A stretch of 64,000 bases of DNA, taken from Actinomyces massiliensis 4401292. GTDB lineage: Bacteria > Actinomycetota > Actinomycetes > Actinomycetales > Actinomycetaceae. The stretch covers positions 1,548,850 to 1,612,849 of the forward strand of contig NZ_JH711481.1 in NCBI RefSeq assembly GCF_000269805.1, written 5' to 3'. The notes under the pieces are model-generated. The model worked only from the letters and a program-made list of their open reading frames with translations, did no database searches and was not told the DNA's origin. A program made the translations under genes and the position numbers. The first letter of the stretch is position 1, and each line of letters starts with the position of its first letter. Shown here piece by piece: positions 1-64,000 of the stretch.

Positions 1-495
1 AAACGGGAGGCCGCCCGGGCGCTGGAGGACGCCGTGGAGGAGACCTGCGCCGCGGACTACGGCGTCGATGCGGCCTCGGCCCGGGTGCCCCTGGTGCGCG
101 CGGTCGTCGAGGGTGGGGCGCGCGGAGGTCTGCGAGTCCTGGGGGTCGGGGAGCGGGTGCCGTCCGCGGGCCTGCTCTACCTGCGCGCCGATCTGCTCGA
201 ATTGCTCGACGCCGGCCTCGGACGGGCCCGGGCGGCGCGCTTCCTGCCCTCCTTCGATGAGCTTCACGTGGGCTACAAGGATCGCAGCTGCTTGACCGAT
301 GCCTCCGGCGAGCGACTCATCTGCCCGTCGTCCAACGGCATGTTCCGCCCGCTCCTGGTGGATCGGGGGCGGCTGGTGGGCGTGCGGCCTGTGGGCGAGG
401 GCGTGCTCTGGCTGGGTGGGAATGCGCCTTCGGCCCGGGTCGAGCGCGATACGGCTCGGGCGGTGGCCGCCGTCGAGAAGCGCCTGGCGCGGTAG
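1..495 (+). CDS. Winged-helix DNA-binding domain protein (AlkZ-like, HTH_42), C-terminal part
   Basis: The reading frame is open from the first base of the window, so this is the 3' part of a longer gene; the GTG at 34 is probably internal. The segment with FDELHVGYKDRS followed by SSNGMFRPLLVDRGRLVG matches the C-terminal half of the HTH_42/AlkZ-like family, in which a GYKDR block is followed by an NGxFRPxxxxxGxxVGxW block. Characterised AlkZ proteins are DNA glycosylases that unhook interstrand crosslinks, but many family members are uncharacterised, so the function here is inferred only at family level. The downstream gene has its own promoter, so this gene probably ends its transcription unit. 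Confidence 0.7.
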   Translation, partial: KREAARALEDAVEETCAADYGVDAASARVPLVRAVVEGGARGGLRVLGVGERVPSAGLLYLRADLLELLDAGLGRARAARFLPSFDELHVGYKDRSCLTDASGERLICPSSNGMFRPLLVDRGRLVGVRPVGEGVLWLGGNAPSARVERDTARAVAAVEKRLAR

Positions 496-608
496 GGGCG
501 TGCTGGGGGCGCCCGGCGGAGGCGTGCGGTAGAGGCGTGCAGCGCTCTGCAGTCTGTGCAGCCTGCTAGCCCGCCCTGTTGAGCCTGTTGAGGCTGTCGA
601 GATTGACA

Positions 609-653
609 TTCTCGAACGAGATCGACGGTCACGCCGTCGATCTCGTTCGAGAA
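609..653. repeat. 20-bp perfect inverted repeat with 5-nt loop (copy 1 of a dispersed element)
   Basis: The arms 609-628 and 634-653 are exact reverse complements (TTCTCGAACGAGATCGACGG) around the loop TCACG. A second element at 57810-57854 has the same size, the same loop length, the same apical GATCGACGG and the same flanks, but differs in the basal stem with matching changes on both arms. No T-tract follows on either strand, so this is not a typical intrinsic terminator. It lies between the winged-helix gene and the ABC operon promoter. Confidence 0.8.
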
Positions 654-690
654 AGTCGACCTCGACGCCGGGGATCTCTCCCGCGAAGGA

Positions 691-745
691 GTTTGCAGAT
701 CAAACCTACGGAGGTATCCTTCTCTCATCAGTTTGAAATGCAAAC
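691..745 (+). promoter_or_regulatory. ABC operon promoter with two GTTTG-N5-CAAAC operators
   Basis: A -35 TTTGCA (692-697), a 17-bp spacer and a -10 TATCCT (715-720) can be read directly. The dyad GTTTG-N5-CAAAC occurs at 691-705, over the -35, and again at 731-745, just after the expected start point; the two are exactly 40 bp apart. Paired dyads bracketing a promoter suggest a dimeric TetR-, PadR- or MarR-type repressor. No such regulator is encoded next to it. Confidence 0.6.
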
Positions 746-773
746 TCATCTGTGAATGCGAGGAGTTCAAGTT

Positions 774-1895
774 ATGGAACGTCTGTCCAGAAGCGGCTCG
801 AGGCGGCGGTCGCCGTCGGTGGGGAGTAAGTGCAGTGTTGGCACCGCTGGCAGTACTAGCACCGCTGGCACCGCTGGCAGTGTTGGCAGTGTTGGCACCG
901 CTGGCACTGCCTCTACTGCGGATGCAGCCGCCACCGCTACAACTGCTGCCGGCGCGCAGTACGTGATGGAGTGGGAGGGGGTGTCCAAGCGCTATCCGGG
1001 TGCCGATGCGCTCGCCCTCGACGACGTCTCCTTCTCGGTCCGCCCCGGTGAGATCGTCGTCCTCGTCGGCCCCAATGGCTCGGGCAAGACCACGGCCATG
1101 GAGATGGTCTCCGGTCTGCGCCTGCCGACCGCGGGCAAGGTTCGCGTCGCCGGCCGGGAGGTGCGGCCCTCGGGGGAGCAGCGGATGGTCGTCGGCGTTC
1201 AGCTCCAGGAGGCGGGCCTGCCTCGGCGGCTCAAGGTCGGTGAGGCCATCCGCGCCGTGGCGTGCCTGTACGACGATCCCGGGCCGGTTGAGCAGATCGT
1301 CTCCCAGCTCGGCCTGAATGACTATATGACATCGTCGGTCGGCTCCCTGTCGGGCGGGTGGCAGCGGCGCCTGGACGTCGCCCTGGCCTGCATCGGCCGT
1401 CCCCGCGCCCTGGTCCTGGACGAGCCGACCAGTGGGGTCGATCCGGTGGCGCGGGCGGAGCTGTGGGAGTTCCTCAGGCGGCGACGCCACGAGGGCACGG
1501 CGGTCCTGGCCTCGACGCACGATCTGAGCGAGGCCGAGGCCTATGCCGACAGGCTGCTGGTGCTCAACCAGGGCCGCCTGGTTCTTCAGGGTCCGGTCGA
1601 GGAGGTGCTGGGGCTCGCCGGCGGGCGGTGGAGGCTGCGCCTGATCGGAGTCGATGCCGCTGTTGATGCCTGGGCGCGGTGTCACGATGTCGAGTTCATC
1701 GGCGGCGGCGACACCCGAGTCCTCGTGGGCTCCAAGGAGGAGGTCGTGCGGGTCGGCGAGCAGGTCGAGGCCGCCTATGAGCGCGGCGAGCTGGGCTACC
1801 AGGACGTGCTGCGCGGACCGATCCGTCTCGAGGACGTCTTCACCCATGCGGTGACCGTCGGCGCAGCCGATGCGGAAGGGCGGGAGGCACGATGA
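774..1895 (+). CDS. ABC transporter ATP-binding protein (ABC-2/drug-export type)
   Basis: This is the ATPase subunit of a membrane exporter. From the ATG at 774 (AGGAG at 761-765) the protein has 373 residues: Walker A GPNGSGKT at about 99-106, signature LSGGWQRR at about 192-199, Walker B ALVLDEPT just after, and an H-loop STHD. The ATP-binding domain begins only near residue 65 (alternative ATG at 966). The preceding segment is a Gly/Thr/Ser/Ala-rich stretch encoded by a degenerate tandem repeat and is not part of the family fold. The in-frame ATG at 756 is possible but lies too close to the ribosome binding site. The stop overlaps the permease start (ATGA), so the two are translationally coupled. 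The substrate is unknown. Confidence 0.88.
   Translation: MERLSRSGSRRRSPSVGSKCSVGTAGSTSTAGTAGSVGSVGTAGTASTADAAATATTAAGAQYVMEWEGVSKRYPGADALALDDVSFSVRPGEIVVLVGPNGSGKTTAMEMVSGLRLPTAGKVRVAGREVRPSGEQRMVVGVQLQEAGLPRRLKVGEAIRAVACLYDDPGPVEQIVSQLGLNDYMTSSVGSLSGGWQRRLDVALACIGRPRALVLDEPTSGVDPVARAELWEFLRRRRHEGTAVLASTHDLSEAEAYADRLLVLNQGRLVLQGPVEEVLGLAGGRWRLRLIGVDAAVDAWARCHDVEFIGGGDTRVLVGSKEEVVRVGEQVEAAYERGELGYQDVLRGPIRLEDVFTHAVTVGAADAEGREAR
837..950 (+). repeat. Degenerate 9-bp tandem repeat inside the ABC ATPase gene
   Basis: Variants of a nonamer (GGCACCGCT, GGCAGTGTT, GGCAGTACT) follow one another in frame and encode a Gly-Thr-Ala-Ser-rich linker in front of the ATPase domain. Because the unit is a multiple of three, copy-number changes would keep the frame open. 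Confidence 0.6.
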
Positions 1896-2767
1896 ACCAG
1901 TCCATGAAATCCGCGAAGTCCCAGAAGAAGTCCATCGGCCGGAGTGGGAGAACAAGAGCGATGGAGAATGCAGTTCAGCCCCTTCAGGCCCGGCAGCCCC
2001 GTCTGTCCCGGCCCGCACCCTGGTGGCGGATCCTGCTCGTGTGGGCGCGCCAGGAATTCATGCTGCTCCTGCGCGAGCCCGTCGCGGTGTTCTTCTCCCT
2101 GGCGTTCCCGCTGATCATATATGTCTTCATCGGTATTCCCTACGGCTCCACCGAGATCGCCCCCGGCGTGCACTTCATTGACGCCATGTTCTCCTCCCTC
2201 ATCCTGACCGTGGCGGCCAACCTCCTGCTCATGGGTCTGCCGATCTACCTGGCCGAGCTGCGGAGTCGGGGTGTGGACCGGCGATACGCGGTCCTGCCTC
2301 TGCCGGGCCGACTGTTCGCCTCGGGCGTGCTGGCCTCCATGCTGATTCTGCTGGCCGGCTCCTCGGCGGTCATCGTCATGGTGGTCGGGCTGCGCGACGG
2401 CCTGCGGAACAGTCTGTGGAGTCCCGTCTATCTTCTGCTCCTCATCGGCTCGATTCTCTGGCTGTCGGCGCTGGGGTTTCTCATCGGGGCACTGCGCGTC
2501 TCAGCCCGTACCACCCAGGCCCTGTCCGCCGCGATCTTCTTCATCATGTTCTTCGGCTCGGGCGCGGCCGTGCCCCTGGAGGGCCTGCCCGAGATCCTTC
2601 AGAAGGTCCTGGAGTGGAATCCGCTCAAGCAGTGGCTCGACGTCATGGTCGGGGTCTACACGGGCACCGGGGCGAGTCGCACCGAGTGGCTGCGACTGCT
2701 CCTGGCCCTGCCCATGACCACGATCTGCGCCCTGGGCGGCCTGCAGCTGTGGAAGCAGAGGGGCTGA
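1892..2767 (+). CDS. ABC-2 type transporter permease
   Basis: The 291-residue protein is the membrane partner of the ATPase just upstream, with which it shares an ATGA overlap. A basic N-terminal stretch of about 45 residues precedes a hydrophobic segment containing LLREPVAVFFSLAFPLIIYVFIG. About five further membrane helices follow, including LSALGFLIGALRVSARTTQALSAA, a pattern typical of the ABC-2 permease family. The family exports drugs, lipids or polysaccharides; nothing in the sequence identifies the substrate. The next gene starts within its stop codon. Confidence 0.85.
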   Translation: MNQSMKSAKSQKKSIGRSGRTRAMENAVQPLQARQPRLSRPAPWWRILLVWARQEFMLLLREPVAVFFSLAFPLIIYVFIGIPYGSTEIAPGVHFIDAMFSSLILTVAANLLLMGLPIYLAELRSRGVDRRYAVLPLPGRLFASGVLASMLILLAGSSAVIVMVVGLRDGLRNSLWSPVYLLLLIGSILWLSALGFLIGALRVSARTTQALSAAIFFIMFFGSGAAVPLEGLPEILQKVLEWNPLKQWLDVMVGVYTGTGASRTEWLRLLLALPMTTICALGGLQLWKQRG

Positions 2768-3267
2768 TGAGCGTGCCATCCTCGTCGTCCCGGCCCAGTC
2801 GTCTGCCCTGGTCCAACCGGCCGAATCGGCCGGACCGCTCGAGCCGGCCAGACCGCTCGAATCGGACCGGTGTCGCTCCGCTGTGGCGCGCGCCGCTGCG
2901 AATCCGCCTCGGTCTGGGTGCGGCGGTCGCCTGCCTGGTAGTCAGACTGCTCGAAGTGATCGCTCTCCTGATCTCCCCCGAGGGGATTCCCGGGTGGCTG
3001 CCCGCCGCCCGCAGCTGGACGTATCTCTGGGTCATCCTCGGCTGGCTCGTGTCCAGCGCGGTCATGCTCTGCGCGCGCCATTGGGTCGGCGCGGTGTCGG
3101 CGGCCTGGCTGTTCATCATGTCGTCGATCGGCTCTGTCAGCTTGCTCAAGAGAGGTCATGTGATCCTGGGGACTCTGGAGCTCGTGGTCTGCGCCGTCGG
3201 GCTGGGCGGCCTGCTCCTGGCGGTTGCCGCGGGCGCATTCCGCAGGCGCGGCGGGGAGACGCGGTGA
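2767..3267 (+). CDS. Small membrane protein, third gene of the ABC operon (unknown function)
   Basis: Starting at the ATG that overlaps the permease stop (TGATG), the gene gives 166 residues. The first 40 are rich in Ser, Arg, Pro and Asn (repeated RPDRS/RPNRP) and are probably cytoplasmic. Four hydrophobic segments follow: around LGLGAAVACLVVRLLEVIALL, around YLWVILGWLVSSAVMLC, around VGAVSAAWLFIMSSIGSVSLL, and around LELVVCAVGLGGLLLAVAAG. I do not recognise the family. Tight coupling suggests an accessory subunit of the exporter. Confidence 0.7.
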   Translation: MSVPSSSSRPSRLPWSNRPNRPDRSSRPDRSNRTGVAPLWRAPLRIRLGLGAAVACLVVRLLEVIALLISPEGIPGWLPAARSWTYLWVILGWLVSSAVMLCARHWVGAVSAAWLFIMSSIGSVSLLKRGHVILGTLELVVCAVGLGGLLLAVAAGAFRRRGGETR

Positions 3268-3333
3268 AGTGGGCGCGGCGATTGTGACTCACTCGGTCAG
3301 CAGACGTCAGACGTCCGGAGGTACACTCCGGGT

Positions 3334-4566
3334 ATGAGCAGCGTTGCCACGGCCCTGCGAGGGCGAGTCGTCACTCCCGTCGAGATTATCGAGGATGGCC
3401 TGGTCGTTGTCGCCGAGGGGCACATCCCATGGGTGGGGGCCGCCGCCGAGGCCGAGCGCGCCGGTTGGGGCGACCTGCTCGCCGACGCCGTGGTCGCCCC
3501 CGAGAGCGGCTACCTGCTGCCCGGCCTCGTCGACGTCCACTGCCACGGCGGCGGCGGGGAGTCCTTCCCCAATGCCGAGACCGCGGATCAGGCCATGGTC
3601 TCCATCCTGGAGCACCGCCGTCACGGCACCACCAGCCTGGTGGCCTCCTGCGTCACCGCGGCCGCCGACGTCCTGAGGGCGCGCGCGTGCGTCCTGGCCG
3701 ATCTGTGCGACGCGGGCGAGCTCGCCGGCATCCACTTCGAGGGGCCGTTCGTATCGGTGGAGCGCTGCGGCGCCCAGGACCCCACCTACATCATCGCGCC
3801 CGATGCGGCCCTGACCCGCGAGCTCATCGAGCTCGGCCGCGGGCACGTGGTCACCATGACGATCGCCCCGGAGAAGCCCGGCATCACCGGCGGCGACGGC
3901 GTCGTGGCCGCGCTGATCGACGGCGGGGCCCTGCCCTCCTTCGGGCACACCGACTCCGAAGCCGCTCCGGTGCGCGCGGGACTGGCCGACGCCTCGGCCC
4001 GACTCGCTGCGCGTGTCCGTTCCGGCCAGCCGGTGCGTTCGACCCGCTCCACCGCCACCCACCTGTTCAACGGTATGCGGCCCATGCACCACCGCACGCC
4101 CGGCCCGGTGCCGGAGTTCCTCGCCGCCGCCCGGCGGGGGGAGTGCGTCCTGGAGATGATCGGCGACGGCGTCCATCTGGCCCCGGAGATCGTCCTGGAC
4201 ATGTTCGAGACCCTTGGGCGGGAGAACGTCATCCTGGTCACCGACGCCATGGCGGCCGCGGGCATGCCCGACGGCGACTACGTGCTGGGGCCCGCCGCGG
4301 TCACGGTGGCCGATGGGGTGGCGCGCCTGACCGAGGGCGGTGCGATCGCCGGGGGCACCGCGCACCTGATCGATGTCGTGCGCACCACTTGGCGCGGTGG
4401 GGTCGATCTGGTCGATGCCGTCTACGCCGCTTCCTGTCAGGGGGCCGAGGTCCTCGGCGACGACTCGATCGGGGCCCTGGAGCCCGGCAGGTGGGCGGAC
4501 CTGGTGGTTACCGATGCCGATCTCGCGCCCGTGCGCGTCCTGCGTCGTGGCGAGGTCGTCGTCTGA
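3334..4566 (+). CDS. nagA: N-acetylglucosamine-6-phosphate deacetylase
   Basis: This amidohydrolase converts GlcNAc-6-phosphate to glucosamine-6-phosphate and acetate in amino-sugar use and cell-wall recycling. The 410 residues are full length for the family. Metal and substrate motifs are visible: DVHCHGG (His69, His71), HFEGPF with the metal-ligand Glu, GHTDSEA, THLFNGMRPMHHRTPG, EMIGDGVHLAPE and the catalytic-Asp region VTDAMAAAGM. A TACACT hexamer at 3322-3327 ends six bases before the ATG, so the mRNA is probably leaderless. No nagB or PTS gene is adjacent. Confidence 0.95.
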   Translation: MSSVATALRGRVVTPVEIIEDGLVVVAEGHIPWVGAAAEAERAGWGDLLADAVVAPESGYLLPGLVDVHCHGGGGESFPNAETADQAMVSILEHRRHGTTSLVASCVTAAADVLRARACVLADLCDAGELAGIHFEGPFVSVERCGAQDPTYIIAPDAALTRELIELGRGHVVTMTIAPEKPGITGGDGVVAALIDGGALPSFGHTDSEAAPVRAGLADASARLAARVRSGQPVRSTRSTATHLFNGMRPMHHRTPGPVPEFLAAARRGECVLEMIGDGVHLAPEIVLDMFETLGRENVILVTDAMAAAGMPDGDYVLGPAAVTVADGVARLTEGGAIAGGTAHLIDVVRTTWRGGVDLVDAVYAASCQGAEVLGDDSIGALEPGRWADLVVTDADLAPVRVLRRGEVVV

Positions 4567-4583
4567 GGGGTAACGCCTAACGC

Positions 4584-4661
4584 CGAGATCGGTCGTAACC
4601 CGCGCCGAGATCGGTCGTAACCCGCGCCGAGATCGGTCGTATTCCGCCTCGAGATCGGTTG
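4584..4661 (-). repeat. 22-bp-period repeat array, left arm (four units)
   Basis: The core CGAGATCGGTCG occurs at 4584, 4606 and 4628, and with one mismatch at 4650, each exactly 22 bp from the last. The first units share the spacer TAACCCGCGC. The core is the reverse complement of that in the arrays to the right, so the arms face each other across about 560 bp. Confidence 0.85.
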
Positions 4662-4768
4662 CGCTGTCGCCGATCTGCTGCTCGCCGACGGTTTCGAATT
4701 GTGGCATGTGGCCTTTGTCCCCGAGTTCGTCGTGCGTGCCTCGACGTCGGGTCGGCCGGGCCGAAATC

Positions 4769-4802
4769 GAACCGATCTCGAGCCGGAACTCGACCGATCT
4801 CG
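4769..4802 (+). repeat. 22-bp-period repeat array, middle pair
   Basis: An exact core CGACCGATCTCG at 4791-4802 is preceded exactly 22 bp upstream (4769-4780) by a core with two mismatches. The spacer AGCCGGAACT resembles the AGCCGGAGCT spacer of the right-hand array. Confidence 0.75.
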
Positions 4803-5200
4803 GTATGGGGTGTGGATGGGTAGGCCTGGCGGGTGTGGTTGCCATCGGTGTTGCACATGGGAGACTGGGGTCTCTGCGGAGTGGGGGCTGGTTTTTGTTG
4901 GAATGACGGGCTTATCCGGCGAGCGTCGTGTGCGGCGGTCGGGCTCCCATGTGCGGTGAGGGGGGTCTGCGCATATGGGAGTGGGATTGTGGTCGTTGCT
5001 GACGGCGCTGTTCCGCATGATTCCGCGGTTTCCCCCGGCGCGGAGTGCGCGCGAGTGTGCAACATCGGCCGCCCCGGCACATGCGGGTATCAGCAGAGCC
5101 GTCCCGCGGCGGTGCAACCCGGCTCATATGCTCTCCAGTCCCGAGACCACCCCACCCGAGACACTCACAGACACCCATCCCGTTCCAGATGTACTGACGC
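4803..5200. other. Intergenic spacer between repeat arrays, no gene seen
   Basis: Several frames are open here on both strands, as expected in GC-rich DNA, but none has a recognisable domain together with a convincing start. Composition is mixed, with runs such as GGGTGTGGATGGG. I see no tRNA, rRNA or transposase. It may be part of a larger non-coding functional element defined by the flanking 22-bp repeats. Confidence 0.4.
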
Positions 5201-5366
5201 ACCACAATCTCGACGCGGAACCGGACCGATCTCGACGCGGATTACGACCGATCTCGGCACAGGTTTCGACCGATCTCGAGCCGGAGCTCGACCGATCTCG
5301 GCACGGGTTTCGACCGATCTCGAGCCGGAGCTCGACCGATCTCGGCACGGGTTTCGACCGATCTCG
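5201..5366 (+). repeat. 22-bp-period repeat array, right arm (seven clear units plus one degenerate)
   Basis: Cores CGACCGATCTCG lie at 5245, 5267, 5289, 5311, 5333 and 5355, with a one-mismatch core at 5223 and a half-matching core in phase at 5201. All steps are exactly 22 bp. Two spacer types alternate in the later units: GGCACGGGTTT-like and AGCCGGAGCT-like. The array ends about 30 bp before the 3' end of the MerR gene. Confidence 0.9.
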
Positions 5367-5400
5367 ACGACACAGGGAGTGCCTCAGCTCTGCACAATGA

Positions 5401-5961
5401 TCAGCTCGTCGAAGTCGGCGTCGCAGTGGCTCGCCGTGTCCGAGGGGGTGAAGCAGCGGTCCAGCGATGCATTGTGGCTTCGGACCTACCGGCAGGGCGC
5501 TGTGTCTGCCCGGCTCGCTTGAGCGGCCGGTCGTCGGGGCTCTCGGGTTGAGGCGTCCTCGTTGTTTTGCTGTTGTCGTCTCTGCTGTCCCTGCTGGTTT
5601 CACCGCCCTCGTCCCGCCCCGCGGCGATCACCGAGGAGATGGCGTCCCGTGAGGCCGCCAGGGTCTCGATCGACGCCTGGATCCGGGCCTGTTCGCGCTT
5701 GAGATCATTGACGGTCTCCTCGCAGATCGGGGCGAGGCGGCCTGCGCGCTCGGTCAGGCACGGCAGGACGGTGCGGATGGTCGCGGTGCTGAGGCCGGCG
5801 TCGAGCAGCTGTCGGATGCGGCGGGCCACCTCGACGTCCTGGCTGCTGTAGTCCCGGTAGCCGGAGGCGTTGCGCGCGGGCACGAGGAGCTTCTGCTCCT
5901 CGTAATAGCGGAGAAGTCGAGTGGGGATGCCCGTGCGGTCGGTGACTTCGGAGATGCGCAT
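5401..5961 (-). CDS. MerR family transcriptional regulator
   Basis: The protein starts MRISEVTDRTGIPTRLLRYY, the typical MerR winged-helix N-terminus, and continues with YRDYSSQDVEVARRI and a helical segment to about residue 120. The chosen ATG at 5961 (186 aa) sits at the family's usual start; an upstream in-frame ATG at 6006 would add 15 atypical residues. The last 50 or so residues are low-complexity (Ser, Arg, Thr, Pro) and unlike the family, so the 3' end may be extended by out-of-frame read-through. No cysteine pair typical of metal-sensing MerR proteins is evident. It is divergent from the MFS transporter, which it probably controls. Confidence 0.85.
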   Translation of the reverse strand: MRISEVTDRTGIPTRLLRYYEEQKLLVPARNASGYRDYSSQDVEVARRIRQLLDAGLSTATIRTVLPCLTERAGRLAPICEETVNDLKREQARIQASIETLAASRDAISSVIAAGRDEGGETSRDSRDDNSKTTRTPQPESPDDRPLKRAGQTQRPAGRSEATMHRWTAASPPRTRRATATPTSTS

Positions 5962-6007
5962 GTGGGCTGCCTCCCGTCGGGCGATGATCGGTTGATGCCC
6001 GGGCATC

Positions 6008-6040
6008 TTGCCCTCACATTGATGTGAAGGTTGATCCTAT
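6008..6040 (+). promoter_or_regulatory. MerR-type promoter/operator between merR-like and MFS genes
   Basis: The dyad TCACAT-TG-ATGTGA (6014-6027) lies between a TTGCCC (6008-6013) and a TCCTAT (6035-6040). The spacer is longer than 17 bp, the arrangement used by MerR regulators, which twist an over-long spacer to activate transcription. Confidence 0.6.
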
Positions 6041-6044
6041 CAGG

Positions 6045-7283
6045 GTGAATGCCGAGCAGTCCTCTCCCGACCGATCCGATCCATCCGCCGCCCAATCCGC
6101 CGCCTCGTCCGTCACCTCCGCCGCTCGGTCCCGCATCGGGCGCGCCGTCGTCCTGGCCGGATTCGTGCTTCTGGTGTTCTGCACGGGCACCGCCGAGTAC
6201 CTGGTATCCGGAGTCCTCCCGCAGCTCGCCGCCGACGTCTCCGTCAGCATTGCGGCCGCCGGCCAGATCGTCACCGCCTACGCACTCGGAGTCGCGATCG
6301 GCGGACCCGTCGTCACCGCGCTGACCGCCCGCCTGCCGAGGAAGCGCCTGGCCCTGGCGCTGGGGGCGGTCTTCATCGCGGGCACGGCGATCACCGTGAT
6401 CGCGCCGTCCTACGCGTGGGTGATCGCGGGCCGAGTGGCCTCGGCATGCAGCCAGGCCACGCTATTCGCCATCGGCCTGACCACCGCGACGGGCCTGATG
6501 GGGCAGGCGCGGCAGGGACGGGCGATCGCGATCGTCGGCTCCGGGCTCACGATCGCCACCGTGCTCGGCGTCCCGATGGGCGCCCTGCTGGGTGGCAGTA
6601 CGAATTGGCGGATGCCGTTCGTCATCGTCGCCGCGGTCGCTGCGCTCGGAGTGCTGCTGCTCGCGACGGCCATGGAACGTACCCCGGCCCCCACCACCGG
6701 CGTGGGCGATGAGATCCGGACGCTGCTGCGCGCTCCGGTCCTGCTCGCGGTCGCGACCACGACCATCGGCTTCGCCGGCGTCGGCCTCGTCTTCACCTAC
6801 CTCGCGCCCCTGCTCTCCGAGGTGACCGGAATCGCCGCCGGGACGATCCCCGGTCTCCTGCTGGCCTACGGAATCGGCGGCTTCATCGGCAATCTGGTCG
6901 CCGGGCGCCTGGCCGATCTCTCCGTGAGGGCAACGCTTGTCGGGGTGCTCCTCGCGCTGATCCTCACCCTGGCGGTCTTCCCCCTTCTGGCCCCGCGCCC
7001 GGCACCGATGATCGGGGCCGTCCTGATCCTGGGCCTGCTCTCGACCGCCACGATCGCACCGCTGCAGTCACTCGTGCTGCACCATGCCGGAGCCGCGCCG
7101 ACCCTGTCGCTGGCCGTCAACGTGGGCGCCTTCAATCTGGCCAATGCGATCGGGGCCGCTCTCGGCGGACTGGGCGCCGCTGCGGGGCTGCTGCGCTGGA
7201 GCGGATTCGGGGGCGCGCTCCTGGCGGCGGCCGGTCTGGGCCTGGCAGCTGCCGCCCTCCGCATGGATCGCGAGGCCCGCTAG
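6045..7283 (+). CDS. MFS drug-efflux transporter (DHA1 family, CmlA/Cmx-like)
   Basis: A 12-helix major facilitator protein of 412 residues from GTG 6045 (GTG 6024 is the alternative but falls inside the operator dyad). Helix 1 contains FCTGTAEYLVSGVLPQLAAD, typical of the DHA1 multidrug/arabinose-efflux group, and helix 4 contains GRVASACSQATLFAIGLTTA. Members export chloramphenicol and other hydrophobic compounds; the substrate here is unknown. The divergent MerR regulator and its operator suggest expression induced by a ligand of the regulator. Confidence 0.85.
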   Translation: MNAEQSSPDRSDPSAAQSAASSVTSAARSRIGRAVVLAGFVLLVFCTGTAEYLVSGVLPQLAADVSVSIAAAGQIVTAYALGVAIGGPVVTALTARLPRKRLALALGAVFIAGTAITVIAPSYAWVIAGRVASACSQATLFAIGLTTATGLMGQARQGRAIAIVGSGLTIATVLGVPMGALLGGSTNWRMPFVIVAAVAALGVLLLATAMERTPAPTTGVGDEIRTLLRAPVLLAVATTTIGFAGVGLVFTYLAPLLSEVTGIAAGTIPGLLLAYGIGGFIGNLVAGRLADLSVRATLVGVLLALILTLAVFPLLAPRPAPMIGAVLILGLLSTATIAPLQSLVLHHAGAAPTLSLAVNVGAFNLANAIGAALGGLGAAAGLLRWSGFGGALLAAAGLGLAAAALRMDREAR

Positions 7284-7297
7284 GGCCGGTCGGACGA

Positions 7298-7566
7298 TCA
7301 CGCGCAGGAGATCGCGGTCGTAACGGCTGCGCCCGCGAGTATCAGAATGATCAGCGCGCCGATAGCCCTTCCCACGGGGTGCCCGAGGTTGATGGTGGTG
7401 CCGATGCCGGCTCGCTTGGGCACGATGAGCGAGGGATCCTCCGGATTGATGTAGAACATGCCTCCGAGCCACAGGGCGTCGTGTCGCGCGACATCGACGG
7501 CGTCGCCCCCAGTGCGACTCCAATGACGAGACTGGCGGTTCCGAGAGTGAGAGTGAGGGCGAGCAT
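7298..7566 (-). pseudogene. DUF5808-type membrane protein, interrupted by a frameshift
   Basis: The gene starts with an ATG overlapping the stop of the GntR gene (TGATG) and reads MLALTLTLGTASLVIGVALG, a membrane segment. The frame is then lost. In another frame the sequence continues as GDAVDVARHDALW and MFYINPEDPSLIVPKRAGIG, the hallmark of DUF5808 proteins (Y-N-P-D-D-P, V-P-K-R), plus a last membrane helix and stop at 7298. One extra G in the five-base run at 7506-7510 would fuse both parts exactly. The gene is therefore broken by a single-base deletion, or the base is missing from the assembly. Membrane proteins of this kind commonly sit beside YtrA-type GntR regulators. Confidence 0.75.
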
Positions 7567-7958
7567 CAGGGCCTTCTGCCCACGGGGGAGAGCGTGTCGA
7601 GGCATCGGGCTGCGCTGTCCAGGATGCTCTGCTCGGTGCGGCCGTGGGCCAGGGCCTCGGCTAGCAGGATGCGCAGCCGCTCCTCCCAATGTGCGGTGCT
7701 GTGCCGGTCTGCGGCGGGGGCGGGAGAGATGACCGTGCCCGACTTCGCGTTGGTGACCACCAGTCCCTCGGTGCGCAGGAGCTCGTAGGCCTTGGAGACG
7801 GTGGCCGGGTTGATGGCGAAGGCCGAGGCGAGCGTGCGCACGGATGCGAGGCGGTCGCCCGGGCGCAGCTCGGATCGGGCGATGCCCTCGACGACGCGGT
7901 TGCGGATCTGCTGATAGACCGGGGTGGGGGAGAGCGGGTCGATCTCGATGTCTATGAT
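7566..7958 (-). CDS. GntR family regulator (YtrA type), non-standard start codon
   Basis: The protein matches the compact YtrA subfamily: DIEIDPLSPTPVYQQIRNRV, then LRPGDRLASVRTLASAFAIN and PATVSKAYELLRTEGLV (winged helix), and a short C-terminal helical tail, about 130 residues in all. The first ordinary start codon, a GTG at 7841, would remove half of the DNA-binding domain. Upstream the frame is open only to a TAG and contains no ATG, GTG or TTG. A ribosome site AGAAGGGAG sits 3 bases before ATC (7958) and 6 before ATA (7955), so one of these is the likely start, or an ATG was lost. The downstream partner gene is frameshifted. Confidence 0.75.
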   Translation of the reverse strand: MIDIEIDPLSPTPVYQQIRNRVVEGIARSELRPGDRLASVRTLASAFAINPATVSKAYELLRTEGLVVTNAKSGTVISPAPAADRHSTAHWEERLRILLAEALAHGRTEQSILDSAARCLDTLSPVGRRP

Positions 7959-8013
7959 GAACTCCCTTCTGTGCTATCTGTATGAGTAATAGTAGGACAG
8001 AGTGTGGTGTTGG

Positions 8014-8088
8014 CGCTTACTGCGCTCATTTGCCCCTTCCTGCACGGCTTGAAGAGGCGCAGCAAGGGGGAAATGAGCGTAGTAAGCG
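8014..8088. repeat. 23-bp imperfect inverted repeat downstream of the DinB-like gene
   Basis: Arm 8014-8036 (CGCTTACTGCGCTCATTT then GCCCC) pairs with 8066-8088 with two mismatches, around a 29-nt loop. It lies between the 3' end of the DinB-like gene and the GntR promoter region. It may end transcription of the former, although no T-tract follows. Confidence 0.6.
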
Positions 8089-8114
8089 ATGGGTGGTGCG
8101 GAAGCTGCCCCGCC

Positions 8115-8693
8115 TCAGCCCTCCAGGCCGAGCAGTCGGCGGGAGTAGACCGCCTGGCCGGAGTGCTGGGCGGCGTCGTCGATGATGGAGGCCAGCCGTG
8201 AGGCGCGGGTGACCGGCGGCTGCCAGGAGTGGTCGATGACCTCGTCGAGGGATGCCGGGTCCAGGCCGGTCAGGTAGTCGCGGATGAGCGCGTAGGCGGC
8301 GTCGAGGTAGTCGGTCAGGACGGCGAGGTCGCTCACGCGCACCAGGGCAGCCTGCTCGGGCGCGTGGCGCCAGTCCTCGGTGTCGTCGGGCAGCGGCAGG
8401 GCGAAGCGCTTGCTGAAGCCGGCCGAGGTCCACAGTGCGTCAGTGCCGGCCAGGGCCGAGACCTGCAGGTCGATCTCTCGGGCCGTGTGCCAGGCGAGCC
8501 AGGTCAGGGAGTCGATGCGCGGCGCGGTCGTCGGGGCGGGCTGGGTATTCGCCTGCTCGACGGTGACGCCGTCCAGGGCGCGGTCGAAGCGCTCGCGGGA
8601 GCGGTCCAGAGAGGCGGTCAGGAGGGTCGGCCAGGGGGTGGCGTTGGTGCTGCTGGTGGGGGTGTCTGTGGGGCGTCCGCTGCTCTCGCTCAT
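8115..8693 (-). CDS. DinB-fold protein (mycothiol-dependent enzyme-like, DUF664)
   Basis: From the ATG at 8693 the protein has 192 residues. The pattern LTWLAWHTAREIDLQVSALAG with a metal-binding His, and a later DDAAQHSGQAVYSRRLLG containing the second His, is typical of DUF664/DinB four-helix proteins. Several actinobacterial members are metal- and mycothiol-dependent transferases or isomerases; the specific reaction is unknown. A TACGGT hexamer ends six bases before the ATG, so the mRNA is probably leaderless. Confidence 0.78.
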   Translation of the reverse strand: MSESSGRPTDTPTSSTNATPWPTLLTASLDRSRERFDRALDGVTVEQANTQPAPTTAPRIDSLTWLAWHTAREIDLQVSALAGTDALWTSAGFSKRFALPLPDDTEDWRHAPEQAALVRVSDLAVLTDYLDAAYALIRDYLTGLDPASLDEVIDHSWQPPVTRASRLASIIDDAAQHSGQAVYSRRLLGLEG

Positions 8694-8828
8694 GCCTCCA
8701 CCGTATGCCGTCTGCGACGGGCTGCGGAGGGGGCCGCGCTGGGGCCGGGGCTCGGGCCGGGGCTCGGGCCCGGCCCGCACTTTTAAGGGGGCCGTTTTCG
8801 TGTCTCACCCCGATCCTATTCTGTTGTC

Positions 8829-11543
8829 ATGTTCGAGAGCCGGGGTGCTGCTGGGCCGTCCGCGGAGGTCGCCGTGGGCGGTGCTGGTGGTGTGCTGCTG
8901 TCGGGCGGTGTCGGCTCGGATGCGTTGGCGGGCTTGTCGGGGATGGTGCCGGGTCCCGGACTGGCGGCTGCGATCGAGCGGTTGGTGGAGCCTTTGCTGG
9001 TCTCGGTTCCGGGGGCCGACGGCGCTGCTGGCGGCGGTGACGACGGCGGGAGTGCATCCGGTGCCGGGGCTGCTGGGGCTGACGATGACGGTGCCGGCCT
9101 TGTCGGGGACGTCGTGGATCCGGGTGAGCGGGCTCTGGCGGATGCCGCCCGGGCGCTGGTCGTCGACGGCGCCGGGTCCGATGTGCTGGTGGGCTTGGGT
9201 GCGGACGTGCTGAGCGAGGCAGTGGCGGCGTGCGGTCGTCTGGCCAGTTGGGCGCAGTGGGCTCAGGCGGTGGTGGCCGAGTGCCTGGCGCGGTGCCCGG
9301 ATATGAGCGGTGAGCCCTGGATGCCCTCGCGCGATGATCAGTGCTGCGATGGCGGATCTCAAGGGGATGCTCGGGGCCGGGCCGATCGTGATGGCCGGGA
9401 GCAGAGTCGATCGGCGTCGTCTGGGGCGTATGCGGCGGGGCGCTGGAACGCCGTCAGTGAGATCGCGTGTCGTCTGGGCGTCTCGCGCACGCGGTCCTCT
9501 CACCTGGTTGATCGGGGAGCAGGACTGTTGGACGGCCGTTTGAGGGCGACTTCCGGGCTGCATCGAGTGGGATTGTTGGATGAGTCCAAGGCCGGTCTGC
9601 TGGTACGCCGCCTGGTGGAGGAGCCCGCCGTTGTGGCTGAGGCGGTGCAGGAGCGGGTAGTGGGGCGGGCCGTGCACCGCACGAGTGCTCAGGTGGGCAG
9701 GGATGTGGATAAGGCTCTGACGGCTTTGGATCCCGATGGGACCAGTGCCCGGGCCAGGCGTCATAGTGCGGGGCGTCATGTGACTCGGCCTCGCGAGGCG
9801 GGTACGGGGGTGTGCGAGATGCGCATACTCATGCCCCGCCCCGATGCGTTCCTGGTGGACGCCACCCTGGACGCCATCGCCGCCTCGGCGCGTGCGACGG
9901 GGGATCGGCGCACTCTCGGGCAACTGCGCGCCGACGCCCTGGTGTCAATGAGTCTGCACGCCTTGAAGTCCAGTCAGCATCGAGCCGCTGCTCAGTCCTC
10001 CGGGGCGGAGTATGCCGCCTTCGCAGCTGCGGATGAGCCCAGGGCTGCGGGCGGAGGAGGGGTCGCGGGTGTGGATGCGATGAGGGCTGTAGATCCAGCG
10101 GCCCCAGCGGACTCAACGGCACCCGCGGACCCAGCGGATCTGATGCCCGACGGCGTTCCGCTTCGAGGGCTGTTGACCGCTCTTAGCGACGTGGTCGGCC
10201 ATACCGCCCCGTGGTGGATGCCCTCGGGTGCCGCTCCCGTGGTCCTGCCGCCGGGGTTGACGGTCAATGTGGACGTCACCGTTCCCCTGGACCACCTGGT
10301 CGACCTTCTCGAACCTGAATCGACCGGGAACGATTCATCCGAAAGCTGTCGGGCTGTCACCGCTGCGCCCGGCAGTGGGCCGTCCGGTGGTGGAGTGCTC
10401 GGCGGTGGGCTGCCCGGTCACGGAGCGCTCGGTGGCAGGCCTCCGGATGACGGGCCGACCGGTGGTGCGTCTCTAGATGGCGGGCCGCCTGGTGACGGGC
10501 GGTCCGATCGCCCCGGTGGTGGAGTGTCCGGTGGTGGCCCCCAAGACAGCAGGTCGCCCAGTGACGGAGCGCTCGGCGGTGGGTGGCCTGGTGGCGGGCC
10601 GTCCGATCGCCCCAATGAGGGGCCGTCCAAGTGCGGACTACCAGGCCTTGGCCGCGTTGATTCCGCTGTGCTCGAGGGCGGTTCGCCTGGCAGACGCCTC
10701 TCTGAAAGCGGCTCGCGTGGTTTCGCTGCGCCTATTTCAGGATCGACTGATTTCGGTCTGCCCATTTCCGAGTCGCCTGGCCCTGCAGAAGATGCGAGGG
10801 CGCTTAGGCCGTCCGTCGCTGTCCAGACCGTGCAGACTGCGCAGACCGTGGAGGCCTCCCTGGGCACGGCCGGGAGGAGTGTGCCCGTACCCGCCGTGGT
10901 CGCCAGGGCGCTGGCCGCCGGTGGGACCTGGCGTCGTCTGGTCACCGATCCCGTCTCGGGCACTGTGGTGGATGTGGGCCGTACCCGCTACCGGCCGCCC
11001 GCCGCTCTGGCCGATCTGGTGCGCGCTCGCGATGCCGCGTGCACCCACCCCGGTTGCGACGTGCCGGCGCGCGGCTGCGACGTGGACCATATCGTTCCGT
11101 GGGCCGGTGGCGGCATCACCTCCTACGAGAACCTGACCTGCCTGTGCCGAGCGCACCACCGACTCAAGCACACCCCCGGCTGGGCACTGACCCGCACCTC
11201 CACCGGTGCCCTGATGTGGCGCACTCCTACCGGTGCCCGCTACCACCGTGCACCGGACGGTACCGTTACCATGCTGCCCCGCCGCACCGGACCCCGTCAG
11301 CAGGTTCGTCCTGCGGTCCGTGTGCCCGACGCCCTTGCAAAGGACATCACGCCCGCGGTCTTCGACCGCTTGGCCAAAGGACTTGCCGAGTCCGATCCTG
11401 CCGGGCGCAAGACAGTACCGGTGTTAACGACTCGGGGTCCCCGTCCTGGCCAGAACCCCGGTGACTTCGAAACCGTCCCTTACTCTCGAGCCCTCCACGA
11501 GCTCGGTCTGACTCCGCTGCTCGACGCCATCCCACCCTTCTGA
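8829..11543 (+). CDS. DUF222 / HNH endonuclease domain protein with long low-complexity insert
   Basis: The 904-residue protein carries a DUF222-like helical domain in its N-terminal half (for example GRWNAVSEIACRLGVSRTRSS and GLHRVGLLDESKAGLL). Near residues 740-780 is an HNH nuclease motif, ACTHPGCDVPARGCDVDHI followed by NLTCLCRAHHRLKH, with cysteines that would bind zinc. This is the actinobacterial 13E12-type family, often multicopy and of unclear role. Between the domains, about residues 510-660, is a Gly/Pro/Asp/Ser-rich linker built of imperfect repeats. TATTCT at 8817-8822 ends six bases before the ATG, suggesting a leaderless mRNA. Confidence 0.85.
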   Translation: MFESRGAAGPSAEVAVGGAGGVLLSGGVGSDALAGLSGMVPGPGLAAAIERLVEPLLVSVPGADGAAGGGDDGGSASGAGAAGADDDGAGLVGDVVDPGERALADAARALVVDGAGSDVLVGLGADVLSEAVAACGRLASWAQWAQAVVAECLARCPDMSGEPWMPSRDDQCCDGGSQGDARGRADRDGREQSRSASSGAYAAGRWNAVSEIACRLGVSRTRSSHLVDRGAGLLDGRLRATSGLHRVGLLDESKAGLLVRRLVEEPAVVAEAVQERVVGRAVHRTSAQVGRDVDKALTALDPDGTSARARRHSAGRHVTRPREAGTGVCEMRILMPRPDAFLVDATLDAIAASARATGDRRTLGQLRADALVSMSLHALKSSQHRAAAQSSGAEYAAFAAADEPRAAGGGGVAGVDAMRAVDPAAPADSTAPADPADLMPDGVPLRGLLTALSDVVGHTAPWWMPSGAAPVVLPPGLTVNVDVTVPLDHLVDLLEPESTGNDSSESCRAVTAAPGSGPSGGGVLGGGLPGHGALGGRPPDDGPTGGASLDGGPPGDGRSDRPGGGVSGGGPQDSRSPSDGALGGGWPGGGPSDRPNEGPSKCGLPGLGRVDSAVLEGGSPGRRLSESGSRGFAAPISGSTDFGLPISESPGPAEDARALRPSVAVQTVQTAQTVEASLGTAGRSVPVPAVVARALAAGGTWRRLVTDPVSGTVVDVGRTRYRPPAALADLVRARDAACTHPGCDVPARGCDVDHIVPWAGGGITSYENLTCLCRAHHRLKHTPGWALTRTSTGALMWRTPTGARYHRAPDGTVTMLPRRTGPRQQVRPAVRVPDALAKDITPAVFDRLAKGLAESDPAGRKTVPVLTTRGPRPGQNPGDFETVPYSRALHELGLTPLLDAIPPF
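10370..10630 (+). repeat. Imperfect GC-rich repeats encoding a Gly/Pro/Asp linker
   Basis: Blocks such as GTGACGGAGCGCTCGGCGGT, GGTGGTGGAGTG and GCGGGCCG recur at irregular spacing and encode the low-complexity linker of the HNH protein. Expansion by slippage or recombination is likely. Confidence 0.55.
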
Positions 11544-11614
11544 GACACCTTCTGGAACAAGTCAGGCCCAAGAGGGCGGTCGCGAAGCAGCCGGCCGCTG
11601 GCTCCCTCCGTCAT

Positions 11615-12523
11615 TCAGGCGAAGACGACGGTGCGCTGCCCATTGAGCAGCACGCGATGCTCGGCGTGCCAGCGCACCGCCTGGGCGAGCACGCGGCGCT
11701 CGACGTCCTGCCCCTTGGCGCGCAGGGTCGCCACTGTGTCCTCATGAGCGGCGCGAGTGACGTCCTGCTCGATGATCGGCCCCTCGTCCAGATCCGCCGT
11801 CACGTAGTGGGCGGTCGCGCCGATGAGCTTGACGCCCCGCTGATGCGCCTGACGGTAGGGGTTGGCGCCCTTGAAGCTGGGCAGGAAGGAATGATGGATG
11901 TTGATGACGCCCCCGTGCAGGCGCTCGCACAGGGCGGGGGAGAGGATCTGCATGTAGCGCGCCAGCACCACCAGCTCGACGTCGAGCTCGCCGACCAGCC
12001 GCAGCAGCTCGGCCTCGGCCGCCTCCTTCGTCTCCCGCGTGACCGGAATGCAGGTGAAGGGCGCCCCGTAGAACTCTGCGACGGGCCGTAGGTCCTCATG
12101 ATTGCCGACAACGCCCACGACGTCGATCGGCAGCCCCTGACTACGTGCCCGGAACAGGAGATCGGTCAGGCAGTGCCCCTCCTTGCTCACCATGATGAGG
12201 GTGCGCAGGGGCCGCCCGACCTCATCGAGGCTCCAGGTCATCGTGTAGGTCTCGGCGAGCTCGGCGAGATCCTTCTCCAGCTCCTCGCGCGGAACCGTGG
12301 TCATGACCTGGACGCGCATGAAGAACAGGCCGGAATCCTCGTCGCCGAACTGCTTCGACTCAGTGATGTTCCCACCGCGGCGCGCCAGCACCCCGGAGAC
12401 GGCGTGGACGATGCCGGGCCGGTCAGGGCAGGACAGCGACAGGACGAGATGGGCGGGATCCGAAGCGGCCGGGGAGGCTGGGGAGACCCCCGACGGGGCG
12501 GACGGCGTGGCGGGCGTGTTCAT
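11615..12523 (-). CDS. purU: Formyltetrahydrofolate deformylase
   Basis: PurU hydrolyses 10-formyl-THF to formate and THF, balancing one-carbon pools. The 302-residue form from ATG 12523 has an N-terminal ACT domain (LSLSCPDRPGIVHAVSGVL) and a formyltransferase-type hydrolase domain with SQGLPIDVVGVVGNHEDLRP, INIHHSFLPSFKGANPY and KLIGATAHYVTADLDEGPI, including the catalytic Asn-His-Asp region. A TAGGCT hexamer ends seven bases before the ATG, favouring this start and a leaderless transcript over an upstream GTG at 12553. Another one-carbon unit, glyA-folD, lies 6 kb away. Confidence 0.93.
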   Translation of the reverse strand: MNTPATPSAPSGVSPASPAASDPAHLVLSLSCPDRPGIVHAVSGVLARRGGNITESKQFGDEDSGLFFMRVQVMTTVPREELEKDLAELAETYTMTWSLDEVGRPLRTLIMVSKEGHCLTDLLFRARSQGLPIDVVGVVGNHEDLRPVAEFYGAPFTCIPVTRETKEAAEAELLRLVGELDVELVVLARYMQILSPALCERLHGGVINIHHSFLPSFKGANPYRQAHQRGVKLIGATAHYVTADLDEGPIIEQDVTRAAHEDTVATLRAKGQDVERRVLAQAVRWHAEHRVLLNGQRTVVFA

Positions 12524-12650
12524 GGCACGCAGCCTAGACGCCGTTGCTCTCACGTGCCGTCACGTGCCCTGCCCGGATGCATGCCGTTCGGAACCTCGGC
12601 GGTGAGGAATGATCGGCGCCGCCCGCCGGCCCCGGCATCTGGGAGCCTCT

Positions 12651-14003
12651 TCACGTGCCGTCATGTGCTCCGCTCGGCAGCGCGCTCGGCCTTCCGCCTT
12701 CGGCAGCCCGCCTCTCGCCTTCGGCCGCCCGCCTCGCCCCGTAGCGCAGCGCCCCCACTCCGCCGATCGCGCACAGGCCGATGACGATCAGCCCGACTCC
12801 TCCCACGCCGTCGGCGCCGCCCACAGCCGTCTCCCCATAGGCCGGATCCAGCGTCTGAATCCCCACAGCTGCGGTGATGAGGGCCATGAGCCCCACGGAG
12901 ACCGCCTGGCCGACCCGCTCGCCCCCGGACCCGCCGTGGAGCGCCGCAATGAGCGAGTTAGCCGTGAAATAGAGGCCCACGAGCACACTGAGAGCCTCGA
13001 TCGTGTCGTTGAAAAGCCCCTCGGAGACGAACAGCAGGCCGGTCCAGGCCACTGACGCGACCGTGACCACCGCCGTCGCCCAGGACGTGCGCCTCAGCGC
13101 CCCCGCCCAGGAGGGGACCTCGCCGGCGTCGGCCATCGCCTCGATCCCGCGGGCCGTGGGGATGAGCGTGGAGCCCAGGCTCATGACCGCCGAGGAGATC
13201 ACGGCGATCCCGACGACCGGATTGCCGGTCACGGGAGTCGGATCGACGGTGCTGTAGGCCGTCCCGCCGACCACGGAGAAGGCCACCAGGGCCGCCATGG
13301 TCAGTACCGTCACGCGCTGGGGCGCGCCGACGGCGGTGTGCTCGGTGAGCGCGAAGATCGCGTCGAAGCCCCAATAGGCGAAGACCGCGAGCAGGACCGC
13401 GCGGAACCAGTCCAGCGGCGATCCGGTCACCGGCGCCAGGTGCACCGCGCCCCCCGCCACGAGCACGACGCACACGATCGTCGCGCCGATCCCGGCGATC
13501 ACCGCCAGGTACTGCAGCACCGCCATGACGCGCAGCTTGTACAGGTCGATGACGGCGGCGACGGCAGTCAGCGCCGCCGCCAGGAGCGCCTTCACCGGTG
13601 TCGGGGCGGACCGGGCCAGAAGGTCGGCGGCCACATAGGCCATTCCCGAGGTGGCGATGATGCCCGTGGACGCCAGGCAGAACCCGGCGAACCAACCGGT
13701 GCGGGGCAGGCGCCGTCGCACCCAGGTGTAGACGCTGCCCTTGTGCGGGTCCCGCCGATCGTTGGCGCTCATGCCCTGGGCCACGAGGGCCGCAGGTATC
13801 GCCGCCACGATGTACACGACGGCGGTGCCCGAGCCGACCAGTGCGGCGATGAGCGGCGCGGTGACCATGATCGAGTACCACGGCGCGGTCGCGGACAGGG
13901 CCAGGGCGGTGCCCTGGGCGATGCTCAGGAGAGGCTGAGGCGCCCGGGATGACCGGGAAGTCGACTGAGAGTGCGGGGGCGAGTACGGCGATGCGGGTCC
14001 CAG
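12651..14003 (-). CDS. APC superfamily amino acid/polyamine permease, probable CTG start
   Basis: The protein has about 12 hydrophobic segments and APC features such as GSVYTWVRRRL (after helix 2), FAYWGFDAIFALTEHT and MSLGSTLIPTARGIEAM. The first ATG (13868) would give 405 residues and cut through helix 1. The frame is open upstream to the stop of the preceding gene and encodes LSIAQGTALALSATAPWYSI, a good first helix. The only candidate start there is CTG at 14003, seven bases after GAGGAG, giving 450 residues, the usual APC length. It is the last gene of an operon with an ATP-grasp ligase and a lipoprotein and may import the ligase's amine or amino acid substrate. The C-terminus holds a short duplication (RRAAEGERRAAEGG). 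Confidence 0.82.
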   Translation of the reverse strand: MGPASPYSPPHSQSTSRSSRAPQPLLSIAQGTALALSATAPWYSIMVTAPLIAALVGSGTAVVYIVAAIPAALVAQGMSANDRRDPHKGSVYTWVRRRLPRTGWFAGFCLASTGIIATSGMAYVAADLLARSAPTPVKALLAAALTAVAAVIDLYKLRVMAVLQYLAVIAGIGATIVCVVLVAGGAVHLAPVTGSPLDWFRAVLLAVFAYWGFDAIFALTEHTAVGAPQRVTVLTMAALVAFSVVGGTAYSTVDPTPVTGNPVVGIAVISSAVMSLGSTLIPTARGIEAMADAGEVPSWAGALRRTSWATAVVTVASVAWTGLLFVSEGLFNDTIEALSVLVGLYFTANSLIAALHGGSGGERVGQAVSVGLMALITAAVGIQTLDPAYGETAVGGADGVGGVGLIVIGLCAIGGVGALRYGARRAAEGERRAAEGGRPSALPSGAHDGT

Positions 14004-14012
14004 TGGGGCTCC

Positions 14013-15263
14013 TCAGATGCGGATCCGGTTGGGCACGAAGCGGCAGTAGTAGTCCGTGATAGGGCCGTCGGACTCGCGGATGCCCAAGCCGTAGCACTCC
14101 TCGCCCACCATCCAGGTCCCCAGCACCGGGCGGTTGTGCGGGTGATCGGAGCCGGGGAAGTCGGGCAGCTTGCAGAACTCCTGGATGACGTAGCCCTCGA
14201 CGCCCCAGCCCCCGGGCTGGACGATGTGCCTGCCCTCGCCGTGCAGCTCGATGTTCGCGCCCTCGCGGGCGTGCAGCGGCTTGATGACGTACTCGGACAT
14301 GCCCATGGTGTCGTGTCGCGCGCGGGCGTCGTCGGGGTACATGTAGGTGGGGATGAGATTGGCGTGACGCGGGTAGAGGTACCACAGCGCCGCGGACAGC
14401 GCCTTGGTGGACAGGAACATCGTCCAGGCGGGCTGGAACCAGTAATCCGGCTTGAGGGAGCAGATGGCCGACCCGAACTCCTCGAACACCATCTCCTCCC
14501 ACGGGTAGAGCTTGAAGATCGCCTCGAGATGGAGGTTCCCCTCATCGGTGAAGCGTGCATTCTCCCGGTCGAGGCCGATCTGCTTCATCTCCACGAGCTT
14601 GCTCTTCAGGCCCGCCTGCACGGCGGTGTCCATGATGTAGCCCGTGGTCATGAGGTCCTCGCCGGAGTCATCGGCGTCGGTGTAGGCGAAGTGGTACATG
14701 TGGGGGCGGACGCCGTGGCGCTCGCCCAGGTGGTCGTCGATGCGCTTCCACTGGGCGATGAGCTCCTCGTGCAGGCCGTTCCACTGGTCGATGCCCGTCA
14801 TCCCCGCCTTGAGGTGGACGTCCTCGTGCCAGTACCACTGGATGAGGGCGGCCTCGAGCAGGCCGGTGGGGGTATCGGCGTTGTACTCCAGCATCCGCGG
14901 CGGGCGGCCGTCATTGCCGGAGTAGATGAGGTCGAAGCGCGAGTAGAAGGAGGGATCGTCGCGCTCCAGGGAGGCCTTGGCGTACTCGACCGCCTCGCGC
15001 GGGATGCCCAGGTTGAAGGGGGAACCGGGCTTGAGGCACTCCTCGGCGAGGAATCCGGCCGCGTCCCTCGCCATGAGGTGGAGATTCTCGCTGGCCATCT
15101 CCAGGGTGTCCACCTCGGTCATGGTGAGCTCGTAGCAGGCGTGCTCGTTCCAGTAACTGGTGGTGACGCCCGTGATGGGATCGGTGGTGTCGGAGAAGAC
15201 GAGGCCCTGGAGCGCGACGGTCTCCCGCCAGCCCTGGCGCGGCGACATCGGGATGCGCTGCAC
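14013..15263 (-). CDS. Glutathionylspermidine synthase-like ATP-grasp ligase (YgiC/YjfC family)
   Basis: The 416-residue protein begins MQRIPMSPRQGWRETV (GTG at 15263), the usual N-terminus of this family. It carries the ATP-grasp blocks RMLEYNADTPTGLLEAALIQ, VFEEFGSAICSLKPDYWF, YVIKPLHAREGANIELH and YVIQEFCKLPDF. E. coli glutathionylspermidine synthase joins glutathione to spermidine; YgiC-like proteins have only the ligase domain and their products are not established. Actinobacteria generally make mycothiol, not glutathione, so the substrate is probably another carboxylate or peptide. It is encoded between a YgiB-like lipoprotein and an APC permease in one operon. Confidence 0.85.
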   Translation of the reverse strand: MQRIPMSPRQGWRETVALQGLVFSDTTDPITGVTTSYWNEHACYELTMTEVDTLEMASENLHLMARDAAGFLAEECLKPGSPFNLGIPREAVEYAKASLERDDPSFYSRFDLIYSGNDGRPPRMLEYNADTPTGLLEAALIQWYWHEDVHLKAGMTGIDQWNGLHEELIAQWKRIDDHLGERHGVRPHMYHFAYTDADDSGEDLMTTGYIMDTAVQAGLKSKLVEMKQIGLDRENARFTDEGNLHLEAIFKLYPWEEMVFEEFGSAICSLKPDYWFQPAWTMFLSTKALSAALWYLYPRHANLIPTYMYPDDARARHDTMGMSEYVIKPLHAREGANIELHGEGRHIVQPGGWGVEGYVIQEFCKLPDFPGSDHPHNRPVLGTWMVGEECYGLGIRESDGPITDYYCRFVPNRIRI

Positions 15264-15265
15264 CG

Positions 15266-15688
15266 TCAGGACCCCGATCCGTGTCCGGAGCCGGAGCCGA
15301 AGCCTCCGCGGCTGGTGCCCGAGCCGCGCGAGTAGGAGCCGCCCGAGCGCTTGGAGGTGGTGACCTTGCTGCTCGAGGGCGGCTTGGAGTCGCTGTAGCC
15401 GGAGGGCACCTTCTCGCCGACCGCCGGAGCAGTCACCGAACTGCCCCTGGAGGTGGGTATGTAGACCCAGTGCGGGTGAGAGGAGCCGTGTGACGTGCTG
15501 GAGGAGTCGTCGCACTTGTCGTCGTCGGTGCGCTGGTCGGTGCTGGGGTCCTTGCAGACCTTGACGTAGTCGGCGTCGGTGCTGCCGCTCATGGAGGAGC
15601 AGCCCGTCAGCCCGCCCACCCACAGCGCCGCGGCCGCCGCGGTCACGGCGGAGACCACCACCCGCTGACCTCGATTCCTCGCGCGCAT
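15266..15688 (-). CDS. Small secreted lipoprotein, YgiB-like
   Basis: The 140-residue protein has a signal peptide with lipobox LTGC (Cys30). Next comes DADYVKVCKDPSTDQRTDDD with a further Cys pair, resembling the core of YgiB-like (DUF1190) proteins, then a Ser/Gly/Lys-rich tail that ends in Gly-Ser repeats. ATG 15688 is preceded by AGAAGG. It is the first gene of the operon and its stop overlaps the leader of the ligase gene. In enterobacteria ygiB and ygiC are also adjacent, which supports the assignment. Function is unknown; it is probably anchored to the outer face of the membrane. Confidence 0.7.
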   Translation of the reverse strand: MRARNRGQRVVVSAVTAAAAALWVGGLTGCSSMSGSTDADYVKVCKDPSTDQRTDDDKCDDSSSTSHGSSHPHWVYIPTSRGSSVTAPAVGEKVPSGYSDSKPPSSSKVTTSKRSGGSYSRGSGTSRGGFGSGSGHGSGS

Positions 15689-15901
15689 CCTTCTCCCTTC
15701 CCCCACCTCGTGCAGTGCCGCGGCTGCCGCGGCTGGAGTGCCCGACGCCGGTGAGTGCGGGTCCCAGCGTAGGGCGCGCCACCGCCGTCGACAACGGCAG
15801 CAGTCCCCATGGTTCTCCATGACGCCCCGTGCCCCGGTCCGCGCGCGGGGTGTCAGAGAGAGTCAGAGAGTCAGAGAGAGGGCGAGGGCGGGCCGGCTCA
15901 C

Positions 15902-16024
15902 TCAGCCCTGACGGGCCTTGAAGCGCGGATTCTTCTTGTTGATGACATAGGTGTGGCCGCGGCGGCGCACCACCTTGGAGCCGGGCTGCTTGGCCAGTGA
16001 GCGGATGGAGGCGCGAACCTTCAT
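15902..16024 (-). CDS. rpmJ: 50S ribosomal protein L36, zinc-independent paralog
   Basis: The 40-residue protein [19 protein letters not shown]... ends [14 protein letters not shown]. It lacks all cysteines of the zinc-binding L36 form (CXXC...C...H) and corresponds to the YkgO-type C-minus paralog. It is the last gene of the five-gene zinc-starvation ribosomal operon, and its ATG overlaps the stop of the L31 gene. Confidence 0.93.
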
Positions 16025-16290
16025 GGGAGTTCTCTCTTCTCCTTCCGGGTCCTGCCGTAGCGGCGCTCGAACTTCTCCACGCGCCCGGCGGTGTCCAGAA
16101 TCCGGCCCCTGCCGGTCCAGAAGGGGTGCGAGGCGCAGGAGACATCGACATCGACGACGGGGTAGATGTTGCCGTCCTCCCACTCGATGGTCTGATCGGA
16201 GGTCATGGTGGAGCGGGTCAGGAAGGCGAAGTCCGCACTCTTGTCGCGGAAGACGATCGGGTGGTAATCGGGGTGGATTCCGGGGCGCAT
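16021..16290 (-). CDS. rpmE2: 50S ribosomal protein L31 type B (zinc-independent)
   Basis: The 89-residue protein starts [20 protein letters not shown] and contains [22 protein letters not shown], typical of type B L31. It lacks the CXXC zinc site and keeps one isolated cysteine. Under zinc limitation such paralogs replace the zinc-binding protein on ribosomes and free its zinc. It is the fourth gene of the operon that begins with rpmB. Confidence 0.95.
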
Positions 16291-16306
16291 GTGACTGACT
16301 CGCTCC

Positions 16307-16612
16307 TCACCAGGACGACTTCGAGATACCGGGAAGCTCGCCGCGCAGGGCCATCTCGCGGAATCGGACGCGCGAGACCCCGGCCTTGCGCAGGAAGCCG
16401 CGCGGGCGCCCGTCGATGGCGTCGCGGTTGCGCAGGCGCGTGGGGGAGGCGTCGCGGGGCAGGGCGTGCAAGGCCGCCATGGCGGCCTCCCGCTCGGCGT
16501 CGGTCAGTGCCGGATCGACACCGGCCCGTTTGAGCTCGGCGCGGCGCTCGGCGTAGCGCGCCACGATCCGACGACGGCGCTTCTCGGCCGCGATCTTGGA
16601 CTTCTTGGCCAT
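16307..16612 (-). CDS. rpsN: 30S ribosomal protein S14, zinc-independent (long form)
   Basis: The 101-residue protein starts [20 protein letters not shown] and ends with [19 protein letters not shown], the long S14 form without the CXXC...CXXC zinc ribbon of the short form. The centre contains [21 protein letters not shown]. Third in the operon; its ATG overlaps the stop of the L33 gene. Confidence 0.95.
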
Positions 16613-16791
16613 CAGCGGGACTCCTTGAACTCCACATGCCGGCGCACGACCGGGTCGAATTTGCGCAGGACGAGACGGTCGGGCGTATTCCGGCGGTTCT
16701 TGCGGGTCACGTAGGCGTACCCGGTGCCGGCGGTGGAGACCATCTTGATGACGGGCCTGACATCCTTGGCTTTGGCTGATCTGGTGGCCAT
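16612..16791 (-). CDS. rpmG: 50S ribosomal protein L33, zinc-independent
   Basis: The 59-residue protein [20 protein letters not shown] continues with [19 protein letters not shown] and ends [10 protein letters not shown]. It has no cysteine, unlike the zinc-binding L33 with two CXXC motifs. Second gene of the operon, overlapping rpmB at the start/stop codons. Confidence 0.94.
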
Positions 16792-17027
16792 CAGACCTTC
16801 TCCCCTCTCGCGCGCATCTGCGCCACGACGACGTCGATTCCCTTCTTGTCGATGATCTTGATGCCCTTGGCGCTCACGGTCAGGCGCACGGTGCGGCCCA
16901 GGGACGGCACCCAGTAGCGCTTCCTCTGAAGATTGGGCAGCCACCGGCGCTTGGTGCGCCGGTGGGAGTGGGAGATCGAGTGGCCGGTGACCGGCCGGGC
17001 TCCCGTGACTTGGCAATAGCGGCTCAT
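16791..17027 (-). CDS. rpmB: 50S ribosomal protein L28
   Basis: The 78-residue protein begins [20 protein letters not shown] and contains [20 protein letters not shown], standard for L28. Only one cysteine remains, so a zinc site is absent. First gene of the zinc-starvation ribosomal operon. Its promoter, with the Zur-like site in the spacer, lies directly upstream, with the CobW-like gene on the other side. Confidence 0.95.
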
Positions 17028-17035
17028 GGGTCCAC

Positions 17036-17064
17036 TATATGCAAATGATTCTCACTACAGTCAA
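17036..17064 (-). promoter_or_regulatory. rpmB promoter with Zur-box-like operator in the spacer
   Basis: On the minus strand TTGACT (rc of 17059-17064), a 17-bp spacer and CATATA (rc of 17036-17041) form a good promoter. The spacer contains AAATGATTCTCA on the plus strand (17043-17054), resembling the AATGATNNTCATT core of actinobacterial Zur boxes. Zur bound with zinc would block both this promoter and the divergent CobW-like gene. Confidence 0.7.
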
Positions 17065-17076
17065 TTGGGAGGTGCC

Positions 17077-18222
17077 GTGCACTGCCTCGCACTCATCAGC
17101 GCCGTCGACCCGCTGCTGGTGGATCTGACCGCTCTCGCACTCCACGGTCAGGACGCCCTCGTCCTGACCGCGTCCCTGTACGCCGGCGGCGAGGACGACT
17201 TCATCCGCCTGACCGCCGCGCAGGTGCCGATCAACGGAGAAGACGGAATAGACGGGGGCGCCCAGGCCCCTCCTGCTTTCCATGTCGCGCGCACCTCGGA
17301 GTGCTGGACCTGCTCCCTGCGGGAGGTGCTGGTCGCCATTGCGGAGGACCGCGCTCGCCTCGAGCCCGACGGCGCCACCGTCGTCCTGCTGCCGCCCGGC
17401 GTCGAGCTCATCCACCTGGCTCCCCTCCTGGCCGAGGAACTCGCGGAGCTGCCCGGTGTGGCGCTCGCGGGCCTGGCCCACATCATCGACGCCGATACCG
17501 CGGCCCGCGACCTGCTCACGCATCAGCGGCTGCCCGACTCGGTCGTCGCCGCCGAGGACCAGTGCGCGGGCGAGGTGCACATGGTGGCCCTCGGCTACGC
17601 CGACGTCGTCGTCGCGCTCGGCCGCGATCCGGTCGGGCTTGACCTGGTGGAGCATCTGCGCCCCCATGACACCCTCATGCTGCCCGGCCTGGAGGCCCCG
17701 CTCCTGCCCGAACTGCTGGCCCTGCGCCACGACGCCGATGCCGCCGTCGCCCGCGTCCATCCCGCCACGACCCGGGCCTGGGGCGGTCCCGCCGATCATG
17801 GCGTATGGACCCTGGACCTGAGCGCTTCTCTGCCCTTCCATCCCGGGCGCCTGCGCGAGCTCGTGGCGGACCTGGCCGGTTACGGCCTGTGTGCTCGCGG
17901 CTGCTTCTGGCTGCCGAGTCGTCCCGGGCGCGTGTGCGCCTGGGAGGTGGCGGGCGGGGCCGTGAGCGTGGGCGATGCCGGCACCTGGGACGAGGCCCCC
18001 GAGTGGGACCCCGACGGGATGCCCGGCGGGCGGGCCCCGGATGGGGTGATCGGTGTGGCGGGGCCGCGCTGCCACCTGGTGGTCACCGGTCTGGGCGATG
18101 CGCAGATGCGCGAGCGGGTGCGGCAGGCGTTCGGCCTGGTACTGCTGCGCGAGGATGAGATGGCCCAGGCCATGTCCTGGATCGGCGCCGATGATGGCCT
18201 GGGGGACTGGTTCGGTTCCTGA
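17077..18222 (+). CDS. CobW/COG0523-like protein lacking GTPase motifs
   Basis: From GTG 17077 (GGGAGG at 17067-17072) the protein has 381 residues. The C-terminal third, VWTLDLSASLPFHPGRLREL followed by an ARGCFWLPSRPGRVCAW stretch and QMRERVRQAFGLVLL, is a CobW C-terminal domain. The N-terminal part follows the overall CobW layout, with ECWTCSLREVL (Cys76, Cys79) where CobW proteins have CxCC, but no Walker A GXXGXGKT and no NKxD are visible. It is therefore probably unable to use GTP. Zur-controlled COG0523 proteins are zinc metallochaperones. Its divergent pairing with the zinc-sparing ribosomal operon suggests a low-zinc role. Confidence 0.75.
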   Translation: MHCLALISAVDPLLVDLTALALHGQDALVLTASLYAGGEDDFIRLTAAQVPINGEDGIDGGAQAPPAFHVARTSECWTCSLREVLVAIAEDRARLEPDGATVVLLPPGVELIHLAPLLAEELAELPGVALAGLAHIIDADTAARDLLTHQRLPDSVVAAEDQCAGEVHMVALGYADVVVALGRDPVGLDLVEHLRPHDTLMLPGLEAPLLPELLALRHDADAAVARVHPATTRAWGGPADHGVWTLDLSASLPFHPGRLRELVADLAGYGLCARGCFWLPSRPGRVCAWEVAGGAVSVGDAGTWDEAPEWDPDGMPGGRAPDGVIGVAGPRCHLVVTGLGDAQMRERVRQAFGLVLLREDEMAQAMSWIGADDGLGDWFGS

Positions 18223-18275
18223 CGCCCTTCTTCCGGGTTTCGCCCGGTGCTGCGGAGGCGGTTTCCGTGCTGGGC

Positions 18276-18398
18276 TGTCCAAAACGGAGGAGATCTACCC
18301 GCTGTTGCTCTCTCCTCAGATACTGATTGCGCAGGTTGGCGCATCGTTTCCAATGGAAACTGAAGGCGCCGCCGCTTTAATCCCCTCCGTTTTGGACA
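18276..18398. mobile_element. Possible MITE-like element with 15-bp terminal inverted repeats
   Basis: TGTCCAAAACGGAGG (18276-18290) is repeated exactly as its reverse complement at 18384-18398. Together they enclose 123 bp without a gene, containing the small dyad GTTTCC-AAT-GGAAAC. Ends of TG...CA type and the short size recall a miniature inverted-repeat element or an IS remnant, but no target duplication is obvious. It could instead be a large hairpin at the end of the CobW-like gene. Confidence 0.45.
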
Positions 18399-18512
18399 CT
18401 TCCCAGGTCCGGGCGGCTGGATGGGCGGCCTGCGAGAGCCCCGCCGGAGCGTGAACCCGGCTGCTCAGCACGGAGCGCGGGCGCGGTCTGCGGGCGCGAC
18501 GCGATAAGGTAC

Positions 18513-18622
18513 GCGTGTCGCGACTGGCGCCGGGTGGGGCACCACCGGGGAGCGGCATCAACCAAGAGCGCTCGCGGGCGACCGCGGGTGCCAGGACTCC
18601 GGGGTCGCCCGCCTGGGCCACG
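18513..18622 (+). promoter_or_regulatory. ZTP (pfl-motif) riboswitch upstream of glyA-folD
   Basis: The conserved pfl blocks are present in order: CGCGACTGGCG (18520-18530), a stem GGGTGG...CCACC with GGGGAGC (18532-18553), a variable linker, and CCGCCTGGGC (18609-18618). This is the ZTP riboswitch consensus. It senses ZTP/ZMP, signals of 10-formyl-THF shortage, and its known targets include glyA and folD, which follow 79 bp downstream. Confidence 0.88.
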
Positions 18623-18700
18623 GGTCATCCGCCATCCATGCCGATGCGCGCGCCACCGGACGGGCGCTCCCGCAAGCGCATGCCATACCTGAGGAGAGAC

Positions 18701-19999
18701 ATGACTGCGGAAGTCATCAACCAGCCCCTTGCCGAGCTCGACCCCGACATCGCCGAGGTCCTCGCCGGCGAGCTCGACCGTCAACGCGGCACCCTGGAGA
18801 TGATCGCCTCGGAGAACTTCGTTCCCCGGGCCGTCCTGCAGGCCCAGGGCTCGGTGCTGACCAACAAGTACGCCGAGGGCTACCCCGGGCGCCGCTACTA
18901 CGGCGGCTGCGAGGTGGTTGACGTGGCCGAATCCCTGGCCATCGAGCGGGCCAAGGCCGTCTTCGGCGCCGAGTGGGCCAACGTCCAGCCCCACTCCGGG
19001 GCGCAGGCCAACGCCGCCGTCCTCCACGCCCTGGCCAGCCCCGGCGACACCCTCCTGGGCCTGTCCCTGGCCCACGGCGGCCACCTCACCCACGGGATGC
19101 GGATCAACTTCTCCGGCAAGAACTACAACGCCACCGCCTACGGCGTGGACGAGACCACCATGCGCATCGAGATGGACCAGGTGCGCGAGGCCGCCCTGCG
19201 CGAGCGCCCCGCGGTCATCATCGCCGGCTGGTCCGCCTACCCCCGCCACCTCGACTTCGAGGCCTTCCGCTCCATCGCCGACGAGGTCGGCGCCGCCCTG
19301 TGGACCGACATGGCCCACTTCGCCGGACTCGTCGCCGCCGGTCTGCATCCCAGCCCCCTGCCCGCCTCCGACGTCGTGTCCACCACGGTTCACAAGACCC
19401 TGGGCGGCCCCCGCTCCGGCATGCTGCTGTCCAACCGGGCCGAGCAGTGGGGCAAGAAGCTCAACTCCGCCGTCTTCCCCGGCCAGCAGGGCGGCCCCCT
19501 CATGCACGTCATCGCCGCCAAGGCCGTGGCCATGAAGGTCGCGGGCACCGAGGAGTTCAAGGACCGTCAGGCCCGCACCATTGAGGGCGCCGCCATCCTG
19601 GCCGAGCGCCTGCGGGCCGACGATGCGCGCGCCGCCGGCATCCGGCTGGTCACCGGCGGCACCGACGTCCACCTGGTCCTGGTGGACCTGCGCGAGGCCC
19701 CCTTGGACGGCCAGCAGGCCGAGGACCTTCTCCACGACGCCGGCATCACCGTCAACCGCAATGCCGTCCCCTTCGACCCGCGCCCCCCGCGCGTGACCTC
19801 CGGACTGCGCATCGGCACCCCCGCCCTGGCCTCCCGCGGCTTCGGCGCCGAGGAGTTCACCGAGGTCGCCGACATCATCGCCACGGCGCTGATCGCAGGC
19901 GTCGCGGGCACAGCCGACGACGAGACGCTGGCGGGTCTGCGCGGCCGCGTGCGCGCCCTGACCGACGCCTTCCCCCTCTACCCGGGACTGGCCCAGTGA
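18701..19999 (+). CDS. glyA: Serine hydroxymethyltransferase
   Basis: This PLP enzyme converts serine and THF to glycine and 5,10-methylene-THF. The 432 residues from ATG 18701 (GAGGAG at 18691-18696) include [50 protein letters not shown] and the PLP-lysine region [13 protein letters not shown]. An ATG at 18680 is less likely because it precedes the ribosome binding site. The ZTP riboswitch in the leader ties expression to formyl-folate shortage, and folD overlaps the stop codon. Confidence 0.96.
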
Positions 20000-20895
20000 G
20001 GGCGCCCTGGAACGGCCCTGCCCGGGTCCTGGACGGCAAGGCCACGGCCGCGACCCTCAAGGCGGAGCTCAAGACGCGCGTGGCGGCGCTGCGCGAGCGC
20101 GGCATCACCCCGGGGCTCGCCACCGTGCTCGTGGGGGAGGATCCCGGCAGCGTGAAGTACGTGGCCGGCAAGCACTCCGACTGCGCCGAGGTCGGCATCG
20201 ACTCCATCCGCATCGACCTGCCCGCCACCGCCTCGCAGGCCGAGGTGGCCGCCGCCGTCGACCGCCTCAACGCCGACCCGGACTGCACCGGCTACATCGT
20301 CCAGCTGCCGCTGCCCGCCGGGATCGACACCAACGCGATCCTGGAGCGCATCGACCCCGACAAGGACGCCGACGGCCTGCACCCCACTAACCTGGGCCGC
20401 CTCGTCCTGCGCAGCTCCGGCCCAATCGCCTCGTCGCTGCCGTGCACGCCCCGGGCCTGTATCGAGCTCATGACCCGCCACGGCATCGACCTAGCGGGGG
20501 CGGACGTGTGCGTCATCGGCCGGGGCGTGACCGTGGGCCGTTCTATCGGACTGCTGCTGGGGCGCAAGGACGTCAACGCCACCGTCGATGTCTGCCACAC
20601 GGGCACCCAGGACCTGGCCGCGCACGTGCGCTGCGCCGGCATCGTCATCGCCGCGGCCGGCTCGGCCGGCATCGTCACCGCGGACATGGTGGCGCCCGGC
20701 GCCGTCGTCCTGGACGTGGGCGTCTCCCGGGCGGTCGACCCCGCCACCGGCAAGGGGCGGATCGCCGGGGACGTCGCCGACGGTGTGGACGAGGTCGCGG
20801 CCTGGCTCTCCCCGAATCCCGGGGGAGTGGGGCCCATGACGCGCGCCCTGCTGCTGGCCAATGTGGTGGAGGCGGCCGAGCGTCGGGCGGGCTGA
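19996..20895 (+). CDS. folD: Methylenetetrahydrofolate dehydrogenase / methenyl-THF cyclohydrolase
   Basis: FolD interconverts 5,10-methylene-THF and 10-formyl-THF with NADP. The 299 residues start at a GTG that overlaps the glyA stop (GTGA). Motifs seen are [17 protein letters not shown] (catalytic Tyr/Lys), [43 protein letters not shown] and [20 protein letters not shown]. Together with glyA it takes serine carbon to formyl-THF, which explains control by a ZTP riboswitch. Confidence 0.96.
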
Positions 20896-20919
20896 GTCGG
20901 CGGCCGGGACGGGCCTGAT

Positions 20920-21291
20920 TCAGTTGCCCGGCTGGAAGTCGCTCTGGGGCAGGCTGCCCGGCGGCAGCTCAGTGATCCTGACGTCGTCGACCCGCGCCCA
21001 TCGGGACCCGTGGTGCAGCCAGGCCACCAGCTGCGAGACCGCGTCGGCCGGGCCCTGCGCCAGGACCTTGACGTCGCCGTCGGGCAGGTTGCTCACCCGC
21101 CCGACCAGGCCGAGTCGCTGCGCCTCCTCGGTGCAGTACCAGCGGAAGCCGACCCCCTGAACCTGCCCCGAGACGAGCGCGCGAATGGTGCGCATGCCGG
21201 CGCCCGCAGGGGCGTCCGGGTCGCTGGCCGCGGGCGACGAGCCAGGGCCGGAGCCGGGGCCGGGGCTGCGCAGGCGGGAGAAGATATTCAT
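20920..21291 (-). CDS. Acylphosphatase
   Basis: The C-terminal 90 residues are a standard acylphosphatase: IRALVSGQVQGVGFRWYCTE with the catalytic Arg, then GLVGRVSNLPDGDVKVLAQG with the catalytic Asn. It hydrolyses carboxyl-phosphate bonds. ATG 21291 gives 123 residues with a Gly/Ser/Pro-rich N-terminus; ATG 21195 would give a minimal protein but has no ribosome site. GAGGAT ends six bases before 21291, in line with leaderless starts nearby. It converges with folD. Confidence 0.9.
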   Translation of the reverse strand: MNIFSRLRSPGPGSGPGSSPAASDPDAPAGAGMRTIRALVSGQVQGVGFRWYCTEEAQRLGLVGRVSNLPDGDVKVLAQGPADAVSQLVAWLHHGSRWARVDDVRITELPPGSLPQSDFQPGN

Positions 21292-21307
21292 GGCCCTATC
21301 CTCGCAG

Positions 21308-21325
21308 GCCGCCCGCGCGGGCGGC
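21308..21325. terminator. 18-bp perfect palindrome downstream of exonuclease III gene
   Basis: GCCGCCCGCGCGGGCGGC is fully self-complementary. It lies between the 3' end of the exonuclease gene and the start region of the acylphosphatase gene on the same strand. No T-tract follows, so a terminator role is only likely. Confidence 0.45.
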
Positions 21326-21390
21326 GGGAGATCAGGAGATGGGGCCGGGCCGTCTCTCAGAAAGACTCAGAAGACTCAGGAAGAGAAGAC

Positions 21391-22239
21391 TCAGAAGGCG
21401 TAGTCGACGACGAGCGGGGCGTGGTCGGACCATCTAGTGTCATGGGAATCGGCGCGATCCACGGTGAAGGTCGAGGCGCGCTTGGCCAGGCGCGGCGTGG
21501 CGACCTGGTAGTCGAGGCGCCAACCCGCGTTGTTGTCGAAGGCCCTGCCGCGCTGGGACCACCACGTGTAGGGCCCCTGCTCGCCCGGTGCCAGCCAGCG
21601 GGCCACGTCGATCCAGCCGGAGGCGAACCAGCCCTCCAGGTGGGCGATCTCCTCGTCCATGACCCCGGCGGTCTTGTTGTGGTTCGGCTTCCAGTTCTTG
21701 ATGTCGCGCTCGGAGCGGACCACGTTGAGGTCGCCGGCCATGATGACCTGGGGGCCGCCGGACTCACTGGATTCCAGCAGCTCCGCCATGCGCGCGTCCA
21801 CGAGCTCCAGGTGGGCGTACTTCTGGTCCATCTTCTCGGTGCCCAGCTGGCCCGAGTGCAGGTAGGCCGACACGACGGTGAGCGTGTGGCGTCCGGCGCC
21901 GTCCGAGCCCGGCGTCCCCTCTACGGCCAGGTCCACCTCGAGCCACCGGCCCGAGTCGACGTCGGGCTCGACGGTGTCCGGCAGGGCGACGCCGCGACGC
22001 ACCTCGCCCACGGCGACCACGCTTCCCTCGCGCACGGCGACGGCGACCCCCGCACGCCCCTTGATACGGCACGGCCAAACCTCCGAGCGGTATCCGGGCA
22101 GGAGGTCGGAGGCGGTCTTCTCGTCCGCGCGGACCTCCTGGAGCACGAGGACGTCGGGCGCGCTGGCCTCCAACCACGTCGAGATGCCCTTGCGGGCCGC
22201 TGCCCGAATGCCGTTGACATTGACGGTGGCGATACGCAT
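21391..22239 (-). CDS. xth: Exodeoxyribonuclease III / AP endonuclease
   Basis: This Mg-dependent DNA-repair nuclease cleaves at abasic sites and removes 3' blocks. The 282-residue form from ATG 22239 starts MRIATVNVNGIRAAARKG and contains LQEVRADE (metal Glu), the VSAYLHSGQ region, MAGDLNVVRSERD and a C-terminal SDHAPLVVDY with the catalytic His. A TACTCT hexamer ends six bases upstream of this ATG, so a leaderless mRNA is likely and the upstream start at 22284 is rejected. Confidence 0.94.
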   Translation of the reverse strand: MRIATVNVNGIRAAARKGISTWLEASAPDVLVLQEVRADEKTASDLLPGYRSEVWPCRIKGRAGVAVAVREGSVVAVGEVRRGVALPDTVEPDVDSGRWLEVDLAVEGTPGSDGAGRHTLTVVSAYLHSGQLGTEKMDQKYAHLELVDARMAELLESSESGGPQVIMAGDLNVVRSERDIKNWKPNHNKTAGVMDEEIAHLEGWFASGWIDVARWLAPGEQGPYTWWSQRGRAFDNNAGWRLDYQVATPRLAKRASTFTVDRADSHDTRWSDHAPLVVDYAF

Positions 22240-22330
22240 GGTGTCAGAGTACGGCCTGTCACGAGGACACCCCGGGCAGGACACTCGTTTTCCATTCGCT
22301 TTCTGTGTGCGTTCTGTGCGCCGTTCCCGC

Positions 22331-23800
22331 TCAGTAGCGGATGGCGTCGATGGGGCGGATGCGCACGGCTACGATCGCCGGGATGATGCCGGACAGCGCT
22401 CCCACGCCGGCCGCCGCCAGCAGCCCGGTCACGGCCGCCAGCATGGGGAAGGGCGGATTGGCCGCGATCTCTATTCCCCCCAGCAGGGCGCCCAGCGGCA
22501 CGACCCTGAGCGCCACGATCGCGAGGCCGACGCCGACCACGCCGGCTACGACGGTCGCCACCACGGACTCCAGCATGATGGAGAAGAAGATCCGTCGACT
22601 CGTCGCCCCGAAGGAGCGCCGCACCCCGATCTCGTGGATGCGCTGGCGCACCGTGACCATCGAGATGTTCACCAGGCTCAGGGCGCCCAGGATCATGATG
22701 AGGACCCCGGCCGCGGTCACCACGCTCGTGAAGCCGTCCGCGCTCAGATTCGAATTGTTCCCCAGGTTGTCACTGACCTGCGTGGAGCCCTTCCCGAACT
22801 GGGCGTCCAGATTCTTCTTGGCGAGATTCTTGACCTCCTTTGTCTGGTCCTTCCCGGCCCAGATCTCGAGCGTCGGCGTCGGGCGCTCGGCCTCCTCGGG
22901 CAGTTGCTGCTCGTAGGCGTCCTTCAGGACGAACGCCGACAGCGGCTGCGGGCAGGGGATGGTCTCGCCGTTGGTGTCGGTGGTGGTGCAGTAGTCCGTG
23001 CTCCTGTCCGGTTTGAGCACGCCCACAATGGTGAAGGTGGTGCGCACGGGCGTGTAGGAGGTGACGGTGACCGGCTGCGTGAGCTCGGAGATGCCCAGGG
23101 CGTCGAGGAAGCCCTGGGAGACCACCAGCGTCGGGGAGGCGTCGTCGACGTCCTCGCTGCTGAACCAGCGGCCCTGCTTCACCTGGGTGTGGTGCAGGGT
23201 TCCGTAGCCCAGGCTCACCGCCTGGGTGGAGACCTGGCGCGGTCCGTCGGGGAAGGCGAAGCGCAGCTTGGTCGTGTAGGTGGTGGCCCAGGAGCTCGCC
23301 TCGTACCGGGTGACGAAGGATGCCAGAGCGCGGTCGACCCGCTCCGAGGTCTTGGCCGATGTCTCCTTGGAGGCGCCGGCAGAGCCCTGTCCCGAACCGG
23401 CGGACCCCTGATTGGAGTTCGACTGCCCAGAGCCGGCCTGCCCGCTGTCCGGGGCGCCCGAGGCCTTGGACCCGGCCTCGTCGGAGTTCGATTGCCCGGA
23501 GTCGCTGGAGTCGCCGTCCTCGGAGTCGTCATGACCCGAGGCCGTGACGTCCTTCCCGGTGGGGGAGACGCTGATGGTCACAGTGCCTGGACGCCCCATG
23601 TACTTCTCCATATCGGAGTTGATCGCGGTCACCGAGACCTGCCCGATGGCGATGACGAAGGACATGGCGGCCACGGCCGCCCCCACGCCCACGAGCGAGA
23701 GCAGCACTCGGACCTTGCCGATGCGCAGCTGCGCCCATGCCTCGATGATCGCGCCGACGAATCCCGTCATCAGGCCGCCGGTCCCTGCGAAGAGTTTCAT
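22331..23800 (-). CDS. ABC transporter permease, MacB/FtsX type
   Basis: The 489-residue protein has one N-terminal membrane helix (LLSLVGVGAAVAAMSFVIAIG), a large extracytoplasmic MacB periplasmic-core-like domain, and three C-terminal helices with the FtsX signature VRQRIHEIGVRRSFGATSRR. The external domain carries a Ser/Gly/Gln/Asp-rich insert at about residues 90-145 that is absent from typical MacB. Third gene of a membrane-fusion protein/ATPase/permease operon; its ATG overlaps the ATPase stop. The exported substrate (peptide, macrolide or lipid) cannot be told. Confidence 0.88.
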   Translation of the reverse strand: MKLFAGTGGLMTGFVGAIIEAWAQLRIGKVRVLLSLVGVGAAVAAMSFVIAIGQVSVTAINSDMEKYMGRPGTVTISVSPTGKDVTASGHDDSEDGDSSDSGQSNSDEAGSKASGAPDSGQAGSGQSNSNQGSAGSGQGSAGASKETSAKTSERVDRALASFVTRYEASSWATTYTTKLRFAFPDGPRQVSTQAVSLGYGTLHHTQVKQGRWFSSEDVDDASPTLVVSQGFLDALGISELTQPVTVTSYTPVRTTFTIVGVLKPDRSTDYCTTTDTNGETIPCPQPLSAFVLKDAYEQQLPEEAERPTPTLEIWAGKDQTKEVKNLAKKNLDAQFGKGSTQVSDNLGNNSNLSADGFTSVVTAAGVLIMILGALSLVNISMVTVRQRIHEIGVRRSFGATSRRIFFSIMLESVVATVVAGVVGVGLAIVALRVVPLGALLGGIEIAANPPFPMLAAVTGLLAAAGVGALSGIIPAIVAVRIRPIDAIRY

Positions 23801-24621
23801 CGGGCCCCTCCTGCTGCTCCTACCGCTCCTATTGCATCAGCGCCGGGCGCTGGTGCGACTGCTCGGTCCGCCACGGGGGCGAGTTGGACCTCGCTGAACT
23901 CCTCCAGGGAGCCCGCCTGGCGCCGACTCACCGAGATCGGGGTCAGCACCCCGTGCTCGAGGCGGTACTGGGTGTGCGCCCGCCCCGCTACGGCCAGGTC
24001 GTGGGTGATGAGGATGAGTGCCGCGCCATTGTCGCGGCACTGCTTCTCCAGCAGCTCCATGACGGCCGCCCCCGTGTCGACGTCGAGGGCTCCGGTCGGC
24101 TCATCGGCCAGGATGACGCGGGGTCGCCGGGCCAGCGCCCGGGCGATGGCGACCCGCTGCTGCTCGCCGCCCGACAGGCGCCCGATGGCCATCCCCGCCT
24201 TGCTGGCCAGTCCGACGGCGTCCAGGAGCTCCTCCGCCCGGGACGTGCGCCTCCAGAAGGCCGTGCCGTGGTCGTACAGGAGCGGGGCTGCGACGTTCTC
24301 CGTGGTCGTCAGGCCGCTGATGAGGTTGAAGGACTGGAAGACGAAGCCGAAGGTCTCCCCGCGCAGGTGGGCGCGGCGGCCCTCGCCCAGCCTGGCCGTG
24401 TCGATGCCCGTCAAGTGGTAGCTGCCGGAGGTCGGGATGTCGATCAGCCCGAGGGTGTTGAGCAGAGTCGACTTGCCGGTTCCGGAGCGGCCCACGATGG
24501 CCACGTGCTCGCCCGGGTGAACATCCAGATCGACGCCGGTGAGGATGTTCAGCGGCGGGGAGTCGGGGACCGTGAAGGTGCGCGTGATGCCGCGCAGACT
24601 GATCAGCGGGCCCGAGTTCAC
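23797..24621 (-). CDS. ABC transporter ATP-binding protein, MacB/LolD type
   Basis: The 274-residue ATPase starts at GTG 24621 behind GGAGATCCT, overlapping the stop of the membrane-fusion gene. Walker A is GRSGTGKST, the signature is LSGGEQQRVAIARALARRP and Walker B is VILADEPTGALD; the ITHD H-loop follows. This is typical of the LolD/MacB group, which drives mechanotransmission exporters. A 40-residue C-terminal tail rich in Ala/Pro/Gly is extra. Confidence 0.92.
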   Translation of the reverse strand: MNSGPLISLRGITRTFTVPDSPPLNILTGVDLDVHPGEHVAIVGRSGTGKSTLLNTLGLIDIPTSGSYHLTGIDTARLGEGRRAHLRGETFGFVFQSFNLISGLTTTENVAAPLLYDHGTAFWRRTSRAEELLDAVGLASKAGMAIGRLSGGEQQRVAIARALARRPRVILADEPTGALDVDTGAAVMELLEKQCRDNGAALILITHDLAVAGRAHTQYRLEHGVLTPISVSRRQAGSLEEFSEVQLAPVADRAVAPAPGADAIGAVGAAGGAR

Positions 24622-25667
24622 AGGATCTCCTTGCCGTTCTCGTCGTAGCAGGCGGAGTTGTCGGGCTCGCACGTGTTGGGGTTGCCGGTGCGGACGATGT
24701 CCTTGCCCGGCACGTACTGCAGGATTGTCTCGCCCTCGGCCAGGCCGTTGGTGATCTGAATATTGGTGCCGTCATTGATGCCCAGGGACACCTCGCGCTT
24801 CTCGGCGTCCTTGGGGTTGTCGGGGTCGGTCACCACCCAGACGTTCCCCGTCGTCACGGATCCCTCCACGGCCGTCACGGGGGCCAGGACCGCTCCCGTG
24901 GCCGAGCCCGCGTCGATGCCGATGGTGATCTTCAGGCCGGCGAAGACCTGCTGCTCAGGCGGCACGGAGCAGCGGACCTCCACTTTGGTGCCCTCCCCGG
25001 TGCTGGTGGTGGTACTGCTGCCGTTCTGGCCGGTGGTGGTGGAGGTGTTCTCCTTCGTGCCGATCTTCAGATCCGTGCAGGAGAAGGGCGCGGGGCCGTC
25101 CGTCGTCGAGATGGTGGCCGCGGCCGGGGCGTTGGTGAGCCGGTACTGCTGGGCGGCGGTGATGTCGCCGGTGGCGGAGTAGGTCTGCGGGGTCACGGAG
25201 GCCACGACCATGCCGACCGTCGTGTCCTGGTTCTCGATGACGTTGTAGGTCACCTTGCCGCTCACCGGGGCGTAGACGGTGCCCCAGGTCACCTTGTCGG
25301 AGGGCGTGACGGTGTTGCCCTCGGCGTCGGTCTTCGGCTCCTGCGGCTCGGTCTTCTTCAGGTAGAGCAGGGGCTCGCCCTGGGTGATCATGGCGTCCTT
25401 GGCCACGGTGAGGGAATCGACGGTGCCGGTCAGGGTGGCCTTGGCCTCAACCGCCTTGTCCTGGACCACCTGCCCCTTGACCTCGACCGTGCTGGTGATG
25501 TCGCCGACCGTGGCGGTCGTGGTTCGGGTCGTCACCTCCAGGCCGGAGGAGATGTCCGCCTGGTTCTGCCCCTCCTGGCCGGAGAAGAAGGCGATCTTCG
25601 TCAGGGCTATGGCGATGACCACAGCGATGAAGATCTTGACGGCGGGCAGGATGTATTTCTTCTTCAT
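24618..25667 (-). CDS. Membrane-fusion (MacA-like) subunit of efflux transporter
   Basis: The 349-residue protein has an N-terminal membrane anchor (VKIFIAVVIAIALTKIAFF), a lipoyl-type half-motif near TVEVKGQVVQDKAVEAKATL and WGTVYAPVSGKVTYN, and a beta-barrel region before ITNGLAEGETIL. A Thr/Ser-rich insert (GTKENTSTTTGQNGSSTTT) interrupts the middle. It would link the permease to the cell exterior. It is the first gene of the macAB-type operon, with GGAG before the ATG and a perfect dyad 72 bp upstream. Confidence 0.85.
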   Translation of the reverse strand: MKKKYILPAVKIFIAVVIAIALTKIAFFSGQEGQNQADISSGLEVTTRTTTATVGDITSTVEVKGQVVQDKAVEAKATLTGTVDSLTVAKDAMITQGEPLLYLKKTEPQEPKTDAEGNTVTPSDKVTWGTVYAPVSGKVTYNVIENQDTTVGMVVASVTPQTYSATGDITAAQQYRLTNAPAAATISTTDGPAPFSCTDLKIGTKENTSTTTGQNGSSTTTSTGEGTKVEVRCSVPPEQQVFAGLKITIGIDAGSATGAVLAPVTAVEGSVTTGNVWVVTDPDNPKDAEKREVSLGINDGTNIQITNGLAEGETILQYVPGKDIVRTGNPNTCEPDNSACYDENGKEIL

Positions 25668-25738
25668 GCGAGTCTCCAGTTAAGCCCTGAATATGCGGGC
25701 GCCCGGGAATTGAGGCGCAGAGGCGCAGAAGTACCACG

Positions 25739-25756
25739 GCATCGGTACGCCGATGC
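25739..25756. promoter_or_regulatory. 18-bp perfect dyad upstream of the MacA-like gene
   Basis: GCATCGG-TACG-CCGATGC is a perfect 7-bp inverted repeat with a 4-bp centre, about 70 bp before the first gene of the efflux operon. Its size and place suit a repressor operator. No regulator gene is adjacent. Confidence 0.5.
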
Positions 25757-25795
25757 GCCTCACAGGGGATGACTGAAGCCTATGGTTCCGGGCGT

Positions 25796-25820
25796 AGGAG
25801 GGATTCCTCCTGAAGGAGGA
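25796..25820. promoter_or_regulatory. Overlapping alternative hairpins between galK and the MacA-like gene
   Basis: AGGAGG (25796-25801) and AGGAGG (25814-25819) flank CCTCCT (25806-25811), so the centre can pair with either side. On the minus strand this gives TCCTCC-TTCA-GGAGGA next to an alternative stem. It could end galK transcription or act in the efflux operon's leader; the sequence does not decide. Confidence 0.35.
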
Positions 25821-25888
25821 GACGTTCCTATGACCGGGGGAGGACGCCCGATGGGGAAGGTAGGACCCTGGAGGGAGTCGCGCAGGGC

Positions 25889-27190
25889 TCAGCTCAGCCG
25901 GCCGGCGGGAGCCGAGGGGATCGCGTTCAGGAAGGCCGGGGCCGTGAAGTCCGCCTCGGCATAGGCGACGACGACGGCCCGGGCGACGGCGTCGGCGGAA
26001 TCGGCGTCGACGAGCGCGATCGCAGAGCCTCCGAAGCCGCCGCCGGTCATCCGCGCTCCGTGGGCGCCGGCCTTCCGGGCCGCTGCGACGGCCATGTCCA
26101 ATTCGGGGCAGGAGCACTCGTAATCGTCGCGCAGCGAGTCGTGGCTGGCGTTCATGAGGGCGCCGACCTCCTCCAGCTTCGGACCGGCCAGCGGGCGGCT
26201 GTCGCGCAGCAGCGCGACGAGGCGCCGCGTCCGGTCGATCTCGGTCACCACATGACGGGTGCGCTTGACCAGCTCGTCGGCGTCCGCCTCCGCCTCCCCG
26301 TGGCCCGTCGGCCCAGCCGGCTCAGCCAGCCTGCTCAGGTGCGTCTCCAGATCGTCGGGCGCGATGTCCGCCAGGAGGTCGACGCCGAGCATGCGGGCGG
26401 CCTTCTCGCAGGCAGCCCGCCGCGCACCGTACTGGCCGTCCACCAGCGAGTGCTCGGCCTTGGTGTCGATGACCAGCAGCGCCAGCCCGGCGGCGCTCAG
26501 GTCGAAGGGGACCTGCTCGACCTCGCCGGTGCGGCAGTCCAGCTCCAGGGCGTGGCCGGCGCGGCAGCGCAGGGAGGCGGACTGGTCCATGCCGCCGGTG
26601 GGGGCTCCGGCCACCTCGTTCTCCGCGCGCACGCAGGACGTCACCAGGCGCGCGCGACCGGCGTCGTCGGGAGCCTCGGCCGGGCCGGCCAGCCCGAGCG
26701 CGTCGACGTCGTCCAGCGCCACCGCGGTGGCGCTCTCCAGGGCGGCCGAGGAGGACAGGCCTCCGCCCAGGGGCACGCAGGAGACCAGCGCGGCGTCGAA
26801 TCCCGACAGCGGGCCCAGCCCGTCGCGCTCCAAGGCCCAGGCCACACCGGCGATGTAGGCGTTCCAATGGCGGACCTCGCCGGGCGTGCCCTTGGGGCCG
26901 ATGACGTCCAGGTCCAGGGTGTCGATGCTCTGCGGCGTCAGGGAGGACACGAGCCGCACCGTCCTGTCCTCGCGGCGCCGAAGTGCCAGGTAGGCGCGAT
27001 GCGGCAGGGCGATGGGCAGGGCGAGCCCGCCGTTGTAGTCAGTGTGCTCCCCGATGATGTTGACGCGCCCCGGTGCGCACCAGACGCCGTCGGGCTCGGC
27101 GTCGAAAGCCTCCCTGAACAGGGCGCTGGCGGCCCTGGCCCCCTCCTGCGGGGTCAGGGCGGGGGTGAAGACGGGAGCGGCGCTGGACAT
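25889..27190 (-). CDS. galK: Galactokinase
   Basis: GalK phosphorylates galactose at C1 in the Leloir pathway. The 433 residues show the galactokinase signature GRVNIIGEHTDYNGGLALPI, the GHMP ATP loop VPLGGGLSSSAALESA with the preceding GFDAALVSC, and the C-terminal GARMTGGGFGGSAIALV. AGGAG precedes the ATG. It stands alone here: galT and galE are not in the neighbourhood. Confidence 0.95.
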   Translation of the reverse strand: MSSAAPVFTPALTPQEGARAASALFREAFDAEPDGVWCAPGRVNIIGEHTDYNGGLALPIALPHRAYLALRRREDRTVRLVSSLTPQSIDTLDLDVIGPKGTPGEVRHWNAYIAGVAWALERDGLGPLSGFDAALVSCVPLGGGLSSSAALESATAVALDDVDALGLAGPAEAPDDAGRARLVTSCVRAENEVAGAPTGGMDQSASLRCRAGHALELDCRTGEVEQVPFDLSAAGLALLVIDTKAEHSLVDGQYGARRAACEKAARMLGVDLLADIAPDDLETHLSRLAEPAGPTGHGEAEADADELVKRTRHVVTEIDRTRRLVALLRDSRPLAGPKLEEVGALMNASHDSLRDDYECSCPELDMAVAAARKAGAHGARMTGGGFGGSAIALVDADSADAVARAVVVAYAEADFTAPAFLNAIPSAPAGRLS

Positions 27191-27446
27191 CGTGGTCTCC
27201 TGGAGTGTGCGGGTGTGGCGGGCGAGCCCGGGCCCCGGCTGCCGATGGCGGGGCGGATGCGGGCGGGCGCACGGCGTCAGTGTGCCAGAAACGACCGGAG
27301 ACGACGGTCACTTCGCGCATCCTCGAGGGGAGTCCTCCCCGGGGTGACGTCTTCCGGGCTGGGACTGGCGGGGGCGGGCACGGTAATGTGTTCGAGTGGC
27401 CGCAAGGGCGTCCACCGCCCGCACGACCCGTAGGAGACCAGGAATC

Positions 27447-28070
27447 ATGGATATCCCCGCACCAGGCGCGCACCAGTGCGTCATCGGTGTGGCCATCGCG
27501 CTGCCCGACTCGGATGCCGCCCGGGTGCGCCAGGTGCGTGCGGCTGCCGGCGATCCGCTGGCCCATGTGATTCCCCCGCACATCACGATCCTGCCGCCCA
27601 CCGCCGTTGATGTGGGCTCGCTGGAGCAGGTGTCCCAGCACCTCCGGCGCGTGGCTCGGCGGACCTCGCCCTTCCGGATCCGCTTGGACGAGGTGGGCAC
27701 CTTCCGCCCCGTCAGCCCCGTGGTCTACCTCGATCTGAGCCGCGGCGCTCCGGAATGCGAACGTCTCCAGGGCCGCGTGCGCGATGAGGCCGGGCCCTTG
27801 GCGCGCCCCCTCAGCTTCCCCTTCCACCCGCACGTCACCCTCGCCCACGAGATCGCCGACGACCACCTGGACGTGGCCGCCGCGGCCGGGGCCGAGTTGG
27901 ACGTGGACTTCACCGCCGCCCGCATCCACCTCTACCGTCTGCGCCCCGAGGGGGTCTGGGAGGTTGCGGAGTCCTTCGTCTTCGGTCGCGCCTCCGCCTC
28001 CCAGGCCGCTTCCGATCCGGTGGGGGCCGCGGATTCGGGCGAACCGGCGGCTCCCGCGCTCCCGGGATAG
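27447..28070 (+). CDS. 2H phosphoesterase / 2'-5' RNA ligase family protein
   Basis: The 207-residue protein has the two H-x-T/S motifs of the 2H superfamily, PPHITILPP at about residue 45 and HPHVTLAHE at about residue 130, with the spacing of bacterial 2'-5' RNA ligase/cyclic phosphodiesterase-like proteins. ATG 27447 follows TAGGAGACCAGGA. The last 30 residues are low complexity. The natural substrate is unknown for most such proteins. Confidence 0.85.
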   Translation: MDIPAPGAHQCVIGVAIALPDSDAARVRQVRAAAGDPLAHVIPPHITILPPTAVDVGSLEQVSQHLRRVARRTSPFRIRLDEVGTFRPVSPVVYLDLSRGAPECERLQGRVRDEAGPLARPLSFPFHPHVTLAHEIADDHLDVAAAAGAELDVDFTAARIHLYRLRPEGVWEVAESFVFGRASASQAASDPVGAADSGEPAAPALPG

Positions 28071-28125
28071 CGGCCGGGATGGAGATCGGGGTGGCGACCG
28101 GGATGGAACCCGGGACAGAGACGTC

Positions 28126-29160
28126 GTGATCGCGCGGATCAAAGGGCTGATCGGGGCTCTTCAGCGCACCCGGCCGGGGCGGGCCCTCAAGCGCTACGGG
28201 ACGGCGCGCGGCGCCCTCATGGCCGGGGGAATCGCCTATACCGCGATGTTCTCCATCTTCGCGGCCCTGGTGATCGGCATGAGCACTCTGATGGCGATGA
28301 TAGGCAACCGTCCCGCCTTCCGCGCCGCCACCATCTCCTCTGTGGACTCCATGCTGCCCGGTGTGCTGGACACCGGCGATGGTCAGGGGCTGGTGACCGT
28401 CGAGCAGCTGACGCTGAGCTCGGCCCTCAACTTCGGGTCGGTCATCGCCGGCGTCGCCCTGCTGTACTCGGCGATGAGCCTGATGGGGACCATCAAGACC
28501 GCTCTGCGCGCCATGTTCGGCATCGTCAATCCCCCTCCCGGCCCCGTGGTGAGCCAGCTGCTCAACCTGCTCGGGTTCCTCGTCATCGTGGCGGGAGTGC
28601 TGGTGACCGCGGTCGCCTCGGTGGTGACCACCACCCTGTCCGGGGGCATCGGCCGCAGGCTCGGCCTGCCCGACTCGCTGACCGGGAGTGGGGCGTGGCT
28701 GGCCACACTGGCCGTGTCCTTCATCATCGATGCCGGCGTCCTGGCGATGCTCATCACCGTCTGCGGTGTGCGTCCGCCCAAGCGCGACCTGATCCAGGGC
28801 TGCATGCTGGGGGCGCTCGCCCTCGGCGTGCTGCGGCAGGTGGGGACCGGGGCGGTGGGCTCCGCCGCGGTGCGCAACCCGCTGCTGGCGTCCTTCGCCG
28901 CCGTCGTGGTCCTGGTGCTGTGGCTGCACCTGACCAGTCGCGCGGTGCTGCTGGTGGCTGCCTGGACGGCTAATCCGCCACTGCCGAGAGAGGTGGAGCA
29001 CCCCGCGGAGGTGCATGCCCACGAGCGCCCCAACTACGTGACGCTCTCGGTTCCCGAGACCCTGACCTGGCCGCGGCAGTCCCTGACCGGCGCTCTGGAG
29101 GCCGACCCGACGGCGCGTCCCGACTACTCTCCGCTGGTCTCCGCCGAGCAGCGCGAATGA
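28126..29160 (+). CDS. YihY/virulence factor BrkB family membrane protein
   Basis: Starting at GTG 28126 (VIARIKGLIGALQRTRPG) the protein has 344 residues and six hydrophobic segments. The first carries GGIAYTAMFSIFAALVIGMS and the last AVVVLVLWLHLTSRAVLLVAA, both close to the YihY consensus, where the family has A-(Y/F)-x-x-(L/M)-F-S-(L/I)-(F/P)-P in helix 1. No earlier start is available in frame. The family is membrane-embedded and of unknown function. manC follows 16 bp downstream. Confidence 0.88.
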   Translation: MIARIKGLIGALQRTRPGRALKRYGTARGALMAGGIAYTAMFSIFAALVIGMSTLMAMIGNRPAFRAATISSVDSMLPGVLDTGDGQGLVTVEQLTLSSALNFGSVIAGVALLYSAMSLMGTIKTALRAMFGIVNPPPGPVVSQLLNLLGFLVIVAGVLVTAVASVVTTTLSGGIGRRLGLPDSLTGSGAWLATLAVSFIIDAGVLAMLITVCGVRPPKRDLIQGCMLGALALGVLRQVGTGAVGSAAVRNPLLASFAAVVVLVLWLHLTSRAVLLVAAWTANPPLPREVEHPAEVHAHERPNYVTLSVPETLTWPRQSLTGALEADPTARPDYSPLVSAEQRE

Positions 29161-29176
29161 GCGATAGCCTGCGGGA

Positions 29177-30406
29177 GTGAATGAGAATCCTGAACGCATC
29201 GGCTGTGCCCACAAGGCCCACAAGGCTCACAACGCCGACCGAGTCGAGAGCGCCGAGCCTGCCGAGCGAGCCGGATCGGATGAGGCGATTCACGCCATCA
29301 TCCCCGCCGGCGGCGCGGGCACTCGGCTGTGGCCGCTGTCCAGGCGGCACCATCCCAAGTTCCTCCTCGACCTGACCGGCGCCGGTCGCACCCTGATCCA
29401 GGGCACGGTGGCGCGCCTGGCGCCCGTGACCGCCACGACGACGATCGTCACCGGCGTCGCGCACGTGGCGGCAGTGGCCGATCAGCTGCCCGAGCTGCCG
29501 CGCGACAGCATTCTGGCCGAGCCCCTGCCGCGGGACTCCATGGCCGCCATCGCCCTGGCCGCCGGAGTCATCGCCGCGCGCCACGGCCGCGACGCCGTCG
29601 TCGGGTCCTTCGCCGCCGACCACACCGTCGCCGATGAGACCGCCTTCATCGGCGCCGTCCGCCAGGCCGCGGCGCTGGCGCGCGAGGGATGGGTCGTGAC
29701 CATCGGCATCGAGGCGACCGGCCCCTCCACCGCCTTCGGCTACATCCACTGCGGCGAGAGCCTCGATGTGCCCGGGGCCCCCGATGGGCGCCGGGTGCTC
29801 GGCTTCACCGAGAAGCCCGACGCCGCCACTGCGGCCGCCTATCTCGCCACGGGCGACTACCGCTGGAACGCCGGCATGTTCGTCTCCCGTGCGGGCGTCC
29901 TGCTGGACCATCTGGCCGCTCACAGGCCCCGGCTCGCCGCCGATGTCGGGGCCATCGCGGCCGCCTGGGACACTCCCGCGCGCGAGGAGGTCCTCGCCGA
30001 GCGCTGGCCGGGCCTGGAGAGGATCGCCATCGACCATGCCATCGCCGAGCCCGTGGCCGCGGCAGGGGGCGTGGCCACGGTGCCCGCCGCCATGGGCTGG
30101 GACGACGTCGGCGACTTCGACTCCCTGGCCGAGCTCGTGCCGGAGCGCACCCGGGGGCCGGCCGATGGCGTCGCCGTGCTGGACGACTCCGCAGCGGGCG
30201 GTCCGGCCGCCGATGTCGAGGCCCTGGCCTCGCCCGGTGCGCTCGTGGCCTCGACCACCGGGCGCAAGATCGCCCTGCTGGGGGTGCCCCGCACCGTCGT
30301 GGTCGACACGCCCGACGCCCTGCTGGTGACGACTCCGGACCAGGCGCAGGCGGTCAAGGGCGTTGTCGATCGTCTGCGCGCCGAAGGGCGCGGCGAGCTC
30401 CTGTGA
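29177..30406 (+). CDS. manC: Mannose-1-phosphate guanylyltransferase
   Basis: This enzyme makes GDP-mannose from mannose-1-phosphate and GTP. The pyrophosphorylase signature IIPAGGAGTRLWPLSRRHHP with the substrate-binding PKFLLDL is followed by GSFAADHTV, LGFTEKPDAATAAAYL, WNAGMFVSRAGVLLDH and GWDDVGDFDSL. It has 409 residues, no C-terminal isomerase domain, and a poorly conserved first 30 residues. GTG 29177 lies six bases after TAGCCT (29165-29170), a leaderless arrangement. A phospho-sugar mutase with altered motifs lies 8 kb away. Confidence 0.93.
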   Translation: MNENPERIGCAHKAHKAHNADRVESAEPAERAGSDEAIHAIIPAGGAGTRLWPLSRRHHPKFLLDLTGAGRTLIQGTVARLAPVTATTTIVTGVAHVAAVADQLPELPRDSILAEPLPRDSMAAIALAAGVIAARHGRDAVVGSFAADHTVADETAFIGAVRQAAALAREGWVVTIGIEATGPSTAFGYIHCGESLDVPGAPDGRRVLGFTEKPDAATAAAYLATGDYRWNAGMFVSRAGVLLDHLAAHRPRLAADVGAIAAAWDTPAREEVLAERWPGLERIAIDHAIAEPVAAAGGVATVPAAMGWDDVGDFDSLAELVPERTRGPADGVAVLDDSAAGGPAADVEALASPGALVASTTGRKIALLGVPRTVVVDTPDALLVTTPDQAQAVKGVVDRLRAEGRGELL

Positions 30407-30418
30407 GCGCATGCGGTC

Positions 30419-30433
30419 GGGGATTCAGTCCCC
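30419..30433. terminator. Short hairpin between convergent manC and oxidoreductase genes
   Basis: GGGGA-TTCAG-TCCCC forms a compact stem-loop in the 36-bp gap between two converging genes and could act in both directions. No T-tract is present. Confidence 0.4.
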
Positions 30434-30442
30434 AGACCCTCC

Positions 30443-31474
30443 TCAAACCTCGTTAGCGACGACGATCTTCCCGACGGCGTGACCGGTTTCGAGGATCTGG
30501 TGCGCCTCGCGCAGCGCTTCGGCGCCGATCGGTCCTAGCATTTTCGTCATGGTAGTACGGATGCGCCCGGCATCGACCAGCTCGGAGATGCTGGCCAACG
30601 CACGGTGCTGGGCTTCGAGGTCGTAGCCGAAGCGCGGCCGGGTGAACATGAGCTCCCAGTGCCAAGAGATAGCCTTCCCCTTCAACGCGAACAGGTCGAG
30701 GTCCCTCTCGTCATCGATCGCGACGATCTCGCCGAACGGGCGCACGATCTCGGTGAATAGCGGGATCCGGCCTTTGCTCTGTGGGGTGAATACCCAGTCC
30801 ACGCCACCGGGGGCCACGGCCAGGATCTGGTGAGCCAGATCGTCCGAGGAGTGGTCGACTACGGCGTCGGCTCCGAGGGACAGAGCCCATTCACGTGACT
30901 CGGACCGGGATGCGGTGGCGATGACGGTCGCGCTAGTCAGTTCCTTGGCGAGCTGGATCAGGATGGATCCCACCCCGCCCGCACCTCCGAGAACCAGCAG
31001 GGTTCCGCTCGAGTTCTGGGTGAGGCCGAGCTTGTCGAACAGAGCTTCCCAGGCCGTGATGCCGGTAAGCGGCAGGGCCGCCGCCTGGGCATGGGTGAGC
31101 GAAGAGGGCTTCGGCCCGACGATGCGCTCGTCGACGAGTTGGCGGGCAGAGTAGGAGCCGGAGCGCTCGATCGCGCCGGCATAGAACACCTCGTCGCCGG
31201 GACGGAACAGCGTCACGTCCTCGCCTACGGCGACGACGGTGCCTGAGGCATCCCAGCCGAGGATACGGTCCTTATCGCCGCGGTTCCCGGAGGCGCGGAC
31301 TTTCACGTCGACAGGGTTGACCGACACGGCCTGCACCTTGACCAGAAGATCGTGGCCCGTCGGCGCGCCGGGGGCGGGGATCCTCGTGTCAACCAGGCTG
31401 TTGGGGCCGTCCAGTGGCCCACCGGCGCGGGAGACGACGGCAGTGACGGTCTCGTTCTGGGGTACGGCTGTCAT
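30443..31474 (-). CDS. Zinc-type alcohol dehydrogenase-like / NADPH:quinone oxidoreductase
   Basis: The 343-residue MDR-superfamily protein starts with an alternate-substrate domain containing VKVQAVSVNPVDVKVRASG. Its Rossmann motif is LLVLGGAGGVGSILIQLAKE, and the PFGEIVAIDDERDLDLF and SWHWELMFTRPRF segments match zinc-binding ADH family proteins of the quinone reductase branch. No structural-zinc cysteine cluster is visible. AAGGAG precedes the ATG. A 32-bp operator identical in design to the one before the hxlR gene lies 70 bp upstream, so the HxlR regulator very probably controls it. Confidence 0.88.
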   Translation of the reverse strand: MTAVPQNETVTAVVSRAGGPLDGPNSLVDTRIPAPGAPTGHDLLVKVQAVSVNPVDVKVRASGNRGDKDRILGWDASGTVVAVGEDVTLFRPGDEVFYAGAIERSGSYSARQLVDERIVGPKPSSLTHAQAAALPLTGITAWEALFDKLGLTQNSSGTLLVLGGAGGVGSILIQLAKELTSATVIATASRSESREWALSLGADAVVDHSSDDLAHQILAVAPGGVDWVFTPQSKGRIPLFTEIVRPFGEIVAIDDERDLDLFALKGKAISWHWELMFTRPRFGYDLEAQHRALASISELVDAGRIRTTMTKMLGPIGAEALREAHQILETGHAVGKIVVANEV

Positions 31475-31543
31475 AGGAGCAGCTCCTTCTGGTGGTGTCG
31501 TCTGGCACCGGAAGACGGCGCCCTGATGACCGTAGCCAGAGGT

Positions 31544-31575
31544 CAGTAGTTACCTGCAAGATTGCTTACTACCTG
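31544..31575 (-). promoter_or_regulatory. 32-bp operator copy B, upstream of the oxidoreductase gene
   Basis: This stretch, GTAGTTACCTGCAAG then ATTGCTTACTAC, aligns end to end with the reverse complement of 32047-32078. Both copies keep the half-sites TAGTTACC and ACTA(C/T)C and the central GCAAG. It is a likely binding site for the HxlR regulator encoded next to it. Confidence 0.75.
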
Positions 31576-31608
31576 TTAGATAGTAGATCAACGGTTCTGG
31601 GTGCGCGG

Positions 31609-32007
31609 TCAGTGCGCCTCGTTATGGTCAATGCGCGCGCGAGCCAGCTCGTACTGGGACTCGGCCCAGTCGCGCAGCATGAACATCGGGCGGACCGCAC
31701 TGCGGCCCGCCTCGGTCAACGAGTACTCCACGTGCAGGGGGACGGCGGGGATCACCATGCGGTCCACAAGACCGAAGTCCTCGAGCCGACGCAGCGTCGC
31801 CGTCAGCACCTTCGGCGAGATTCCCTGCAGGCGCCGCTGCAGTTCCCCGAAGCGCAGCGTCTCCTCAGCGAGGGCGCTGATCGCGAGTGCCGCCCATTTG
31901 TTGGCGACGACATCCAGCAAGGCCCGGCACGGGCAGTCGGCCGAGTAAACTTGCCCGCGGGTCTGCCCGCTCTTTCCAACCCCCGGTGCGGCACCGTTTG
32001 CCGTCAT
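31609..32007 (-). CDS. HxlR family transcriptional regulator
   Basis: The 132-residue winged-helix protein contains CPCRALLDVVANKWAALAIS (family signature C-P-V/C ... NKW), LRFGELQRRLQGISPKVLTA and VDRMVIPAVPLHVEYSLTEAG. Two cysteines (CPC) near residue 25 could sense thiol-reactive electrophiles or quinones, as in the YodB/QorR branch of this family, fitting control of a quinone oxidoreductase. GGAGAGCG precedes the ATG. It probably represses itself through the operator at 32047-32078. Confidence 0.9.
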   Translation of the reverse strand: MTANGAAPGVGKSGQTRGQVYSADCPCRALLDVVANKWAALAISALAEETLRFGELQRRLQGISPKVLTATLRRLEDFGLVDRMVIPAVPLHVEYSLTEAGRSAVRPMFMLRDWAESQYELARARIDHNEAH

Positions 32008-32046
32008 CGCTCTCCGTCCTACTTTTCACGGTCTATTACTTCCTTT

Positions 32047-32078
32047 CGGATAGTAGCAGACCTTGCGGGTAACTATCG
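32047..32078 (-). promoter_or_regulatory. 32-bp operator copy A, upstream of the hxlR gene
   Basis: Read on the minus strand, ATAGTTACCCGCAAG then GTCTGCTACTAT matches copy B at 31544-31575 nearly throughout. It is a near-dyad (ATAGT...ACTAT) located 40 bp before the hxlR start, as expected for autoregulation. Confidence 0.75.
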
Positions 32079-32082
32079 CTTC

Positions 32083-32500
32083 ATGTTTAGCGTCGAGTCA
32101 TCCCGCGCGGCCCGCGCGGGTCTGAATTTCACGATGAGGAGCACACCGATGCCCCACCCGTTGTTTTCTCGGTGACGCTGACCCGCGCCACTGTCCATGC
32201 TGCCCTCGACGCCGACTTTATGAAGTCGGAAGAGTTTGGGTGTCATTAATAAGCAAGCATCGCTGTTCTCGACAGAGAGAATCTCGTAGTTCAGGTGCGC
32301 GGCATTCTCGACACGGATGGCGCCGTCGTTCGGGTCATCCGCATCGGCTGCGGCTCTCCTGGGCGGAACTGCGAGGCCGCTTCTGTGACCTTAGCCACCG
32401 CTGCATGATCTCGGCTCTACTCGCACCCTGTACTGCATCAGAGCGCAGGCCTTCGAACCACCCCGACCGTCAACACACGACATAGAGAGATTTCCCTGAC
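32083..32500. other. Non-coding or decayed sequence between hxlR and the 630-residue gene
   Basis: Only short reading frames are present, for example one beginning MFSVESSRAARAGLNF and one beginning MTLTRATVHAALDADF, both ending within 35 codons. I recognise no domain. The sequence is less GC-rich at third positions than its surroundings. It may be the remnant of a gene once divergent from hxlR, plus the promoter of the following gene. Confidence 0.35.
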
Positions 32501-34393
32501 ATGGTTACCCTCGTACCGCGAGCAGCCCTCCAGCCCACCAGCACTCAGATCCCCGCCGGCACCGCAATCCACCTAATTGTCGAGCATCTTAGCGACCTCC
32601 TCGTCCGTGTGGAGGCGGTACTCACCCGCGAGCGCTTCACCGACGATAGCTTCACTAAGATAGACCCCTACAGACTTCCGGTCCAGGAGACCCTTGAGGA
32701 GGCCGAGGCGCGCGTGCGCTCCGACCTTGGTCGTTTCGCGGAGCGGTTCCCTGACCAGACCCACCTGACCAGCGCATTCACTGCGACGCTCGACCTGGCG
32801 GGCGCCTCGGGCCACGGCGTCTCCGCACTCAGCTCCGCCTATAGAGACGCCCTCACCGCGTTCTGCGATGCCTTTGAACCTACATCCTCGTCCAGCAGGG
32901 CACACTCCATCTTCACGGACGACGGCCTCGACGTGTATGTGCACATTGATCACGACCGTTACATGCGTCCCGAGCAGGACTTCCTCGCAGCGGCTTCGGA
33001 GCTTATCGCCTACCGCCGTGATAGGAACGACAACCTGACCGTTGACGAACGCATTGCAGTGCGCGCCGCCTACTGGCTCCTTGATCAGGGCGTGCACATC
33101 CCCGGCAAATACCCGATCTGGGGTACCTCGGGCTTCCGCGACGTGCAGACATACGCGTCGATCACGGACCCCGGCGAGGGGCATCTCGCGGGTACCACTC
33201 GCTATCCGGGCTACCTTCGTGGTGTCATCGTCCACGTCGAGCACCTCGAGCGCGGGGTGAGCCGCAGCCGTGAGGAGCTGGAACCGTATCGGATCCCGTC
33301 GCCGCGCACGGTCGCCCGCGTCCGCCTGCACGCCGGTGAGGCGGCACCGACCTCGAGCTACATCGGGAGACCCCTGCTGGACGGAACGGTTAATGACTCG
33401 CTGATTAAGACCAGCCGCACCTTCGCCGCGGCGGCCTCCTCGTTGCTGTCCGATGGTCTCGCGGAGGTTAAGTTCTCGGTCGAAAGGCTGACGGCCTCCG
33501 AGGCGGTCCGCCTGCTGTCCTCCCTCGCCCGTGAGGTGCGACGCGACCGCCATGCCCAGGTCCTGTCTGCCGCTTTCAACATCAATACGCCCGTCCTCGA
33601 CGATCGTGAGGAAACCGTGCGCGCCCGTGGCGGGGCTGTCCAGGCCGCCACGGCGGAGGAGATCGGACTGCTCGGCATCGAGATCGCTGCCCAAGCCGGT
33701 CTCGACAAGGTCACCTGGGATGGAACCGCGGACACCTACCCCAGCCGCTGCATCACCGATCAGCTCGGCGGTCCACTCGCGCTCACTCTGGTTCACCGTG
33801 CCCATGAGGTCGGTTTGCTGACCTACTTCTCAGCGGGTTTCAGATTTGCCAACATCCCTGACGCGGTCGTCACTGCGGTGGACGGGATCGGCATCGGGGG
33901 TGCTCAGATCCTGCGGCTTATGGACAAGAACACTGGTAACCACGGCCCGTTCCTCCCGGACAACATCAACCGCATCCTCGCCATCCGCGACCAGGCCGCA
34001 GATACCCCCGCCGGACGAGGGGCGAGGCTGCTCGCGTGCATGGACCGCCTTCACTTCGAAGGTACTTTGGGTGTCGATGACGAGCCGACACGTGTCGCGC
34101 TGTTCGAGGCGCTGTGCAATGGAGATGTTGCGGAGGCCGAGCACATCGCCTCTGGGCTTGTGGGCCTCCTGGCGCTCCCTGTCGACTCCGTTCACCCGCT
34201 CCTAGCCTGGGCCAAGCGCCTTCTGGGAGGCTCTGGACTCCTGGCCGAGCAGCGCATAGGTCAAGTGGGATGGGGTCAGTTCGTAGCTCGTGTACGGCGG
34301 GCGGCCGACCGTGCCGATCTGATCCAGCTCGCCGATCTTCTGCAGCGGGCATCCTCGTGCGGCGCTGGACAGGCCGTCGCTGCCGTGCACTGA
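32501..34393 (+). CDS. Uncharacterised 630-residue protein, possibly with a TIM-barrel-like core
   Basis: I do not recognise the family. The protein is soluble, without signal peptide or membrane helix. The first 180 residues are largely helical. In the middle, residues 340-490, alternating strands and helices appear: AEVKFSVERLTASEAVRLL, AQVLSAAFNINTPVLDD, LDKVTWDGTADTYPSRCI, ALTLVHRAHEVGLLTYFSAG and VVTAVDGIGIGGAQILRL. The last block resembles the phosphate-binding end of a TIM barrel. The C-terminal 120 residues are helical. ATG 32501 follows a weak GAGAGA. It lies in an accessory segment with an electrophile-type regulator and a reductase, but its own control is unknown. Confidence 0.7.
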   Translation: MVTLVPRAALQPTSTQIPAGTAIHLIVEHLSDLLVRVEAVLTRERFTDDSFTKIDPYRLPVQETLEEAEARVRSDLGRFAERFPDQTHLTSAFTATLDLAGASGHGVSALSSAYRDALTAFCDAFEPTSSSSRAHSIFTDDGLDVYVHIDHDRYMRPEQDFLAAASELIAYRRDRNDNLTVDERIAVRAAYWLLDQGVHIPGKYPIWGTSGFRDVQTYASITDPGEGHLAGTTRYPGYLRGVIVHVEHLERGVSRSREELEPYRIPSPRTVARVRLHAGEAAPTSSYIGRPLLDGTVNDSLIKTSRTFAAAASSLLSDGLAEVKFSVERLTASEAVRLLSSLAREVRRDRHAQVLSAAFNINTPVLDDREETVRARGGAVQAATAEEIGLLGIEIAAQAGLDKVTWDGTADTYPSRCITDQLGGPLALTLVHRAHEVGLLTYFSAGFRFANIPDAVVTAVDGIGIGGAQILRLMDKNTGNHGPFLPDNINRILAIRDQAADTPAGRGARLLACMDRLHFEGTLGVDDEPTRVALFEALCNGDVAEAEHIASGLVGLLALPVDSVHPLLAWAKRLLGGSGLLAEQRIGQVGWGQFVARVRRAADRADLIQLADLLQRASSCGAGQAVAAVH

Positions 34394-34642
34394 CCCCGTC
34401 CCGTCCTCCCCAGAAGAAGCCGGGAAGGACGGCCCGGGGTGCGTCCACCTCTACGAGCCGTCGTCGGGAGCCGTCAGGGTCCTGGATCTGCTCTCTCTGC
34501 GCGCCTCCGCGGGCCCGGGGCCGCGGGAACTCGGGTACTGGCCGCGCATTCTCGCGGTCATCCTGCCGCGCGAGCTGCGAGGGGCGGAGGGGAGGGCGAC
34601 GGAGTGCTAGTCGGCTCCGCCGGGTTCTCGTGACTCGAGACT
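34394..34642. other. Intergenic region between the 630-residue gene and the metal ABC operon
   Basis: A plus-strand frame reads VHLYEPSSGAVRVLDLLSLR and onward to GYWPRILAVILPRELRG before a stop at about 34609. It looks protein-like but has no start codon, so it may be the remnant of a gene's C-terminus. Nothing else is recognisable. Confidence 0.3.
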
Positions 34643-34670
34643 TGAAAGTTTCGGACGCCCGAAATACTCT
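34643..34670 (+). promoter_or_regulatory. Metal ABC operon promoter with a 16-bp dyad filling its spacer
   Basis: TTGAAA (34643-34648) and TACTCT (34665-34670) are 16 bp apart, and the spacer is exactly the dyad TTTCGG-ACGC-CCGAAA (34649-34664). The ATG at 34679 falls at the expected transcription start, so the mRNA is probably leaderless. The dyad does not resemble the AATGATTCTCA site before rpmB, so a second metalloregulator is possible. Confidence 0.65.
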
Positions 34671-34678
34671 CATCCCTC

Positions 34679-35880
34679 ATGAGACCCATGTTCATCTGCG
34701 GGCGCCGGACGGCGGCCGTCCTCGCCTCCCTCGTCCTCGTTGCCGCGGCACTGCCCCTGACCGCCTGCGGAGCCTCCACAACGAGCGCTGACGACTCCGC
34801 CATCAAGGCGGTCGCGTCCACCACTCAGATCTGCGACTACATCACCCAGCTCGCCTCCGACGGCCAGGACGACGGCCTGTCCTTCGACCGCACCGGCGCC
34901 GACGGCACGACCGAGCACTTCGGCGCCGACACCGCCAGTGCCAAGACGCACCTGACCCTGACCTGCCTGCTCGCCCCCAACGCCTCCGCCCACGAGCACG
35001 ACATGACCGCGGAGCAGTCGCGGGCGCTGTCCGAGGCCGATCTCTTCTTCGTCTCCGGCGTCGACCTGGAGCACTTCCTCGACGACGCCGTTACCTCCAC
35101 CGGCTTCAAGGGCTCCATGGTCGTGACCTCCGGGGTCGCCGGCGCCGCCGACGTCGACGACCTCGACGCCCAGCTGGCCAAGGAGAAGGACCTGCCCTAC
35201 ACCGTCGATCGCGGGACGACCAAGGTGGACGTCGCCACCTGGCCCTTCCCGCCCGAGGACGGGGAGAACGAGCCCGAATTCCGCTTCGACCCGCACGTGT
35301 GGACCTCGCCCGCGAACGCCATCGTCCAGGTGACCAATATCGGTGCCGCCCTGGAGAAGGCCTCCCCGGAGTCCGCTGACCTCCTGAGTACCCGCACCCA
35401 GAGCTACATCGACCGTCTCAATGACCTGGACGCCTGGGCCCGCACCAGCCTGGAGACCGTCCCGGCCGACAAGCGCGTCCTGTTCACCAGTCACGACGCC
35501 TTCGGCTACTTCTCCGCCGCCTACGGCGTGACCTTCAAGGGCGCCGCCCTGTCCGACTTCAACGCCCAGCAGGACGCCACCGCCCAGAAGATCGACGAGA
35601 CCGCCAAGGCCGTCACGGACTCCGGCGCCGTGGCGATCTTCGCCGAGAACTCCAACAATCCCGAATCCGTCGACAAGGTCGCCAGGACCGCCGGCGTCAA
35701 GGCTATTGTCGGGGACGAGGCCCTGTACGGGGACTCGCTGGGCGACCCCGGCTCGGACGGGGAGACCTACATCGGCTCGATCCTCCACAACGTCACCAAC
35801 CTCACCAAGGCATGGGACGGCACTGTCGCGGAGATCCCGGAATCCCTGAACGAGTGGACGCCCATGTACACAGAGGTCAA

Positions 35881-35884
<4 letters not shown>
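34679..35884 (+). CDS. Zinc/manganese ABC transporter substrate-binding lipoprotein
   Basis: The 401-residue protein has a lipoprotein signal with lipobox LTAC (Cys30) and a cluster A-I metal-binding fold. Likely metal ligands are the histidines in ASAHEHDMTAEQ (His105/His107), FRFDPHVWTSP (about His206), the Glu in AIFAENSNNPESV and the Asp in ALYGDSLGDPGSDGETYIG. FTSHDAFGYFSAAYGV is also typical. It delivers Zn or Mn to the permease pair encoded downstream. Start and expression are set by the promoter-dyad just upstream. Confidence 0.9.
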
Positions 35885-36710
<826 letters not shown>

Positions 36711-36714
<4 letters not shown>

Positions 36715-37712
36715 CCGCAGTCATCCCAGCGATCCCAGCAACCGCAGTCATCCCAGCAACCGCGCCGGCCGGCGTCACCAAGACCTTCGCCGACCTCGTC
36801 GAGGGCCTGCGCGGCCTGGCCTCCCATGTGCCGGGCCTGGCCCAGTTCGCCTCCGCGCCCTACCTGTTCAGGCCCTTGCTCATGATCGTGCTGCTCGGCG
36901 CCGTGTGCGCCGTCGTGGGCACCCTGGTCAACCTGCGCGCCACCGAGTTCACCGCCGAGGCGATGGTCCACGCCGTCTTCCCCGGCATCGTGGCCGGCGC
37001 CGTCTACGGGGGCATCGATCGGATCGTCCCCGCGGCCGCTGCGGTGGCCCTGCTCGCCGCCGTCGCGCTGACCTGGGTCACCCATCGTGCGGCCCGCCGC
37101 TCCGCCTCCGAGGCGGGCACGGCGGTGGTCCTCACCAGCTTCTTCTCGATCGGGATCATCCTGTCCCTGGCCAAGGGGGACATGTCCGGCCAGCTCGAGG
37201 CGCTCATGTTCGGCCGCCTCCTGGAGGTCACCGACCTGCGCCTGGCCCAGGCCGTCCTCATGTGTCTGATCGCCCTGGCGGCCGTGGCCGTCACCTGGAA
37301 GGAGCAGGTCGCCTACGCCTTCGACCCCGTCGGGGCCAGGGCGGGCGGCATGCGTCTGCTCATCCTCGACCTGGTGCTCAACATGGCGGTGGCCGCGGTC
37401 GTGGTCTCGGCGTCGACGGCGGTGGGCACCCTCCTGGTCATCGGCTATCTCGTCATTCCCGGGGCGACCGGACGCGTGCTGGCCGGTCGAGTGGCCGCCA
37501 TGGTGGCGGTGGCCCTGGCCGTGGGCATAGGTGGCGGCTGGCTCGGGCTGCTGGTCATGATCGCGCCGATGCCCCACCCGGTCTCGCCGCAGGCGGCCGT
37601 GGCGCTGACCATGACCGCCCTGTTCCTGGTGGCGGCGACGCGGGCCTGGTGGCGCAACCGCATCCACGGAGCGCGCCGCGAAGAACGAGACGACGTGGAG
37701 GCGGGCGCATGA
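36711..37712 (+). CDS. Zinc/manganese ABC transporter permease 1
   Basis: The 333-residue ABC-3 family permease starts at GTG 36711, overlapping the ATPase stop. The first 45 residues, with a repeated PATAVIPAT, are not part of the fold. About eight membrane helices follow, with VNLRATEFTAEAMVHAVFPG and VGTLLVIGYLVIPGATGRVL typical of ZnuB/SitC proteins. A second permease follows, implying a heterodimeric channel as in SitABCD and TroABCD importers. Confidence 0.9.
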
Positions 37713-38572
37713 GCGTGAGCTGGAACGTGCTGGCCCTGCCGCTGGTCGAGGTCGTCCTCATGGGGGCGCTGGCCGGAATCGTGGGGGCTCTGGCACTGCT
37801 GCACCGCCGGATCTTCTTCACGGAGTCCCTGACCCACTCCACCTTCCCCGGCGCGGTGGCGGGCGTGGTCGTGGCCTCGGGGCTCAGTCGCGCCCTGGCC
37901 GGGCAGCGTGCCGATTACGACCTGCTGACCGTCGCCCTGTTCGTCGGAGCCGTGCTCATGTGCTTGCCCATGATCGCCCTCATGCGCTGGCTGTCGACGA
38001 TCCCGGGGCTGACCTCCCAGTCGGCCGCGGGGATCGTGCTGACCTTCGGCTTCGCCCTGGGGTACTTCCTGGCCAAGTGGTTCGCCCCGCTGCCGCTGAA
38101 GGTCGACGGGTTCCTGACCGGCTCGGTGCTCAACATCGGTCCCGTGGACGTCGCCGTGACGGCGGCGGTCCTGGTCGGGGCGCTGGCGGTCCTGGCGGTG
38201 GGCGGCCGCTTCCTGATCTTCCACGGCTTCGACCCGGTCGGCTATCGGGCCGCCGGGCTGCGCGGCGGGCCGGTCGAAGCGGTCCTGCTGGTCCTGATAT
38301 GCCTGACCATTGCGACACTGGTCCCCGCCGTCGGCACGATCCTGCCCATCGCCCTCGTCGCGGCGCCGGCCGCCGCGATCGCCCCGTGGTGCTCCTCGAC
38401 GCGCTCGCTGGTGGCCGGATCGGCCCTGCTGGGGGCCCTGACCTGCGTGGCGGGCATGTGGCTGGGGGTCGTGCTGAGCCTGTCGGTGGGCGGCGTCATC
38501 GCGGCGATGGCGGGAGCCGTCTACCTCCTGGCCGCAGCGGCGCGCGCCCTGGCATCGCATGTGAGCAGCTGA
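37709..38572 (+). CDS. Zinc/manganese ABC transporter permease 2
   Basis: The 287-residue ABC-3 permease starts at an ATG overlapping the previous stop (ATGA). It carries LLHRRIFFTESLTHSTFPGA, SQSAAGIVLTFGFALGYFLA, KVDGFLTGSVLNIGPVDV and LVPAVGTILPIALVAAPAAA, matching the SitD/TroD-like half. Two permeases favour a Mn/Zn/Fe type importer over the single-permease AztABCD type. The gene converges with the mutase gene at a 5-bp gap. Confidence 0.9.
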   Translation: MSVSWNVLALPLVEVVLMGALAGIVGALALLHRRIFFTESLTHSTFPGAVAGVVVASGLSRALAGQRADYDLLTVALFVGAVLMCLPMIALMRWLSTIPGLTSQSAAGIVLTFGFALGYFLAKWFAPLPLKVDGFLTGSVLNIGPVDVAVTAAVLVGALAVLAVGGRFLIFHGFDPVGYRAAGLRGGPVEAVLLVLICLTIATLVPAVGTILPIALVAAPAAAIAPWCSSTRSLVAGSALLGALTCVAGMWLGVVLSLSVGGVIAAMAGAVYLLAAAARALASHVSS

Positions 38573-38577
38573 CGCTC

Positions 38578-40335
38578 TCAGGCGCCGAGCACCCCGCGCA
38601 TGTCGGTCTTGAGGGCCTCCAGACGGTCGGCGGCGGTCCGGCGGGCCAATTCGACCGGATCCTCGACGCCGACCGGTACGACGACCTCGCAGTGACATGC
38701 GAGCCTCGGCTCGGTGTCCGAGGGGTGCACGACGATGCGGTCGTTGGCCGCCGTCTTGATGATCAGGCCGTCTGTCGGCGGGAGCTTCCCGCCGTTGCCG
38801 TCCGAGGCCCCGTCCAGCAGGTCGAAGACGTCGACCACGGGGGAGCCGGCCAGTGAGGCGGGCACGCCCCCGGCGCGCAGGCGATCCATGGTCGTGGAGA
38901 TGAAGGACGCATCCTCTGCATCCTCTGCGCCCCGGCTGCTCACGCTCAGGTGACCGGTGGCATGGAGCCCGTGCTCGCGCGCCAGCCGGTCGAGCAGGTC
39001 GGCGATCGAGCGGCCCTGCTGCTTGAGCACGCTGGCCAGCACCGCCAGGCGCACGGAGGCCGAGATGCCGTCCTTGTCCCGCACCGAGGCGGGGTCCACG
39101 CAATAGCCCAGCGCCTCCTCGTAGCCGAAGACCAGTCCGGGCACGCGACTGATCCATTTGAAGCCGGGCAGGGCGTTGCGGTGCCCCAGCCCGTGGGCCT
39201 GCGCGATCTTGCGCAGCATGCGGGAGGAGACGATCGAGTTCGCCAGGATGCCGGTGCCCGTGAAGGCCGCGAGCTCGGCGGCCTGCTCTCCCAGGACCGT
39301 GCCGAGCTCGTCGCCGGTCAGTCGTCGCCAGCCGCCGGTGACGTGCTCGTCCGGGATTGCGGCGCAGCAGCAACCGGCGTCGGGGTCGATGGCGATCACC
39401 AGGTCGGCGTCGGCGTCGCGGGCCTGCGCGAGGGGAAGGTCGAGAGTGCCGGCCTCCTCGGGGTCGGGGGAGGCGACGGTGGGGAAGCCGGGGTCGGCGT
39501 CGAACTGCTCGGGCACGACGATCACGTCCAGGCCCACGCGGCCCAGCGCGTCGCGGCAGATCCGCCCGCCCACTCCGTGCAGGGCGGTCAGGACGATCTT
39601 GAGGGGGGCGGCGGCGCGCATCCGCGCCGCCTTCGCCGCAGTCGCGGTGTAGTCCTCGATGATCTCCTCGCCCAGGGTCTCCCAGCCGGAATCGGGCATC
39701 GGTATCCCGGGTATCTCAGGTATCCCGGCCGGGTCGCCGACCGCCTCGATGCGCTCGGCGATCGCGGACTCGTAGGGCGGCGCGATCTGCGCGCCCTGCC
39801 CCGGGCCGGTCACGGCGCGCCCGCCCAGGTAGATCGTGAATCCGTTGATCTGGGGCGGGGTGCGGGAGGCCGCCACCATGACCGCGGCGTCGGCCTCGAG
39901 GCGCCTGAGCGCGAAGGCGAGGGTCGGGGTGGGGCAGGGGCGGTCGAACAGGACGGCGCGGCCCCCCGCGCCGGTGATGACGGAGGCCGTGTCGCGGGCG
40001 AAGACGCCCGAGTGGCGGCGAGCGTCGTAACCGATCACGACGGTGAAACCCTCGCCGAGGGTTTCGCGCAGATAAGCCGCCAGGCCGGCAGCGGCGCGGA
40101 TGACGACGGCGCGATTCATCCGGTTCGGCCCCGCTCCCAGAGGGCCGCGCAGGCCGTCGGCACCGAGCGTCAGGGTGTCCGAGAAGGCGTCGGTCAGGGC
40201 TGCGGCGGCCTCATCGTCGCCGGCCTCGTGGGCGGTCAGCAGAGCGGTCAGCTCTTCGCGGGTGGCGGGGTCGGGGTCCTCATTGATCCAGGCAGTCACG
40301 GCAACGGTGTCGAGAGAGCGATCCGGGCGGGTCAT
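38578..40335 (-). CDS. Phosphoglucomutase/phosphomannomutase family protein with altered catalytic motifs
   Basis: The 585-residue protein aligns along its full length with actinobacterial phospho-sugar mutases (for example RVPGLVFGYEEALGYCVDPA and VRDKDGISASVRLAVLASVL). The four functional loops differ from the family. The phosphoserine loop TASHNP reads AASRTP (Ser157 kept); the metal loop DPDADR reads DPDAGC (317-322), losing an Asp ligand and the Arg; the phosphate loop RPSGTEPK reads HPSDTEPR (537-544). Only the sugar loop GYEEALGY is normal. It may be inactive or changed in function. TAGCGT lies seven bases before the ATG, so a leaderless mRNA is likely. It is divergent from dapE. Confidence 0.88.
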   Translation of the reverse strand: MTRPDRSLDTVAVTAWINEDPDPATREELTALLTAHEAGDDEAAAALTDAFSDTLTLGADGLRGPLGAGPNRMNRAVVIRAAAGLAAYLRETLGEGFTVVIGYDARRHSGVFARDTASVITGAGGRAVLFDRPCPTPTLAFALRRLEADAAVMVAASRTPPQINGFTIYLGGRAVTGPGQGAQIAPPYESAIAERIEAVGDPAGIPEIPGIPMPDSGWETLGEEIIEDYTATAAKAARMRAAAPLKIVLTALHGVGGRICRDALGRVGLDVIVVPEQFDADPGFPTVASPDPEEAGTLDLPLAQARDADADLVIAIDPDAGCCCAAIPDEHVTGGWRRLTGDELGTVLGEQAAELAAFTGTGILANSIVSSRMLRKIAQAHGLGHRNALPGFKWISRVPGLVFGYEEALGYCVDPASVRDKDGISASVRLAVLASVLKQQGRSIADLLDRLAREHGLHATGHLSVSSRGAEDAEDASFISTTMDRLRAGGVPASLAGSPVVDVFDLLDGASDGNGGKLPPTDGLIIKTAANDRIVVHPSDTEPRLACHCEVVVPVGVEDPVELARRTAADRLEALKTDMRGVLGA

Positions 40336-40472
40336 GACTTCGACGCTACCGCGAGCCGCCCGTTCCGAACCGTGACAATGACAGCCCTCACCAGTGGTTC
40401 CCAACACAAGAACGTGAGGTAGCCAATGACGCCGGCGGGTCCTCACTCCCGACTCGGCCGTACCCTGGGCCC

Positions 40473-41744
40473 ATGAGCGACACCGCCACCTCGCCCCCGC
40501 CGCTCGGCGGCCAGGTCCCGGCCCCGGTCGCGGAGCCGGTCGCGCTGCCCGATCTGAACGGCGATCTCGGCGCCCTCACCCTCGCCCTGGTGTCCGCCCC
40601 GAGCGTCTCCGGGGCGGAGGCCCCGCTGGCCGACGCCGTCCAGGCCGCCCTGGCGGCGCATACGCACCTGGAGGTTCTGCGGCACGGCAACACCGTCGTC
40701 GCCCGCACTCGCCTGGGGCGTCGTGAGCGAGTCGTCGTCGCCGGCCACCTGGACACCGTCCCCATCTCGCCCCGCACCGACAACGTCCCGGGCCGTATTG
40801 AGAGCCATGAGAACCTTGAGAGCCTCGAGAGCCTGGAGGACCTGGGCGGCACGGGCGCTCAAGACGGGCAGGGCGGGCAGACGGTCGTGTGGGGGCGCGG
40901 CAGCGTCGATATGAAGGGCGGTATCGCGGTGGGCCTGCAGCTGGCCGCGACCCTGACCGCTCCGCGCCGCGATGTCACCTGGGTCTTCTACGACAACGAG
41001 GAGGTCGTCGGCGAGCGCAACGGGCTCGGTCGGGCGCTCGCGGCCCACCCCGACTGGTTCGAGGCGGACCTGGCGATTCTCGGCGAGCCCACCGGCGCGG
41101 GCGTCGAGGGCGGATGCAACGGCACCCTGCGCCTCATCCTGGACGTGCCGGGTCGGGCGGCCCACTCGGGCCGGGCCTGGCGCGGCGTCAACGCGATCCA
41201 TGCCGCCTCCACCCTCATCGAGCGGGTCAAGGCCGCCCCGGTGAGGACTGTGGAGGTCGATGGCCTGGCCTACCGGGAGTCCTTCAGCGTCGTCCTCATC
41301 GAAGGGGGCACGGCGACCAACACGATCCCCGACCACTGCCGCGTCACGGTCAACTACCGCTTCGCACCCGACCTGACGGCCGAAGAGGCCCTGGCCCGGG
41401 CCAAACGCGTGCTGGCAGGGCTCGATCCCGTCGGTGAGGAGACCGACCCTGTCATCGACGCCGGCACCGGGCGGGTCGATGTCGAGCTGGACGACCTGAG
41501 CCCGGCCGCGCGCCCGGGACTCGATTCCCCGATGGCCCGTGAGCTCATCGAGCTGGTGCGCGAGCGCGGGGGCGCCGTCGGGCCCAAGTACGGCTGGACC
41601 GACGTCGCCCGCTTCTCCGCGGCCGGCATCCCCGCGGTCAACCTCGGCCCGGGCGACCCGATGCTGTGCCACACCGATGACGAGCACTGCCCCGTGGCCC
41701 AGATCGAGGCCGTCGCGCAGATCCTGCGCGCATGGCTGGCCTGA
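40473..41744 (+). CDS. dapE: Succinyl-diaminopimelate desuccinylase
   Basis: DapE removes succinate from N-succinyl-LL-diaminopimelate in lysine/peptidoglycan synthesis. The 423-residue M20 peptidase has VVAGHLDTVPI (metal His/Asp), WGRGSVDMKGGIAVGLQLAA, YDNEEVVGERNGLG, ILGEPTGAGVEGGCNGTLRL, RAAHSGRAWRGVNAI and NLGPGDPMLCHTDDEH. A loop near residues 100-130 with repeated ESLENLESL-like residues is unusual. TACCCT (40461-40466) ends six bases before the ATG, so the mRNA is probably leaderless. Confidence 0.94.
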   Translation: MSDTATSPPPLGGQVPAPVAEPVALPDLNGDLGALTLALVSAPSVSGAEAPLADAVQAALAAHTHLEVLRHGNTVVARTRLGRRERVVVAGHLDTVPISPRTDNVPGRIESHENLESLESLEDLGGTGAQDGQGGQTVVWGRGSVDMKGGIAVGLQLAATLTAPRRDVTWVFYDNEEVVGERNGLGRALAAHPDWFEADLAILGEPTGAGVEGGCNGTLRLILDVPGRAAHSGRAWRGVNAIHAASTLIERVKAAPVRTVEVDGLAYRESFSVVLIEGGTATNTIPDHCRVTVNYRFAPDLTAEEALARAKRVLAGLDPVGEETDPVIDAGTGRVDVELDDLSPAARPGLDSPMARELIELVRERGGAVGPKYGWTDVARFSAAGIPAVNLGPGDPMLCHTDDEHCPVAQIEAVAQILRAWLA

Positions 41745-41785
41745 CGGTCCGACGGCCCGACCGGCCGTGATGAGATCATTCCCCC

Positions 41786-42550
41786 ATGACACGCCAGACC
41801 TACCGCAGAGGGCCCGTGATGCTGCGCGGGACCCAGATCCCCGTCCGGACCACCGACGCGCGTCTGCTGGACCACCGCGGCGATGCCGAATGGCTGCACG
41901 CCGACCCGTGGCGCGTGCTGCGCATCCAGTCCGAGTTCGTCGAGGGCTTCGGGGCGCTGGCCGAACTGGGGCCGGCGATCAGCGTGTTCGGCTCGGCGCG
42001 CACTGCCGCGGACGACCCCGCCTACGCCCTGGCCCAGCAGATCGGGGCGGGTCTGGCGCGCAGCGGCTACGGCGTCATCACCGGCGGAGGCCCCGGGATG
42101 ATGGAGGCGGCCAACAAGGGCGCCCATGACGCGGGCGGCGTCTCGGTGGGCCTCGGCATCGAACTGCCTCACGAGCAGGGCATGAACGAGTACGTCGACC
42201 TGGGCGTCAACTTCCGCTACTTCTTCGCCCGCAAGACGATGTTCCTGAAGTACTCCGACGGCTTCGTCGTCATGCCCGGGGGAATGGGCACGCTCGACGA
42301 GCTCTTCGAGGCCGTGACCCTCGTCCAGACGGGCAAGGTCTCCTCCTTCCCGATCGTGCTGGTGGGCTCCGACTACTGGCGCGGGCTGGTGGATTGGATC
42401 CGCGGCACCCTGGTGGACTCCGGGACGATCTCGCCCGGGGACGTCGATCTGCTCCCCGTCGTCGACACGGCGCAGGAAGCCGTCGACTACGTGGTCGACG
42501 GCGCGCGGCGGTTGCGGGCCGGCGGGGCGGAACCCAGGAGCGGAGCATAG
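41786..42550 (+). CDS. LOG family protein (TIGR00730, nucleotide 5'-monophosphate phosphoribohydrolase-like)
   Basis: The 254-residue Rossmann-fold protein has ITGGGPGMMEAANKGAHDAG and VVMPGGMGTLDELFEAVTLV, the paired motifs (GGGxxGxM and PGGxGTxxE) of LOG/lysine-decarboxylase-like proteins. Such enzymes release the base from AMP-type nucleotides, including cytokinin precursors in some bacteria and plants. In actinobacteria the gene is often next to dapE and DUF3117, as here. A short stem-loop follows the stop. Confidence 0.9.
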   Translation: MTRQTYRRGPVMLRGTQIPVRTTDARLLDHRGDAEWLHADPWRVLRIQSEFVEGFGALAELGPAISVFGSARTAADDPAYALAQQIGAGLARSGYGVITGGGPGMMEAANKGAHDAGGVSVGLGIELPHEQGMNEYVDLGVNFRYFFARKTMFLKYSDGFVVMPGGMGTLDELFEAVTLVQTGKVSSFPIVLVGSDYWRGLVDWIRGTLVDSGTISPGDVDLLPVVDTAQEAVDYVVDGARRLRAGGAEPRSGA

Positions 42551-42559
42551 TTGAGCCTT

Positions 42560-42579
42560 CGTGGACTTAACCACGTTTA
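42560..42579 (+). terminator. Weak intrinsic terminator after the LOG gene
   Basis: CGTGG-ACTTAA-CCACG (42560-42575) is followed by TTTAT, ten bases after the LOG stop codon. Confidence 0.45.
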
Positions 42580-42662
42580 TCTGAGGATCGGCGTCCTCGT
42601 GCCGTAGAATGGGCTGGGCAGTGCGGTGATGAATCCGCGATACAGCACTGAAAGGGGAGCTC

Positions 42663-42830
42663 ATGGCTGCCATGAAGCCCAGGACTGGTGACGGGCCGCT
42701 AGAAGTCGTCAAGGAAGGCCGCTCGATCATCATGCGCGTGCCGCTGGAGGGTGGTGGCCGTCTGGTTGTTGAGATCACGCCCGATGAGATCAAGGATCTC
42801 CAGGAGGCGCTGGCCTCCGTGAAGTACTGA
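42663..42830 (+). CDS. DUF3117 family small protein
   Basis: The 55-residue protein MAAMKPRTGDGPLEVVKEGR... with MRVPLEGGGRLVVEITPDEI is a near-consensus DUF3117 protein, a small family specific to actinobacteria and of unknown function. GAAAGGGGAG lies before the ATG, and a TAGAAT hexamer at 42605-42610 is a likely -10, giving a leader of about 45 nt, unlike the leaderless genes around it. A hairpin at 42932-42957 probably ends the transcript. Confidence 0.93.
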   Translation: MAAMKPRTGDGPLEVVKEGRSIIMRVPLEGGGRLVVEITPDEIKDLQEALASVKY

Positions 42831-42931
42831 TTCTCGATCCGCACAGACCCGCACAGATCGGCTCAGACTTCCTCAGACCTGCTCAGATCTCTTCAATAGT
42901 ATGCGGCGCCTGCCGCAGTAAGTAACGACGA

Positions 42932-42957
42932 GGACCGGGTCCCCGAGGGCCCGGTCC
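42932..42957 (+). terminator. Probable terminator after the DUF3117 gene
   Basis: GGACCGGG (42932-42939) pairs with CCCGGTCC (42950-42957) around a 10-nt loop, followed by TTGTGCTATT. It lies about 100 bp after the DUF3117 stop and may serve both strands, since the methyltransferase gene ends beyond it. Confidence 0.55.
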
Positions 42958-43010
42958 TTGTGCTATTCCTGCACCGCTTCATTCAGGTCATTCAGGTCAT
43001 TTCAGGCCCG

Positions 43011-43646
43011 TCAGGCCTGGCGGACGGCCACCAGCAGTCCATCGCCGACCGGCAGGAGCGACACGAGAAGACCGTCGTGATCGCGCAGGGACTTGCCCAG
43101 CTCGCGTGCCGCGACCGTGGTGGGGTCGCGTCGAGCGGGATCGGCCACGTGATCGTTCCACAGGGCCCGGGTGATGGCAAGGACGCCGCCGACGCGCAGC
43201 ATGCGCAGTGCCGGCCCGGCCAGCTTGATCGACTCCTCCGGATCGATGTCGAGCACGACCATGTCGTAGGAGCGGGCCGCCATGCGGGGCATGACGTCGG
43301 AGGCCCTGCCCCGGATGATCCGCGTGCGCGCTCCCGGATATCCCGCGGCGTCGAAGGCCCTGCGCGCCTCGCGCTGGAGCTCGGGCTCGACGTCGATGGT
43401 GGTCAGCACCCCGTCCGAACCCATTCCGCCGAGCAGGCACAGCCCCGAGACCCCGGTGCCGGTGCCGACCTCCGCCACGGACTTCGCCGCCACGGCGGCC
43501 GCGAGCATCTTCAGGGCGGCGCCCGTGGCTGAGGAGACGGGGGCGATGCCGAGCTCGATGCCGCGCAGCCGGGCGTCGGCGATCTGCTCGTCCTCGCTGG
43601 GGAACTCCTCGGTGTAGGACCAGCTCAAGGTCTTGTCGGCACTCAC
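43011..43646 (-). CDS. O-methyltransferase (SAM-dependent, family 3-like)
   Basis: From GTG 43646 the protein has 211 residues. It contains the SAM-binding motif VAEVGTGTGVSGLCLLGGMG, TTIDVEPELQREARRAFDAA, YDMVVLDIDPEE and GGVLAITRALWNDHVADPA, typical of small catechol-type O-methyltransferases in actinobacteria. The metal-binding DxD and the DN pair of catechol methyltransferases are only partly recognisable. The substrate is unknown. It is divergent from tatB, with about 210 bp between the starts. Confidence 0.88.
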   Translation of the reverse strand: MSADKTLSWSYTEEFPSEDEQIADARLRGIELGIAPVSSATGAALKMLAAAVAAKSVAEVGTGTGVSGLCLLGGMGSDGVLTTIDVEPELQREARRAFDAAGYPGARTRIIRGRASDVMPRMAARSYDMVVLDIDPEESIKLAGPALRMLRVGGVLAITRALWNDHVADPARRDPTTVAARELGKSLRDHDGLLVSLLPVGDGLLVAVRQA

Positions 43647-43856
43647 CGTTCCACCTTCCGTGCTGCGACCGGTGGTCGCGTGGGATCGGATCTGCCCGTG
43701 CACGGCCCTGAGGGGCGGCGCGGGCGAACACACTCATTGTTCCAGGTTGTGGGCGGATCAACGGTATCGCCACTGGCGATGCGCATGCCTCCGGGGTGCG
43801 ACGGCGCACGTCCCGCATGGTGATCGGGTCCCGCGCTTGGTCCCTATACTGTTGGC

Positions 43857-44717
43857 GTGCTAGGCGTCTCAGGTTCCGAATTCCTCGTCATCATCCTGGT
43901 GGCGGTCATCGTCATCGGGCCTCAGCGTCTGCCCGAGTACACCCGCAAGCTGACTCAGGCCGTGCGGCGGCTCAGGGTATTCCTGGACGACGCCAAGGAG
44001 CAGATCGCCGAGGAGGTCGGCCCGGAGCTCGCGGACCTCAATCTGTCCGACCTCGATCCGCGCAACTACGACCCGCGCAAGATCGTGCGCGACGCCCTGG
44101 GGGAGGACCTCGACGCCATCCGCAAGGACCTTGCCAATCCGATCCAGTCGGTCGCCAAGGATGCCAGGGACGCGGCCTCCGATGCCGTTAAGACCGAGGC
44201 CGCCTCCCGCTCGAAGAAGTCCCTGAGCCGGATGATCGACGACAGGGCCGAGCAGGCTCGCGAGGAGCGCCGGGCGCAGCCTGAGGCTGACACCGAGCCG
44301 GTCGAGTCGGTTGAGACTGCCGGGGAGGCGCAGGCTGTTGAGGCTGACGCCGAGCCGGTCGAGTCGGTTGAGGCTGCCGATGAGGCTGTTGAGGCTGACG
44401 CCGAGCCGGTCGAGCCGGATGAGGCTGTAGAGGTTGCCGGGGATGCTCAGGATGCTGAAGATGCTCAGGATGCCGAGCTTGACGTCGAGCCGGTTGAGCT
44501 GGATGAGCCCGCTGAGGCCCCGACTCCGATCCCCTCGAGCCTGGTCGATGAGATCAATGAGATCGAGGAGGCCGGGGAGGCGATCCGGCCGATCCGCCGG
44601 GTGCGGCCGGTGTCCCCGCGAGAGATCGTGCGCGCGGCCAACGCCGCCGCCCGTACACGCGCAGAGGCTGCCGAGGCGCCCGAGGTCGTGATGGCCGCCG
44701 ATCCCTCTGATTCCTAG
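43857..44717 (+). CDS. tatB: Sec-independent protein translocase subunit TatB
   Basis: The protein starts MLGVSGSEFLVIILVAVIVI, the TatB membrane helix, followed by GPQRLPEYTRKLTQAVRRLR (the conserved GP hinge and amphipathic helix). It then has a long cytoplasmic tail. The tail, residues 140-245, is built of acidic repeats (DAEPVESVEAADEAVE and variants) not found in most TatB proteins, giving 286 residues. TATACT (43845-43850) ends six bases before the GTG, so the mRNA is probably leaderless. tatA and tatC are not in the window. Confidence 0.88.
   Translation: MLGVSGSEFLVIILVAVIVIGPQRLPEYTRKLTQAVRRLRVFLDDAKEQIAEEVGPELADLNLSDLDPRNYDPRKIVRDALGEDLDAIRKDLANPIQSVAKDARDAASDAVKTEAASRSKKSLSRMIDDRAEQAREERRAQPEADTEPVESVETAGEAQAVEADAEPVESVEAADEAVEADAEPVEPDEAVEVAGDAQDAEDAQDAELDVEPVELDEPAEAPTPIPSSLVDEINEIEEAGEAIRPIRRVRPVSPREIVRAANAAARTRAEAAEAPEVVMAADPSDS
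44287..44430 (+). repeat. In-frame repeats in tatB encoding acidic tail
   Basis: A unit like GCTGACGCCGAGCCGGTCGA followed by GTCGGTTGAGGCTGCC occurs about three times with small changes. Repeat number may vary between strains without breaking the frame. Confidence 0.55.
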
Positions 44718-44812
44718 GATTCCTCGGTCGGCGCCTGAACCGCTGAACTACATCAGCCGTGGGCGATCGACAGGACAGCGCCGCAGCCAGTCGGTTCCGC
44801 GCAGTCCTCCGC

Positions 44813-45958
44813 TCAGTTCGCCACGTTGAGGCTCAGCCGCCGACCCGCCAGCCCGCGGGAGCGGTGCACGAGCCTGCGGGCCACGTCCACCAGCTCCGCG
44901 GCCGCCGGGGCGTCCGCGGCGGGCTCGCCGTCCTGCGCCACCGTCGCGGGCGCGCCGACGTCGGATCCCTCTCGCAGACGGATATCCAGGGGCAGTTGGG
45001 CCAGGAGCGGCACCTCGTATCCCAGCGTCCGGGTCAGCGAGTCGCTGACCGTCCGGCCGCCGCCGGAGCCGAAGATCTCCAGGCGCGAGCCATCGGCCTG
45101 CGGCATGTAGGACATGTTCTCGATGACGCCGACGACCTTCTGATTGGTCTGAGTGGCGATGAGCCCGGTGCGCTCGGCGACCTCGGCCGCAGCCGTCTGC
45201 GGAGTGGTCACCACCAGGATCTCGGCGTTCGGCAGGAGCTGAGCCACGGAGATCGTCACGTCCCCGGTGCCGGGGGGCAGATCGAGCAGGAGGACGTCCA
45301 GATCTCCCCAGAAGACGTCGGAGAGGAACTGCTGGACCGCCCGGTGGAGCATCGGGCCGCGCCAGATGACCGGCTGCCTGGACTCCACGAACATCCCGAT
45401 GGAGATGACCTTCACCCCGTAGGCCACCGGCGGGACGATCATGCCGTCCAGCTGGGTGGGGACCCGCTCCACGCCCAGCATGCGGGGGATGGAGAAGCCG
45501 TAGATGTCGGCGTCGACGACGCCCACGCTCAGGCCCTGGGCCGCCATGGCCGCCGCGAGGTTGGCGGTCACCGAGGACTTGCCCACCCCGCCCTTGCCGG
45601 AGGTCACCGCGTACACGCGCGTGAGACTGCCCGGCTGGGTGAAGGGGATGACCGGTTCCGCGGCGCCGCCGCGCAGCCGAGTGCGCAGCTCGGCCTTCTG
45701 CTCGTCGGTCATGACGCCCAGGTGCACGCTCACCTCGGTGACGCCCTCGACCCCGCCGACCTCGCGACGCGTGTCCTCCGTGATCGTGTCCTTCAGGGGG
45801 CAGCCGGCCACGGTCAGCAGAACGCCGACGCTCACGGCGCCCGATTCGCTGATCTCGACCGATTCGACCATGCCGAGATCGGTGATCGAGCGGTGGAGCT
45901 CAGGATCGATGACTCGACCGAGAGCCTCGCGAACTGCGTCTTCGGTAGGTGCGGACAT
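44813..45958 (-). CDS. Mrp/NBP35-type P-loop ATPase (iron-sulfur cluster carrier)
   Basis: The 381-residue protein has an N-terminal MIP18/DUF59 domain (REALGRVIDPELHRSITDLG) and an ATPase domain with the deviant Walker A SGKGGVGKSSVTANLAAAMA, VDADIYGFSIPRMLG and LLLDLPPGTGDVTISVAQL. Mrp proteins carry Fe-S clusters to apoproteins. The CXXC that bridges the cluster in many homologs is absent at the ENMSYMPQADG position, as in some other actinobacterial Mrp proteins. TAGGAT ends six bases before the ATG, suggesting a leaderless mRNA. Confidence 0.93.
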   Translation of the reverse strand: MSAPTEDAVREALGRVIDPELHRSITDLGMVESVEISESGAVSVGVLLTVAGCPLKDTITEDTRREVGGVEGVTEVSVHLGVMTDEQKAELRTRLRGGAAEPVIPFTQPGSLTRVYAVTSGKGGVGKSSVTANLAAAMAAQGLSVGVVDADIYGFSIPRMLGVERVPTQLDGMIVPPVAYGVKVISIGMFVESRQPVIWRGPMLHRAVQQFLSDVFWGDLDVLLLDLPPGTGDVTISVAQLLPNAEILVVTTPQTAAAEVAERTGLIATQTNQKVVGVIENMSYMPQADGSRLEIFGSGGGRTVSDSLTRTLGYEVPLLAQLPLDIRLREGSDVGAPATVAQDGEPAADAPAAAELVDVARRLVHRSRGLAGRRLSLNVAN

Positions 45959-46122
45959 GACGCCATCCTAAGTGCGTCCGTGCAGGAACCGTCGTGGTGC
46001 ACAGCACGTTGAAACGGTTCGGTTCTCGTGTCCCGAGGGCCTGCCGGGATAACGACAGCGTAACCTGGATCGGCCGCCATGTGCGGATGACATCCCCTCC
46101 TGCGAGTCGGAAAGAGAAGCGC

Positions 46123-48006
46123 ATGACTTCGACGCAGCGCTCCACCAACCCAACACCCGCATCTCAACGGGGCCGGATCGGCCGGATCGGCGGCCTTGAT
46201 GGGCTGCGGGCCATCGCGGTCGCCCTCGTCCTCGTCTACCACCTCATTCCCGGGGTCCTTCCCGGCGGGATGGTGGGGGTCGATGCCTTCTTCGTCATCT
46301 CGGGATTCCTCATCACCAGTCTTCTGCTCCTCGAGCAGCGCCGCACGGGGCGCATCGACCTCAGGCGCTTCTGGATCAGGCGCCTGCGCCGTATCGTGCC
46401 CGCACTCGTCGCCGCCGTAGCCGTGGTCGTGGCCCTGGCCGCCTGCATAGGGGGCGATGCCCTGCTGGCCGTGCGGCGCCAGGTCCTCAGCTCGATCCTG
46501 CTGGCCTACAACTGGGCGGAGATCATCGGCGGATCGTCCTACTTCGACCAGACTCAGCCCCTCCTGCTGACCAACGTGTGGTCGCTGGCGGTGGAGGAGC
46601 AGTTCTATCTCCTGTGGCCGCTGGTCATCGTCGCCTTCCTGTCGCGGGGCCCGTCGTGGACGCGGCGCAGGTTCGCCGCCCTCGCCCTGGGGCTCTCGGT
46701 GGGCTCGGCCGCCTGGGCCCTGCACCTCATGGGGCAGGGGGAGTCCCCCTCGCGCGTCTACATGGGAACCGACACCCACGCCTTCGGGCTCATGATGGGC
46801 GCCGCCCTGGCCCTGTGGCACGGGCGCGCGACGGAGGGGCTGACCCTGACCCCTCAGCGCCCGGAGCTGCGCCGGGCGCGGGGGCTGCTGGGATGGGCGG
46901 GCCTGGCCGGTCTGCTCATCGTGGCCTGCGTCTCCGACGGGGACGCCATGGCGCAGCCCGGCGGCCTCGGGCCCGTGCCCGCGCTCATCATCGCGTCCGT
47001 GTGCGCCCTCGCCGTCGTGCAGGCCCTCACCGGTGAGGTCGCTCTCGCCGCCGGACCGGCACAGCGATTGTCGCGCCTGCTGCAGGCCGAGCCGCTGCAA
47101 TGGGTGGGCTCGCGCTCCTACGGGCTGTACCTGTGGCACTGGCCCCTGGGGGTCCTGGCCTTCTACGCCATTCCGCCGACGGTCAGCCCCTGGGTGGTGG
47201 CGCTCGGCGTCCTGGGGCTGACGCTGTGCGCCACCGAGCTGTCCTACGTCTACATCGAGACCCCCGTGCGGCGCGACGGCCTGATCAGCTGGCTGCGACG
47301 GGCCGTACAGCTGCGGCCGCCTCAGATCGTCCCACTGGGGGGAGGGCTCACCGCCGTCGTCCTCCTCATCGTTCTCGCCTTCTCCTCCCAGCCCGGCCAA
47401 TCCACGGCCCAGCAGGCGATTGCGGCCGGGGGCGAGGCCCTCGGCACTCCGGCCGCGGATGCGGCCTCCGACCCGGCATCGGGCGCCTCCGATGCCGCCT
47501 CCTCTGAGAGCGCGAGCCCATTCACCGGCGCGGAGGTCACCGTCATCGGCGACTCCGTGACGGTCGCCGCGGCGCCGAGCCTGGAGGCGAGCCTGCCGGG
47601 GATCTCCATCAACGCCGAGGTCTCGCGGTCCGTGTACGCCGCCGTCCCCACGCTCCAGGATCTCGACGCCGCCGGCGCCAGGCCCTGCGTCGTCGTCGCC
47701 CTGGCCACCAACGGCCCGATCGAGACGGACCAGCTCGACTCGATCCTGGACTACCTCGGGCCCGACCGCAGGCTCGTTCTCGTCACCGGCTACGGCCCCG
47801 CGCGCACGACCTGGATCCCGCCGGCCAACGAGGCGCTGCACGCCTTCGCGCAGGACCATCCCGATCAGGTCGCGGTGGCGGACTGGCAGGCCGCCGTTTC
47901 CGGACACCCCGACCTCCTGGTGGACGATCAGGTCCACCCCCAGCCGGCGGGCGCCGAGCTCTACGCGCAGACGGTCACGGACGCGATCGCGAGCCTCGAG
48001 CGCTAG
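46123..48006 (+). CDS. OafA/YrhL-type acyltransferase with C-terminal SGNH domain
   Basis: The 627-residue membrane protein has an acyltransferase-3 domain with about ten helices: GLDGLRAIAVALVLVYHLIP (catalytic-type His), VGVDAFFVISGFLITSLLLL, RRFWIRRLRRIVPALV and VWSLAVEEQFYLLWPLVI. After helix 11 a Ser/Ala linker leads to an SGNH esterase-like domain with VTVIGDSVTVAA and a terminal DDQVHPQPAGAELYA Asp-His pair. Such two-domain proteins O-acetylate cell-wall or surface glycans. ATG 46123 follows AAAGAGAAG; an in-frame ATG at 46087 is an alternative. Confidence 0.88.
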   Translation: MTSTQRSTNPTPASQRGRIGRIGGLDGLRAIAVALVLVYHLIPGVLPGGMVGVDAFFVISGFLITSLLLLEQRRTGRIDLRRFWIRRLRRIVPALVAAVAVVVALAACIGGDALLAVRRQVLSSILLAYNWAEIIGGSSYFDQTQPLLLTNVWSLAVEEQFYLLWPLVIVAFLSRGPSWTRRRFAALALGLSVGSAAWALHLMGQGESPSRVYMGTDTHAFGLMMGAALALWHGRATEGLTLTPQRPELRRARGLLGWAGLAGLLIVACVSDGDAMAQPGGLGPVPALIIASVCALAVVQALTGEVALAAGPAQRLSRLLQAEPLQWVGSRSYGLYLWHWPLGVLAFYAIPPTVSPWVVALGVLGLTLCATELSYVYIETPVRRDGLISWLRRAVQLRPPQIVPLGGGLTAVVLLIVLAFSSQPGQSTAQQAIAAGGEALGTPAADAASDPASGASDAASSESASPFTGAEVTVIGDSVTVAAAPSLEASLPGISINAEVSRSVYAAVPTLQDLDAAGARPCVVVALATNGPIETDQLDSILDYLGPDRRLVLVTGYGPARTTWIPPANEALHAFAQDHPDQVAVADWQAAVSGHPDLLVDDQVHPQPAGAELYAQTVTDAIASLER

Positions 48007-48638
48007 CCGCCCTGAGGCCGCGTCGAGTGCGAGTGCGTCGCGTACGACGACCGCGACGAGTACGGGTGCGACGAGTGCGACTCCGGCTCGTCGGTCTCCT
48101 CGGAGAGCTCCTCCACGATCTCGCCGACGATCTCCTCGCGCGAGCGGCGCTCCTCGGTGAGCAGCTCCTCCAGCAGGTCGCGCAACTCGGAGCGCACGAA
48201 GTCGCGGGTGGCGACATCGTTCATGGCCAGGCGCAGCGAGGCTATCTCGCGGGTGAGGAACTCGGTGTCCTCCAGGTTGCGCTGGGCGCGCTGGCGGTCC
48301 TGCTCGGCGGTGACGCGGTCGCGGTCGTCCTGCCGGTTCTGGGCCAGCAGGATCAGAGGCGCTGAGTAGGACGCCTGGGTGGAGAAGGCCAGGTTGAGCA
48401 GGATGAAGGGGTAGGGGTCCCAGGCGGCCCCCTCATTGATCTTCACCAGGAGCATGTTCGCCGCGATCCACGCCACCACGAACACCGTCATGTAGAGGAC
48501 GAACTTCGGCGAGCCCATGAACCGGGCCGTGGCCTCGGCGAAGCGCCCGAAGCCGTCGGAGCGCGAGGATCCCGGCCGGAACCAGCGCATCCACCGCGAG
48601 CGGGACCGGGTCACCGGCTGGTCGAGCTGGTCAGGCAT
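48003..48638 (-). CDS. DUF1003 domain membrane protein
   Basis: The 211-residue protein matches DUF1003: a helical N-terminus with ARFMGSPKFVLYMTVFVVAW, the second membrane segment YPFILLNLAFSTQASYSAPLI, then the conserved ILLAQNRQDDRDRVTAEQDR and a long coiled region. The C-terminal 45 residues are acidic then Ser/Arg/Tyr-rich. The function of DUF1003 is unknown. Its start overlaps the 3' end of the MgtE-N/CBS gene, a pairing common in actinobacteria, and its 3' end overlaps the convergent acyltransferase gene by 4 bp. Confidence 0.9.
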   Translation of the reverse strand: MPDQLDQPVTRSRSRWMRWFRPGSSRSDGFGRFAEATARFMGSPKFVLYMTVFVVAWIAANMLLVKINEGAAWDPYPFILLNLAFSTQASYSAPLILLAQNRQDDRDRVTAEQDRQRAQRNLEDTEFLTREIASLRLAMNDVATRDFVRSELRDLLEELLTEERRSREEIVGEIVEELSEETDEPESHSSHPYSSRSSYATHSHSTRPQGG

Positions 48639-49929
48639 TGGCGTTCCTCTCGATCATCTCGTCGGTGACGGCCTCGTCGGCCTCGCGCCAGTCGTCGGGC
48701 ATGAGATGGTCCAGGACGTCGTCGACGGACACGGCCCCGAGCAGCCTGCCGGCCTGATCCAGAACCGGCAGGGCGGTGAGGTTGTAGGTGGCCAGGAGCC
48801 GGGTGACCGTGCCGATCGAGTCATCGGCGTTGACCGGGTCGAGGGCCTTGTCGAGGATGGAGCCGAGCAGGCGCTGCGGGCGCTCGCGCAGAGCCCGCTG
48901 GAAGTGGACCATCCCCAGGAACTGGCCCGTCGGGGACTCCAGCGGAGGGCGGCACACGAAGGCGATCGCCCCGAGCGCCGGCTGGACCTCGGCCTTGCGC
49001 GCCTGCGCCAGGAAGGTCGCCACATTGGCCTCCGGAGGCAGGATGATCGGCTCGGTGGTCATCAGGCCCCCGGCGGTGTACTCGTCGTACCGCATGAGGC
49101 GGCGCACGTCCTCGGCCTCCTCGGGCTGCATCAGTTCGAGCAGCTCGGTGGCCTTCGGCTGGGGGAGGTCCGAGACCAGGTCGGCGGCGTCGTCCGGCTG
49201 CATGGCGTCCAGGACGTCGGCGGCGCGGGAGGCGTCCAGGCCCGACAGCAGGGCGACGGCGTCGTCGGTGGACAGCTCCTCGACGGCGTCGGCCAGGCGC
49301 TCGTCGGACAGCTCGGCGGCCACCTCGATCTGACGGGACAGGGGCAGGTCCGACAGCACATCGGCCAGGTCGGCGGGCTTGAGGTCCTCCATGGTGGCCA
49401 GCAGCGCGGTCGCCCCCTGCTGGTCGGTGCTGCCCGCCAGGCCCGTGACCTCCTCGGGGCGCACCATGAAGGTCTCGCCTCGGCGCAGGCCCAGGGGGCC
49501 GGAGGCGCTGCGCTGGACGAACAGGCGCGTCACCTTCCAGTCCATGCCGCGGTCCCGCTCAATGGCGACATCGCGCACGGTGACGGATCCGGTGCCGTCG
49601 CGCATGGTGACTACGCGGTCGAGCAGCTCGCCCACGACGAGCGTCTCGACATGGCGCTGCTCGAAGCGGCGGATGTTGACCAGTCCGGTGGTGATGACCG
49701 CGCCCGGCTCGATGGCGGTGACCCGCGACAGCGGCAGGAAGACGCGACGGCGCCCGGGCACCTCGATGACCAGGCCCACCGCCCGCGTCTCCCCGCGTAT
49801 CTGGATCAGGACGATGACGTCGTGGACCTTGCCCACCGGATCCCCGAGGGGGTCGAAGACGGTCGTGCCCACGAGGCGGGCGACGAAGACCCTTGAGACA
49901 GTGCGCGTCCTGGTGCTCTCCACAGGCAC
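48631..49929 (-). CDS. MgtE N-terminal and CBS domain protein
   Basis: The 432-residue soluble protein has a PRC-barrel-like N-terminus (VFDPLGDPVGKVHDVIVLIQ), a central MgtE_N superhelix (residues 160-290, repeated patterns such as ELSTDDAVALLSGLDASRAA), and two CBS domains (EDVRRLMRYDEYTAGGLMTT and VDDVLDHLMPDDW). It lacks the MgtE membrane channel. Such proteins probably sense Mg2+ or nucleotides and act with the DUF1003 protein or another transporter; that role is inferred. Confidence 0.88.
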   Translation of the reverse strand: MPVESTRTRTVSRVFVARLVGTTVFDPLGDPVGKVHDVIVLIQIRGETRAVGLVIEVPGRRRVFLPLSRVTAIEPGAVITTGLVNIRRFEQRHVETLVVGELLDRVVTMRDGTGSVTVRDVAIERDRGMDWKVTRLFVQRSASGPLGLRRGETFMVRPEEVTGLAGSTDQQGATALLATMEDLKPADLADVLSDLPLSRQIEVAAELSDERLADAVEELSTDDAVALLSGLDASRAADVLDAMQPDDAADLVSDLPQPKATELLELMQPEEAEDVRRLMRYDEYTAGGLMTTEPIILPPEANVATFLAQARKAEVQPALGAIAFVCRPPLESPTGQFLGMVHFQRALRERPQRLLGSILDKALDPVNADDSIGTVTRLLATYNLTALPVLDQAGRLLGAVSVDDVLDHLMPDDWREADEAVTDEMIERNANA

Positions 49930-50012
49930 AGGATAATGCGCCCTGGGCGTGATGAGCCGGTATCGGGCCCCGGGCGGGCGCGTGGCGCGGGGCGGCGTGG
50001 GACTATGGAGCC

Positions 50013-50909
50013 ATGAGTCATTTCTCCGCGCGACCCGCGCTCTCGACCCGGGGCGGTGTGATGCCCAGGGGCGACGAGGTGGCCTCCTTCGCCAGCTACG
50101 CCGAGGCCCAGCACGCCGTCGATTCCCTGTCCGACGACGGCTTCCCCGTGCAGTGCCTCACCATCATCGGCACCGATCTGCGGCAGGTGGAACGGATCAC
50201 CGGCCGCATGAGCTGGGGGCGGGCGGTGGCCTCCGGGGCCGGCTCGGGGCTGTGGATAGGCCTGTTCTTCGGCGCGATGATGAGTCTGGTGGGCAATGAC
50301 GCGGCCGGCAGCATGAGCATGGTGACGGCGGTGCTCCTGGGAGTGGTGTGGGGGATCGTGTTCCAGGTCGGCTCCTACGCGCTGACCCGCGGTCGGCGCG
50401 ATTTCACCTCGGTGAGCCAGGTCGTCGCCTCGCGCTACTCGATCATCGCCTCGGACCGGGCCGCGGAGGCGGCGCAGGCCCTCGCCGATGTGCCCGGCAA
50501 CCTCTCGCGGGGCGGGGACGCGGCGCGCCGCGCCGAGGAGCGCCGGGTCGCCCGGGAGCAGACGCGCGGCGGCCCCACGGCGTTCGGATCGCGTCCCGAT
50601 GAGCGTCCGCGTTACGGCGTCCGCGTGCCCGAGGGCGTCGACCCCGCTGACTACTCAGGCTCCTCCGGCCCGGCTGAGCCCGGGGACGACCAGTCCGCGC
50701 AGCCGGGCGGGGTGCCGGAGGCGCGCGAGCCGCGCGAGGGCCGTGAGCCGAGTGAGGATCGCGAGCCGAGCCCGCCGCGTGAGCCGGGCCGGCCGCGTGA
50801 GCCGGGCCAGCCGCGCCAGGACCGTGAGCCGAGCGAGGACTTCGACCCCTACCTGCGGCCGGCGTCCGATGAGGGCCGGAGGAACGGATCCGGAGACGAC
50901 CGGGCATGA
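50013..50909 (+). CDS. General stress protein 17M-like membrane protein with charged repeat tail
   Basis: The first 60 residues (ASYAEAQHAVDSLSDDGFPV and IIGTDLRQVERITGRMSWGR) match the general stress protein 17M-like domain. Two membrane helices follow (SGLWIGLFFGAMMSLVG and VTAVLLGVVWGIVFQVGSYA), with FTSVSQVVASRYSIIAS after them. Residues 165-298 are a disordered Arg/Glu/Pro tail with repeats such as REPSEDREPSPPREPGRPRE. Function is unknown. GACTAT lies six bases before the ATG. It overlaps the next gene by ATGA. Confidence 0.82.
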   Translation: MSHFSARPALSTRGGVMPRGDEVASFASYAEAQHAVDSLSDDGFPVQCLTIIGTDLRQVERITGRMSWGRAVASGAGSGLWIGLFFGAMMSLVGNDAAGSMSMVTAVLLGVVWGIVFQVGSYALTRGRRDFTSVSQVVASRYSIIASDRAAEAAQALADVPGNLSRGGDAARRAEERRVAREQTRGGPTAFGSRPDERPRYGVRVPEGVDPADYSGSSGPAEPGDDQSAQPGGVPEAREPREGREPSEDREPSPPREPGRPREPGQPRQDREPSEDFDPYLRPASDEGRRNGSGDDRA

Positions 50910-51763
50910 GCATCCCTGTGGGCCTGTCCAGCGCCTCCCTTATGCCCTCGGGCGTCGAGAATACCTTCGCGCTCGCCTCCGAGCTCGGCTACGACGGCGT
51001 CGAGGTCATGGTGTGGTCCGAGCGCGCCACCCAGGACTCCCGGATCCTGTCCGCACTGTCCGAGCGCCACGGGCAGCCGGTTCTGGCCGTGCACGCTCCC
51101 ACGCTGCTGCTCACCCGCGGGGTCTTCGGCGTCGACCCCTGGGACAAGATCGACCGCTCCATCGAGCTGGCCTTCGCCCTGGGCGCGCCCAACGTCGTTC
51201 TTCACCCGCCCTTCTTCTGGCAGACCCGCTACGCGCGCAGCTTCGTCGCCGGGGTGGCCCTGCGGGAGACGACCACCGGCATGCACCTGTGCGTGGAGAA
51301 CATGTTCACCTGGCGCTCCCGCGATTCCCGCTCGTCGAGGGAGTTCCAGGCATATTCCCCGACCTGGGACCCGGTGGGCCAGGGCTATCACTCGGTCACC
51401 CTGGACATCTCCCACGCGGCCACCTCGGGATCGGACGCCCTGGCCATGGCCCGTGCGCTCGGCCCCACCCTGCGCCACCTCCATCTGACCGACGGCGTGC
51501 CCGGCTTCCGGGACGACCATCTCCTGCCCGGGCAGGGCGATCAGGACTGCGCCGGAGTCCTGTCGCATCTGGCGGACACCGGCTTCGAGGAGCGCGGCGG
51601 CCAGGTCGTCGTCGAGGTCAAGGCCGGCTCCATGAAGGCCGCTGAGCGTCGCGAGGGCCTGGCCAGCGCCCTGGCCTTCGCCCGCGAGCACCTCGAGGGG
51701 GAGGGGTGTACCGAGAGCGTCCACGTCCCCGCGCCCACGCGCAGGCGCTACCGCACCAGCTGA
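50906..51763 (+). CDS. Sugar phosphate isomerase/epimerase family (xylose isomerase-like TIM barrel)
   Basis: The 285-residue protein has VGLSSASLMPSGVENTFALA, ELGYDGVEVMVWS, VLAVHAPTLLLTRGVFGVDP, LGAPNVVLHPPFFWQ, LCVENMFTWRSRDSRSSREF, TLDISHAATSGSD, LRHLHLTDGVPGFRDDHLLPG and VVEVKAGSM. These fit the AP2Ec/IolE-like barrel with Glu, His, Asp and Glu metal ligands. The substrate is unknown. It is translationally coupled to the stress protein gene upstream. Confidence 0.88.
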   Translation: MSIPVGLSSASLMPSGVENTFALASELGYDGVEVMVWSERATQDSRILSALSERHGQPVLAVHAPTLLLTRGVFGVDPWDKIDRSIELAFALGAPNVVLHPPFFWQTRYARSFVAGVALRETTTGMHLCVENMFTWRSRDSRSSREFQAYSPTWDPVGQGYHSVTLDISHAATSGSDALAMARALGPTLRHLHLTDGVPGFRDDHLLPGQGDQDCAGVLSHLADTGFEERGGQVVVEVKAGSMKAAERREGLASALAFAREHLEGEGCTESVHVPAPTRRRYRTS

Positions 51764-51791
51764 TGCGTGTCCGCTGCGCCGTCCCGCTTGC

Positions 51792-52790
51792 TCAGCAGGC
51801 GTGCTCGTGCTCCCGGTGCGCGGCGGGCTCGAGCTGGAAGGTGGCGTGCTCGATGGGAATCGGGAAGTGCTCGGCGACGCAGGCCTGCAGTGAGTCCAGG
51901 ATCCCCTCGGAGTGCCCGTCGCGCAGGCACTCGTCGCGCACGACGACATGGGCGGTCAGGACCGGCAGGTTGGAGGCGACCGTCCAGGCGTGCAGGTCGT
52001 GAACCTCCTCGACGTGGTTCACCTCGAGGACGTGGCGGCGCACCTCGGCCAGGTCGAGCGCCTCCGGCGTGAAGTCCATCAGGACGTGTCCGGCTGAGCG
52101 CAGCAGGCTCGTCGCCCGCGGGACGATGAGGGCGACGATGATGAGCGAGGCGACGGCGTCGGCCCGGGTCCATCCGGTCAGGGCGACGACGCCCGCGGCC
52201 GCGATGACGCCGACCGAGCCGAGCGCGTCGCTGACGACCTCCAGGAAGGCGGCGCGCGCATTGAGGCTGGAGTCGCGGCCGCCGGCCAGAATGAGCATGG
52301 AGACGATGTTGGCGACCAGGCCGATCGCGCCCATGACCAGCATGCCGTCGGCCTCGATCTCTCCGGGCGCGACCAGATCGATGACCGCGCGCACGCCGAC
52401 GACCACCCCGACCACGGCGAGCATGCCCGCCTGAAGGGCGGCGCCGATGACCTCGGCGCGCCGCATGCCCCAGGTCGAGCGGTCCGTGGGCGGACGAGTG
52501 GACAGGTGCGCGGCGGCGAGCGCGATGACCAGCCCCATCGTGTCGGTGAGCATGTGGCCGGCGTCGGCGAGCAGGGCCAGGGAGCCGGTGAGCAGGCCGG
52601 TGACCACCTCGGCGATCAGGACCGTGGCGACCAGAGCGAGAACGATGGCGAGCCGCCGGGGCGAGGCGCCGGCGGTATGGTCGTGGGCGCCGTGGGCATC
52701 GGGGGCGTGCTCGTGGGTGTGCGCGTGGTGATGGCGGGTGTCCGGGGAGTGGCTGTGACTGTCCGTGTGCGAGTGGTCGGCGGTGCTCAC
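51792..52790 (-). CDS. Cation diffusion facilitator, zinc exporter type
   Basis: The 332-residue protein starts with a His-rich segment (HSHTDSHSHSPDTRHHHAHT) typical of CzcD/ZitB-like zinc exporters. It has six membrane helices with LLADAGHMLTDTMGLVIAL (metal site HxxxD) and FLEVVSDALGSVGVIAAAG (metal-site Asp), and a C-terminal domain with VEEVHDLHAWTVASNLPVL. It probably expels Zn2+ under excess. It overlaps the stop of the ArsR gene and is co-transcribed with it. Confidence 0.93.
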   Translation of the reverse strand: MSTADHSHTDSHSHSPDTRHHHAHTHEHAPDAHGAHDHTAGASPRRLAIVLALVATVLIAEVVTGLLTGSLALLADAGHMLTDTMGLVIALAAAHLSTRPPTDRSTWGMRRAEVIGAALQAGMLAVVGVVVGVRAVIDLVAPGEIEADGMLVMGAIGLVANIVSMLILAGGRDSSLNARAAFLEVVSDALGSVGVIAAAGVVALTGWTRADAVASLIIVALIVPRATSLLRSAGHVLMDFTPEALDLAEVRRHVLEVNHVEEVHDLHAWTVASNLPVLTAHVVVRDECLRDGHSEGILDSLQACVAEHFPIPIEHATFQLEPAAHREHEHAC

Positions 52791-53221
52791 TGGTCCTTCT
52801 CGATCCTCTCTGCCTTCTCAGTCTTCTCGGGCTTCTCAGACTTCTCGGGCCCGTGGCCCTCATCGGGGGCGATGCCGGCGGTGGTGGCCGTGGCGCGGGC
52901 CAGGGCCCCGGCCGCCACCAGGACGGCGGTGAGTTCGTCGGCGTGCTCGAGGACGCTCACGCGGGCGCGGCCGTGGGCGTGGGTGGAGATGAGCCCGGCT
53001 CCGCGCAGAATGGCGAGGTGCTGGGAGACCGTGGACTGGGCCAGGCCCAGGTGATCGGCGAGCTCGCCGACGCGGTGCTCGCCGCCGCGCAGGTGGGACA
53101 GGATGGCCAGGCGCGTGGGGTCCCCGAGAACGGAGAGAACTGCTGCCAGGGCGGTGGCGTCGTGGACGGCGGAGGTGTCGTCGGTGACATCGGTGGGCAG
53201 GAGCTCATGAACTATCGGCAC
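52787..53221 (-). CDS. ArsR/SmtB family metalloregulator
   Basis: The 144-residue winged-helix protein reads ALAAVLSVLGDPTRLAILSH, GEHRVGELADHLGLAQSTVS, QHLAILRGAGLISTHAHGRA and VSVLEHADELTAVL. The DLxDHT-type alpha-5 site is not fully kept, but histidines near THAHG and VLEHADE could bind Zn. The tail is Lys/Glu-rich (EKSEKPEKTEKAERIEK). It heads the exporter operon and its GTG start lies inside a 29-bp dyad, so it should repress itself and the exporter until zinc rises. Confidence 0.9.
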   Translation of the reverse strand: MPIVHELLPTDVTDDTSAVHDATALAAVLSVLGDPTRLAILSHLRGGEHRVGELADHLGLAQSTVSQHLAILRGAGLISTHAHGRARVSVLEHADELTAVLVAAGALARATATTAGIAPDEGHGPEKSEKPEKTEKAERIEKDQ

Positions 53222-53258
53222 CCACCGATGGTATCGGTGGGTGCCGAAATGTTGTCAA
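53217..53258 (-). promoter_or_regulatory. arsR-CDF promoter with 29-bp perfect operator dyad
   Basis: GGCACCCACCGAT (53217-53229) and ATCGGTGGGTGCC (53233-53245) are perfect 13-bp arms around GGT. On the minus strand TTGACA (rc of 53253-53258), a 17-bp spacer and GATACC (rc of 53230-53235) form the promoter. The dyad covers the -10, the start point and the start codon GTG 53221, so the mRNA is nearly leaderless and fully blocked when the regulator binds. Confidence 0.8.
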
Positions 53259-53275
53259 GAGGTGTCAGAAACCGC

Positions 53276-54910
53276 TCATGACTCGATCAAGCCGCTCACC
53301 CAGGCCTCGACATCATCGGGGCGCCGCGGGATCGCCGCGGTCAGGTACTCGGCGCGACCGTCCTCGCGCATGACGACGTCGTCCTCGATCCGCACCCCCA
53401 TGCCCCGCAGTTCGGCGGGAACCCGCAGATCGTCCGCCCGGAAGTACAACCCCGGCTCGATGGTGAAGATCATTCCCGGGGCGAGCTCGGCGTCCATCGC
53501 CATCTCGCGGCGCGCCTGGGCGCAGTCGTGCACGTCCAGGCCCAGGTGGTGGCTCGTGCCGTGCACCATCCAGCGCCGGTGGTACTGACCCTCCGGGCCC
53601 AGGGAGTCGGCCGCCGTCACGCCCTCCGGCAGCAGGCCCCACTCCTCCAGGCGGCGCGCGATGACCTCCATGGCGGCGGCGTGCAGGTCCCGAAAGCGGC
53701 AGCCGGGCTCGTTCGCGCGGACGAAGGCGGCGTCGGCGGCCTCGAGCACCGCCTCGTAGACACGGCGCTGCGGAGCGGTGAAGCGACCGTCCACCGGAAT
53801 CGTGCGGGTCACGTCGGCCGTGTAGAGGGAATCGACCTCCACGCCGGCGTCCACCAGCACCAGCTCGCCGGGCCGGACGGGCCCGTCATTGGTGATCCAG
53901 TGCAGGGTGTTGGCATGATCCCCGGCCGCCGCGATCGTGTCGTAGCCCAAGCCGTTGCCCTCCTCGCGGGCCTTGGCCCCGAAGGCGCCCTCCAGTACGC
54001 GCTCGCCGCGCCAGTGCCCCGTCGCGCGCGGAATGGAGCGGATGAGGTCGTCGAAGCCCGCCTTGGTGGCATCGACCGCCTTCTGCATCTGGTCGATCTC
54101 CCAGGCGTCCTTGACCAGGCGCAACTCGCTGGCCGCCTCTGCCAGCGCGTCGTCGGTCTGCTGGGCCGCCTGGCCCTCGGCCAGGCCGACACTGCGACGC
54201 ACCTGGTTCACCAGTGCGGTGACCGCCGCGTCGGCCTCCGAGATCACGCGCAGCTGGACGCCGCCCGCGCCCGCGTCCTTGGCCAGGGCGTCGCCGAGGA
54301 CATCAATGTGGGTGCAGCGGATGCCGGTGGCGGCCTCGACCTCCTCAATGGAGGGGCGCACCCCCACCCACAGCTCGCCGTAGCGCGGATCGGCGTAGAA
54401 CTCCTGGCTCGTGCGGGAGGCGCGCGGCCGGAAGTAGAGCACGGACTCGTGCGTCGGCTCGCCCTCGGCCAGCTGCTGACCCGGCACGGTCAACGGCTCG
54501 AGGACCAGGACCGCGTCGGGCTCGAAATCGGTCCCCGTGCCGGCCATGTGGGCGAAGGCCGAATGGGGGCGGAAGCGGTAGTCGCAGTCGTTGTTCCGAG
54601 TCACCAGCGTTCCCGCGGGAATGACCAGACGCTCGCCGGGGAAGCGCGCCCCCAGGGCGGCTCGGCGCCCGGCCGCCCAGCCGGCGGCGTCGTCGAGCGG
54701 GGGGAGGCCGGAGGGGCGGGGGCCCCAGCCCGAGCCGATGAACTCGCGGAAGGCCCTGTTGGCGGGCTGGCGGGAGCGGTTGTTGACGCGCTGGCTCAGG
54801 GGCTGGTCATGAGTCCGGGCCGGTGACTGCGGGGCCGGTGACTGCGGGGCTCCGGCGGTCTCGCCGGTCTCGGCGGAGGAGGGGCGGTTCGTCTCACTCG
54901 TGTCGGTCAT
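53276..54910 (-). CDS. Xaa-Pro aminopeptidase (aminopeptidase P family)
   Basis: This metalloprotease removes N-terminal residues that precede proline. The 544-residue protein from ATG 54910 (GGGAGG upstream) has an N-terminal aminopeptidase-P domain (WGPRPSGLPP, RNNDCDYRFRPHSAFAHMAG) and the creatinase-type dimetal site: LVLVDAGVEVDSLYTADVTR (Asp, Asp), GTSHHLGLDVHDC (His), IEPGLYF (Glu) and GVRIEDDVVM (Glu). The first 50 residues are Ser/Thr/Pro/Glu-rich. It overlaps the stop of the oxidoreductase gene upstream by 17 bp. Confidence 0.93.
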   Translation of the reverse strand: MTDTSETNRPSSAETGETAGAPQSPAPQSPARTHDQPLSQRVNNRSRQPANRAFREFIGSGWGPRPSGLPPLDDAAGWAAGRRAALGARFPGERLVIPAGTLVTRNNDCDYRFRPHSAFAHMAGTGTDFEPDAVLVLEPLTVPGQQLAEGEPTHESVLYFRPRASRTSQEFYADPRYGELWVGVRPSIEEVEAATGIRCTHIDVLGDALAKDAGAGGVQLRVISEADAAVTALVNQVRRSVGLAEGQAAQQTDDALAEAASELRLVKDAWEIDQMQKAVDATKAGFDDLIRSIPRATGHWRGERVLEGAFGAKAREEGNGLGYDTIAAAGDHANTLHWITNDGPVRPGELVLVDAGVEVDSLYTADVTRTIPVDGRFTAPQRRVYEAVLEAADAAFVRANEPGCRFRDLHAAAMEVIARRLEEWGLLPEGVTAADSLGPEGQYHRRWMVHGTSHHLGLDVHDCAQARREMAMDAELAPGMIFTIEPGLYFRADDLRVPAELRGMGVRIEDDVVMREDGRAEYLTAAIPRRPDDVEAWVSGLIES

Positions 54911-56147
54911 GCTCGCATCCTCCCACCGGGCGGCGCATCGGGCCGAATGATCTGGTCTCCATGCGGTCTTCATATACGCGTCGGGAGCACAGCCGGCGAG
55001 CCTGTCCCAGCACGCCGGCCGTGATCACGGTCTCCGCCAGCGGGTGGAGGTCGGATTCCCGCGCCTCGGCGGCGACCAGCCGGCAGACCTCGGTCAGTTC
55101 ACGTGCGAGCACAGGGGCGCCGTCGTCGGTCACCGACAGGTCCTCCTCGCCCTCCGGCCCCGTCAGCCGGATGGTGCGCGGCCATTGGCAGTCGTCGAAG
55201 GCGAGGACCCGGTGGTCGGAGGCGATGCGGTTGACGTGATCGCCGGCGCCGGCGGGCGAGGTCTTCGAGTGCAGGCACACGACCTGCAGGTCCACGGGCC
55301 CGACTGCCCCTGCGCAGGCGCCGCCGAGTCGGTCGTAGTCGAGCACGACGACGCCGTGGGAGTCGGCTCCCGACTCGAGCGTCCTGCCCACGGCGGTGAT
55401 CCGGCTCGGCGCCCCGAACAGGTGGACCGCCAGTGAGACCGGGTAGACGCCCAGATCCATGAGGCTGCCGCCTCCCAGTGCCGGGTTGAAGGCCGGGGGC
55501 AGCTCCCCGGCGCGCAGGCGATCCATGCGGCTGGAGTACTGCTCCTTGACCAGCACCGCGCGGTGCGGACCCGGCCCGTCGCTCAGCAGCGCGGGCAGCG
55601 CCCGACGCAGTGCCGCCGTTCCCGGCTCGAAGGCGGTCAGCCAGCCCTCCATGAGGAAGCGGTCGTGGTGTGCGGCGGCCGCGACCATCGCCTCCGCCTG
55701 CTCGGCGTCGAGCGCGAAGGGCTTCTCCACCAGGACGTGGAAGCCCGCCTCAAGGGCGGTGATCGTCTGGGAGGCGTGCAGAGAGTTCGGGGAGCCGATG
55801 TAGACGACGTCGAAGGGCGAGGCGCCGCCGGGGCGCCCCGCGGCGAGCATCTCCTCCAGCGTCGCGTACGAGGCCCCGATGCCGTGCTCGGCGGCGAAGG
55901 CGGCCGCGCTCTCGGGACGGGCCGAGGTCACGGCGACGACCCGGGCCCGCGGTACGGTGCGGACCGCCTGAAGGAACCAGCGGGCGATGAATCCGGCCCC
56001 CACGACTCCGAAGCGGATGGCCGGCGGATCCGCCTCGCCGGGGGAATAGGCGGTAGCGGGCTGGGCCGATGAGATGGGCGAGCCGGGCTGGGTGGATGAG
56101 ACGGGCGAGCCGGGCTGGGCGGATGAGGCTGCGTCGACGGAGCTCAT
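54894..56147 (-). CDS. Gfo/Idh/MocA family oxidoreductase
   Basis: The 417-residue NAD(P)-dependent oxidoreductase has a Rossmann motif FGVVGAGFIARWFLQAV at about residue 45, YIGSPNSLHASQTITALEAG and HVLVEKPFALDAEQAEAM with the catalytic-type EKP. The GGGSLMDLGVYPVSLAVHLF stretch that follows is typical of the C-terminal domain. The first 40 residues are Ser/Gln/Pro-rich with a repeated SSAQPGSP/SSTQPGSP. The substrate is unknown. GAGAAT ends six bases before the ATG. The divergent PHP gene begins 37 bp away. Confidence 0.9.
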   Translation of the reverse strand: MSSVDAASSAQPGSPVSSTQPGSPISSAQPATAYSPGEADPPAIRFGVVGAGFIARWFLQAVRTVPRARVVAVTSARPESAAAFAAEHGIGASYATLEEMLAAGRPGGASPFDVVYIGSPNSLHASQTITALEAGFHVLVEKPFALDAEQAEAMVAAAAHHDRFLMEGWLTAFEPGTAALRRALPALLSDGPGPHRAVLVKEQYSSRMDRLRAGELPPAFNPALGGGSLMDLGVYPVSLAVHLFGAPSRITAVGRTLESGADSHGVVVLDYDRLGGACAGAVGPVDLQVVCLHSKTSPAGAGDHVNRIASDHRVLAFDDCQWPRTIRLTGPEGEEDLSVTDDGAPVLARELTEVCRLVAAEARESDLHPLAETVITAGVLGQARRLCSRRVYEDRMETRSFGPMRRPVGGCEHDRHE

Positions 56148-56183
56148 GGCCCTATTCTCGCACCGCTCCCTACACTGACGCTC

Positions 56184-57029
56184 GTGCGCATCGACCCCCA
56201 CACCCATTCGGCCTGCTCGGATGGAACCGACACGCCCGCGGAGCTCATGGCCGCCGCCGCCCGGGTAGGACTCGACGTCGTCGGTCTGACCGACCACGAC
56301 ACGACCACCGGCTGGGCCGAGGCGGCGGCCGCCGTGCCCGCCACCGGCGTGACCCTGCTGCGCGGCACGGAGATCTCCTGCGCCGCCGACGGCGTCACCC
56401 TCCACCTGCTCGCCTACCTCTTCGACCCCGAGGACGCCGCCCTGCGCGACGCCTTCGCCCGGGCACGGCGCTCGCGCGACGACCGGGCCCGGCGGATGGT
56501 CGAGCGCCTCGCGACCGATTACCCGATCACGTGGCAGGACGTCGTCGAGCAGGCTCCGCAGGCGGTCACCATTGGGCGCCCGCACATTGCGGACGCGCTC
56601 GTGTCGTCCGGCTGCTTCCCGGATCGCTCCGCCGCCTTCGCCGGCCCACTGGCCACGGACTCGCCCTACTACGTGCGCCACTGGGCGCTGGATCCCGTGA
56701 GGGCATGCGAGCTCGTGCGCAGCGCCGGAGGCGCGCCCATCGCGGCGCACCCGCGCGCCGCCCGGCGGCAGCGCCGCCTCGTGCCCGACTCGGTCTTCGC
56801 CGCCATGGCCGAGGCCGGACTGGCCGCCCTCGAAGTCGACCACCGCGACCACGACCCCGCCGATCGCCAGGCTGCCCGGACCCTGGCCCACGACCTCGGT
56901 CTGGGGATGTCCGGGTCCTCCGATTACCATGGCAGCGGCAAGCCCAACCGCCTGGGGGAGAATCTCATGCCCCTCGAGCTGCTCGACCGTATTGTCGACG
57001 AAGGCGCTCTGCCCCTCATCACCGCCTGA
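56184..57029 (+). CDS. PHP domain phosphoesterase
   Basis: The 281-residue protein begins MRIDPHTHSACSDGTDTPAE (metal His-x-His) and continues DVVGLTDHDTTTGWAEA, LLRGTEISCAADGVTLHLLA and AGGAPIAAHPRAARRQRR. It ends with LGMSGSSDYHGSGKPNRLGE, which supplies Asp and His. It matches 3',5'-nucleoside bisphosphate phosphatase/RNase AM-like PHP proteins such as YciV; the exact substrate is not shown. TACACT (56171-56176) lies seven bases before GTG 56184, a leaderless arrangement. Confidence 0.9.
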   Translation: MRIDPHTHSACSDGTDTPAELMAAAARVGLDVVGLTDHDTTTGWAEAAAAVPATGVTLLRGTEISCAADGVTLHLLAYLFDPEDAALRDAFARARRSRDDRARRMVERLATDYPITWQDVVEQAPQAVTIGRPHIADALVSSGCFPDRSAAFAGPLATDSPYYVRHWALDPVRACELVRSAGGAPIAAHPRAARRQRRLVPDSVFAAMAEAGLAALEVDHRDHDPADRQAARTLAHDLGLGMSGSSDYHGSGKPNRLGENLMPLELLDRIVDEGALPLITA

Positions 57030-57116
57030 ACACCGCCTGATCGCCGCCGACCCTCTGGCCGGCGACCCGTTGTCACCCGCCCCTCAACTAGACAGACAGC
57101 CCGCACCCATACGCCC

Positions 57117-57746
57117 ATGCTCGACTCGTTCTTCAACCTCAACCTGTTCGCCACCTCCTTCACGACGGTGCTCGTCATCCAGGACCCGCTCGGGGCCATC
57201 CCCATCTTCCTGTCGCTGACCAGCCGCCAGAACCATGAGGAGCGCAAGCGCTCAGCCCGCGAGGCCACCCTGGTCTCCCTGGCGGTGATCCTGATCTTCG
57301 CGATCTTCGGGCGCTACATCCTGAAGTTCCTGGGCATCTCCGTGCCGGCCCTGCAGACCTCCGGCGGTCTGCTCCTGCTGCTCGTGGCCCTCGAGCTGCT
57401 CACCGACAAGGCGGACGAGAGCCCCGACCCGGATGCGGTGACCACCAATGCGGCGCTGGTGCCCCTGGGCACGCCCCTGCTGGCCGGTCCCGGAGCCATT
57501 GTCGCGGCCATGGTGGCGGTCGAGTCCGCCGCGAGTCCGGTCGCGGGGTGGACGTCGGTGACGGCGGCCATGATCGCCACTCACGTGGTCATCTGGCTCA
57601 CCCTGCGCTTCTCCGTGGCGCTCCACCGCTTCCTGGGGGACTCCGCGATCCGCGTTCTGACCCGGATCTTCGGCCTGCTGCTCGCGGCGATCGCGGTGCA
57701 GATGATCGCCGACGGCGTGCTGGCCTATATCGCGGCTGTGCTCTAG
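57117..57746 (+). CDS. MarC family membrane protein
   Basis: The 209-residue protein has six membrane helices and the family's VLVIQDPLGAIPIFLSLTSR near the N-terminus, SARDATLVSLAVIL-like segments, PLGTPLLAGPGAIVAAMVAV and RIFGLLLAAIAVQMIADGV at the C-terminus. MarC (UPF0056) is of unknown function; an early link to multiple antibiotic resistance was not upheld. It converges with the helicase gene across the large inverted repeat at 57799-57884. Confidence 0.9.
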   Translation: MLDSFFNLNLFATSFTTVLVIQDPLGAIPIFLSLTSRQNHEERKRSAREATLVSLAVILIFAIFGRYILKFLGISVPALQTSGGLLLLLVALELLTDKADESPDPDAVTTNAALVPLGTPLLAGPGAIVAAMVAVESAASPVAGWTSVTAAMIATHVVIWLTLRFSVALHRFLGDSAIRVLTRIFGLLLAAIAVQMIADGVLAYIAAVL

Positions 57747-57798
57747 CGCTCTGCGCTTCGCCCGTTGCGGCCCTCTGCGCGCCGGTAGATTAGGTCAT

Positions 57799-57884
57799 CG
57801 AGAGAGACATTTTGGGACGAGATCGACGGCGCCACCGTCGATCTCGTCCCAAAAAGTCGATCTCGTTCGAGAATGTCTCTCTCG
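57799..57884. repeat. Compound inverted repeat (copy 2 of the 20-bp stem-loop) between convergent genes
   Basis: The inner arms 57810-57829 and 57835-57854 are perfect (TTTTGGGACGAGATCGACGG) with the loop CGCCA. The outer arms CGAGAGAGACATT (57799-57811) and AATGTCTCTCTCG (57872-57884) are also perfect. Between inner and outer right arms lies GTCGATCTCGTTCGAGA, which repeats the basal stem sequence of copy 1 at 609-653. The placement between marC and the helicase gene suggests a bidirectional transcription end, but T precedes and A follows the stem, opposite to an intrinsic terminator. Confidence 0.8.
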
Positions 57885-59633
57885 TCAGTCCTCAGCGGGC
57901 GGGATGGGCTTGCCGCCGCGGGTGCGTTTGCGATTGCGCGGGCGCCGGGGCCTGTCCGACGATGCGGCGTCGCTGCGGTTCTCGCGCCCGCCGCGGCGCT
58001 CGCGGCCCGCGTCGGAGGAGCGTGCACTGCGCCTGCCGCGCCCGCCCGAGCGCGCCCCCCGGCCGCGCTCGCGCCCGGAGCGCGAACCCCACGAGCCTTG
58101 TGAGCTCCGCGAGCCCCGGGAGCTCCGTGAGCCGCGCTGCTCGCGCCTGCCGGTCTCGCCCAGATCCTCGATCTTCTCCGCGTCCAGCCCGGCCAGGGTG
58201 CGCTGGGAGCGTGGCAGGGTGCCGGTGACCTCGCGGGCGATGCGCAGGTCGGAGTAGAGGTGATCGCTGGTGTGGTAGGTCTCCACCGGCTCCTCGACCG
58301 GCAGCCCCAGGGCCTTGGCGATCATCCGCCACCGCGGGGTGTCGTCCCAGTCCACGAAGGTGACCGCCGTGCCCGACTGCCCCGCGCGGCCGGTGCGGCC
58401 GATGCGGTGGACGTAGATCTTCTCGTCCTCGGGGCACTGGTAGTTGATGACGTGGGTGACGTCGTCGACGTCGATGCCGCGCGCCGCGACGTCGGTGGCC
58501 ACCAGCACATCGACCTTGCCGTTGCGGAAGGCCCGCAGCGCCTGCTCGCGCGCCCCCTGCCCCAGATCCCCGTGCAGGGCGGCCGTGGCGAAGCCGCGGG
58601 CGGCCAGGTCCTCGGCGACTCGCGCGCAGGTGCGCTTGGTGCGCGCGAAGATGATGGTGCGTCCGCGACCGGCGGCCTGAAGGATCCGGGAGACGACCTC
58701 GACCTTGTTCAGGGCGTGGGTGCGGTAGACGACCTGCTGGACGGTCGTGACGGTCATGCCCTCGTCGCCGGGGTCCTGAGCGCGGATGTGCGTCGGCTTG
58801 CTCATGTAGCGCCGGGCCAGAGCCACGACGGCCCCGGGCATGGTGGCGCTGAACAGCATGGTCTGACGGTCGGTGCGCGTACGGGCCAGGATCTTCTCGA
58901 CGTCGGGCAGGAATCCCAGGTCCAGCATCTCGTCGGCCTCGTCGAGGACCACCGTGGTCACGTGGGCCAGGTCCAGCACACCGCGGTCCATGAGGTCGAT
59001 GAGACGACCGGGCGTGCCCACGACGACCTCGGCGCCCTTGGACAGGGCCTCGATCTGCGGCTCGTAGGCGCGCCCGCCGTAGACCTGGACGATGCGCACG
59101 GTGCGCTTGGCGGCCGCCATGGTCAGCTCCTCGGCGACCTGCTTGGCCAGCTCGCGCGTCGGCAGGACGATGAGCGCCTGCGGAGAACCCGACGCCGGGT
59201 CCTCGTCCCAGCCGTCCTCGCCCGGACCCAGGGTGTCCATGAGCAGGGGCAGGGCGAAGCCGAGCGTCTTGCCGGTGCCGGTCTTGGCCTGGCCGATGAT
59301 GTCCTGCCCGCCCAGCGCCACGGGCAGAGCCAGCGCCTGGATGGGGAAGGGGTGGGTGATGCCGTGCCCGGCCAGGGCGGCGCAGAGCTCGGGCTCCACC
59401 CCGAGGTCGGCGAAGGTCTTCTTGGTCAGATCGGCGGCGTCGCCCTCATCCGTGATGTCGGGGGTCGCCTCGTCCAGGACGGGGGCGTGGGCGCCGGCGG
59501 TGTGCAGGATGCCGGAGGCATCGGCGTCATGGGCCTCCTGATGGGCCTCTTCATGGGCCTCCTGGGCATCTTGGACTGCCCGCGCGGCGGGTGCCCCGGG
59601 CTCGCCCGAGGCGGTGGTGCTGTCGTCGGTCAC
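57885..59633 (-). CDS. DEAD-box RNA helicase
   Basis: From GTG 59633 (GGAAGGAGC upstream) the 582-residue protein has an acidic Glu/Ala/His-rich N-terminus and a helicase core: KTFADLGVEPELCAALAGHG, THPFPIQALALPVALGGQDI (Q motif), GQAKTGTGKT, LPTRELAKQ, VVLDEADEMLDLGF, FSATMPGAV, ATDVAARGIDVDDV and HRIGRTGRAGQSG. The last 110 residues are Arg/Gly/Ser-rich (SRSSRGSRSSQGS), an RNA-binding tail as in cold-shock helicases. It probably remodels rRNA or mRNA. The ferritin-like gene is divergent upstream. Confidence 0.93.
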   Translation of the reverse strand: MTDDSTTASGEPGAPAARAVQDAQEAHEEAHQEAHDADASGILHTAGAHAPVLDEATPDITDEGDAADLTKKTFADLGVEPELCAALAGHGITHPFPIQALALPVALGGQDIIGQAKTGTGKTLGFALPLLMDTLGPGEDGWDEDPASGSPQALIVLPTRELAKQVAEELTMAAAKRTVRIVQVYGGRAYEPQIEALSKGAEVVVGTPGRLIDLMDRGVLDLAHVTTVVLDEADEMLDLGFLPDVEKILARTRTDRQTMLFSATMPGAVVALARRYMSKPTHIRAQDPGDEGMTVTTVQQVVYRTHALNKVEVVSRILQAAGRGRTIIFARTKRTCARVAEDLAARGFATAALHGDLGQGAREQALRAFRNGKVDVLVATDVAARGIDVDDVTHVINYQCPEDEKIYVHRIGRTGRAGQSGTAVTFVDWDDTPRWRMIAKALGLPVEEPVETYHTSDHLYSDLRIAREVTGTLPRSQRTLAGLDAEKIEDLGETGRREQRGSRSSRGSRSSQGSWGSRSGRERGRGARSGGRGRRSARSSDAGRERRGGRENRSDAASSDRPRRPRNRKRTRGGKPIPPAED

Positions 59634-60133
59634 GACGCTCCTTCCGGTCGGACCGCGCTCCTCGCGCGCACCGGTGCGGCTGAACCCGCCGGGCGCGCAC
59701 GAAGTGAATCCGCCGGGCGCTCGCGGGCTCAGGCCCGGCGCGCCGGCGCTTCGCGGTCGCGGTGTGGCAGCCGATCGTGAATCATGTCCCGCTGCAGGCC
59801 GGCGGGCCCGCGGGACCAGGGCTGCGAGACGACCGGGCAACCGTGGACCCTGCCAGGCTAGCCCCTCGGGGCGTGACGCGCTGCCGCGAGAGTGAGCCGA
59901 GCGCCGTCGTGGTGGGCGAACTCACGCATCGCATCGCCTCAGGATTTCCTCGTGCGCCTCTCGGGAGGCGTTCAGAAGGTTCTCCGGGAGGGAGGGGGGG
60001 GGAGGCGCGCCCGTACGCGCCCTCAACGGCTGACGGGCTGCGTCGGTCTGCCCCTGTCTATCCCTGTCTATCCCTGTCTATGGCCGTTCGCCCTCCTCTG
60101 CGGCCATCTGCGCCCGCGCCTACGCTTGCCCTC
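59634..60133. other. 500-bp divergent intergenic region, helicase / ferritin-like genes
   Basis: No gene is supported. The region holds a run of eight G near 59993, a 10-bp direct repeat (CCCTGTCTAT) three times at 60052-60081, and a repeated AATCCGCCGGGCGC/AACCCGCCGGGCGC near 59683-59717. TACGCT at 60121-60126 is a likely -10 for the ferritin-like gene. Confidence 0.5.
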
Positions 60134-60796
60134 ATGAGCGCCTCGAGTCTCTCCCAGCCGTCATCGTCCGACTCTCAGTCCGCCTCTCATGTGCAATCCG
60201 TTCTGGGCATGGTCGCCTTCGCCTGCACCATCGCCTGCACGCGCTACGCCAAGGACGCCGACAAGGCGCCTTCCATGGAGCCGCGGGTGGAGCTGCTGCG
60301 GATGAGCGCCGAGCGCGTCGCAGCCTTCGACACCGTGAGCGCGCTCGGCGCCGACGCCGGAGTCGATGCCCGCGTCGGCGCCGAGCGCTTCATCGGGTCG
60401 CTGGGGGACCTCGATGAGCGCCTGCGACCGTCGGACTGGGCGGAGCGCCTGATCAAGACCTACCTCGCGTTCGGTCTGCTCCTGGACTTCTCCAAGGCGC
60501 TGGTCGGGGGACTGGACGAACCGCTGCGCACCGCGGTGCTCGACGTGCTCGAGGCCGACCGCTTCGACGCCGTGACGGCCGCGGAGCTTCTCGATGACAT
60601 TGCTGCGGACCCCCAGCTCGCCGCCCGGCTCGGCCTGTGGGGGCGGCGGGTCGTGGGGGAGGAGATCGGCACTCTTCAGCGGGTGCTGTCGGTGTATCCC
60701 GAGCTCCTGGGCGGCGGAGTCGATGCGGCCGGGCTGCACGAGGTCCTGTCGCAGGGGGCTACCGGGCGCATGCGCGACCTGGGCCTGCGCGCTTGA
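60134..60796 (+). CDS. Ferritin-like fold protein (actinobacterial MiaE-like family)
   Basis: The 220-residue protein is helical. After a Ser/Gln-rich start it reads VLGMVAFACTIACTRYAKDA, MEPRVELLRMSAERVAAFD, RPSDWAERLIKTYLAFGLLLDF and EEIGTLQRVLSVYPELL. This layout fits the ferritin-like family (related to tRNA hydroxylase MiaE) usually encoded beside a DEAD-box helicase in actinobacteria, as here. Glutamates at helix starts could bind iron, but the usual ExxH pairs are not all visible. TACGCT seven bases upstream suggests a leaderless mRNA. Confidence 0.78.
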   Translation: MSASSLSQPSSSDSQSASHVQSVLGMVAFACTIACTRYAKDADKAPSMEPRVELLRMSAERVAAFDTVSALGADAGVDARVGAERFIGSLGDLDERLRPSDWAERLIKTYLAFGLLLDFSKALVGGLDEPLRTAVLDVLEADRFDAVTAAELLDDIAADPQLAARLGLWGRRVVGEEIGTLQRVLSVYPELLGGGVDAAGLHEVLSQGATGRMRDLGLRA

Positions 60797-60802
60797 TGGA
60801 CG

Positions 60803-62323
60803 TCAGACGTTTGTCGTTCTGCTGTGCGGTGATCCAATTGCATAACCCACGCAAAGAATAGCGCCAATAGTGAATGCTGCGACGGGAAGCCACGATGCTG
60901 TGGCAAGGGCGCTTAAATAGTTTGCACGGTACTCACCGGGTGGAATAACTGTCGATGTGCTACCCTCCGTAATGTCAATAGAATTACCTATAAGTCGCAG
61001 CCGAAATTCGATGACTGCGCTCATGATAGCCATCCCGATGACGCCGCCGACGATTCGCATTGTGTTGAATATTCCCGAGGCCGCCCCATGCTCTGTAGGA
61101 GGAACTCCGCGGAGAGAATATGTCGCCAGTGGTGGCCAAATGAATGCAACCCCAATACCGAAAATTCCGTATCCTATCGTCACGAGTATTGTGCTCCGAT
61201 CCGGCGCCATGGCCATCTGAAGAATACTAGCACCGATCGCTGCTAGAAAAAATGCCGGAAGCAGGATAGCTGTCGGATGAAACTTGGAGATTGCCTTTCC
61301 GACAAAGCGTGCCAAAACAACTGTTGCGGCTGGCATTGATATTGAGGTCAATGCGGCAGTAAGAGCTGACATGCCGATTACTCTCTGAAGGTAATACATG
61401 ACCGGGATGAGCTGCGCATTAACGGCCAGCGAAGAAAGGATGAGGGCCGCAATAGACAAACTGAAATCCCGACCATTGAACAAAGTTAATGGAACCAGAG
61501 GCTCGCTCCGATTTCTCTGCGATCGTATAAAAAGTACTAGAATAACAACCGCCCCGGCAAGCAATGTCCAGAGGGTGGGAGTACTCATTGCTGTCCCCTG
61601 CTGTATCGTTAATACAAGCATGGCCAGTCCCACAGTCGAGAGAGCGATCCCGATGACATCGAACTTGTGGTTGTTCCCGGAGAAGCGCGGAATGAAGCGC
61701 AAGGCGCAGATGATCGATATGAGACCGATGGGGATGTTCACAAAGAAAATCCAACGCCAATCGAGAAGAGCGACGAACACGCCACCGATAATCGGCCCCA
61801 GCAGCGTCGCAGAACCTTGAATTGCGGACCATACCGCCATCGCAGGTCCGCGTGCAGATCCGGTAAATAGCTTGTTCACGACCGCGAGAGTTTGAGGGCC
61901 CATCAGCGCAGCACCCAATCCTTCGAGCACACGAGCAGTAATAAGCATCGAAATTCCAGAGGCGAGCCCACAGCATGCTGAAGCAAAAGTGAACACGATA
62001 AGTCCACTTACATAAACTATGCGCGGTCCGCACTGGTCGCCCAATCTGCCGGTGAAGAGCATAGGAACAGCATATGCCACCATATATGCTGTACTTGCCC
62101 AGATCACGGCATTGAGAGAAGTGTGCAACCCTGCTTGAAGCTGTGGTTGCGCTACACCGACTATGGTTGTATCAAGCATGATCATGAAAAAACCTGCCGA
62201 TACTGACCACAGCGCCGCCCAGGGCCTACTTTTCTTACCCGAGGATAGATCGTAATTCGAAGTATCGATTTGTTCGTTATCGGGCGTCGGTTTAGCGTGA
62301 TTCGCCTGCTCTTTATGTGCCAT
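60803..62323 (-). CDS. MFS drug transporter, DHA2 (EmrB/QacA) family
   Basis: The 506-residue protein has 14 predicted membrane helices. The DHA2 motifs are GFFMIMLDTTIVGVAQPQL (motif D1), LFTGRLGDQCGPRIVYVSG (motif A), ARVLEGLGAALMGPQTLAVV (motif B) and WSAIQGSATLLGPIIGGVFV (motif C). ATG 62323 follows GGAAGAAGA; ATG 62350 is an alternative. Codons are much richer in A and T than in neighbouring genes. It sits 79 bp downstream of an adenylate-forming ligase on the same strand and may export the product of that cluster. Confidence 0.9.
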   Translation of the reverse strand: MAHKEQANHAKPTPDNEQIDTSNYDLSSGKKSRPWAALWSVSAGFFMIMLDTTIVGVAQPQLQAGLHTSLNAVIWASTAYMVAYAVPMLFTGRLGDQCGPRIVYVSGLIVFTFASACCGLASGISMLITARVLEGLGAALMGPQTLAVVNKLFTGSARGPAMAVWSAIQGSATLLGPIIGGVFVALLDWRWIFFVNIPIGLISIICALRFIPRFSGNNHKFDVIGIALSTVGLAMLVLTIQQGTAMSTPTLWTLLAGAVVILVLFIRSQRNRSEPLVPLTLFNGRDFSLSIAALILSSLAVNAQLIPVMYYLQRVIGMSALTAALTSISMPAATVVLARFVGKAISKFHPTAILLPAFFLAAIGASILQMAMAPDRSTILVTIGYGIFGIGVAFIWPPLATYSLRGVPPTEHGAASGIFNTMRIVGGVIGMAIMSAVIEFRLRLIGNSIDITEGSTSTVIPPGEYRANYLSALATASWLPVAAFTIGAILCVGYAIGSPHSRTTNV

Positions 62324-62402
62324 TCTTCTTCCATCCATGATCGAAATCATGTCGCATTATCACAGTCTCGTTTAGAGACCAATAGGCCGATTCGCGCCGA
62401 CA

Positions 62403-63905
62403 CTATCTAGCTTCAATCAGCTTCTGCCAATTCTGCCTTATAGTTTTACGTGCCAGCTTTCCTCCACCGGACAAGTGTGGCAGTTCTGATACAGTATAAA
62501 TAAAATCAGGCGTGCGTTTGCTGCCAAGTCGACTTGCAATAAATTCGCGAATACTAGCAGAGCTTAAACACATATCCTCATCAATTAGAGTCAAGATTCC
62601 AATTAATGAAGGAACGTCATCCACTGGCGCAACGAAAACTGCAGCTTCGGATATCCCTCCGGATGCTAGTATCTCAGATTCAATTTCTGCGGGATATATC
62701 TGTAGTCCGTCAATTATCTCGATATCCTCTAGTCGTCCTAGGACGCTGACCGTGCCATCCTTATTGATGCGAGCAGCATCTCCCATCGCATACCATTCAT
62801 TAACCTTTCTACGTGGTCTATCATTCCCGTTATTCACGCCCATAGTGATGGAAGGCCCTTTGACTTCTAACTCGCCCGCCACACCGGAGCGGCATGGTCG
62901 ACCGCTTGAATCTACAACCCGAAGATCGTATCCCGGTACGACCCGGCCGGTGACGCCTGGAGCGTAATCGGATGCTCGGTTAACAACCACCGCATGTCCA
63001 ATTTCAGTGGATCCGAAAATATTTATCAAACCCTCAGAACCAAAAGTATCACGAAGACGATTCTCCAGCGTTTTTCCCAATACTTCTCCGCCAGTCGCCA
63101 CGACACGTAATACACGTAGTTCTTCGGCGCGAGGAGAGTTTATAAGTCGCAAGAAAAAGCTAGGAATTGCAGAGAAAAAAGTAACATTGTGTGCAGATAT
63201 GTAATCAAATACCTCGTCAGCCGTCATGCGGCGACTCAGACCTGTTAGGACAGTTATTGCACCTCGCATAAGAGGAAAAAAGATGAGATTGAAAAGGCCA
63301 TATGAGAAGTGCAATCCTGATGCCGACATACATACATCAGTTGGTCTAATGCCAATCTCGTCACCAACGCATCTGTTGATGGTCAAGATATCATCATAGG
63401 TATGGTAGCAAATTTTAGAAACACCAGTCGTACCTGATGTAAATAAGCCGATAGCTATGTCGTCAGGCCTCACCGATTCTGGTTCATTTTCTGTCGTTCT
63501 ATCGCCACAGAGAAGATCCTTTACGTGTAAAACTTTTCCTATTCCTTTGTGGTCGCCATTGCCGACCACAGTGAACGCAGGGTCAGCCATCGAAATAGCC
63601 TGTAGTACTGCCTGCTCCCCGAGCCAAGGATTAATTGGTATTGCGACAATGCCAGCATGTAGCGCACCAAGAATAATCGAGACAGAGTCTATTCCTTCAG
63701 GCAGTAGGATGGTCACGCGTGTTCCTCTGACAAGACCTAAACACCTTAATGAATTACTGATCCTCGCTGTACGCTGCAAAAGCTCGGCGTAAGTAACAGA
63801 ACTTCCATTCTCCACAAGTGCGATACTGTTCTCGCGATTATGCTCGTGGGTCAGATCTGTTAGGAGCGATAAATAGTTGCTGTTATTGTGCAGTTGTCGA
63901 TTCAT
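62403..63905 (-). CDS. Adenylate-forming acyl/aryl-CoA ligase-like enzyme
   Basis: The 500-residue ANL-superfamily protein activates a carboxylic acid as its adenylate. Motifs are IGLFTSGTTGVSK (A3), INIFGSTEIGHAVVV (A5), VLGRLEDIEIIDGLQIYPAE (A8) and GGGKLARKTIRQ with the catalytic Lys (A10). The layout resembles benzoate-CoA ligases and stand-alone activating enzymes. The A8 residue after the hinge is Glu-Ile rather than the usual Ile-Lys. AAGGTGACT precedes the ATG. AT-rich codon use and the linked exporter suggest an acquired biosynthetic cluster. Confidence 0.88.
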   Translation of the reverse strand: MNRQLHNNSNYLSLLTDLTHEHNRENSIALVENGSSVTYAELLQRTARISNSLRCLGLVRGTRVTILLPEGIDSVSIILGALHAGIVAIPINPWLGEQAVLQAISMADPAFTVVGNGDHKGIGKVLHVKDLLCGDRTTENEPESVRPDDIAIGLFTSGTTGVSKICYHTYDDILTINRCVGDEIGIRPTDVCMSASGLHFSYGLFNLIFFPLMRGAITVLTGLSRRMTADEVFDYISAHNVTFFSAIPSFFLRLINSPRAEELRVLRVVATGGEVLGKTLENRLRDTFGSEGLINIFGSTEIGHAVVVNRASDYAPGVTGRVVPGYDLRVVDSSGRPCRSGVAGELEVKGPSITMGVNNGNDRPRRKVNEWYAMGDAARINKDGTVSVLGRLEDIEIIDGLQIYPAEIESEILASGGISEAAVFVAPVDDVPSLIGILTLIDEDMCLSSASIREFIASRLGSKRTPDFIYTVSELPHLSGGGKLARKTIRQNWQKLIEAR

Positions 63906-63911
63906 GTTCAG

Positions 63912-64000
63912 TCACCTTTCTGTAGCTACCTTAATGCAGGGAAAAACCACTTCTATCTCGACAAGTAATTCGTCTCGACATATATCCACATTGATATATT
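63912..64000 (-). CDS. C-terminal end of an upstream gene of the AT-rich cluster
   Basis: A frame open from the window edge reads VDICRDELLVEIEVVFPCIK and then VATER before a TGA at 63912-63914, six bases before the ligase ATG. The ligase's ribosome binding site lies across this stop, as in an operon. Too little remains to name the family. Confidence 0.5.
   Translation of the reverse strand, partial: YINVDICRDELLVEIEVVFPCIKVATER

Follow-up and report, generated by a model that had tools for sequence, protein, structure and literature searches.

What maintains three opposed blocks of short, strictly spaced repeats in the gap between two Actinomyces genes, and what might such blocks do for the cell that carries them? 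In the stretch of 64,000 nucleotides from Actinomyces massiliensis 4401292 analyzed here (the window), nagA (3334-4566, + strand; Pfam amidohydrolase) and a MerR-type regulator on the - strand, whose stop lies at 5401, are convergent and are separated by a gap of 834 bp. Three arrays of 22-bp units of the form CGAGATCGGT-N12 are found in this gap. Array 1 (4584-4661) begins 17 nt past the nagA stop and has four units that read on the + strand. Array 2 (4769-4802) has two units in the opposite orientation, on the - strand, and Array 3 (5201-5366), also on the - strand, comprises seven units and one degenerate unit at its inner end and finishes 34 nt short of the MerR stop. Matched with the 12-mer by which the repeat was first defined, the cores of the first block are in minus orientation and start at 4584, 4606, 4628, and 4650, with one mismatch in the core at 4650, and the block runs opposite to blocks 2 and 3. 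Plus-orientation cores start at 4769 and 4791, the former with two mismatches to the 12-mer and with its inner 10-mer, ACCGATCTCG, exact. A further seven plus cores, of which the first has one mismatch, occupy 5223-5366, and the degenerate unit lies at about 5201. The step within each block is exactly 22 bp, and Tandem Repeats Finder assigned a period of 22 to blocks one and three. An earlier note, made from the letters of the window, had described 13 cores and a degenerate one at an exact 22-bp step in three opposed blocks, and all were recovered at the positions that it gave. Allowing at most one mismatch, the 12-mer has 12 matches in the window (10 exact and 2 with one mismatch), all inside the nagA-MerR region. 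At up to two mismatches it has 26, against a shuffle mean of 21.9, and 22 of 100 shuffles reach 26. Since matches at this looser setting are no commoner than in shuffled sequence, the signal consists of the exact copies and their phase. Elsewhere in the window, a tandem repeat at 44282-44427 (period about 51 bp; score 209) is possibly a coding repeat.

The arrays are dispersed over the genome. A total of 545 matches (285 + 260) to the paired pattern ACCGATCTCG-N9..13-ACCGATCTCG were found in the 3.37-Mb genome of A. massiliensis, against 0 for a reversed-pattern control, and the same pattern occurs 234, 276, and 106 times in the genomes of A. gerencseriae (G009), A. israelii (G013), and A. ruminicola (G027), respectively. 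When the 83 arrays located in 864 kb of the A. massiliensis genome are scaled by the share of pairs in that portion (217 of 545), an estimated 200 or so arrays are obtained. The search of the genome and its relatives thus places copies at many intergenic sites and not at a single local one, the two outcomes that the earlier note had set against each other, and, given this copy number, the accessory origin or partition-like site that had been suggested for the locus was rejected. Across the genus, the paired ACCGATCTCG pattern matches 13 of 49 genomes. A wider pattern (CGARAYCGGKCG twice, with a gap of 4-18) matches 12 of the 49 and, over the whole family, the same 12 of 213 genomes, confined to 1 of 36 genera. 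The two patterns combined match 17 of the 49 genus genomes, including two (G012 and G039) with one match each that may be due to chance, and among the database matches listed for the array pattern all are from Actinomyces.

The arrays occur in species dialects. The first dialect, CGAGATCGGTC with YTCCG linkers, is that of A. massiliensis, A. israelii, and A. gerencseriae; the second, CGAGACCGGTCG with A-rich linkers such as AAAATAGGAG or AAAACGCCAT, is found in three genomes (G006, G008, and G016); the third, CGAGACCGGGCG with AACAGCACSG, is found in one (G042); and a further group (G010, G027, G041, and others) mixes 22- and 23-bp steps. Core and period are kept across the dialects and the linkers differ, with 131 of the 133 pairs listed for other species at 22 bp. 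The 23-bp steps have a linker of their own at loci of G010, G027, and G041 (L002, L008, and L013), and the species with such steps, when pooled (20 arrays), have a conserved CGATATGGC tail after the last core. A hairpin that follows nagA (CAGGTCGGGGCGAAC) in genomes that we take to form a naeslundii-type species group was considered as a further dialect and rejected, as it has at most eight matches per genome and the exact matches are mainly the two arms of that single hairpin.

Within the arrays, the phase is fixed and the core is kept copy by copy. All 238 distances of at most 70 bp between consecutive exact cores in 864 kb of the A. massiliensis genome are multiples of 22 (217 of 22, 19 of 44, and 2 of 66 bp), as are 56 of 58 in 800 kb of A. 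israelii, where they equal 22 or 44. Mid-array cores, defined as those midway between exact cores 44 bp apart, are exact in 136 of 155 cases. The 19 that are not include 13 with a G to A change at position 4, which is an allowed dialect letter, and 12 of these have no other change. Linkers, in contrast, vary: 103 of 217 are distinct, with at least 127 substitutions and zero length changes between them, and at seven linker positions the minor fraction ranges from 0.36 to 0.71. The initial claim that spacers are less conserved than cores applies to most of the linker but not to its TCCG, which is nearly fixed in the clade of A. massiliensis (CCG being positions 7-9). Mutual information within linkers is mostly between adjacent positions. 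The core, CGAGATCGGT, is directional and non-palindromic. Ahead of the first core, each of the five sets examined has a C/T-rich leader (CCCCYTTCGC in A. israelii). Between positions -10 and -6, pyrimidines make up 85% of the letters in A. israelii and 73% of those in A. massiliensis, compared with 46-62% farther upstream. In the 864 kb of A. massiliensis, 81 of 83 arrays have an exact first unit and 72 of 83 an exact last unit, the corresponding values in A. israelii being 43 and 39 of 50. Leader-side units are therefore almost always exact and distal units less often, as if arrays grew or were repaired from the leader side, a tendency that is weaker in A. israelii.

Conservation of the core in each copy, together with the lack of any change in linker length, indicates selection, on host or element, on core and phase. 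At 10.5 bp per helical turn, 22 bp amounts to two turns plus about 34 degrees, so that the sites would lie on nearly one face of the helix. The phased, putatively protein-binding array that the earlier note had envisaged is thus strengthened by cores kept in each copy, varied linkers, and 238 steps free of length change. Taken with the absence of a strand preference (see below), these features are most simply read as a row of protein along double-stranded DNA. Our preferred explanation, held tentatively and at a little under even confidence as a whole, is that the arrays are tandem sites for an Actinomyces-specific dsDNA-binding protein at the ends of transcription units, where it would act as a roadblock or insulator. 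That the arrays bind a protein is the probable part of this explanation, and a boundary function is a plausible but less than even prospect. The putative protein, specific to part of Actinomyces, would read the non-palindromic core CGAGAYCGGK and would need at least two sites 22 (or 23) bp apart, the bound copies sitting on nearly the same face and touching, presumably cooperatively. A row of such protein after genes or between convergent genes could form an orientation-independent roadblock or insulator that halts run-on transcription into the neighboring gene and separates supercoiling domains.

A boundary is suggested by the position of the arrays after genes and between converging genes. 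Of 222 arrays in six species, 11 at stretch edges were dropped; of the 211 that could be placed, 120 have a stop codon within 60 nt, 15 are near a start only, and 76 are farther from both. Gap classes are approximate, as genes were called with a codon-usage caller to which blast homology was later added. On these classes, arrays per kb in convergent, tandem, and divergent gaps number 0.91, 0.41, and 0.21 in A. massiliensis and 0.86, 0.38, and 0.27 in A. israelii. Convergent gaps are the densest in five of the six species, tandem gaps being the densest in A. gerencseriae, and for the four species other than A. massiliensis and A. israelii these are density ratios only, as the regions were chosen for their arrays. 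Few arrays fall inside strong gene calls (3 of 83 in A. massiliensis and 4 of 50 in A. israelii). Two stricter rules of placement were considered and abandoned. Absence from divergent gaps, suggested by a first sample with 0 arrays in 50 such gaps, gave way to 7 in 87, or 9 in 88 with cleaner calls. A sense-strand rule after stop codons, which held for 40 of the 51 non-coding arrays in the first sample whose upstream gene was known, weakened to sense:antisense ratios of 45:15 in A. massiliensis and 20:14 in A. israelii in a larger one (27:14 and 16:14 with homologue-supported frames). Near stops in all six species the ratio is 95:46, a count that still includes frames inside the repeats themselves, and in tandem gaps no strand preference is seen (60 sense versus 53 antisense); since the bias is gone there, no strict strand rule is claimed. 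Avoidance of promoters alone could give equal placement.

The positions themselves change rapidly. Among 196 reciprocal-best gene pairs between A. massiliensis and A. israelii, a sense array follows the stop in both species in 3, in A. massiliensis only in 5, in A. israelii only in 6, and in neither in 182. Sharing at orthologous 3' ends is above chance (Fisher p 0.003), yet only 3 of 14 sites are shared, and turnover this fast implies that no particular gene needs an array. The 3' end of nagA is one of the three shared sites: among the 30 nagA loci read, those of A. massiliensis and A. israelii carry an array, and four more (L142, L153, L144, and L127) carry core-like repeats of other dialects.

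Such turnover is also expected under the main rival to the preferred explanation, according to which the arrays are the ends of a non-autonomous mobile element. Two opposed arrays, each with a C/T-rich leader at its outer edge, would then serve as long terminal inverted repeats in which the 22-bp units are transposase-binding sites; a solo array would be a single end, and the core would be conserved by selection on elements able to move. This reading is possible, though on balance unlikely, and the locus itself offers it some encouragement. The nagA-MerR gap is a composite dispersed repeat with partial copies at 11 other places, at 71-82% identity, in a 464-kb sample; its fullest order is an array, a gene fragment of about 105 bp, a short array, an inner element of about 420 bp, and an array. 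The gene fragment (4669-4764, + strand), which by itself has no Pfam match, is present in 7 of 12 aligned copies, and their consensus peptide agrees in 26 of 29 residues with the extreme C-terminus encoded by a full-length LacI-family gene of 336 aa at another locus (L223, 2011-3018, - strand; Pfam LacI E 5e-15, Peripla_BP_3 E 2.9e-36) that adjoins a copy of the inner element. The region had been called gene-free, and there is indeed no credible gene in its 834 bp, but it does contain this copied LacI C-terminal fragment. As the fragment matches the end of a LacI gene and is joined to an array, a segment starting inside the end of such a gene has been copied around the genome. Copies of the fragment with flanking arrays were seen at L107, L108, L116, and L117, with L223 as the possible source. 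By these alignments, array-flanked segments have captured a gene end, the LacI C-terminus, at several loci. The inner element (4804-5200, + strand), with its TTGCACATGGGAG / CTCCCATGTGC repeats and TCCGCATGATTCCGCGG core, belongs to a second repeat family of the genus, in which species-specific inverted repeats of the TTGCACATGGGAG type surround the TCCGCATGATTCCGCGG core (loci L185-L244). It is matched in 20 of the 49 genus genomes (at most 2 mismatches in 20 bases), nine of them with no 22-bp array match. This second family looks like a non-autonomous mobile element, and the arrays may help to spread whatever sits between them.

Beyond the dispersal of such array-flanked segments, many near neighbors are oriented as element ends would be, although many elements are solo (see below): of 39 cases of neighbors no more than 900 bp apart, 31 are facing and 1 is back to back. 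The C/T-rich leader stands ahead of the first core in five of five sets. The transposons Tn7 and Mu likewise have ends with several 22-bp transposase sites facing inward. The arrays differ from these ends, however, in several respects that also count against mobility. Target duplication would leave direct repeats around facing pairs, but at 23 such pairs repeats of 4-9 bp are no commoner than in 300 shuffles of the pairs. The Y1 transposase (RAYT, PF01797), the sole transposase family searched, has matches in 0 of the 49 genus genomes and in 5 of 14 controls. Solo elements account for about half or more of the total (48 of 93 and 41 of 67), and in A. massiliensis solo arrays are as intact as paired ones (76 of 79 versus 111 of 116 interior units), with no more decay of their cores; the A. 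israelii counts (15 of 17 solo and 9 of 9 paired interior cores intact) are too few to compare. Moreover, linker diversity is high for recent copies, and neither of two dialect patterns was found in viral contigs.

Alternatively, the array could be transcribed and act in the 3' end of the mRNA as a terminator or stability element, a reading that would fit the position at 3' ends but that we consider improbable. Inverted pairs separated by 6-7 nt could fold into hairpins of roughly 10 bp, and one such pair, with a T-rich linker behind it, lies downstream of nagA in both G008 and G016. Over 45 arrays of at least three units, however, there is no excess RNA fold (mean z 0.12 in sense and 1.06 in antisense, against -0.08 for random windows), which is unlike an intrinsic terminator, with its G+C-rich hairpin followed by a T run. 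The only Rfam match, MIR6459 (E 0.35), reaches 20.8 bits against a gathering score of 100. Given also the lack of strand preference in tandem gaps, the proposal of a structured non-coding RNA was rejected, and the arrays are better understood as acting at the level of DNA, not RNA; binding to single-stranded RNA would not be expected to demand 22 nt with no length change. Strong hairpins outside the array were found at 5 of 61 gene ends with a sense array and at 120 of 450 array-less ends (p 0.0013). This deficit shrinks with matched windows, in which 13% and 18% of array-less ends have such hairpins; the counts before matching were 3 of 42 versus 71 of 303 in A. massiliensis (rank p 0.019) and 3 of 20 versus 77 of 277 in A. 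israelii (rank p 0.11). Orthologues that lack the array have a strong hairpin within 120 nt in 2 of 11 cases, a third having a long inverted repeat farther on, so that there is no clear exchange of arrays for terminators. The hairpin data thus give modest support for termination. Separately, a long inverted repeat with a CGGTGGCACCG centre was observed after one A. massiliensis gene and a like centre after another (A|L254|5 and A|L122|5), and such CGGTGGCACCG-centred repeats are possibly a third terminator-like repeat family.

It is similarly improbable that the arrays are neutral debris of slippage and gene conversion that is tolerated away from promoters. Their rarity next to start codons and the mostly unconserved positions would be in keeping with such an origin, but a core kept in each copy beside free linkers, with no length change, needs selection on element or host. 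The earlier note had reasoned that hundreds of scattered copies at unconserved positions would make this a neutral family and that loss of the 22-bp phase in close relatives would argue against a binding array; there are indeed hundreds of cores at mostly unconserved positions, but the phase is kept in the relatives. Least probable is a DNA uptake or recombination signal: hundreds of copies, species dialects of a 10-12-mer, and 25 isolated cores among 120 in A. israelii recall uptake sequences, but in these single sites are the rule and many lie within genes, whereas the arrays are mostly multi-unit and seldom in genes, isolated cores are rare in A. massiliensis (9 of 329), and phased tandem arrays are not expected of such a signal.

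Returning to the preferred explanation, a row of protein at transcription-unit ends, parallels in other systems are partial. Plasmid iterons are phased, non-palindromic direct repeats of about 22 bp, as are the arrays; the arrays, however, occupy about 200 loci, and the one in the window has no adjacent replication gene, its neighbors being nagA and MerR. At eukaryotic Pol I terminators, Sal boxes occur in tandem. These terminators are described as combining a roadblock protein with T-rich sequence (PMC12366685). The arrays resemble them in placing putative protein sites just past transcription units and in having a pyrimidine-rich tract ahead of the first of these sites, but they are bacterial and genome-wide, their tract is C- and not T-rich, and they follow no strand rule in tandem gaps. 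Dispersed extragenic repeats are already known in bacteria, and REPs have similar placement: REP/BIME sequences are described as short intergenic repeats in many copies, mainly downstream of genes or between convergent or co-directional genes and often in opposed pairs (PMC3733652). The Actinomyces arrays share the intergenic position downstream of genes and the hundreds of copies. Their unit, however, is a non-palindromic direct repeat in fixed 22-bp phase, with no GTAG/CGTC-tagged palindrome, and fold z is about 0 over the 45 arrays; as no RAYT was found in the 49 genus genomes, a REP/RAYT system was rejected. In being phased, non-palindromic, and dialect-forming with no RAYT, the array is different from known repeats, and the titles and abstract openings of the open-access literature searched hold no description of it.

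The broader proposition, that this lineage uses phased arrays of protein sites as genome-wide transcription-unit boundaries with species dialects, a protein-roadblock way of terminating or insulating that would resemble eukaryotic Pol I terminators and be unlike hairpin or Rho termination, is one that we regard as doubtful for now. If the arrays prove to be the ends of a mobile element, they would represent a repeat family that lacks a RAYT and maintains arrays of sites instead of palindromes. If a protein coats the arrays, then part of Actinomyces would possess a boundary or nucleoid system of tandem phased sites that spans the chromosome, and related species would have cognate dialects of it. 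Such a system would offer ready material for studying the insulation of transcription units in high-G+C bacteria, as well as the co-evolution of a protein with hundreds of its sites.
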